From IMG/VR virus record IMGVR_UViG_3300036944_000051, positions 1 through 25,919 of that record: a stretch of DNA of 25,919 nucleotides; one strand, given 5' to 3'. The DNA comes from a virus. Shown piece after piece: positions 1 to 25,919 of this stretch (position 1 is its first letter; every line of letters starts with the position of its first letter). The position numbers and the translations under genes are program-made. The notes below the pieces were generated by a model. It did no database searches and was not told the DNA's origin. It saw only the letters and a program-made list of their open reading frames with translations.

Positions 1-483
1 TGTGTTCTTGAGGCGTCAGCGTCAGTAAATGCAATCGGCACATTAAGCGGGTCTGCTTATAGGATTGCAAATTCTTCTGCTTCTATCAACGGATATGCAA
101 GCACATCCATATCTGCAATTAGATTTAGGTTGTCTTCTGCTGATATAGCAGCAAGCGCTCAAGCGTCTTCATCTTCTACCATTGTAAGAATGGCAGAAGG
201 TTCAGCAAACGGCTATGCAACTGTCACAGGACTTGGCGGGTTGGATGCTTCGGCAGAGGCTTCTGTTTTCGCTTATGCACAGGCTTCTGCTTTGCCGTAT
301 GCAATTTGGCAATCTGCATCATCTATTTTTGGTCAGTCTTCAGTTTCATGCAATGGCGTGAGAATTGGAGACAACTGGTCAAACGTATCAAGTAGTGACA
401 ACTCATGGTCTGATGTGTCGCAAAATAACAACACTTGGACACAAACACAAAGCAGCTCAAATACTTGGCTGAGACAGGGTTAA
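1..483 (+). CDS. Ala/Ser-rich repetitive virion protein (5' partial)
   Basis: The frame is open from the first base to the TAA at 481-483, so the true start lies upstream of the window; the ATG-less TTG at 130 is not needed. The visible 160 residues are dominated by Ala, Ser, Gly and Asn in loose units of the type SAS-x-x-G-x-A-S, with recurring A-Y/R motifs. The last 35 residues switch to about four repeats of ten residues, each carrying one Trp (DNWSNVSSS, DNSWSDVSQN, NNTWTQTQSS, SNTWLRQG). Such low-complexity beta-prone chains are usual in phage fibre, decoration or tail-associated proteins. The gp10-like protein follows after 2 bases. A virion role is inferred from neighbours; no specific family is recognised. 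Confidence 0.6.
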   Translation, partial: CVLEASASVNAIGTLSGSAYRIANSSASINGYASTSISAIRFRLSSADIAASAQASSSSTIVRMAEGSANGYATVTGLGGLDASAEASVFAYAQASALPYAIWQSASSIFGQSSVSCNGVRIGDNWSNVSSSDNSWSDVSQNNNTWTQTQSSSNTWLRQG

Positions 484-485
484 AA

Positions 486-1925
486 ATGGCAACGCAACGT
501 ATTGTTTTTGGTGAGTGGATGCCAGATCAGCCTGGCATTTCAGGCGCTTTGAGTGACGCAAAGAACTGTGTTTCTCAGGCTGTTGGGTATGGCCCATTTC
601 CTCAAGCCGCTACATTTTCTGAAGCTGCTTCTGAAAATCTGACAAGTTTGTTTGCTAGTAAACAGCCAGATGGCGTGACAAAGCTGTTCGCTGCTGGTCG
701 CACTAAGATTTATACAGTCTCTGGTGTTGGTGCATTAACTCAGGTAAACACTGGTTATTCAACGTCAGCAAATGAGCGTTTCCGCTTTACTCAGTTTGGT
801 GATGTTGTTATTGCAACCGACAATTCTTCAAAGTTGCAGTCTTGGACATTAGGCACTTCAACAACATTTGCTGACTTGGCTGCTTCTGCTCCAGTGGCTA
901 AATACATCACGGTTGTTCGTGATTTTGTTGTTGTTGCAAATACCTATGAAAGCTCAAAACAAGAGCAATATCGTGTTCGATGGTCTGGCATCAATGATGA
1001 GACTACTTGGACACCTTCTTCAACAAACCAAGCTGACTATCAAGACATTGCCGATGGCGGTCAAATCATGGGCATCCGTGGTGGTGAGTTTGGCTTGATC
1101 TTGCTAGAGCGCGGTATTCAGCGAATGTCCTACATTGGCTCTCCGTTGATTTTCCAGTTTGACAACATCAGCCGAAACAAGGGGTGCATGGTTTCAGGCT
1201 CGATTACTCAATATCAAGGCATTACCTTTTTCTTGAGTGACGATGGCTTTTATATGTGCGATGGGCAACAGATCATGCCTATTGGCTCTGAGAAGGTAGA
1301 TCGCTGGTTCTTGGATGACGTAAGCGAAAACGACTATGGCAGTATGTCTGCGGCTGTTGACCCTGTTCGCAAGTTGATTCTGTGGAACTACAAAAGTAAA
1401 GACGGCAGTCGTAAACTGTTGGCTTACAACTTCAATACAAAGAAGTGGACTTACACAGACGCTGGCACAGATTTCATCTCTGATGCTTCTAGCGCATCAT
1501 CTACCCTTGAAGAATTGGACAGTGTTAGTTCTTCAATTGACGCGCTTAATACGCCAATGGACTCAATCCTTTTTGCTGGCGGCAAGTATTTCTTAGGTGG
1601 AACTCTTGCCACTAAGGTAATGACATATACAGGATTGCCATTGTCTGCAAGGATTCAGACAGGTGACATTGAAGCTGGCGGTCAGTCTTTGGTTACTTTG
1701 GCTCGGCCTCAGATAGATCAAGGCTCTGCGACTGTTTCAGTTGCTTCGCGCAGACTTTTAAGTCAGGACATTACTTACAGCACAGCAGTTGCAGCAAGTG
1801 ACGATAACCGTGTGTCATTGCGTGGCTCAGGCAAATATCACCGTATTCAGGTAAACCCTACTGGTGACCGCTGGAAGTCAGCCGTTGCCGTTGATATTGA
1901 CCTTGTATCGCAAGGGGTTCGCTAA
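486..1925 (+). CDS. Virion tail/neck protein, P22 gp10-like beta-rich protein
   Basis: The 479-residue protein begins at ATG 486, directly after the TAA of the previous gene; an in-frame upstream ATG at 435 would add 17 residues lying inside that gene and is less likely. It is beta-rich, with motifs such as FGEWMPDQPG near the N-terminus, RDFVVVANTY, VRWSGINDETTW, and FFLSDDGFYMCDG in the middle, the latter typical of WD/propeller-like blades. This pattern matches proteins of podovirus-type genomes annotated as tail stabilisation (P22 gp10-like) or tail tubular protein B-like. These sit at the portal-tail junction. Assignment to the fold rests on motif feel and position before the ejection proteins, not on a search. 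Confidence 0.6.
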   Translation: MATQRIVFGEWMPDQPGISGALSDAKNCVSQAVGYGPFPQAATFSEAASENLTSLFASKQPDGVTKLFAAGRTKIYTVSGVGALTQVNTGYSTSANERFRFTQFGDVVIATDNSSKLQSWTLGTSTTFADLAASAPVAKYITVVRDFVVVANTYESSKQEQYRVRWSGINDETTWTPSSTNQADYQDIADGGQIMGIRGGEFGLILLERGIQRMSYIGSPLIFQFDNISRNKGCMVSGSITQYQGITFFLSDDGFYMCDGQQIMPIGSEKVDRWFLDDVSENDYGSMSAAVDPVRKLILWNYKSKDGSRKLLAYNFNTKKWTYTDAGTDFISDASSASSTLEELDSVSSSIDALNTPMDSILFAGGKYFLGGTLATKVMTYTGLPLSARIQTGDIEAGGQSLVTLARPQIDQGSATVSVASRRLLSQDITYSTAVAASDDNRVSLRGSGKYHRIQVNPTGDRWKSAVAVDIDLVSQGVR

Positions 1926-2233
1926 TGGCTAGAGTTTTACCTTCTTTCGGTGGCGACCCTCGCGCTGTTGCGGAAGTCGTCAACGGAATAATGAACGGCA
2001 AAACAAATAACACAGGCCTAGTTACTTTGCGTGAGGCTGAAGTAACTACGGTAATAACAGACGAAAGAATTGGATATAACAGTGTGATTCTGTTTATGCC
2101 AATAACAGCAGACGCAGCCGATGAAATGTCTCATGGGCACATGTATGTGTCTTCAAGAGGAAAAGGCACAGCAACAATTTCACACGGAAACCATAACTCA
2201 GTAATGACATATGCGTACGTTGTGATCGGTTAA
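1925..2233 (+). CDS. Small conserved phage protein of structural region
   Basis: The 102-residue product starts at an ATG sharing its A with the stop of the preceding gene (TAATG), so it is probably translationally coupled to the gp10-like protein. The opening MARVLPSFGGDPRAVAEV and the segment GIMNGKTNNTG look strongly conserved and recur in many metagenomic phages at this place. The rest is predicted beta-strand-rich, with no signal peptide, membrane segment or cysteines. Position between a tail protein and the ejection-type proteins suggests a minor virion component such as a neck or decoration subunit. Its function is unknown. Confidence 0.65.
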   Translation: MARVLPSFGGDPRAVAEVVNGIMNGKTNNTGLVTLREAEVTTVITDERIGYNSVILFMPITADAADEMSHGHMYVSSRGKGTATISHGNHNSVMTYAYVVIG

Positions 2234-2236
2234 ATG

Positions 2237-2271
2237 TATAATCGGCTCCGTGGATGACCCGCTACGGAGTC
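2237..2271 (+). promoter_or_regulatory. Candidate -10 box and stem-loop upstream of ejection gene block
   Basis: A perfect TATAAT at 2237-2242 is followed at once by a stem-loop: CTCCGT (2246-2251) pairs with ACGGAG (2264-2269), extended by a G-U and a G-C pair, with a 12-base loop. No good -35 box is seen 16-18 bases upstream and no T tract follows, so this may be a weak or activator-dependent promoter, an RNA stabiliser or processing site. An SD of the type AGAAAGG follows before ATG 2290. Confidence 0.35.
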
Positions 2272-2289
2272 CCTTAAAGAAAGGCACTT

Positions 2290-3153
2290 ATGGCAGTCGA
2301 AACAACAACATCCACACAGACCACGCAGATTGACCCAACCATTCAGCCGTATCTCAAATACGGTCTTGAGGAAGCTCAACGCCTCTATCAATCTGGTGGG
2401 CCTCAATACTATCAAGGTCAAGGCTATGTCGGCCCGTCTGAAGCTACTCAGACAGGTATTCAAGCCTTGCAAGCTCGCGCTCAAGCTGGAAGTCCTCTAA
2501 CTGGCGCTGCTCAGAATCAGTTGTATGGAACTATTCAAGGCGACTACCTTGGTGGAAATCCATTCTTTTCTGGTGCTTTCCAGCCTGCTGCCCAAACCGC
2601 AACTAACGAATTCAACACTGCAATCGGTAACGTAACTTCTGCTGCTTCTAAAGCTGGTCGTTACGGCTCTGGTGCTATGCAAAATCTGCAAACTGCTGCT
2701 GCTGGTCAATTGGCTCAAAAGCTGACTGGCACTGCTGGACAACTTGCATATCAGAATTACGCTGATGAACGCGCTCGCCAACAGCAGGCAACATTTGGCG
2801 CACCTGCAATGGCTGAAGCTGATTACGCTGACATTAACAAACAACTTGCCGCTGGTCAGTTGGGTGAAGGCTATCAAAACACAGCCCTGCAAGCTGATAT
2901 GGCTAAGTACAACTATCAGCAACAATTGCCACAACAGCAACTGACAAACTACTTGAATCAAGCCTACGGATTCCCTGCTGGCAAGACTTCAACAACACAA
3001 CAGCCTTACTTCACCAACCCAACGGCTACTGCCTTGGGAACTGGTTTGTTAGGTGTTCAACTGCTTAATTCTGCATCTCCTTACGTTGATAAAGGGATGA
3101 ACTGGTTATCTAGCGCATGGGGTAGCGGTAGCAATCCTAATGGCTTCGTCTGA
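2290..3153 (+). CDS. Internal virion / DNA-ejection-type protein (Ala/Gln-rich)
   Basis: The 287-residue protein is rich in Ala, Gln, Gly and Tyr. An N-terminal segment containing YLKYGLEEAQRLYQSGG is followed by a long helical middle (AAQTATNEFNTAIGNV, RYGSGAMQNLQ) and a Gln-rich stretch near residues 210-235; the C-terminal 50 residues are hydrophobic and Gly-rich (GTGLLGVQLLNSA). It has an SD (AGAAAGG) upstream. Composition and placement as first of three consecutive helical proteins resemble ejection proteins (P22 gp7/gp20/gp16 or T7 gp14-16 type), which leave the capsid with the DNA and build a channel through the envelope. The role is inferred from composition and synteny, not from a recognised domain. 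Confidence 0.5.
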   Translation: MAVETTTSTQTTQIDPTIQPYLKYGLEEAQRLYQSGGPQYYQGQGYVGPSEATQTGIQALQARAQAGSPLTGAAQNQLYGTIQGDYLGGNPFFSGAFQPAAQTATNEFNTAIGNVTSAASKAGRYGSGAMQNLQTAAAGQLAQKLTGTAGQLAYQNYADERARQQQATFGAPAMAEADYADINKQLAAGQLGEGYQNTALQADMAKYNYQQQLPQQQLTNYLNQAYGFPAGKTSTTQQPYFTNPTATALGTGLLGVQLLNSASPYVDKGMNWLSSAWGSGSNPNGFV

Positions 3154-3164
3154 TTGGGGTAAAT

Positions 3165-4382
3165 ATGGCACTTCTAGATTCTTTCTACGGCGAAACGCCT
3201 TCTTACCTTGGCGGTCTTCTTGGTGAAGATGAGCTGAAGCGCCTTCAAGGTCAAGCTCAAGGCCAATCAAATCTGAGCATGGCTACTGCTTTGCTTCAGG
3301 CTGGCGCTCCTAGTCGTACTCCTGGCGGTGGCGCTTTGGCTATTGCTCAAGGCTTGCAGGCTGGTCAACAAATGTATAAACAAGCGTTGAACCAAGGTCT
3401 GCAAGAGAAGATGGTTGGTATGCAAGTGCAAGAGCAGTTGCGTAAGCAGCAAGAGGCTCAAGCTGTTCGTCAGTTCTTGCCTCAACTTATCCAGCCTGGT
3501 GCTGTTGAACAAAACTGGTCTGGCTCTCCTGACCAGATTAGTCAGTATTTTCAAACGCCTGGGCAAGCTGTTATTCCAACACAGCAAGGCCCATCGACTA
3601 TTAACCGTGATGCTTTGCAACGCTTGGCTTTGGTTTCTCCTGAGACTTATGCCAAGTACAAACCAGAATACAAAGAAGTTAATGGTCAATTGGTGGAGAT
3701 TTCTCCATTGACAGGCGTTAGCACTGTGGCTGGAACAGCTAAAGAAGATTTGGCTGGCCCTGTAAAGCAGGCTATGCAAGTTCTTGGCATCATGAAGCCT
3801 TTTGCTCAAGTCACGCCACAAGAGCGCACAGCGATTGGTCAATATATTGATCGTCAAGAGGCCATGAAAACGCCAAAGGTAAATGTTGACCTAAAAGACC
3901 CGACAGCAGTAGCAACAGCGCAATCTAAAGTATTGTCTGATTACACAGGAGTTTTAACTAACGCAAAAGTTAGTGAGACTGCTGATCGTTACACGCAAGC
4001 TGTTAATGCGGTAAGGCTGGCATCGCAAGGTAACAAAGCAGCAGATGGCGCATTGATTTATGCCATTGGTAAAATTTATGACCCTTCAGGCGCTGTGCAA
4101 GAGGGTGATAAAGCTACCATTGTCGGCAATAGGTCTATTCCTGAATCTGTGCAGGGATTGGCTAAAAAAGCATTTACTGGTGAATCTCTTTTGCCAGCGG
4201 AACGTAAAAAACTGCTTGATATGGCTCAATCAATTGTTGAAGCAAAGTCTCGTAGCATTGACAGAATCCGTGAGCCGTATATTGATCTTTCTAAGAGTTT
4301 TGGCGGGTCTGGCAATTTGCTAAGAAACCCATTGGCTGAAGCAATTAAAGAGCGCGGCACACTTGATGACATTCTTAAATAA
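3165..4382 (+). CDS. Internal virion / ejection-type protein
   Basis: This 405-residue protein starts 11 bases after the previous gene. The N-terminus (MALLDSFYGETPSYLGGLLG) leads into a Gln/Ala/Leu-rich helical region (about 25-115) with SNLSMATALLQAGAPSRTPGG and predicted coiled coil, then a Pro/Gln linker, then a mixed C-terminal half with charged helices and repeated Ala/Lys/Asp motifs. There is no signal peptide and no classical catalytic motif. Similar proteins sit between tail-tube-like and fibre genes in many uncultured podovirus-like genomes, where they are taken to be minor virion or ejected proteins. Exact function is unknown. Confidence 0.5.
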   Translation: MALLDSFYGETPSYLGGLLGEDELKRLQGQAQGQSNLSMATALLQAGAPSRTPGGGALAIAQGLQAGQQMYKQALNQGLQEKMVGMQVQEQLRKQQEAQAVRQFLPQLIQPGAVEQNWSGSPDQISQYFQTPGQAVIPTQQGPSTINRDALQRLALVSPETYAKYKPEYKEVNGQLVEISPLTGVSTVAGTAKEDLAGPVKQAMQVLGIMKPFAQVTPQERTAIGQYIDRQEAMKTPKVNVDLKDPTAVATAQSKVLSDYTGVLTNAKVSETADRYTQAVNAVRLASQGNKAADGALIYAIGKIYDPSGAVQEGDKATIVGNRSIPESVQGLAKKAFTGESLLPAERKKLLDMAQSIVEAKSRSIDRIREPYIDLSKSFGGSGNLLRNPLAEAIKERGTLDDILK

Positions 4383-4391
4383 GGCGGATGT

Positions 4392-6389
4392 ATGAGCGCT
4401 GAAAGCGAAAAAATCCAAAAAGCTCTTGATTCTGGCTATTCGGTTAGCGAAATCCAATCGTGGTATCTAGGCAAGGGTTTGGAATTGCCTGCTGAGTTAC
4501 GCCAAAGCGCTGCTAAAGAAGCTGGTGCAAAAGCTCCGTTTGCTGTGAAAGCGGCAATGACTGCAATGCAAGGCCCAACATTCGGTTTTGCAGATGAGTT
4601 AATGGGCGGTGTAACTGCGCCATTTATTCAGATGCGCCAGCCTAATTTGCCATTGTCAAAGGCGTATGAAGTGGGCCGTGACGTTTATCGTGGTGGTGTT
4701 CAAAGTCTTAAAGAAGAATATCCAATTGGCTCTATGATTCCTGAGGTGGCTGGCGCTATGGCACTAGGTGGCCCTGTGCGTCAAATAATGCCTAATGTTG
4801 GCCCAATGACAAGTTCTGCTATTACTGGCGGAACGTATGGCGCAATCAGCGGTGCTGGCGGCGCTGAATCAATGGCACAAGTTCCACAAGAGGCTACAAC
4901 AGGCGGCATCATGAGTGCTGTGCTTGGCCCTGCTACACAAGTTGTTTCTAACGTGCTTGGCCCTGTTGCAAAAGTAGTTGGTGGTCGTGCTTCAAGCGTA
5001 TTGCCTCAAAAGGTTCAAGACTACATGGGTATGTCTTCTGCTGATTTGGCTCGCAGACGAGTTGCACAAGCAATGATGCGCGATGGCGCTACGCCAGAAC
5101 AAGTTGCGGCGCGAATGGGAAAACTTGGCGATGATGCTGTTATTGCTGAGGCCGCAGGAACTCAAACACGAGATTTGCTAGACACTATGGCAACTTTGCC
5201 AGGTCGCACCAAGAACTTTACAGAGCAGTTAATTCGCGAACGTCAAGCTGGTCGTGCGGGTCGATTGACAGATGCCGCAGGAAAACAACTATCGCCAGAT
5301 GGCGTTAGATTGGCTGACACTGTTGAAGACTTAATTAAAACTCGATCAACTCAAGCAACTCCGTTTTACGACAAGCTGCGCCCAATGGTGTTAGACGTTG
5401 ATGCTGACTTGGTAAGTATCTTACAAGCATCTGACAAACTAGGCGCTTTTAAAAACGCCAAGATGATTGCAACAGCAGAGCGCGTACCTTTCTCTCTTGA
5501 GTCTACAAAAGGCTTGGAAAAAGCTCCTTGGACTGATTTGGATATGGTCAAGCGTGGTCTTGATGATTTGAGTCAAAGCGCAAGGGCTGTTAATTCAAAA
5601 GGCGAATACACAGATTTTGGTCGCGCTGTTTTGAAGTTGAAAACAGACTTGGTAAACAAAGTTGATAATTTGACGATTGACGATGCTGGTAGTTCTATCT
5701 ACAAACAAGCTCGTGCTGCTTATGCTGGCCCAAGTTCAATGATTAACTCTGCTGAGATGGGTCGAACAATTCTTAGCAAAGATGCGTCTGTAATTAAAGA
5801 TTCTGTTAAAGACATGACTGAATCAGAATTCAAGGCTTTCCAAGTTGGTGCATTTGAAGCATTGCGTACAAAACTAGGTAAGCAATCTGGTCAGACTGAA
5901 ATCATGAAAATGTGGCGCGAGCCTGCTACTCAAGAAAAGTTAAAAGAGATTTTTCCAAACGAGCGTGCATACCGTGAATTTGCTACGACTGTGGCTGCTG
6001 AATCACGCAAGCAAGGCATTGAATCTGTTGGTCGTGGCTCTGCTACCGCAGGTCGTGAAGCTCGCATGGAAGACGTAGGAATTGAGACATTGAAGGACAT
6101 TGGCGCTATTGGCGCTGCTGCCAAGACAATGAATCTTGATTCTTTGATCGGAATGATTCAGACAGGAATGAGCAGAAGCGTGGTTCCTGAGCCTGTTCGC
6201 AATGAGATTGGAAACATCTTATTGAGTCGCGCACAGTCGCCTGAACAACTTAAAATGTTGAAAAATGTTATTTCCAAAATGGAAGAAGAACAGAAAAACA
6301 AATCGTTGCGTAGTGGATTGATCGGTGGAAATATCGGTGGCCAGTTTGCAGAGCCAGTAACACAAGGGCTACGCTCTTTGCTTGACTAA
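4392..6389 (+). CDS. Large internal virion / ejection-type protein
   Basis: At 665 residues this is the largest of the three ejection-type proteins. Residues 1-45 look like a small helical domain (KIQKALDSGYSVSEIQSWY). Residues 55-200 contain FGFADELMGG followed by Gly/Ala-rich hydrophobic helices that could insert in membranes (GSMIPEVAGAMALGG, GTYGAISGAGGAES). The remainder is a long charged helical body, with LRSLLD at the extreme C-terminus. This layout, soluble head, Gly-rich amphipathic region, long helical rod, fits proteins that form a trans-envelope conduit on infection. No lysozyme motif is visible. It is separated from its neighbours by 9 bases on each side, consistent with one late transcript. 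Confidence 0.55.
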   Translation: MSAESEKIQKALDSGYSVSEIQSWYLGKGLELPAELRQSAAKEAGAKAPFAVKAAMTAMQGPTFGFADELMGGVTAPFIQMRQPNLPLSKAYEVGRDVYRGGVQSLKEEYPIGSMIPEVAGAMALGGPVRQIMPNVGPMTSSAITGGTYGAISGAGGAESMAQVPQEATTGGIMSAVLGPATQVVSNVLGPVAKVVGGRASSVLPQKVQDYMGMSSADLARRRVAQAMMRDGATPEQVAARMGKLGDDAVIAEAAGTQTRDLLDTMATLPGRTKNFTEQLIRERQAGRAGRLTDAAGKQLSPDGVRLADTVEDLIKTRSTQATPFYDKLRPMVLDVDADLVSILQASDKLGAFKNAKMIATAERVPFSLESTKGLEKAPWTDLDMVKRGLDDLSQSARAVNSKGEYTDFGRAVLKLKTDLVNKVDNLTIDDAGSSIYKQARAAYAGPSSMINSAEMGRTILSKDASVIKDSVKDMTESEFKAFQVGAFEALRTKLGKQSGQTEIMKMWREPATQEKLKEIFPNERAYREFATTVAAESRKQGIESVGRGSATAGREARMEDVGIETLKDIGAIGAAAKTMNLDSLIGMIQTGMSRSVVPEPVRNEIGNILLSRAQSPEQLKMLKNVISKMEEEQKNKSLRSGLIGGNIGGQFAEPVTQGLRSLLD

Positions 6390-6398
6390 AGGAAAATC

Positions 6399-7109
6399 AT
6401 GCCAAAAACCAAAATCAGCGAGTACAGCAGTACCGCTAACTCCAACACAGACGTAGCCTCAATCAACATTGATGAAGGTTGCGCTCCTAGCGGTATCAAC
6501 AACGCTATTCGTGCCATTATGGGTCACTTGAAGGACTTTCAAGCTGGCTTGTCTGGTGACTCATTGCCGATTGCTTCAGGCGGTACAGGCTCAACTACTG
6601 CAAGCGCGGCGCGTACTGCTTTGGGGCTTGTAATTGGAACTGACGTTCAAGCCTACGATGCAGACCTTACAACGCTAGGCGCTGGCGGTTCTTCTGCTCG
6701 CTCATTCCTTGGTTTGGTAATTGGAACTGATGTTCAGGCATATGACGCAGACACAGCCAAGACTGACGTTGTTCAATCTTTCTCTGTTGCTCAACGTGGC
6801 ACAGTAAGCGCATTGACAGACGGCTCAACAATCACACCTGATTTTGCTGCTGCAAACAACTTTAGCGTGACTTTGGGCGGTAACCGTACATTGGCTAACC
6901 CTACGAACTTGGTTGCAGGTCAATCAGGTGTAATTGTGATTACCCAAGACGGTACAGGCTCGCGTACACTAGCCTACGGAAGCTACTTCAAGTTTGCTAA
7001 CGGAACTGCTCCATCATTGACAACAACCGCATCGGCTGTCGATGTGCTGGCATACTATTGCGAAAGCTCAACAAGAATTACTGCACGACTTATCTCTGAT
7101 GTCAAATGA
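6399..7109 (+). CDS. Short tail fibre protein
   Basis: The 236-residue protein opens with MPKTKISEYS, followed by GINNAIRAIMGHLKDFQ, which is typical of the N-terminal attachment part of phage tail fibres. Next comes the hinge-like LPIASGGTGSTTASAARTAL and two copies of LGLVIGTDVQAYDAD (about residues 75-89 and 104-118), encoded with many synonymous differences. The C-terminal half is a beta-rich tip containing TLGGNRTLANPTNL and GVIVITQDGTGSRTL, a pattern seen in many receptor-binding fibres. It likely trimerises and contacts the host surface or carries the longer fibre encoded downstream. Its TGA overlaps the ATG of the HNH gene. Confidence 0.8.
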   Translation: MPKTKISEYSSTANSNTDVASINIDEGCAPSGINNAIRAIMGHLKDFQAGLSGDSLPIASGGTGSTTASAARTALGLVIGTDVQAYDADLTTLGAGGSSARSFLGLVIGTDVQAYDADTAKTDVVQSFSVAQRGTVSALTDGSTITPDFAAANNFSVTLGGNRTLANPTNLVAGQSGVIVITQDGTGSRTLAYGSYFKFANGTAPSLTTTASAVDVLAYYCESSTRITARLISDVK

Positions 7110-7609
7110 AACCAGTTTCTTTACCAAGCATTGATCGAATCAATCAACTTGTTGAATACAACAAGGATGATGGTTTGTTCATGTGGAAGATATATCGTGG
7201 CGGAAAAGCAAAAGCTGGAACTCCAGCAGGTTCTTTTCGTGCAGATGGGTATCATGCGATTTGTATAGATTATCATTCTTACAAATCAAGCAGATTGGCT
7301 TGGTTCATTGTTAGTGGTGAAGACCCAAAAGAATTTGACATTGACCACATAAATGGTGATGTTGCAGACAACAGATTTTGCAATTTGCGTATTGCAACAG
7401 AATCTCAGAACTGTTCCAACAGAAAAAAACGCTCAGATAATAAATCTGGCTTTAAAGGAGTTCATGCAATGGGTAAGAAATGGGCTGCACAAGTATGTGC
7501 AAACAAACAAAGAAAATATCTTGGTGTTTTTGATACTCCAGAGTTGGCTTATGCTGCATATATAAATCACGCCAATGTGATGCAAGGTGAATTTGCGAGG
7601 GCAGCATGA
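7106..7609 (+). CDS. HNH-AP2 homing endonuclease 1
   Basis: The 167-residue product has an N-terminal HNH_3-type ββα-metal module and a C-terminal AP2-like DNA-binding domain. The nuclease core is DIDHINGD (Asp80-His81), followed by DNR (Asn89) and NLR (Asn93). The AP2-type part is SGFKGVHAMGKKWAAQV then KYLGVFDTPELAYAAY. The His that precedes RL in the other two copies is Ser62 here (SSRLAWF). The gene joins both neighbours by ATGA overlaps and sits between two tail fibre genes, as expected for a free-standing mobile endonuclease that entered without breaking the operon. Two paralogues occur at 17354 and 23042. It probably nicks DNA near its insertion site to promote its own spread. Confidence 0.9.
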   Translation: MKPVSLPSIDRINQLVEYNKDDGLFMWKIYRGGKAKAGTPAGSFRADGYHAICIDYHSYKSSRLAWFIVSGEDPKEFDIDHINGDVADNRFCNLRIATESQNCSNRKKRSDNKSGFKGVHAMGKKWAAQVCANKQRKYLGVFDTPELAYAAYINHANVMQGEFARAA

Positions 7610-9969
7610 GCGTAATTAACCAAAACCTGTTAATGACACCAGAGGGCTACCAGATCAGCCGCTCTGTGCGTCTGCGCTCAAGTGCGAGTGCGTATTTGAA
7701 TCGGACACCGACAAGTGTTACAGATGGAAAAAAATGGACTTGGAGTGCATGGGTAAAAAGAGGCGTACTATCGTCAAATCAAGGTGTATTTGATGGTTAT
7801 TACAACGCCTCAAACTTTACGTCATTGTTTTTTTATAACGATAAACTATATTTTTATAGCATTACTGGCGGTGATTTTGTAACGACAGCGGTCTTCCGTG
7901 ACCCTTCCGCTTGGTATCACATCGTTTTAACTTACGATTCAGCCAATGCTACGTCTGCCGATAGGGTAATTATCTATGTAAACGGTGTTAGACAAGCAGG
8001 AACACTGACAGCAGCGCCAAGTTTAAATGCTGTCACATACATCAACAACACAAGCGCATCGCAGCGTCTTGGTATTCGTTCGGATGTCCCTTGGTATTTT
8101 GATGGATATGTCACCGAGACAAACTTCATTGACGGTCAAGCCCTGACACCAAGCAGCTTCGGTGAAACTGATGCAGTCACAGGCGTGTGGAAGCCAAAGA
8201 AGTACGCTGGCACATACGGCACAAACGGCTTCTACCTAAACTTTGCTGACAACAGCGCAGCGACTGCTGCTGCCATTGGCAAGGACAGCTCAGGAAACGG
8301 CAACAACTGGACACCTAACAACATCAGCGTGACTGCTGGTGTGACCTACGATTCAATGCTTGATGTGCCTACGATGTACGCTGATGGCGGGAATGGGCGT
8401 GGGAATTATGCCGTGTTGAACCCGCTGGACAAGTATTCATCCACCATTGGAACTTCAGAAGCAAACACCAAGCTGATTAGCACAAGTGGTGGGTCATTCC
8501 AGCAGCTTAGAAATACCATTGGTATGTCTAGCGGCAAGTACTACATGGAATGGGTTATTTCATCCATAGGTGCTTCTGGAAGAACTGGTGCTGCCCTAAT
8601 TCGCCACGACAGCAGCTTGGCTGGCGCATCAACATCGACCACTACATCTTGGTGTTACAGCTCAACTGGTGACGCTTATGCAAATAACGTAACTACTGCT
8701 CTTTCCACGGGTGCTATTACCACTGGGACTGACATTGTGATGTATGCCTTTGATGCCGATTCGGGTAAATTCTGGATGGGTAAAAATGGCGTCTGGGCAA
8801 ACAGCGGCGATCCTGCAACGGGTGCAAATCCAATTTACTCTAGCCTAACAAGCGGGCCTTACTTCTTTGGTGGTTGGAACTACAACACTTCGGATGTGGT
8901 GGCGTTTAACTTCGGTCAACGCCCCTTCGCCTACACACCCCCCACAGGCTTCAAGGCGCTGAACACTCAGAACTTGCCTGATGCTACGATCAAGAAGGGT
9001 AATGCTTACTTTAACACTGCACTTTACACAGGTAACGGTGGCAACCAATCTATCACTGGCGTTGGTTTCCAACCTGATTTAGTATGGGGAAAGTTGCGCT
9101 CAGCATCTGGCAATCATCGTTTATCTGATTCAGTTCGTGGGGCTGATAACACGCTGTCGTCAAACTTAACTGACGCAGAAGTTGCAGGTAACGGTCTTGT
9201 CTCGTTTGATGCCGATGGCTTCACAATGGATTCAGGCACGAACATCAACCAAGTCTATCCATACGTGGCGTGGAACTGGAAAGAAAGCGTCTCTGCTGGC
9301 TTTGACATTGTGACCTATACAGGCACTGGTGGCGGTGCTGCTCGCACTATTGCTCACTCTCTTGGTGCTACACCAAAGCTGATGATTAACAAAGGCCGTT
9401 CTGCTGGAACAACAGGCACAGATCATTGGGTTGTGTATCACGGCAACTTCTCTGCTGGTGATTACATTCTGCTAAGTGCAACAAACGCAAAAGCAAACTC
9501 ATCAAACTATTGGGGCAATACTGCTCCAACTTCATCCAATTTTTATGTTGGTGGTGGCGCGGCAAACGTTGGCAATGAGAACGGCATAGGTTATGTCGCC
9601 TACTTGTTCGCAGAAGTCGCTGGCTTTTCCAAGTTCGGAAGCTACACAGGCAACGGGTCTGCTGATGGGCCGTTTGTGTACTGTGGTTTCAGGCCGCGGT
9701 TCATCATGGTGAAGCGCACTGATTCATCTACCTATGGAAACTGGGAGATGATCGATACTGCGCGTGACAGCTACAACCAAGCCTATTTGGACTTGAGTGC
9801 CAACCTATCTGCGGCAGAGAACGCAACTGACGGTGCTTCATGGGACATTCTTTCCAACGGCTTCAAGTGTCGTGACGGTTCTTCAACAGGAAACAAGAAC
9901 GTATCAGGCGGCACATACATCTACGCAGCCTTCGCTGAGAATCCATTTAAAAATAGTTTGGCCCGATGA
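7606..9969 (+). CDS. Long tail fibre with LamG-like, SPRY-like and repeated C-terminal domains
   Basis: The 787-residue protein begins at ATG 7606, overlapping the HNH stop. Residues about 20-190 form a LamG/concanavalin-like sandwich (KKWTWSAWVKRG, WYHIVLTYDS, RVIIYVNGVRQAGTL). About 255-450 resemble a SPRY/B30.2 module (KYYMEWVISS, GKFWMGKNGVW, FNFGQRPFAYTPPTGFKAL). The C-terminal 320 residues contain three related repeats, each beginning YTGNG or YTGTG and continuing into a GFQPDLVW / GATPKLMI / GFRPRFIMVK strand, with W-rich segments typical of DUF7483-type phage fibre domains. These domains bind glycans or proteins, so this is the probable receptor-binding fibre. Domain limits are estimated by eye. 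Confidence 0.85.
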   Translation: MSVINQNLLMTPEGYQISRSVRLRSSASAYLNRTPTSVTDGKKWTWSAWVKRGVLSSNQGVFDGYYNASNFTSLFFYNDKLYFYSITGGDFVTTAVFRDPSAWYHIVLTYDSANATSADRVIIYVNGVRQAGTLTAAPSLNAVTYINNTSASQRLGIRSDVPWYFDGYVTETNFIDGQALTPSSFGETDAVTGVWKPKKYAGTYGTNGFYLNFADNSAATAAAIGKDSSGNGNNWTPNNISVTAGVTYDSMLDVPTMYADGGNGRGNYAVLNPLDKYSSTIGTSEANTKLISTSGGSFQQLRNTIGMSSGKYYMEWVISSIGASGRTGAALIRHDSSLAGASTSTTTSWCYSSTGDAYANNVTTALSTGAITTGTDIVMYAFDADSGKFWMGKNGVWANSGDPATGANPIYSSLTSGPYFFGGWNYNTSDVVAFNFGQRPFAYTPPTGFKALNTQNLPDATIKKGNAYFNTALYTGNGGNQSITGVGFQPDLVWGKLRSASGNHRLSDSVRGADNTLSSNLTDAEVAGNGLVSFDADGFTMDSGTNINQVYPYVAWNWKESVSAGFDIVTYTGTGGGAARTIAHSLGATPKLMINKGRSAGTTGTDHWVVYHGNFSAGDYILLSATNAKANSSNYWGNTAPTSSNFYVGGGAANVGNENGIGYVAYLFAEVAGFSKFGSYTGNGSADGPFVYCGFRPRFIMVKRTDSSTYGNWEMIDTARDSYNQAYLDLSANLSAAENATDGASWDILSNGFKCRDGSSTGNKNVSGGTYIYAAFAENPFKNSLAR

Positions 9970-9985
9970 GGTCTGAAAGGAAAAA

Positions 9986-10417
9986 ATGTTTCAACTAGAT
10001 AACAACCCATTGGCCTTAGATGTGCCATTTGTTCACAACGAAATCTCCTACCCTGCCAACTGGCTTCGCTTGGCAACTCCAGAGGAGCGAGCTGCTATTG
10101 GCATCACTGAAGTGGATGATGCTGCTTCTTATGATGATCGATTCTATTGGGGCGTTGGAAATCCAAAAGATTTAACTTCACTTAAATCAAACTGGTCTGC
10201 ACAGATCAAAGACACAACCAACAAGCTGCTTGCTGAAACAGATTGGATGGTCATTCGCAAGGCCGAACGTGACGTTGCAATCCCTGCTGATACTGTTGCC
10301 TACCGCGCTGCTGTTTTAGTTGAGTGTGACCGCTTGTTGGCTGCTATTGATGGTGCTGCTGATGTTGAGGCATTGGCTATTGTTGTGGGTACTCAGAACT
10401 GGCCTGAAGGAGTGTAA
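9986..10417 (+). CDS. Probable tail fibre assembly / DUF4376-like protein
   Basis: The 143-residue protein has a good SD (GAAAGGA) and follows the long fibre gene by 16 bases. Residues 1-60 contain a short strand-rich segment with SYPANWLRLATPEERAAIGI and then DDRFYWG, a pattern common in fibre-associated proteins of T7-like and siphovirus genomes. The second half is helical, with TNKLLAETDWMVIRKAERD and RAAVLVECDRLLAAIDGA, which resembles the DUF4376/XkdW-type C-terminal helix pair. Position immediately after the fibre gene supports a fibre chaperone or small fibre component. No enzyme motif is present. Confidence 0.65.
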   Translation: MFQLDNNPLALDVPFVHNEISYPANWLRLATPEERAAIGITEVDDAASYDDRFYWGVGNPKDLTSLKSNWSAQIKDTTNKLLAETDWMVIRKAERDVAIPADTVAYRAAVLVECDRLLAAIDGAADVEALAIVVGTQNWPEGV

Positions 10418-10419
10418 TC

Positions 10420-10623
10420 TTGGCGACAATTGATGCAACAGAAGCACGTTTGTCTACGCATGAAGAAATTTGTGCGCTTAGATATGAAAAGATCAATCAT
10501 TCGTTAGAAAACGGTGATAAGCGCATGAGCAAAATCGAATACTTGTTGTATGCGGTGATGGCTGTTGTGCTTCTTGGCCCTGGCGTTGGTGCTGAGTTCT
10601 TCAAGAAACTAATCGGTCTGTGA
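10420..10623 (+). CDS. Small membrane protein, XhlA-like holin candidate
   Basis: The 67-residue product starts at TTG 10420; AAGGAG at 10407-10412 gives a seven-base SD spacing and supports this start. An N-terminal amphipathic helical part (residues 5-37, containing RLSTHEEICALRYEKIN) is followed by one transmembrane segment (about 39-58) and a short basic tail. This layout resembles XhlA-type hemolysin/holin partners. Its stop lies two bases before the GTG of the next gene. It opens the lysis region, so a role in membrane permeabilisation is likely, but one-TM proteins cannot be assigned as holins by sequence alone. Confidence 0.6.
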   Translation: MATIDATEARLSTHEEICALRYEKINHSLENGDKRMSKIEYLLYAVMAVVLLGPGVGAEFFKKLIGL

Positions 10624-10624
10624 T

Positions 10625-11311
10625 GTGCCAATTGGAACTGCGTTATTCGCGGCGACAACGGCTTTTCAGCTAGTCAAAGAAGGCTGCGCTCTTTACAAAG
10701 AAGTGAAGGGCGTAGCTGGCAACGTAAAGCAAATCTATGATGAAATTTCTGGGCAGTTTGCTGGCAAAACAGTTTCTAAGGAACAAGCTAAGAAAATTGA
10801 GGCAGAGAAGACGCGTATTGCGGAAGTAGCAAAGGCTGACCCTGACCAAGTTATTTTCAAGATTGGTGACGAACTTGGAAATATGTTTGATGCGTTTGAC
10901 ACGCTTGAGGCTTTATTCTGGGAGCAGGAGCGAGAAGCCAAGAAGTTGCAGGGTAAGGATGTATCACTAAAAAGAATGGCTTTAAGGCGCATTATGGTGA
11001 GGCAGAAGCTACTTGCCATGCAGGTTGAGTTGAGAGAGCAAATGGTTTATCACAGCCCACCTGAACTTGGTGCGTTGTGGTCGCAGTTTGAAGAAATGCG
11101 CGAACAGATTGAAGAAGAACAAAGGTTGGCTCGTGAGAAGCAAGATCGTGAAGACAGGATTGCAAGGCTTGAGCATGAAGAACTGATGGAAGAAGTGCGA
11201 GTGAAATCAATGGATGCAGGAATTGCTGTTGTGATGTTGATTTTTATGGGGTTGATTCTGTGGCTAGTAAAAAATCAAGCGATAGCACGAGCGTCTTTCT
11301 GGCACACCTGA
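10625..11311 (+). CDS. Coiled-coil protein with C-terminal membrane anchor
   Basis: The 228-residue protein uses GTG 10625, two bases past the previous stop; the first in-frame ATG is too far downstream. The N-terminal 60 residues are helical with LFAATTAFQLVKEG and YKEVKGVAGNVKQIYDEI. Residues about 115-195 are a highly charged Glu/Arg/Gln coiled coil, and one hydrophobic segment (AVVMLIFMGLILWLV) lies near the C-terminus. Proteins of this design occur beside the lysis genes of other freshwater and marine phages, but no function is established. It could organise or regulate holin assembly. Its 3' end overlaps the next gene by 52 bases. Confidence 0.6.
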   Translation: MPIGTALFAATTAFQLVKEGCALYKEVKGVAGNVKQIYDEISGQFAGKTVSKEQAKKIEAEKTRIAEVAKADPDQVIFKIGDELGNMFDAFDTLEALFWEQEREAKKLQGKDVSLKRMALRRIMVRQKLLAMQVELREQMVYHSPPELGALWSQFEEMREQIEEEQRLAREKQDREDRIARLEHEELMEEVRVKSMDAGIAVVMLIFMGLILWLVKNQAIARASFWHT

Positions 11312-11451
11312 TTGTTTTGGTTGTGCTGTTGATTGTCTTTACTTTCTCATTCATGGCTTATGTTGATACGTTATGGATGAAGGCAGAGATTAAAAAAGAG
11401 GCTCGTGAGTTAAGAAAACTGAAAGAGGAATTGAAGGAAATGACAAAGTGA
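11260..11451 (+). CDS. Small one-TM protein with basic/acidic coiled tail
   Basis: The 63-residue product starts at GTG 11260, inside the end of the preceding gene; the upstream ATGGGG tract is only a weak SD, so initiation may rely on coupling. It has a short Ser/Lys-rich N-terminus, a strongly hydrophobic segment at about residues 12-35 (HLIVLVVLLIVFTFSFMAYV) and a charged helical tail (EIKKEARELRKLKEELKEM). The tail is a good amphipathic/coiled-coil candidate. Membership in the lysis or envelope-remodelling group is inferred from position. It shares the four bases GTGA with the next gene. Confidence 0.55.
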   Translation: MASKKSSDSTSVFLAHLIVLVVLLIVFTFSFMAYVDTLWMKAEIKKEARELRKLKEELKEMTK

Positions 11452-11669
11452 AATACCTACTAACAATTGTTCTTTTTTCATTGGTTGGTTTAGCTGGTTG
11501 TCTTGATGACCGCTATCGCTATCCATGCCAAAACCCTGACAACTTCAATTTAGCAGAGTGTCAGAAGCCACGTTGTTTGTTTACTCAAACTTGCCCTGAG
11601 TATTTAGTCGCCCCAATCTTGGAGAAGAAAATTGAGCCATCCCAACCACCCGCATCGTCTGAGCGTTGA
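11448..11669 (+). CDS. Cys-rich phage lipoprotein
   Basis: The 73-residue product starts at GTG 11448, overlapping the previous stop, with AAGGAA upstream. Residues 1-17 form a signal sequence and LVGLAGC is a clear lipobox with Cys18 as the lipidated residue. The mature chain is short and contains four more cysteines (in YRYPCQNP, AECQKPRC, QTCPEY), suggesting disulfides in the periplasm. A separate, conventional Rz1 lies downstream, so this is not needed as the o-spanin. Such lipoproteins may act in superinfection exclusion or lysis, which is speculative. The motif DRYRYPCQNP recurs in lysis-region proteins of other phages as far as I recall. Confidence 0.75.
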   Translation: MKYLLTIVLFSLVGLAGCLDDRYRYPCQNPDNFNLAECQKPRCLFTQTCPEYLVAPILEKKIEPSQPPASSER

Positions 11670-12096
11670 ACAGATTGAAACCCTAGTCTGGGGTTTTGTT
11701 GTTGTTGTCGTCACGCTAATCTTGGCTTTCATTGTGATTGCCTTGCTTTACTCAGTGACTTTTGTTGTCCAGCCAATCAAGTCAATGGCCCCTATTGACA
11801 TGGCTTACACCAAGATGTTGAACGACATTGTTCTTCTTGTTGTTGGTGGCATTGGTGGCGTAATGAGCCGTAAAGGTATCCAAGCAGGCTCGCAGGCTAT
11901 TGCTTCAAAGGTAGAGGTAAAGGGAGATACAACGCCCCCAAAGCCTAACGACCCATCGGGCGCTTTGCCTGTATGGGTCAATCCTGCTTTAGATGAATCG
12001 TGGACTCCACCACCACCACCTACAACGCCACCAGAGCATCTTGAATCAGATCAAGAACGTGAGCAGTTGGCACTTGCAAGGGCATCAAATGATTAA
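11632..12096 (+). CDS. Two-TM holin candidate with Pro-rich C-terminus
   Basis: The 154-residue product begins at TTG 11632, with GGAG at 11621-11624 seven bases before it; it overlaps the lipoprotein gene by 38 bases. A His-rich short N-terminus precedes a long hydrophobic helix (about 18-46, GFVVVVVTLILAFIVIALLY) and a second shorter one (about 63-79, MLNDIVLLVVGGIGGVMS), then a basic segment and a soluble Pro-rich tail with WTPPPPPTTPPEH. Two membrane helices, location beside Rz/Rz1 and endolysin, and size fit a class II holin, the protein that times release of the endolysin. The family name is not certain. Confidence 0.65.
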   Translation: MSHPNHPHRLSVEQIETLVWGFVVVVVTLILAFIVIALLYSVTFVVQPIKSMAPIDMAYTKMLNDIVLLVVGGIGGVMSRKGIQAGSQAIASKVEVKGDTTPPKPNDPSGALPVWVNPALDESWTPPPPPTTPPEHLESDQEREQLALARASND

Positions 12097-12547
12097 CCCA
12101 TGGATGATTATTGGCGTAATCTGTGTGGTGCTTGGAACTTACAAGTACGGCACACACACTGGTTACAAAGAGCGAAATCAAGAAATGCAAGCAGAGATTG
12201 CTAATCTTAATGAGCAGTCACGCGCTAAAGAGCAAAAACTTGCTGAAGACCTTAACCAAACATCTTCACAACTGAAAGAGGCTAATGATGTTGTCACTAA
12301 AAAACAAACTGATCTTGATATTGCCATTCGTGCTGGTAGGGTGCGCCTCAACTCAAGTTGCCCACAAGGGAGTTCAAGTTCCACCACTGCCAGCGGAGAT
12401 AACCAAACAGGAAGCGAATCTGAGCAAGCGACTCTTAGAGCTATTGCAGAACTCGCAGCAGAAGGCGACAGAGCAATCAACAAGCTCAACGCCTGCATCG
12501 CAGCTTATGAGCAAGTAAGGAGCCAAGTAAATGACAGTAACCGCTGA
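12089..12547 (+). CDS. Rz: i-spanin (Rz-like)
   Basis: The 152-residue product starts at ATG 12089, overlapping the holin candidate by 8 bases; an in-frame upstream ATG at 11993 would add His-rich residues out of context. Residues about 4-20 form one N-terminal inner-membrane anchor (MIIGVICVVLGTYKYG). The rest is a periplasmic coiled coil (EIANLNEQSRAKEQKLAEDL, SQLKEANDVVTKKQTDL), a Ser/Gly-rich linker with one Cys, and a helical C-terminus (IAELAAEGDRAINKLNACIA). This is the standard Rz plan: it links to the outer-membrane o-spanin and fuses the membranes after the endolysin acts. The nested Rz1 frame at 12285 confirms the assignment. Confidence 0.9.
   Translation: MINPWMIIGVICVVLGTYKYGTHTGYKERNQEMQAEIANLNEQSRAKEQKLAEDLNQTSSQLKEANDVVTKKQTDLDIAIRAGRVRLNSSCPQGSSSSTTASGDNQTGSESEQATLRAIAELAAEGDRAINKLNACIAAYEQVRSQVNDSNR
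12285..12518 (+). CDS. Rz1: o-spanin (Rz1-like), fully nested in Rz
   Basis: The 77-residue lipoprotein is encoded entirely within Rz in a different forward frame. Start is ATG 12285 or the adjacent ATG 12288, with AAGAGG upstream. It carries a basic N-terminus, a hydrophobic signal and the lipobox LVGC (Cys20), followed by a Pro-containing region (GVQVPPLPAEIT) and a Gln/Ser-rich end. Short Pro-bearing lipoproteins nested in an Rz gene are the classic embedded Rz/Rz1 arrangement of lambda-type phages. The mature protein should sit in the outer membrane and bind the C-terminus of Rz. Confidence 0.9.
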   Translation: MMLSLKNKLILILPFVLVGCASTQVAHKGVQVPPLPAEITKQEANLSKRLLELLQNSQQKATEQSTSSTPASQLMSK

Positions 12548-13133
12548 ACAACTAGCAAAGTTGCACATTGGCCCTGAATGGGTGGATGCTCTAAACGAGA
12601 CATTTGAGCGTTTTCAGATTGATACGCCTAACAAACAAGCTGCCTTTATTGGGCAGTGTTCTCATGAGTGCGGTAACTTTCGCATCCTTGAAGAAAATCT
12701 AAACTATCGTGCCGCAACCTTAATGAAGTTGTGGGCAAAGCGTTTTCCTACTTTAGAAGTTGCAAATCAGTATGGTGGTAATCCTAAGAAAATTGCAAAC
12801 ATGGTTTACTCAAATCGAATGGGAAACCGTGACGAGGCGTCTGGAGATGGGTATCGTTTCCGTGGTCGTGGCTGTATTCAGCTTACTGGTCATGCAAATT
12901 ATTTTCACGCTGGAAAAGCACTAGGCGTTGACTTTGTGATGGAGCCTGACCTTGTGGCAACTCCAAAGTTTGCCGCCCTGACTGCTGGCTGGTTTTGGTC
13001 TACTCACGATTGCAACCGACTAGCCGCAAATGGTGATTGGATTGGCCTAACCAAGAAGATCAATGGCGGGACTATTGGCCTTGAAGATCGCGTGAAGCAC
13101 ATCACGCAAGCATTATCAGTCTTGACTAATTAG
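12531..13133 (+). CDS. Endolysin, glycoside hydrolase family 19
   Basis: The 200-residue enzyme overlaps Rz by 17 bases. It shows the GH19 chitinase-like fold used as lysozyme by many Gram-negative phages: the general acid region SHECGNFRILEE (Glu46 with Glu54/Glu55 nearby), GDGYRFRGRGCIQLTG at about 105-120, and the C-terminal TKKINGGTIGLEDRVKH. There is no signal peptide or added cell-wall-binding domain, so it is a globular canonical endolysin that needs a holin to reach the peptidoglycan, where it cleaves the glycan strand. Length matches stand-alone GH19 endolysins. It ends the rightward late block and faces the leftward operon. Confidence 0.93.
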   Translation: MTVTAEQLAKLHIGPEWVDALNETFERFQIDTPNKQAAFIGQCSHECGNFRILEENLNYRAATLMKLWAKRFPTLEVANQYGGNPKKIANMVYSNRMGNRDEASGDGYRFRGRGCIQLTGHANYFHAGKALGVDFVMEPDLVATPKFAALTAGWFWSTHDCNRLAANGDWIGLTKKINGGTIGLEDRVKHITQALSVLTN

Positions 13134-13208
13134 CAAAGCAAGTACAACGCAAAACACAGTTACATAAAAGACTGCTGCAACAAATAAAAAACAAATAATT
13201 TCAACCAT
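13116..13208 (-). CDS. Putative 30-aa single-TM microprotein
   Basis: On the minus strand ATG 13208 opens a 30-residue frame ending at TGA 13118-13116. AAAGGAG lies seven bases before the start, one of the best SDs in this operon, and the start overlaps the end of the zinc-finger gene by 8 bases. The product (starting MVEIICFLFVAAVFYVTVF) is almost entirely one hydrophobic helix. The 3' end overlaps the endolysin 3' end by 18 bases in convergent orientation. It is the last frame of the leftward operon. Function is unknown; a membrane-acting or accidental ORF are both possible. Confidence 0.45.
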   Translation of the reverse strand: MVEIICFLFVAAVFYVTVFCVVLALLISQD

Positions 13209-13314
13209 GTTGATGCTCCTTTGCTTCGCCTAGAGTTTGGAAGTATTCGTCACACACTTTGCAATGCCAGAGCTTTTGTTCTCTGACAGTTGCAATGCGT
13301 TGTTGACGACCCAT
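13201..13314 (-). CDS. 37-aa zinc-finger-like protein
   Basis: I place the start at ATG 13314, which follows the upstream gene by 7 bases and has GAAGG upstream; the longer frame from 13401 lacks an SD and lies within the previous gene. The product contains WHCKVCDEYF, then a helix ending EHQH, giving a C-x2-C-x11-H-x-H arrangement like a minimal C2H2 finger. Such tiny zinc-binding proteins are common in early phage operons and may bind nucleic acid or host proteins. The role is not known. Confidence 0.55.
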   Translation of the reverse strand: MGRQQRIATVREQKLWHCKVCDEYFQTLGEAKEHQHG

Positions 13315-13321
13315 CCAGCCT

Positions 13322-13567
13322 TCAATTACTCGTGAATCGCCCCGATAACTTGTCACGGACTCTAGATTTCGTGGCAATCTTTGATTGATTAAGTTCTTCA
13401 TGTGTTTTCAGGAAATAGTCTAAAGACCCATTTTCTGATGAAATCCTTACCGTTTTCAATCCAACTTCACGCTGGCGGTAAGGTTTCTTTTGCACTTCTT
13501 GCTTGGGCCAAGGTGCGTTGGGGGCTAGAACCGTCTTGTATTTCGGTGATTCGTTCAAATTCTTCAT
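13322..13567 (-). CDS. Small hypothetical protein (KNLNESPKYK)
   Basis: An 81-residue frame starts at ATG 13567 (alternatives: ATG 13597 or GTG 13603). The product is basic and Lys/Pro-rich at the N-terminus (MKNLNESPKYKTVLAPNAPW), with no membrane segment or catalytic motif. It overlaps the upstream small gene (13467-13661) by about 100 bases in another frame, unusually long for this operon, so one of the two may be shorter than drawn or not expressed. Codon choice looks natural in this frame. No family recognised. Confidence 0.45.
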   Translation of the reverse strand: MKNLNESPKYKTVLAPNAPWPKQEVQKKPYRQREVGLKTVRISSENGSLDYFLKTHEELNQSKIATKSRVRDKLSGRFTSN

Positions 13568-13661
13568 CTTCTTCTTTTGTCCATTTAATGTTGTCATAGC
13601 CACTAGAGAACTTTGCTTGGTCTGTGGGCCGTTGTGCGTGTCCTTTTCCGCCTGCGCTCAT
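13467..13661 (-). CDS. Small conserved phage protein (GGKGHAQRPTD type)
   Basis: The 64-residue product starts at ATG 13661 in an ATGA overlap with the upstream gene and has a strong AAAGGGG SD. The N-terminus (MSAGGKGHAQRPTDQAKF, then SGYDNI) matches a very frequent motif of tiny phage proteins that begin with GGKG...RP and continue with F-x-x-x-Y/W-D-x-I. The C-terminal half is acidic then basic. These proteins are found in early regions of many proteobacterial phages, but no function is established. The start evidence is better than for the overlapping downstream frame. Confidence 0.65.
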   Translation of the reverse strand: MSAGGKGHAQRPTDQAKFSSGYDNIKWTKEEDEEFERITEIQDGSSPQRTLAQARSAKETLPPA

Positions 13662-13909
13662 TTAATCCCCTTTGGCATACCTGCCTTTGCATAAGTGTAA
13701 AACTGAGTTGGCTCAATTGAAACGCGCTTAGTCTTTGGAAAGTCGCTCAAAGGACTAGACTTAGTTGTTCCATCGCTTTCGCGTGTGGCTCGTGCCATCG
13801 TTCCGTACTTCACGCCATTTGCTTTTTGGGCGGCTTCTTTACGGATAGAAGAAATAAATTCTGGCATATACGTTTCAACGTATTTAGGGGAAAAAGCATT
13901 AACAGTCAT
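13658..13909 (-). CDS. Small hypothetical protein
   Basis: The frame could start at TTG 13945 or at ATG 13909. I chose ATG 13909, giving 83 residues that begin MTVNAFSPKYVETYMPEF, because the TTG lacks an SD and its added residues form an odd hydrophobic stretch; the ATG also has only a weak SD (GGA). The protein is basic with a helical centre (SSIRKEAAQKANG) and Ser/Thr-rich C-terminus ending PKGIK. Its stop overlaps the start of the next gene (ATGA). No known family or motif is visible. Confidence 0.55.
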   Translation of the reverse strand: MTVNAFSPKYVETYMPEFISSIRKEAAQKANGVKYGTMARATRESDGTTKSSPLSDFPKTKRVSIEPTQFYTYAKAGMPKGIK

Positions 13910-13948
13910 CAAGAATCCAATCAATAAAAAGTCCAAATAGTACAAGGC

Positions 13949-14251
13949 TCATAAGAAACTCTCTTGCGCTGGTTTGTAGCGCCATTCACGCTCTTGCCTA
14001 CCGCTGTTTGATTTGACGGTAATGCCTGTTTGCTCGATGCAATCCATCTTCTCTAACTCACTTAAACGTCTTGCCACCTGGTTGCTTTGAAGCCCTGTGG
14101 CGTTGGCAATTCCATCCTTACCCATTGGCCCAAATCGTTGCAGTGCAGCCACAATGACTTCTTGGTGCATCTTGGCTGCGTCTTTGATTGAATCAGCCGC
14201 TTGAAAGCTGGTGATTGCGTCTGTTGCTCTTGCTCGTATAAATTTAAACAT
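13949..14251 (-). CDS. Winged-helix DNA-binding protein
   Basis: ATG 14251 has AGGAA upstream and is preferred to the in-frame ATG at 14290, whose extra residues are Pro-rich and out of context. The 100-residue product contains an HTH core at about residues 30-70 (VIVAALQRFGPMGKDGIAN, ATGLQSNQVARRLSELEKM), followed by a beta-wing with VKSNSGRQEREWRY. This is the MarR/ArsR-like winged-helix pattern. In the leftward recombination operon it may be a transcription regulator or a replication-associated DNA-binding protein. The preceding 111-base gap includes GTGGG/CCCAC arms around 14322-14338, a possible operator. Confidence 0.65.
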   Translation of the reverse strand: MFKFIRARATDAITSFQAADSIKDAAKMHQEVIVAALQRFGPMGKDGIANATGLQSNQVARRLSELEKMDCIEQTGITVKSNSGRQEREWRYKPAQESFL

Positions 14252-14362
14252 ATTGGTTCCTAAAGGTTGGGGTGGTGGTACTCGCTGCACTGCTTGCCGC
14301 CGCTATGCCTGTGACAATCACGGTGGGAGTTCAACCCACAGCATCCGCTTTCCCACCAAAAA

Positions 14363-14617
14363 TCAGAAATTCAAATCATCGTCTGGAAAGCCATCATTAG
14401 TCTGCTTCTTTGGTGCAAACTTCTGGTCGCCTTCTTTTGGCTCAAAAAGGTATGCCCAACCTTCCCAACCGCCTTCAACCAAAGGCATCTGGTCAAGTTT
14501 TAGCATTGGACCTTTCTTGGTTTCAATGACGCTACCAATGCGTTGGTAACGGGTTTTTTCCTGACCATCCTTTTGGTATGTGCCAGCTTTGACGGTTACT
14601 TCATAAATTACTGCCAT
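14363..14617 (-). CDS. SSB-like single-stranded DNA-binding protein
   Basis: The 84-residue protein overlaps the end of the YqaJ gene by 17 bases. It has a short beta-rich body (IYEVTVKAGTYQKDGQEKTR, RIGSVIETKKGPMLKLD, GWAYLFEPKEGD) and a disordered tail ending DDDLNF. The acidic tail closing with aromatic F is the hallmark of SSB proteins, whose tip docks partner enzymes, and proteins of this exact shape are annotated as phage SSB in other genomes. Association with Erf and YqaJ makes a recombination role likely. The compact length means the OB fold is atypical, so confidence is moderate. Confidence 0.65.
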   Translation of the reverse strand: MAVIYEVTVKAGTYQKDGQEKTRYQRIGSVIETKKGPMLKLDQMPLVEGGWEGWAYLFEPKEGDQKFAPKKQTNDGFPDDDLNF

Positions 14618-15233
14618 TTTTTTCTTTCAGTTCGTTAAGTTTCGTAATTTTGCCATCCAGTTCGGTAAGAAACTTTTTGACTTCTTCTTCAAGCATTTGA
14701 ATGTAAGCAGCATCACGGGGAACACGCTTTACAAACAATTGAAGTTCTGTTGGCAACCGTGGGTCAAAAGACACAAAGTCACACCATATCCGACCAGTAC
14801 AAGCCATTTGCCATTGCATCTGGGTGTTGTACTTGCTTGGAACAGTTTGGCTTAACAAAGTTTCAATGTGGGTTGCCGTGTTAGGGCATTTAATTTCTAT
14901 CAAGCCCCAATCACCTATAACCCCGTCAGGAGAAGCGCCAGCATCTCTAATTGTCATGTGAGTAATCATGGCAACTTCATCCACTAAAACGTCAGCATGG
15001 GCTTCATACGCTGCCCTAGCCAATGGTTCGGTTTCAGTACCCCACTGCATAGCTGAATTGCTAAACGATTCGGCTACGGTGTTTGTCATGCGCTCACAGA
15101 CCAACTGAGCCATGTAGTTGTCACGGCTGGTGCTGTAACCTGTCTTTGTCTTGGCGATAACGTCAGCAACACGGCTGGCGGTAACTTTGCCTAACCTTTG
15201 TTGAAACCAAGCATCTGAACCTTGTTCAATCAT
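14601..15233 (-). CDS. YqaJ-family recombination exonuclease
   Basis: Start is ATG 15233 with GGAG upstream; the longer frame to 15356 is spurious because it overlaps two other genes. The 210-residue enzyme shows the YqaJ/lambda-exonuclease-like PD-(D/E)xK fold: QGSDAWFQQRLGKVTAS at the N-terminus, WGTETEPLARAAYE, catalytic SPDG (Asp103) with IEIKCP (Glu113-x-Lys115), and YNTQMQWQM at about 135-143. It degrades one strand of duplex DNA, leaving single strands for annealing by the Erf protein encoded just upstream. It overlaps both neighbours by a few bases, so the genes are expressed together. Confidence 0.93.
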   Translation of the reverse strand: MIEQGSDAWFQQRLGKVTASRVADVIAKTKTGYSTSRDNYMAQLVCERMTNTVAESFSNSAMQWGTETEPLARAAYEAHADVLVDEVAMITHMTIRDAGASPDGVIGDWGLIEIKCPNTATHIETLLSQTVPSKYNTQMQWQMACTGRIWCDFVSFDPRLPTELQLFVKRVPRDAAYIQMLEEEVKKFLTELDGKITKLNELKEKNGSNL

Positions 15234-15411
15234 TTTCTTTCTCCAAAGGAATATCACGCCATTCGCCATATAAAGTAACGCCATTAGCAAGGTCGCCAAA
15301 ACCGTCTTCCCACCATTGCTGAAGGATGCGAGCAGTTTTGCCAATGCCTTCGCCATATTCAGGCGCAGGCACTACTTTTTCAAAAAATCGCAATTTTGAT
15401 GTTGGTGTCAT
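15226..15411 (-). CDS. Small conserved phage protein (GEWRDIP type)
   Basis: The 61-residue product starts by ATGA overlap with the erf stop and ends overlapping the YqaJ start by 8 bases. It contains LRFFEKVV near the N-terminus, then GKTARILQQWWEDGFGD and LYGEWRDIPLEKE. Such Trp-bearing proteins with RVLQQWW and GEWRDVP motifs are frequent between recombination or replication genes in phages. There is no catalytic or membrane motif. A role as accessory or bridging factor of Erf/YqaJ is conceivable because it lies between the two, but this is only inference. Confidence 0.65.
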   Translation of the reverse strand: MTPTSKLRFFEKVVPAPEYGEGIGKTARILQQWWEDGFGDLANGVTLYGEWRDIPLEKEND

Positions 15412-15962
15412 TTCAAGCTCGCCTTCTTTTCATCTTTGACCGCAATAACTTTCTTTTGCCAATTAGCGTCTGTGCCACAAGCCTTGTAAGCGTTCTGATA
15501 AGCAGTCTTTAAAGATGCTTCGTCAGTAGCGTCTTGGATTGCTAACAAATGGTCTGCCATTAAGTTTGAATCAATAGGCGTAGGCGCAGGTCGTGAGGCT
15601 TTGTTGCCATCATCATCTTCAGGCGCAATACCGCAAGCCGCCATCAAGCTGTATCGTCTGGCGTATGTCAGCGCAGAAGCGTAGCCCTGTGGGTCTTTCT
15701 TGACCGCAGGAAAGTGAACAATGCCACATTCCAACATTTCGCCAGATTCGTGAACAAAAACTGTTTCGCACATGATGCCATCGGCGCAGTCATAGTTTTT
15801 TTGAAGCAAAAAGATGCCGTTGTTGTTAAGCGCGTCAATCACAGCTTCAACGCAAGCTGATAGATCAGCATACTTTGAGCGAAAGTGTGGGTTGGTGGAA
15901 GATTTGAGAGCAGGGCCAAAGGCTTTTTGTGCTTTGACCAAAGCGGATGCGATGTTTTTCAT
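15408..15962 (-). CDS. erf: Erf-family single-strand annealing recombinase
   Basis: The 184-residue protein carries the Erf signature: ALVKAQKAFGPALK at the start, NPHFRSKYADLSACVEAV at about 24-41, YASALTYARRYSLMAACGI at 94-112 and EDDDGN at 115-120, then a linker and a C-terminal helical part. Erf proteins form rings on ssDNA and anneal complementary strands in homologous recombination, often to circularise or repair phage DNA. A clear SD (AAGGAA) precedes ATG 15962. Together with the YqaJ exonuclease and SSB-like protein downstream it forms a complete SynExo-type recombination set. Confidence 0.95.
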   Translation of the reverse strand: MKNIASALVKAQKAFGPALKSSTNPHFRSKYADLSACVEAVIDALNNNGIFLLQKNYDCADGIMCETVFVHESGEMLECGIVHFPAVKKDPQGYASALTYARRYSLMAACGIAPEDDDGNKASRPAPTPIDSNLMADHLLAIQDATDEASLKTAYQNAYKACGTDANWQKKVIAVKDEKKASLK

Positions 15963-15971
15963 TTGATTTCC

Positions 15972-16274
15972 TTAAAAAGTGTAGCGTGGGCCACAAGTAA
16001 CTTCGACAACTGTTTCAACTGAGTAGCCAGCAATCTTACGTTTGGCATAGATTGGAATGGCTCGTAAACCAGCAGTCTCACATTGCTTGATGGCATCAAT
16101 TACTTCATTACGACCCATTGATTGAACCCGTGGGTCAACAATCAGTTCTTGATTAGGTTGCTCATAACGAGGCTCTTGACGATGTTCTTGTTTGAGTTCT
16201 TGATAAACAGGTTGTTTTGTTGATGAACAAGCAACCAAAAACAAAGATAAGAAAAGAACGTATTTCATGTTCAT
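15972..16274 (-). CDS. Small phage lipoprotein
   Basis: Two starts are possible: ATG 16274, sharing ATGA with the upstream stop, and ATG 16268, with GGAG at better distance. Either gives a signal sequence with lipobox LVAC followed by a Gln/Glu-rich segment with repeated QE and RY/EP elements (about residues 20-45) and a compact C-terminal domain (VIDAIKQCETAGLRAIPI, VEVTCGPRY). The C-terminal cysteines may form a disulfide. The protein would be anchored in an envelope membrane. It is the second gene of the leftward operon; a role in superinfection exclusion is possible but unproved. Confidence 0.7.
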   Translation of the reverse strand: MNMKYVLFLSLFLVACSSTKQPVYQELKQEHRQEPRYEQPNQELIVDPRVQSMGRNEVIDAIKQCETAGLRAIPIYAKRKIAGYSVETVVEVTCGPRYTF

Positions 16275-16465
16275 GCTCCAAAAACAAGCATTGCCACAAC
16301 AAAGCCTGCGGAAAAGGCATAAACGATGTTGAGATACTTTTCGTAGTCAGGGGTGTGGCTTTCCATCCAATCACCTTGCTGAAGGCGCTGAATGTCTTGT
16401 ACGTTGCTAGGGAACGCCTCTTCAAGAGTGCGTGGAAATGTACGGGTGGTTTCGTTGAGTTTCAT
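16271..16465 (-). CDS. Small phage membrane protein (TRTFPRTLEEAF type)
   Basis: The frame is open further upstream, but ATG 16465 has AGGAA at the proper distance and begins MKLNETTRTFPRTLEEAF, a motif widely seen at the N-terminus of tiny phage proteins. The 64-residue product ends with one transmembrane helix (YAFSAGFVVAMLVFGA). It is the first gene after the leftward promoter, with a leader of about 40 bases. Its N-terminal conserved motif is cytoplasmic or periplasmic depending on orientation. No function is known. Its stop overlaps the lipoprotein start. Confidence 0.75.
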   Translation of the reverse strand: MKLNETTRTFPRTLEEAFPSNVQDIQRLQQGDWMESHTPDYEKYLNIVYAFSAGFVVAMLVFGA

Positions 16466-16513
16466 AAAGTTTCCTAAGTTACCGCTTGCGTTGCGCTTCG
16501 GATTGAAATGAAG

Positions 16514-16541
16514 TGTATAGCAAAATTGACAGGATTTACAA
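16514..16541 (-). promoter_or_regulatory. Leftward early promoter
   Basis: On the minus strand TTGTAA (complement of 16536-16541) and TATACA (complement of 16514-16519) are 16 bases apart; shifting the -10 to TACACT gives 18. It would transcribe the membrane protein, lipoprotein and erf-YqaJ operon. The -35 overlaps a symmetric half-site, consistent with repression. Confidence 0.6.
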
Positions 16542-16567
16542 CAAACAAACAAAAAGATGAACAAGTG

Positions 16568-16596
16568 TTGTATTTTCGTCAATTTTTCTTTACACT
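16568..16596 (+). promoter_or_regulatory. Rightward early promoter, probably leaderless transcript
   Basis: TTGTAT (16568-16573) and TACACT (16591-16596) are separated by 17 bases. Transcription would start about 7 bases after the -10, at or next to ATG 16603, and no SD is visible before that ATG. This suggests a leaderless mRNA for the regulator, comparable to lambda cI from PRM. Confidence 0.6.
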
Positions 16597-16602
16597 ACTT
16601 TC

Positions 16603-16788
16603 ATGGACATTAACAAGATTATCAAGAACGCAGGCTCACAGAGTGAGCTAGCTCGTATTCTGGGCGTAGAACGCAACTCTGTTTGGCTTTGGAAGCGAAA
16701 CGGCGTGATGCCTAAAGCTCGCATCTGGCAGATTCAATTGCACTTCCCAGAACTTTTAAAAGATTTTTTAACCAAGGAGAAACCATGA
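16603..16788 (+). CDS. Cro/CI-like HTH regulator
   Basis: The 61-residue protein is essentially one helix-turn-helix domain. Residues about 12-35 (SQSELARILGVERNSVWLWK) form the recognition unit, with the typical A-x-x-L-G-V turn and W-x-x-x-G after the second helix, close to Cro/YdaS-type regulators. It lacks any cleavable peptidase or dimerisation domain, so it is Cro-like in size. It is first in the rightward operon and faces the leftward genes, so it probably binds the mirrored operator in front of it. There is no SD. Its stop overlaps the start of the 43-aa peptide (ATGA). Confidence 0.85.
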   Translation: MDINKIIKNAGSQSELARILGVERNSVWLWKRNGVMPKARIWQIQLHFPELLKDFLTKEKP

Positions 16789-16916
16789 AAAAAGCAATCG
16801 TAGCAATCGCAATGTTGGTAGCTTACACAGCGGCTATGGCATCTTGCCCAACTTACGCCCCTTATCGTTGTGTTGTGCTGATGAACGGCAAGCAAATGTG
16901 TGGATGCGGCTACTAA
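16785..16916 (+). CDS. 43-aa secreted Cys-rich peptide
   Basis: ATG 16785 lies in an ATGA overlap with the regulator and has a strong AAGGAGA five bases upstream. Residues 1-19 form a signal peptide (MKKAIVAIAMLVAYTAAMA), with likely cleavage after AMA. The mature part is only about 24 residues (SCPTYAPYRCVVLMNGKQ then MCGCGY) with four cysteines, so it should form disulfides in the periplasm. The same CP-x2-APY-x-C...NGK-x-x-CGCG pattern recurs in short phage and Betaproteobacterial peptides. It may act on the envelope or on superinfecting phage. Its function is unknown. Confidence 0.75.
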   Translation: MKKAIVAIAMLVAYTAAMASCPTYAPYRCVVLMNGKQMCGCGY

Positions 16917-17224
16917 TGAGTTACGCAGACCTAGAAATGAAGGTTGTGCAGTGGGGGGAGAAGCGCGGCATTGTGCAGAACTCCAACCCACTTGCTCAGG
17001 CTATCAAGACCCAAGAAGAACTAGACGAACTAGTTGATGCGTTGCGTAATGACGACAAGGCGGCTATTGCAGACGCTTATGGCGACATTCTGGTGACTCT
17101 CATCATGGGTTGTGCCATTGCTGACCTTGACCTTGTGTCGTGCTTGGAAGGCGCTTACAACGAAATCAAAGACCGCAAGGGTTATCTGAACGCTGATGGC
17201 TTGTTCATTAAAGAAGTGTGTTAA
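16916..17224 (+). CDS. MazG-like nucleotide pyrophosphohydrolase
   Basis: Start is ATG 16916, overlapping the TAA of the peptide gene; the longer frame from 16844 runs through that gene and is rejected. The 102-residue protein is all-alpha with the metal-binding pattern QEELDELVDAL (Glu35, Glu38) and DAYGDILVTL (Asp53, Asp57), characteristic of MazG/all-alpha NTP pyrophosphatases. The C-terminal AYNEIKDRKGYLNADGLFIK is also typical of phage MazG. The enzyme hydrolyses (d)NTPs to monophosphates and may alter nucleotide pools or host alarmone levels during infection. Confidence 0.88.
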   Translation: MSYADLEMKVVQWGEKRGIVQNSNPLAQAIKTQEELDELVDALRNDDKAAIADAYGDILVTLIMGCAIADLDLVSCLEGAYNEIKDRKGYLNADGLFIKEVC

Positions 17225-17240
17225 ACTAAATTTTTAAATC

Positions 17241-17350
17241 GCTGGGGAGCGATAATCTAGTAAGCCCACAAGGGCAGTCTGCATCGTACTAGCGGTGTCT
17301 CCCCACGGCGCAAGCCGAGACTGTCCCTGTGGGCTTTTTTGCTGGGGAGC
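17241..17350 (+). ncRNA. Unclassified structured RNA / attenuator-like element
   Basis: This segment between mazG and the second HNH gene has several helices: TGGGGAG (17243-17249) with CTCCCCA (17299-17305); CTAGTA (17257-17262) with TACTAG (17287-17292); CGGC-GCAA-GCCG (17306-17317), a GNRA-capped hairpin; and the terminator stem at 17262-17336. The first two helices cross the terminator stem, so they form either a pseudoknot or an alternative antiterminating fold. It is bounded by direct repeats GCTGGGGAGC at 17241-17250 and 17341-17350, exactly 100 bases apart; the second copy provides the SD of the HNH gene. I could not match it to a known riboswitch or ribozyme. Confidence 0.5.
17262..17340 (+). 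terminator. Rho-independent terminator with long stem
   Basis: AAGCCCACA (17262-17270) pairs perfectly with TGTGGGCTT (17328-17336) and the stem continues for nine more pairs to 17280/17318 with one A-C mismatch and one G-U, giving 19 positions. Six T residues (17335-17340) follow at the 3' side. The 37-base loop itself holds a GCAA tetraloop hairpin. It would end transcripts from the rightward early promoter after mazG unless antitermination occurs. Confidence 0.8.
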
Positions 17351-17353
17351 AAA

Positions 17354-17845
17354 ATGAAGTACAGACGAGAATTACCTACTCAAGACAGGTTGAAACAACT
17401 CTTTGATTACAAAGATGGATTTTTGTTGAACAAAAAACAACGTGGCAAATCTAAAAAAGGCGAGCCAATTGGATTTGTTAACTTTTACGGATACAGGGTA
17501 TCAAGAGTGGACATGGAAAAATTTTATGTTCATAGATTGATATGGGTATTTCATAACGGTTCATTGAATGACCTTGATGTTGACCACATTGATGGGAATC
17601 GTGATAACAACAAGATTCAAAATTTGAGACTTGTAAATAGTCAAAAAAACAATCAAAACATTAGGCAAGCTAGAAAAACAAATGCTCTTGGAGTTCTTGG
17701 CGTAAGCATGAAATTTGGAAAATTTTGCGCTCAGATTTCGTTTAACAGAAAAGTAAAACATCTTGGATTGTTTAATACTGTAGAAGAAGCACATCAAGCC
17801 TACCTTGAAGCAAAAAGAAAAATTCACGAAGGATGCTTGATATGA
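17354..17845 (+). CDS. HNH-AP2 homing endonuclease 2
   Basis: Start is ATG 17354 with GGGGAG as SD; the 163-residue product has the HNH_3 core YVHRLIWVF (His60), DVDHIDGNRDNN (Asp77-His78), NLRLVNSQKNN (Asn90) and an AP2-like C-terminal half (LGVLGVSMKFGKFCAQI, KHLGLFNTVEEAHQAY). All expected HNH positions are present, so it looks active. It lies downstream of the structured terminator and is joined to the replication gene by ATGA. It is AT-richer in look than its neighbours, compatible with recent arrival. Paralogues are at 7106 and 23042. Confidence 0.9.
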   Translation: MKYRRELPTQDRLKQLFDYKDGFLLNKKQRGKSKKGEPIGFVNFYGYRVSRVDMEKFYVHRLIWVFHNGSLNDLDVDHIDGNRDNNKIQNLRLVNSQKNNQNIRQARKTNALGVLGVSMKFGKFCAQISFNRKVKHLGLFNTVEEAHQAYLEAKRKIHEGCLI

Positions 17846-18666
17846 AACGCCCATCATTTCAGTTTTACCCAAGCGATTGGTTGCGTGACACTGCTTTGCG
17901 CTCTTGTTCAACAGGTGCGCGTGGTTTGTGGATGGACATGATTTGCTTTATGCACGAAGGTTCACCTTACGGACACTTAAAGGTTGGCGATAAGGTTATC
18001 CTTCCTTCAAACCTTGCCCGTATGGTTGGGGATAGTGCAGACGTTGTTGCTGATTGGCTTTTGGAACTTTCACAGGCTGGTGTGTATGAAACAACTGACG
18101 AAGGTGTGATTTACTCAAAACGCATGATTCGTGATGAAAACCTACGCCAGATAAGGGCTGCGGGCGGTTCTAAGGGTGGAAACCCTGCTTTGATGGATAA
18201 GGTTAAGGTTAACCTTGAGGATAAGCAAAAACCAACCCCTTCATCTACATCTTCTTCTTCATCTCCATCTAAAAAAGAAAAGGTCGCTGACGCTCTTGTT
18301 TTGCCAGATTGGATGCCATTGGAAACTTGGGAAGCGTTTTTGGCTATGCGTAAGCGAATCAAGAAGCCACCTACTGATTACGCAATGAAGTTGCTTGTTG
18401 ATAAATTGGCAAGATTTAAGGCGAATGGGCAAAACATTCAGGCTGTCCTTGAGAAATCAATTACAAGTAGCTGGCAAGATGTTTTTGAGATTCACGAAAA
18501 ACAACAGTTTGCCAACAAATACGATGTGGCTCACGTTACAACGCCACCACCGCCAAACCAAGACGCTGCGTTGCGAAAGATTGAGGAAGACCGAAAGAAG
18601 GCTGTGCCACCATCTTTGGAGACATTGGCTAAATTGGCAGAGTTGCGTAAAGGTGTGCAAGCATGA
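17842..18666 (+). CDS. Replisome-organiser-like replication protein
   Basis: Start is ATG 17842 (ATGA with the HNH stop); an in-frame ATG at 17833 is also possible. The 274-residue product opens MKRPSFQFYPSDWLRDTAL, with residues 1-110 forming a DUF1376-like winged domain seen in phage replication initiators. Residues 131-145 are a Ser/Pro linker (CT-rich tract in DNA). The C-terminal domain (about 155-217) contains PDWMPLETWEAFLAMRKRI, KLLVDKLARFKANGQNIQ and SWQDVFEI, the usual C-terminal module of phage O-like/replisome organiser proteins that recruit the host helicase. It probably binds the phage origin. No origin repeats were found within it. Confidence 0.8.
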   Translation: MKRPSFQFYPSDWLRDTALRSCSTGARGLWMDMICFMHEGSPYGHLKVGDKVILPSNLARMVGDSADVVADWLLELSQAGVYETTDEGVIYSKRMIRDENLRQIRAAGGSKGGNPALMDKVKVNLEDKQKPTPSSTSSSSSPSKKEKVADALVLPDWMPLETWEAFLAMRKRIKKPPTDYAMKLLVDKLARFKANGQNIQAVLEKSITSSWQDVFEIHEKQQFANKYDVAHVTTPPPPNQDAALRKIEEDRKKAVPPSLETLAKLAELRKGVQA

Positions 18667-19397
18667 GAATCGTATGTTGGTTTAGCTGCGGAGCCGCAAG
18701 CGCAGTCGCTACAAAACTTGCCATTGCTGAAAATGCTGGCAAATTGCCTTTAATCATTGCTTACACCGAGGTGGCAGAAGAACACCCAGACAACAAGCGA
18801 TTTTTGAAAGATTGTGAGACTTGGTTTGGTCAAGAAATTCAAATCTTGCGAAATGACTTTTACGAAGGCTCAATTTATCGGGTGTTTGAAAAAAATTACA
18901 TCCGAACTCCAAAAGGCGCACCATGCACAAGAGCATTGAAAAAACAGGTTCGTCAGCGTTTTGAGGAAGCTACCGACCGCCAAGTGTTTGGCTACACGGC
19001 TGAAGAACAAGCGCGTTTAGACCGATTTATTGACGCAAACAACGATGTAAACATTTGGACACCGCTGATTGATAAGGGTTTGTCAAAAGAAGATTGCTTG
19101 GCTATGTTGCGAAATGCCAACATTGAATTGCCAGAAATGTATCGCCTTGGCTATCACAACAACAACTGCATTGGTTGCGTCAAAGGTGGCATGGGGTACT
19201 GGAACAAGATTAAGGTGGACTTTCCTGAACACTTTGACCGCATGGCTAAGTTGGAGCGTTTTAAGGGTCAGACAGTGTTTAAAGACCGTTACCTTGACGA
19301 ACTAAAACCTACCGATGGGCATTACCCAACCGAGCAAAACATTGAATGTTCTATCTTTTGCCAAATGGCAGAGGAAGATTACAGGGGAGAAAAATGA
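18663..19397 (+). CDS. PAPS-reductase-like PP-loop protein
   Basis: The 244-residue protein overlaps the replication gene by ATGA. FSCGAASAVATKLA (residues 7-20) is the PP-loop that binds the phosphates of ATP or PAPS; IIAYTEVAEEHPDNKRF follows in the next strand, and GAPCTRALKK (85-94) is the common substrate segment. The C-terminal half has NNNCIGCVKGGMGYW (Cys169, Cys172) and ECSIFC (Cys229, Cys233), a four-Cys set that may hold zinc or an Fe-S cluster. Phage members are called PAPS reductase, but the reaction is unknown; the superfamily also includes sulfur-transfer enzymes acting on nucleic acids. Its stop shares ATGA with the methyltransferase start. Confidence 0.85.
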   Translation: MRIVCWFSCGAASAVATKLAIAENAGKLPLIIAYTEVAEEHPDNKRFLKDCETWFGQEIQILRNDFYEGSIYRVFEKNYIRTPKGAPCTRALKKQVRQRFEEATDRQVFGYTAEEQARLDRFIDANNDVNIWTPLIDKGLSKEDCLAMLRNANIELPEMYRLGYHNNNCIGCVKGGMGYWNKIKVDFPEHFDRMAKLERFKGQTVFKDRYLDELKPTDGHYPTEQNIECSIFCQMAEEDYRGEK

Positions 19398-20332
19398 ATG
19401 AGTTGGCTTTATTCGCAGGCGCTGGTGGGGGAATACTTGGGGGAAAACTTCTCGGATGGCGAACAGTCTGCGCCGTTGAATGGGAACCTTATCCAGCAAG
19501 CGTATTGTGCGCCCGACAAAATGACGGGCTTCTCCCGCCTTTCCCGATTTGGGATGACGTACAAACCTTTGACGGAAAGCCGTGGTCAGGAATTGTTGAC
19601 GTTGTATCTGGCGGATTTCCATGCCAAGACATTAGCGCAGCAGGAAAAGGCGCAGGAATTGACGGAGAACGAAGCGGAATGTGGGGAGAAATGGCGCGCA
19701 TCATTCACGAAGTACGACCCAGATTCGTGTTCGTGGAAAACTCACCAATGCTCACTTCTAGGGGACTTGGACGAGTTCTTGGAGACTTGGCCGCAATGGG
19801 GTTTGATGCGAGATGGGGAGTGTTGGGAGCAGCGGATGTTGGAGCAAACCATCAGAGGGACAGAATTTGGATTGTCGGAACAAACTTGGCCAACACCAGA
19901 TGCCAATTGCGGTCAACGGGGAACACAGCCAAATTGGACACCAAAACGCAAATCTGGACAGCAAGCGCAATACACAATCAACCAAGCGGTCAGAGACAGA
20001 CAGACATGGCCCACACCCAGGAGTTGTTCGGCAATGGCAGCAACGATAACGCCAGAATCAGCATGGAACGAGAAACGCAATCCAAATTTGGAAACGATTG
20101 TGGGCAGAGTTCAATTTCCAACACCAACGGCACACAATGCCAAGGAGTGCAACAGCCCAAGCGAACAGAACAGGAATACGCCTACGCTAGCAACTCACGC
20201 TGGTGGCAAGCTGAACCCGATGTGGGTCGAATGGCTGATGGGGTGGCCGCTGGCGTGGACAGACTTAAAGCCATTGGAAATGGACAAGTACCACTGTGTG
20301 CAGCAACAGCTTGGAGAATCCTAAGTCAATGA
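19394..20332 (+). CDS. C5 cytosine DNA methyltransferase
   Basis: Start ATG 19394, in ATGA overlap with the PP-loop gene, gives 312 residues. Motif I is LFAGAGGGILGG (6-17), motif IV GGFPCQDIS with catalytic Cys77, motif VI FVENS (113-117), motif VIII QRDRIW (154-159), and the C-terminal motif IX/X region is RLKAIGNGQVPLCAATA. The target-recognition region between about 165 and 270 is Asn/Gln/Thr-rich and weakly structured. The enzyme methylates cytosine-C5, likely protecting phage DNA from restriction. No cognate endonuclease is adjacent. Almost its entire length is covered by another open frame (19398-20324), discussed separately. Confidence 0.93.
   Translation: MNELALFAGAGGGILGGKLLGWRTVCAVEWEPYPASVLCARQNDGLLPPFPIWDDVQTFDGKPWSGIVDVVSGGFPCQDISAAGKGAGIDGERSGMWGEMARIIHEVRPRFVFVENSPMLTSRGLGRVLGDLAAMGFDARWGVLGAADVGANHQRDRIWIVGTNLANTRCQLRSTGNTAKLDTKTQIWTASAIHNQPSGQRQTDMAHTQELFGNGSNDNARISMERETQSKFGNDCGQSSISNTNGTQCQGVQQPKRTEQEYAYASNSRWWQAEPDVGRMADGVAAGVDRLKAIGNGQVPLCAATAWRILSQ
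19398..20324 (+). CDS. Trp-rich protein encoded in overlapping frame of the methyltransferase
   Basis: ATG 19398 is 4 bases after the methyltransferase ATG and both can use the same AGGGGAG. The frame stays open for 308 codons, ending 8 bases before the methyltransferase stop. The protein is not a typical shadow: it starts MSWLYSQALVGEYLGENF, contains LSRFGMTYKPLTESRGQELL, SFTKYDPDSCSWKTHQCSLL and ETWPQWGLMRDGECW, three W/F-PTP motifs and NPMWVEWLMGWPLAWTDL near the C-terminus. I recall the same motif series in phage proteins annotated as methyltransferase-associated or hypothetical. It may be a real overprinted gene, perhaps a partner of the methyltransferase; a conserved shadow frame is the alternative. 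Confidence 0.6.
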   Translation: MSWLYSQALVGEYLGENFSDGEQSAPLNGNLIQQAYCAPDKMTGFSRLSRFGMTYKPLTESRGQELLTLYLADFHAKTLAQQEKAQELTENEAECGEKWRASFTKYDPDSCSWKTHQCSLLGDLDEFLETWPQWGLMRDGECWEQRMLEQTIRGTEFGLSEQTWPTPDANCGQRGTQPNWTPKRKSGQQAQYTINQAVRDRQTWPTPRSCSAMAATITPESAWNEKRNPNLETIVGRVQFPTPTAHNAKECNSPSEQNRNTPTLATHAGGKLNPMWVEWLMGWPLAWTDLKPLEMDKYHCVQQQLGES

Positions 20333-20535
20333 ATTATTTTCAAGCACACGAAATTCTTGACGGAATCAAGGATAATCTGTCTTATAATCTAGACACAATC
20401 AACAAAGCACTTGAACTGACAGGCGACCTAGATGGATTTCAACCAAGTATTCGAGCAACAAGTGGAGCATCTGACAAAGATGGCTTTACAGAAGGGCTGG
20501 ATTGCTTATGCGAAGCAAAGAGCGCAAGAGCTTGA
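20329..20535 (+). CDS. Small helical protein (MNYFQAHEILD)
   Basis: ATG 20329 overlaps the methyltransferase stop (ATGA). The 68-residue product begins MNYFQAHEILDGIKDNL, with TINKALELTGDLDGF after it, a motif found in several phage early-region small proteins. Its last third is less natural and overlaps another real frame (20432-20605) by about 100 bases, so the conserved part is the N-terminal 40 residues. No catalytic motif, membrane segment or signal sequence is seen. Function unknown. Confidence 0.6.
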   Translation: MNYFQAHEILDGIKDNLSYNLDTINKALELTGDLDGFQPSIRATSGASDKDGFTEGLDCLCEAKSARA

Positions 20536-20605
20536 AGATGATCAATCTGGGTTATGGGTTGGGTTGATTGAAGCGGTTAGAGAACGAGTAAATGAACGTA
20601 AATGA
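20432..20605 (+). CDS. 57-aa helical protein overlapping the previous gene
   Basis: ATG 20432 opens a 57-residue frame ending at TGA 20603-20605. The product (MDFNQVFEQQVEHLTKMALQ, then GWIAYAKQRAQELE and GLWVGLIEAVRERVNERK) is entirely helical, with a regular heptad-like pattern and good codon use, which favours it as a real gene even though it is short. The stop shares ATGA with the in-frame ATG 20602 of the next ORF. It is too short for common ORF thresholds. No family is recognised. Confidence 0.6.
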   Translation: MDFNQVFEQQVEHLTKMALQKGWIAYAKQRAQELEDDQSGLWVGLIEAVRERVNERK

Positions 20606-20616
20606 AAGGCTATGAA

Positions 20617-20805
20617 ATGGAACTCGACACAAGAATTGAAACTACACGCAAGCGCCGTTGGTTAAACATTGACCAACATGGTGATGAAGTTTGGGTAAGC
20701 ATGGTTGTGGAAGCTGCCCGTTGTCATGTTACTTTGACCAAAGAACAGGCCAAAGACATGATTGCCGCCTTGATTCGCATCGTTGACGCAGAGGTGAAGC
20801 CATGA
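20617..20805 (+). CDS. Small conserved phage protein
   Basis: I select ATG 20617 because AAAGG at 20605-20609 is seven bases upstream; ATG 20602 would add five residues and be coupled by ATGA. The 62-residue product has MELDTRIETTRKRRWLNI, a strand segment WVSMVVEAARCHVTL and a helix KEQAKDMIAALIRIVDAE, a compact beta-alpha pattern reminiscent of many phage early proteins whose role is unknown. Its TGA overlaps the zinc-finger gene start. No enzymatic motif. Confidence 0.6.
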   Translation: MELDTRIETTRKRRWLNIDQHGDEVWVSMVVEAARCHVTLTKEQAKDMIAALIRIVDAEVKP

Positions 20806-20939
20806 TTGAAGATGACGATTACGAAGATTGCACATGGTGCAGTGGGTCTGGCGAAGGTATGTGGGATGGTTCAACTTGCCGCCATTGCCACGGGTCAGGC
20901 GTTGAGCCTGTTGAAACAAAGGATGATGACTATGAATAA
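20802..20939 (+). CDS. 45-aa DnaJ-type zinc-finger protein
   Basis: ATG 20802 overlaps the preceding stop (ATGA) and the frame ends at TAA 20937-20939. The product holds two zinc-binding knuckles, CTWCSGSGEG and CRHCHGSG, i.e. CxxCxGSG repeated, as in the DnaJ central domain, within an acidic frame (MIEDDDYEDC at the start, KDDDYE at the end). Tiny DnaJ-like zinc fingers are common in phage early regions; they may bind host chaperones or nucleic acid. The frame at 20806 in the other phase is largely its shadow. Confidence 0.7.
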   Translation: MIEDDDYEDCTWCSGSGEGMWDGSTCRHCHGSGVEPVETKDDDYE

Positions 20940-21048
20940 CCAATCGTGGCCTTTTCCACCAGCAACAGGCGCAGTTCCTTGGACTACCAAGCAAATCAAA
21001 CAATACGCCCAACAACAACGCAATCAACTTCCTGAAAGCCCATTATGA
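20932..21048 (+). CDS. 38-aa Gln/Pro-rich peptide
   Basis: ATG 20932 lies within the last codons of the zinc-finger gene, with AAAGGA upstream. The 38-residue product starts MNNQSWPFPPATGAVPWTTK and continues as a Gln-rich helix (QIKQYAQQQRNQL). The pattern PFP-x-TG-x-VPWT-x-x-QI also appears in small phage proteins, as I recall, so it is probably a gene. It overlaps the next start (ATGA at 21045). A longer ORF beginning at 20806 contains this peptide at its C-terminus but its first half is a shadow. Confidence 0.5.
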   Translation: MNNQSWPFPPATGAVPWTTKQIKQYAQQQRNQLPESPL

Positions 21049-21224
21049 AAATGAAAAGCCTGATCAATGACGATGACGACATTCAAGACTACGTTCAACC
21101 TGTCAATTTAAGCGCCCACCGCAACCAAGTGCTTGAGGAAGTAGCCGTAGAGTTTGACAACATGAAAGTCTTGGGTGACACAGCCGCTTCATTTGCCGCA
21201 TTTGTAAGGGACATGAAAAAATGA
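21045..21224 (+). CDS. 59-aa acidic/helical protein
   Basis: ATG 21045 shares ATGA with the preceding stop; the frame ends at TGA 21222-21224. The 59-residue product begins MKMKSLINDDDDIQDYVQPV and then has a helical segment (AHRNQVLEEVAVEFDNMKVL, then TAASFAAFVRDMKK). It has no membrane segment or cysteines. Position in an unbroken chain of coupled genes supports expression. The acidic N-terminus could serve as DNA mimic or interaction patch, which is speculative. Confidence 0.55.
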   Translation: MKMKSLINDDDDIQDYVQPVNLSAHRNQVLEEVAVEFDNMKVLGDTAASFAAFVRDMKK

Positions 21225-21376
21225 CCAAAGAAGACATGATTTTGATGCTGCGTGGCGTTGGCTGCGATGAAAACACCATAACCGCCATGTCAAACGCTTA
21301 CGACTTAGGCGTTGAATGGGCAAAAGAAAGCCTGCTTGCTTTGCCTGTGGTGACTTTGCCGTTGGAGATTAAATGA
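21221..21376 (+). CDS. 51-aa hypothetical protein
   Basis: ATG 21221 overlaps the preceding stop (ATGA) and the frame ends at TGA 21374-21376, again in ATGA overlap with the nuclease gene. The product starts MTKEDMILMLRGVGCDENTI and continues with ITAMSNAYDLGVEWAKESL and a hydrophobic end (LLALPVVTLPLEIK). Helical, soluble-looking, with one Cys. The coupling on both sides is the main evidence. No family is recognised. Confidence 0.55.
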   Translation: MTKEDMILMLRGVGCDENTITAMSNAYDLGVEWAKESLLALPVVTLPLEIK

Positions 21377-21636
21377 GATATGCAGCTAGGGTTGATGCTA
21401 CGCAAGAGCAAATCGTTAGTGCTTTACGCGCTGCTGGTGCTTATGTCTGGATTATTGGCTTACCAGTGGACTTATTGGTTGGCTACAACGGGCAGACATA
21501 CCTTGTAGAGGTCAAAACCAACTCTAAAAAGCGTTTAACGAAGCTACAGCAGGCTTTTTTTGAAAAATGGATAGGTGGTCGCTTGGAGCGTATTGAGGGC
21601 GCTGAAGAGGCTTTACGCATGATTGGGGTTATATGA
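21373..21636 (+). CDS. VRR-NUC-like PD-(D/E)xK nuclease
   Basis: The 87-residue protein has the compact layout of VRR-NUC and related phage nucleases: an N-terminal helix (ATQEQIVSALRAAGAYVW), then PVDLLVGY with Asp33, YLVEVKT with Glu46-x-Lys48, and LTKLQQAFFEKW, where the Gln is often catalytic or structural in this family. This set matches Holliday-junction or flap-type nucleases that resolve branched DNA. It is joined to both neighbours by ATGA overlaps and sits near NinB and YbcO, consistent with a recombination cluster. Confidence 0.82.
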   Translation: MRYAARVDATQEQIVSALRAAGAYVWIIGLPVDLLVGYNGQTYLVEVKTNSKKRLTKLQQAFFEKWIGGRLERIEGAEEALRMIGVI

Positions 21637-21848
21637 GCGCATTAGATGACCAAGTTGGTGGTGACCACTACAAAAAGCTAAAGATTCAACCCATTGAGTA
21701 CATCTATGCCAACCAGATTGGCTACATGGAAGGCAACGTCATCAAGTATGTGAGCCGTTGGAAAGACAAGAATGGCATCAAAGATTTGGAAAAAGCCAAG
21801 CATTACATTGACTTGTTGATAGAACTTGAGGCAAAAAATGCGTTATGA
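21633..21848 (+). CDS. DUF3310 (SaV-like) protein
   Basis: The 71-residue product contains the entire DUF3310 signature: DDQVGGDHYKKLKIQPIEYI, then GYMEGNVIKYVSRWKDK and LEKAKHYIDLLIELE. Proteins of this family are widespread in phages and are sometimes labelled nucleotide kinase, but the biochemical function is unproved. It starts by ATGA overlap with the nuclease gene and overlaps NinB by 11 bases. Position suggests a role in early nucleotide or DNA metabolism. Confidence 0.9.
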   Translation: MSALDDQVGGDHYKKLKIQPIEYIYANQIGYMEGNVIKYVSRWKDKNGIKDLEKAKHYIDLLIELEAKNAL

Positions 21849-22251
21849 CTTGATTGACAAGCCGCAAGCCAAGGCTTTGATGTTGAATCTGTGGCCTAAA
21901 GTGATTCAGGCGCTTGAATCTGGCAGGAAACTTACTTTGGAAATCAAAGACGCAAGCAAAAGCCGCGATCAGGAAAAGAAATATCACGCAATCCTGCGGG
22001 AAATAGCTCAACATTCGCAACACATGGGTTCAAAGTGGGATGCTGACGATTGGAAACGCCTATTGGTGTGGCAATTCTGTAAGGAAAAGGCTATTGATGC
22101 GGGAAAAGTTGTGCCAAGCCTAGACATGACGGGAATTGTTCAGCTTGGGCAACAGACCCGCAAATTCACCAAAGAGCAGGCCAGCGAGTTTGTTGAGTTC
22201 TTGCTGGCTTGGTGTGCTGAAAATGGCGTGGAACTGAAGGAAACGATATGA
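21838..22251 (+). CDS. ninB: NinB-family recombination protein
   Basis: ATG 21838 is preferred to the in-frame ATG 21826 because GAGG precedes it at SD distance and it begins MRYDLIDKPQAKALMLNL. The 137-residue protein carries the NinB core: RDQEKKYHAILREIAQHSQH, WDADDWKRLLVWQFCKE, VPSLDMTGIVQLGQQTRKF and ASEFVEFLLAWCAENGV. In lambda, NinB (Orf) binds ssDNA and assists Red- or RecF-dependent recombination, probably by loading the annealing protein on SSB-coated DNA. Here Erf and an SSB-like protein are encoded in the leftward operon. Length agrees with the family. Confidence 0.93.
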   Translation: MRYDLIDKPQAKALMLNLWPKVIQALESGRKLTLEIKDASKSRDQEKKYHAILREIAQHSQHMGSKWDADDWKRLLVWQFCKEKAIDAGKVVPSLDMTGIVQLGQQTRKFTKEQASEFVEFLLAWCAENGVELKETI

Positions 22252-22472
22252 AACAAGATGAAATCATTGAGATGGCTAGACAATCTGGCTTTATGCCAGC
22301 ACATGACAACCGTATTCAACACTTTGCCAAACTGGTAGCAGCTAAAGAGCGTGAGGCATGTGCAAATGTTGCAAAGCGAATAAGCGACAAGTATGCCTAT
22401 GGCTATTACGGCAACGAAGTTGATACCGCTGACGAAATTGAAGCAGCAATCCGAGCAAGAGGTGAAGCATGA
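22248..22472 (+). CDS. Small conserved phage protein
   Basis: The 74-residue product starts by ATGA overlap with ninB. MKQDEIIEMARQSGF, then RIQHFAKLVAAKEREACANV and IEAAIRARGEA form a pattern repeatedly found in early regions of proteobacterial phages: an N-terminal EIIxMAREAG, FAxLVAAxEREAC and a terminal AIRARG. It is helical, cytoplasmic, and has no catalytic signature. Function unknown. Its stop overlaps the next gene by ATGA. Confidence 0.7.
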   Translation: MKQDEIIEMARQSGFMPAHDNRIQHFAKLVAAKEREACANVAKRISDKYAYGYYGNEVDTADEIEAAIRARGEA

Positions 22473-22951
22473 GCAAGCCTAGAAAGAAATACAAACCAAA
22501 AGGCGTTCGCATGGATGCTTTGTCTTGGGTTATCTCTGGACTCAAGAAAGTCGCAGACGTTCCAGATGCAGGAACTAAGCTAATGCTGAAGAACCACGTT
22601 TCATTTGACGAAATCCGCGAAGGTCGTGGAGACACAGACCATGTGGATAACTTAATTTCAATGGTCAACTGTGCCGAAGCATTGGCAAAGCGCCAGCTTG
22701 GTCGTGATTGGCTTGATGAAATAAAGGAAGCGCAAGACGCTATTTATCACATGGCACAGCGCGGAGTAAGTGGAAAGTCGTTTACTTTTACTGGTCAAGA
22801 GCTTCAAGCGGTGCAAACTATCCTTGAATTGCATGATATTCAATTGCGTCATTGCCCTGTTAGAACGCTTGAACTAGCATTAGATGACATTGCTAAAGAA
22901 TTTAAGTCAAACAAGATGCGCCGCATAGAACCTTTGCAATCTGTTACATAG
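22469..22951 (+). CDS. Conserved hypothetical phage protein
   Basis: The 160-residue product begins MSKPRKKYKPKGVRMDALSW, a basic N-terminus typical of a family of phage early proteins with K-K-Y-R/K-P-K. The body is helical with DHVDNLISMVNCAEALAKRQ, then DEIKEAQDAIYHMAQRG and LQAVQTILELHDIQLRHCP. No enzymatic motif, zinc finger or membrane helix. It is the last gene before the third HNH insertion and probably ends the coupled chain that starts at 20329. Function unknown; a regulatory role is often guessed for this family. Confidence 0.7.
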   Translation: MSKPRKKYKPKGVRMDALSWVISGLKKVADVPDAGTKLMLKNHVSFDEIREGRGDTDHVDNLISMVNCAEALAKRQLGRDWLDEIKEAQDAIYHMAQRGVSGKSFTFTGQELQAVQTILELHDIQLRHCPVRTLELALDDIAKEFKSNKMRRIEPLQSVT

Positions 22952-22989
22952 TATGATTAGGCGTGGCTACCTTTAGCGGGGGAAAAGCA

Positions 22990-23029
22990 GATTGAATCAC
23001 TGCCTGCCACAGCTTTTAATGATTCAATC
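22990..23029 (+). promoter_or_regulatory. Perfect 10-bp inverted repeat before third HNH gene
   Basis: GATTGAATCA (22990-22999) and TGATTCAATC (23020-23029) form a perfect ten-base stem with a 20-base loop, ending just ahead of the HNH SD (GGAG). Alternative pairings exist in the same leader: GTGGC 22963-22967 with GCCAC 23006-23010, and AAAAGC 22983-22988 with GCTTTT 23012-23017. No T tract follows the stem, so a regulator site or translational control structure fits better than a terminator. Confidence 0.5.
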
Positions 23030-23041
23030 ATGGAGATTCAC

Positions 23042-23482
23042 ATGAATTGGAATGACATTTTCTATTATGACAATGGACAACTTTGGTGGAAAAATTCTAA
23101 AGGCGGTCGCGTAATGTCAAAGCCTTCTGGACACAAAAGACCAGATGGTTATATTGGTATTTGCATTGATTACAAGGGTTATTTAGCACATAGACTAATC
23201 TATGAAATGCACTTTGGGAAGATACCTGTTTCCAATTTCATTGACCACATTGACAGAGACAAAACAAATAACAGGATTGAAAATCTGCGATTGGCTACAA
23301 AGCAAGAAAATGGCAGAAACAACTCGGCAAATGGATTTTGTTGGATTAAGCGTGAGGATTCTTTTACGTCATATATAACTGTTGACGGAAAGAAAAAACA
23401 TCTTGGCTACTATGACAACGCATTAGACGCTCGTGCAGCATATTTACGCCATCGCCGTAAGCACTTTGGCGAATTTGCTTGA
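23042..23482 (+). CDS. HNH-AP2 homing endonuclease 3
   Basis: ATG 23042 has GGAG eight bases upstream and is preferred to ATG 23030. The 146-residue product contains AHRLIYEMHFG (His50), FIDHIDRDKTNNRIENLRL (Asp68-His69, Asn77, Asn81) and a short AP2-like end (FTSYITVDGKKKHLGYYD). The complete HNH_3 pattern suggests an active nickase. It is the shortest of the three copies and the only one with free leader DNA on its 5' side, including a perfect hairpin. It is inserted between the conserved hypothetical gene and the YbcO-type gene. Confidence 0.9.
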   Translation: MNWNDIFYYDNGQLWWKNSKGGRVMSKPSGHKRPDGYIGICIDYKGYLAHRLIYEMHFGKIPVSNFIDHIDRDKTNNRIENLRLATKQENGRNNSANGFCWIKREDSFTSYITVDGKKKHLGYYDNALDARAAYLRHRRKHFGEFA

Positions 23483-23494
23483 TAAACTGCAAGC

Positions 23495-23836
23495 ATGATT
23501 CAGAAACACACTTACATCCGAAGCAAGAAGCTATTGGAAGCCGCAAGAGACATTCCTTGCCAACATTGCTACGCTGAAGACGGGACTGTTGTAGCTGCCC
23601 ACACAAATTGGGGCGGTGGCAAAGGAATGGGGCGAAAGGCAGACGACAACCTGATTGCAAGCCTATGCTTTACCTGTCACGCATCTATTGACCAAGGGTC
23701 TACCCTAACAAGAGAGCAAAGACAGGATTTGTGGCAGATGGCGCATAGAAAGACGGTGCAACGCTTGGTGTCTGCAAAACTCTGGCCTCAAGACGTACCA
23801 GTGCCTGACCTAAGACGATATTACGAACTAGAATAA
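23495..23836 (+). CDS. YbcO / DUF1364-type nuclease
   Basis: The 113-residue protein shows the DUF1364 (YbcO) pattern: AARDIPCQHC (Cys22, Cys25), AAHTNWGGGKGMGRKADD with His36, SLCFTCHASIDQ with Cys58, Cys61 and His62, and a C-terminal helix. The four cysteines probably hold a structural zinc next to an HNH-like active site. E. coli prophage YbcO is a putative nuclease of the nin-like region. Closeness to NinB and the VRR nuclease supports a role in recombination or DNA end processing. It is the last gene before the late promoter. Confidence 0.8.
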   Translation: MIQKHTYIRSKKLLEAARDIPCQHCYAEDGTVVAAHTNWGGGKGMGRKADDNLIASLCFTCHASIDQGSTLTREQRQDLWQMAHRKTVQRLVSAKLWPQDVPVPDLRRYYELE

Positions 23837-23866
23837 GGTGCAATTTGCAGTTGCACTTATGGGTAG

Positions 23867-23894
23867 TTGATTCTGCCCACTTTTTTGGTAAAAT
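23867..23894 (+). promoter_or_regulatory. Probable late promoter before packaging block
   Basis: TTGATT (23867-23872) and TAAAAT (23889-23894) are 16 bases apart, and TGG directly before the -10 gives an extended -10. A small stem-loop, GTGCAA (23838-23843) with TTGCAC (23851-23856), lies just upstream but lacks a T tract. It likely drives the packaging and structural genes. An SD (GAAAGG) precedes ATG 23919. Confidence 0.6.
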
Positions 23895-23918
23895 CCAAGA
23901 AACACCGAAAGGCTACAA

Positions 23919-24335
23919 ATGGCAGGACTTTTAGCGCCAGCAGCGGAAATCAAGATTGAAATCGAGGAAATCGAGGCAGAGAAGCCCGTAATCGAAGGCT
24001 TGACCGCAGAATCAAACAAAAAAACACGCGACACTTTGGTGGAAACGCAAATGCTTGGCCCAATCAAAACGGCTGAAGCAAATGGCGAATTCTGGCGTGG
24101 TCTAGCTAACGTCTGGCGCATCTCTCCAGATCAAGCAAAACGCAAGCTGTGCGCTAATTGCGAATACTTTGATGACCAACCAGAAACCCTAGAGGCTATG
24201 GAAGTCGTGCCACAAGACGAGTTTGACAAAGACGGTGGTGGTCGCGGTTACTGCCACAAGTTTGAGTTCATTTGTCACAACCTTCGTGTTTGCAAGGCTT
24301 GGGAAAAAGCCGCGCCAATGAAGGAAGAAGACTAA
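23919..24335 (+). CDS. Cys-rich zinc-binding-like phage protein
   Basis: The 138-residue protein begins with an Ala/Glu/Ile-rich helix (APAAEIKIEIEEIEAEKP), a middle helical part and a C-terminal Cys cluster: KLCANCEYF (Cys78, Cys81), GRGYCHKFEFICH (Cys112, Cys119) and RVCKAWEK (Cys125). Such CxxC ... C ... C ... C patterns recur in small phage proteins encoded just before the terminase-portal block and may bind zinc or form an Fe-S site. Start has an SD and is the first gene of the late promoter. Function is unknown; a capsid or packaging-related role is inferred from position. Confidence 0.65.
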   Translation: MAGLLAPAAEIKIEIEEIEAEKPVIEGLTAESNKKTRDTLVETQMLGPIKTAEANGEFWRGLANVWRISPDQAKRKLCANCEYFDDQPETLEAMEVVPQDEFDKDGGGRGYCHKFEFICHNLRVCKAWEKAAPMKEED

Positions 24336-24508
24336 TGGGAACTAAGCTCAATAAAGCGGCTCACGACAAACTTGCAAAAGTGATGGGTGAGTACAAAAAA
24401 GGCGAGCTTCATTCAGGCAAAGGCGGCAAAGTCGTGACTAACCCAAAGCAGGCAGTGGCAATTTCCATCTCTGAAGCTGCCAAGATGATGAAAAAACGGA
24501 TGAAGTAA
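24335..24508 (+). CDS. DUF6496-type small basic protein
   Basis: ATG 24335 shares TAATG with the preceding stop; the longer frame from 24272 lies inside the upstream gene. The 57-residue product has AAHDKLAKVMGEYKKGELHS, then GKGGKVVTNPKQAVAISISE and AAKMMKKRMK, the standard pattern of the DUF6496 family (K-V-M-x-E-F-K-x-G-x-L-x-S-G-x-G). It is strongly basic and would bind DNA or a capsid surface. DUF6496 proteins are common near phage packaging genes but have no known function. Its stop overlaps the ART-like start. Confidence 0.8.
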   Translation: MGTKLNKAAHDKLAKVMGEYKKGELHSGKGGKVVTNPKQAVAISISEAAKMMKKRMK

Positions 24509-25773
24509 TGGCTGACTATATCGGTGCAACCCCACAAGAAAACCCATTGATGGGGCTGCTTGCCGAGCGTCTTAAACAGGCGCAACAGTTTGCCGCCAAG
24601 CCTTTTGGGTACTCAAACCCGCCTGCTGAGATGTTGATGAATCTTTTAGGTGTTCCAGCAGTCCAGCAGACATCCGAGCGTTTGGCCTATGGAGAGCCAA
24701 TGACCACTGGTCGCGGCATGACTACACAAATCCGACCAGAAGTAATGGAAGCCGCAATGACTGTTGCTCCTGCTGCTGGATTGCTTGGTCGTGGCGTAGA
24801 GCGTGGCGCAATGGCTGCTGGTCGTGCTGGTGAACGCTATGCCGAGAAGGTTGTTCCTCAAATCATGGAGCGTGGTGGTCTGCCAGCTCAGTTGTTGGGC
24901 GACTTGAGCCAAGGTTCTATTAGGCCAATGGATGTATGGCATGGTTCGCCCTATGGCCCATTCCAAAAGTTTGACCCAAGTAAAGCTAGAACTGGCGAAG
25001 GTAATGCTACGTTTGGCGAAGGCGCTTATTTAGCGCAAGCTCGTGGAACAGGTGAAACATACAGGGATGTTCTTTCTGCTGGGAAGCAAATTGAAGTTCT
25101 GTCAAATTCAGATAAGATGTCAGACAAAATTGCTGCTAATACGTTGCAAATGTATAAAACACCATCAAAAGCAATTGATGCGCTTGAAAGTGGTTTAACT
25201 CCAAACTTAACTGGTGAAGCAAGGCAAGCAACAAATGATGCGATTGACGTATTAAAAGGCATTGATAAGAGTGCTGGATATCTTTACAAAGTAGATTTGC
25301 CAGATGAATCAATTGCAAAAATGCTTGATTACGACAAGCCTTTAAGCAAACAAGCGCCAGAGGTGCAAAATGCTTTGGCTGAGTTGGGGATATCAGTTGA
25401 TAAAAAGAAGATGGGTGAATACGAAGATGCGCTACTTGACGCATTAACAAACCCCAACGCAACAGGGCAATTGCCAAAACAGCCGCTTGACCTAACGGGT
25501 GAACAAATCCTGAAAGAGCTTGAGCGCAACGCTTCTAGGTACTTTCCAAATGCAATGGAGGGCAAGGAACTAACTGCTGCAATGATTAACCCTAGAGCTG
25601 GCGTTAGTGAATTGCTTGCTAAAAAGGGAGTGCCTGGCGTTAGATACTTAGATCAAATGAGCCGTGACGCTGGAGAAGGCACATCAAACTTTGTTGTGTT
25701 TCCAAAGTATCAAGACCTGCTAACAATCAAAGAAATTAACGATAAACCATTAAAGCGAAGTCTGTTAGACTAA
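24508..25773 (+). CDS. ADP-ribosyltransferase-like (ART-PolyVal type) phage protein
   Basis: The 421-residue protein has a helical N-terminal part (1-135; FGYSNPPAEMLMNLLGVP, MTVAPAAGLLGRG) resembling phage internal proteins. From about residue 140 it has an ART-like core: VWHGSPYGPFQKFDPSKA (His145), FGEGAYLAQARG (Tyr174), Tyr185 and the C-terminal GVPGVRYLDQMSR and NFVVFPKYQDLLTI. This is the usual motif set of the ADP-ribosyltransferase domain of polyvalent proteins. If active it transfers ADP-ribose from NAD+ to a host target. A place in the packaging/structural block suggests it may be packaged and injected. The end KRSLLD is like that of the large ejection-type protein. Confidence 0.75.
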   Translation: MADYIGATPQENPLMGLLAERLKQAQQFAAKPFGYSNPPAEMLMNLLGVPAVQQTSERLAYGEPMTTGRGMTTQIRPEVMEAAMTVAPAAGLLGRGVERGAMAAGRAGERYAEKVVPQIMERGGLPAQLLGDLSQGSIRPMDVWHGSPYGPFQKFDPSKARTGEGNATFGEGAYLAQARGTGETYRDVLSAGKQIEVLSNSDKMSDKIAANTLQMYKTPSKAIDALESGLTPNLTGEARQATNDAIDVLKGIDKSAGYLYKVDLPDESIAKMLDYDKPLSKQAPEVQNALAELGISVDKKKMGEYEDALLDALTNPNATGQLPKQPLDLTGEQILKELERNASRYFPNAMEGKELTAAMINPRAGVSELLAKKGVPGVRYLDQMSRDAGEGTSNFVVFPKYQDLLTIKEINDKPLKRSLLD

Positions 25774-25818
25774 AGTTATATCAACTAAACCAACGAGCCG
25801 TAAGGAATTGGTAAACAA

Positions 25819-25919
25819 ATGAATAAACAAACTGAAAATATCGGTGGAGGTCGCCCCAAAGGTAGCCCTAATAAGGCCACAGCAGCCGTTAGAGAGGCTA
25901 TCGCAGTCTTCGCAGAGGG
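25819..25919 (+). CDS. Terminase-small-subunit-like protein (3' partial)
   Basis: ATG 25819, with AAGGAA upstream, opens a frame that continues past the window end. The visible 33 residues begin MNKQTENIGGGRPKGSPNKA and continue TAAVREAIAVFAE. The G-G-R-P-K-G-S-x-N-K motif followed by a helix is typical of the N-terminus of phage terminase small subunits and DUF5681-type DNA-binding proteins. A small terminase would recognise the packaging site and guide the large subunit. Only the start is visible, so this is a probable call; large terminase and portal genes should follow beyond the window. Confidence 0.6.
   Translation, partial: MNKQTENIGGGRPKGSPNKATAAVREAIAVFAE

Follow-up and report, generated by a model that had tools for sequence, protein, structure and literature searches.

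A terminator-closed double-pseudoknot RNA between the mazG-like and replication genes of uncultured phages, and its probable control of the genes behind it

The DNA analysed here, referred to as the window, is a phage fragment of 25.9 kb (25,919 nucleotides) from IMG/VR in which a non-coding stretch stands between a MazG-like pyrophosphatase gene and the genes for a homing-type endonuclease and a replication initiation protein. A first-pass annotation had proposed an unclassified structured RNA at 17241-17350. What is this element, and does it govern the expression of the genes behind it? The proposed helices are present in the sequence and have no Rfam match, and the locus is organized as follows, with positions given along the window.

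16603 onwards, + strand: cro/YdaS-like gene, followed by a small ORF and then the mazG-like gene
16919-17224, + strand: MazG-like pyrophosphatase gene (Pfam and PHROG matches), upstream of the RNA slot
17219-17227, + strand: TGtTAAACT, a probable promoter of the extended -10 type that overlaps the stop codon of the mazG-like gene
17238-17340, + strand: structured RNA element, between the mazG-like and HNH_3 genes
17238-17253, + strand: hairpin I, stem ATCGC/GCGAT, loop TGGGGA (17243-17248); compensatory change in 3 of 4 modelled stem pairs
17243-17305 (span), + strand: PK1, TGGGGA 17243-17248 with TCCCCA 17300-17305; 100% paired in 95 sequences
17257-17292 (span), + strand: PK2, CTAGTA 17257-17262 with TACTAG 17287-17292; 98.9% paired
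17262-17280 with 17318-17336, + strand: P1, the closing helix and intrinsic terminator stem; double changes in 13 of 16 modelled pairs
17281-17286 with 17293-17298, + strand: P2 hairpin, whose loop forms PK2; double change in 4 of 5 modelled pairs
17306-17317, + strand: P3 hairpin (17306-17309 with 17314-17317), GCAA loop; loop variable among relatives
17336-17340, + strand: terminator U-tract, read in the sequence
17337-17354, + strand: hairpin II, stem TTTTGC/GCAAAA, loop TGGGGA; the loop holds the HNH Shine-Dalgarno and the 3' end lies at the ATG
17354-17845, + strand: HNH_3 homing-type endonuclease gene, 163 aa (PF13392, E 1e-14; phrog_99, HNH endonuclease)
17842-18666, + strand: replication initiation O-like gene (phrog_678, E 9e-20), the usual downstream gene of the RNA family

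Comparison of the aligned sequences shows a conserved fold in which a 5' hairpin precedes a three-way junction, two pseudoknots are formed, and the closing helix doubles as a terminator. PK1 joins the loop of the 5' hairpin to the strand between P2 and P3, and PK2 joins the strand 5' of P1 to the P2 loop. Both crossing helices, which had been suggested to form a pseudoknot or an antiterminating alternative, covary across 95 distinct relatives, so both are genuine pseudoknots. The longer of the two had been drawn with seven pairs (17243-17249 with 17299-17305); six of these hold, and the seventh, G17249-C17299, competes with the local 5' hairpin. The stem of that hairpin is paired in 100% of cells over the 95 sequences. 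P1 carries one A.C mismatch (17271/17327) and one G.U pair in the window, and with the T-tract behind it and the O-like gene downstream it bears out the proposal of a terminator ahead of a replication operon. The G.U pair at the base of P2 is invariant (95/95 sequences). Folding energies give z = -4.9 for 17241-17340 and -6.7 for 17250-17340, neither minimum being equalled by any of 200 shuffles. The GNRA hairpin, which had been singled out as a feature, does not survive the comparison: P3 loops read GCAA, GAAA, ATTA, TAAA or longer among relatives, so that the GNRA loop appears dispensable and a GNRA tetraloop acting as a tertiary contact is ruled out.

How far does this RNA extend beyond the window? 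First relatives were collected through rep and mazG protein similarity, and further ones through IMG/VR pattern scans and a covariance model built without pseudoknots. Several phages related by rep/mazG carry the RNA, two of them (L036 and L038) in a divergent form in which both crossing helices are altered on both sides. The covariance search that the first-pass annotation had called for now confirms 95 distinct relatives with compensatory changes, and the family thus comprises at least 95 distinct sequences in uncultured water phages. Standard pairs occupy 99.4% of 3882 cells in these 95 sequences, compared with 35-46% when partners are slid by 1-3 columns; 28 of the 41 pairs change on both sides, with 857 double-change cells against 236 in shuffles. 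For the two crossing helices alone, 99.5% of cells are paired, and double-change cells number 172 where shuffles give 44.5. PK1 loops fall into the classes TGGGGA, TTGGCG, TTGGAG, TTGGCA, TTGGTG, TTGGTC and TTGGGG, each matched by the junction, and the outer pairs of PK2 are seen as CG, GC, UA and AU. The junction is nearly invariant among the 95 sequences, its 95/95 G.U pair included. Because the scan patterns preset some bases (TACT, CC.AC), invariance at these positions is partly a selection effect, which leaves the covariation unaffected. Members reached only via neighbouring proteins, not via the RNA pattern (L160, L175, L177, L182, L200, L025 and the second L067 copy), fit equally well, and with the PK1-blind model two of them show PK1 as TTGGTG with CACCAA (L025) and TTGGTC with GACCAA (the second L067 copy).

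G.U pairs occur at many positions on the sense strand (e.g., UG:31 and GU:35, besides one invariant GU), which argues for an RNA; an element acting as single-stranded DNA or from the opposite strand is disfavoured on the same grounds. Matches of the model on the antisense strand (15-26 bits) are due to the palindromic terminator and mark no second RNA. Nothing in Rfam 15, introns, ribozymes and omegaRNA included, reaches its gathering score in the window. The best sub-threshold match, to BcKCsr2, scores 16.2 bits against a cutoff of 40 and is absent at the loci of five other members, and a similarity to that RNA was rejected. A literature search of partial coverage found no published description of the motif; the family is apparently undescribed, and it lies outside Rfam 15.

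In 40 of 84 distinct upstreams a -10 hexamer begins precisely 12 nt ahead of the model start, against a background of 1.4/84 per position, and most of the remaining ones have it at a distance of 11-17 nt; -35 boxes are weak, matching on average 3.1 of 6 positions. The candidate in the window matches 4 of 6 positions plus the TG, was missed by the simple promoter scan, and places the predicted transcript start at about 17234-17236. These sequences make it probable that the RNA has its own promoter just upstream. Every distinct member ends in a T-tract with at least 5 and on average 7.1 T in 8 nt. In 136 of 138 members a start codon lies 9-19 nt past the RNA. Directly behind the RNA lies a rep-like gene (O-like, DUF1376 or HTH types) in at least 59 of the 138, and in others homing endonucleases (HNH_3, NUMOD4-HNH, GIY-YIG, T5orf172) or a few other genes. 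Between 17340 and 17842 the simple scan finds no promoter beyond chance, as anticipated: it gave two sites in the region covered, where 3.6 would be expected. That the element gates the whole early operon is a plausible hypothesis, with the amendments that the RNA seems to own a promoter and that the copies in L229 and L251 sit in other operons.

What, then, are the 10-bp direct repeats that bound the element? The repeat GCTGGGGAGC is indeed present at 17241 and 17341, and its reading as a mark of insertion fails. Each copy consists of the loop and loop-closing pairs of a hairpin, hairpin I and hairpin II, respectively; relatives keep the loop only, both stems change independently, and a target-site duplication was rejected. 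The loop of hairpin II copies that of hairpin I and could pair with 17300-17305. Among the HNH-linked members, 17 distinct ones have hairpin II; their stems vary (TTTTGC/GCAAAA, TATGGC/GCTATA, TTTGTT/AACAAA, TTGGC/GCCAA and others) while the loop is kept. Rep-type members are without it. Its loop tracks the junction, as TGGGGA with TCCCCA or as TTGGAG with CTCCAA (L294 and L323, where the junction changed too), and in L346 hairpin II (TTGGAG) fits the junction although hairpin I has drifted. Copies of a member's own loop occur downstream in 22 of 95 members against 8.2 in shuffles (maximum 18), and the link of hairpin II to the TGGGGA class is partly one of shared descent. The junction strand can thus bind hairpin I or hairpin II, which suggests masking of the ribosome-binding site (RBS) in the HNH-bearing branch.

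The RNA might be part of homing-endonuclease cassettes and nothing else, accompanying the endonuclease gene as an insulator of transcription and a lock on its RBS. Sequence identity climbs from about 0.5-0.7 to at least 0.9 at the RNA 5' end and remains high across the HNH gene, with differing flanks (window versus L012 and L067; L229 versus L182), and many endonuclease types stand behind the RNA, both as such a cassette would have it. Against it, the members that precede a replication gene (at least 59/138) do so without an intervening endonuclease, and what the window has in common with L045 is limited to the RNA and hairpin II, a different endonuclease standing behind; we regard this explanation as very unlikely. 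In our preferred reading, set out below, homing endonuclease genes would have either inserted repeatedly behind the leader or travelled with it. Elsewhere in the window, another HNH_3/AP2 gene (7106-7609) overlaps the end of the preceding gene, which leaves no space for a leader RNA.

Our preferred reading, to which we give even chances, makes the element a 5' leader that acts in cis on phage early (replication) operons, its double pseudoknot and the base of the terminator competing with each other. Transcription would start at hairpin I, PK1 and PK2 would lock the core together during RNA synthesis, and the last-made strand, 17318-17336, would have to zip up the terminator. Because PK2 ends at the P1 base without a linker, PK2 and the full stem could hardly coexist. 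An ideal A-form estimate, marginal before sterics, places the P1 base 51-53 Å from the junction, whereas at best 49 Å can be bridged; with the base at the limit of reach, PK2 formation would require that 3-7 terminator pairs be opened. RNA polymerase would stop or read through according to which wins, PK2 or the full terminator stem, and the winner would presumably be decided by some factor bound to the invariant core. Nearest-neighbour sums amount to about -9 for PK2, about -15 to -18 for lower P1 and about -12 to -14 kcal/mol for PK1. Lower P1 thus beats PK2 in energy, so that transcripts would terminate by default, short of something that stabilises PK1/PK2. From this geometry and these energies we infer attenuation by PK2 against the terminator. 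In the HNH branch, the junction strand (TCTCCCCA) of a read-through mRNA might also mask the RBS in the loop of hairpin II, and homing endonuclease genes behind the leader would use its promoter and control.

Two features of the leader model can be read otherwise: tight start-codon spacing could reflect compact phage genomes, and a promoter plus a terminator is also typical of a free-standing sRNA gene. In the latter case the terminated leader of about 105 nt would itself be the product, a trans-acting c4-like phage sRNA that would pair with Shine-Dalgarno regions of phage or host mRNAs through its junction strand (UCUCCCCA/CCUCCAA type) and its P2 loop, with hairpin I as an internal mimic occupying the junction before a target arrives. 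The element has its own -10 and its own terminator, its junction looks like an anti-Shine-Dalgarno for which hairpin II of the HNH mRNA would be a natural target, and the int-alpA RNA found in the same slot is filed by Rfam as an sRNA gene. However, the junction of the TTGGCG class, the largest, is CCGCCAAC, a poor anti-Shine-Dalgarno, no conserved target is seen except TTGG after the U-tract (70/95), and the RF01695 model has no match in the window at E <= 10. This reading is possible, if on the unlikely side.

Lambdoid phages keep early antitermination sites between cro-like and O-like genes, and the element lies in just this interval. It might accordingly be imagined as a put-like RNA of processive antitermination, which would modify RNA polymerase in cis so that it passes the element's own terminator and later ones of the early operon. 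One phage, G002 (L251), carries copies at 1501-1603 (-) and 4351-4453 (+) in two divergent early operons with different HNH genes, one copy per operon, an arrangement like that of putL and putR, which are found downstream of PL and PR (PMC9378689). However, a single strong copy is present in 14 of the 15 records searched, and the put RNA of HK022 is about 70 nt long with two stem-loops and no built-in terminator (PMC9378689). That architecture is not found here: the element is a three-way junction with two pseudoknots, and its closing helix is itself the terminator. We consider a put-like function improbable and retain the attenuator leader as the preferred reading.

Which hosts do these phages infect? 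One member, L229, is a Burkholderiales MAG, and the RNA was present in 2 of 399 sampled genomes of its order, which points weakly to Burkholderiales hosts. L229 is the sole genome-scan pattern match that the model confirmed; enterobacterial and other such matches, and those in L093 and L095, were due to chance. In the search aimed at cultured phages, the only records to carry the RNA were two of one uncultured Manatee Spring phage, and a plasmid search gave no match to it. In the GenBank phage record L214 (MW202462.1), an annotated opposite-strand hypothetical protein at 817-1059 covers the RNA and is probably a spurious ORF.

Does the mazG-rep slot always hold this RNA? Regular-expression searches of 145 fetched mazG or rep loci found the RNA described here in 14; 50 loci had an int-alpA-like RNA and 9 a kissing-loop RNA ('family C'), and no locus among the 145 contained two of the three. 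Rfam confirms int-alpA in L026, L028 and L044. Some phages carry int-alpA elsewhere in the genome, the window among them: an int-alpA-like RNA at 22952-23040 (RF02996 match 22960-23029) scores 33.7 bits, just under the cut-off of 35.8, has a TATGAT box and lies directly upstream of a third HNH gene (23030-23482), at whose start TGATTCAATC is perfectly complementary to its loop GATTGAATCA. At 17241-17340 the RF02996 model has no match at E <= 10, its sole match in the window being that at 22960-23029. In int-alpA-like RNAs (L003, L032, L044, L051, L058, L163 and others), a pyrimidine-rich loop covaries with a stretch near the downstream RBS (ACTCCC/GGGAGT, ACCTCC/GGAGGT, ACCCCTT/AAGGGG, TCATCAC/GTGATGA), which would form a long-range pseudoknot and suggests translational or attenuation control. 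The kissing-loop RNA, without significant Rfam match, occupies the same slot in L001 (3700-3815), L009, L021 (325-435) and L158; its hairpin loop GTACTAG kisses the terminator-hairpin loop CTAGTAC (GTACAAG/CTTGTAC in L021), and it has its own TATAAT and terminator.

Taken together, these comparisons add a well-supported family to the short list of structured RNAs known from the point where phages control replication, and the RNA probably controls the switching-on of the genes behind it. Three unrelated folds, the unexplained int-alpA among them, alternate in one genomic slot, which points to a shared control step in phage early transcription, and the arrangement hints at a way for homing endonuclease genes to settle in early operons and leave the host phage unharmed. 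A bolder reading takes the element as a new phage sensor or antitermination RNA class, whose double-pseudoknot core, with its invariant junction, reads a host or phage signal and times replication-initiator synthesis in a large group of freshwater phages, interchangeable with int-alpA and the kissing-loop RNA, endonuclease genes having copied the recognition hairpin onto their own RBS; we hold this to be unlikely.

Among known systems, the element works, as far as its sequence lets us say, like an attenuator leader with c4-like complementarities, and it belongs to none of the Rfam families tested. A terminator-type riboswitch or attenuator would have a conserved core whose folding competes with an intrinsic terminator; a conserved core and a terminator are present here, and their competition is predicted from geometry and energies. 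The int-alpA RNA (RF02996) resembles the element in its place in the mazG-rep slot, with a TATAAT-like box upstream and rep or HNH genes behind, and in the pairing of a loop with a stretch near the downstream RBS; it differs in sequence and fold. With the put RNA of HK022 it shares the character of a folded, promoter-proximal nascent RNA of phage early operons. In c4 leaders, internal strands are complementary to 5'-side segments and to the downstream RBS region. The C4 antisense RNA of P1/P7 (RF01695) is likewise a phage leader of this kind, and such complementarity is found here in PK1/PK2 and, in the HNH branch only, the hairpin II loop, a likeness of working and not of membership. The c4 RNAs of P1 and P7 are described as antisense RNAs (Citron and Schuster 1990, as cited in PMC2864571). 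The mazG-rep RNA differs from c4 as a double-pseudoknot three-way junction closed by its own terminator, with replication or homing genes behind it and not ant. Finally, T4-type homing endonuclease genes such as I-TevI, segB and mobE place RNA structure over their Shine-Dalgarno (PMC2988022), and the HNH genes here resemble them, with the Shine-Dalgarno in hairpin II, changing stems and a kept loop in the 17 distinct members, and masking predicted. Unlike the T4-type hairpins, theirs holds the Shine-Dalgarno in a loop that copies the loop of an upstream structured RNA, which could bind it.
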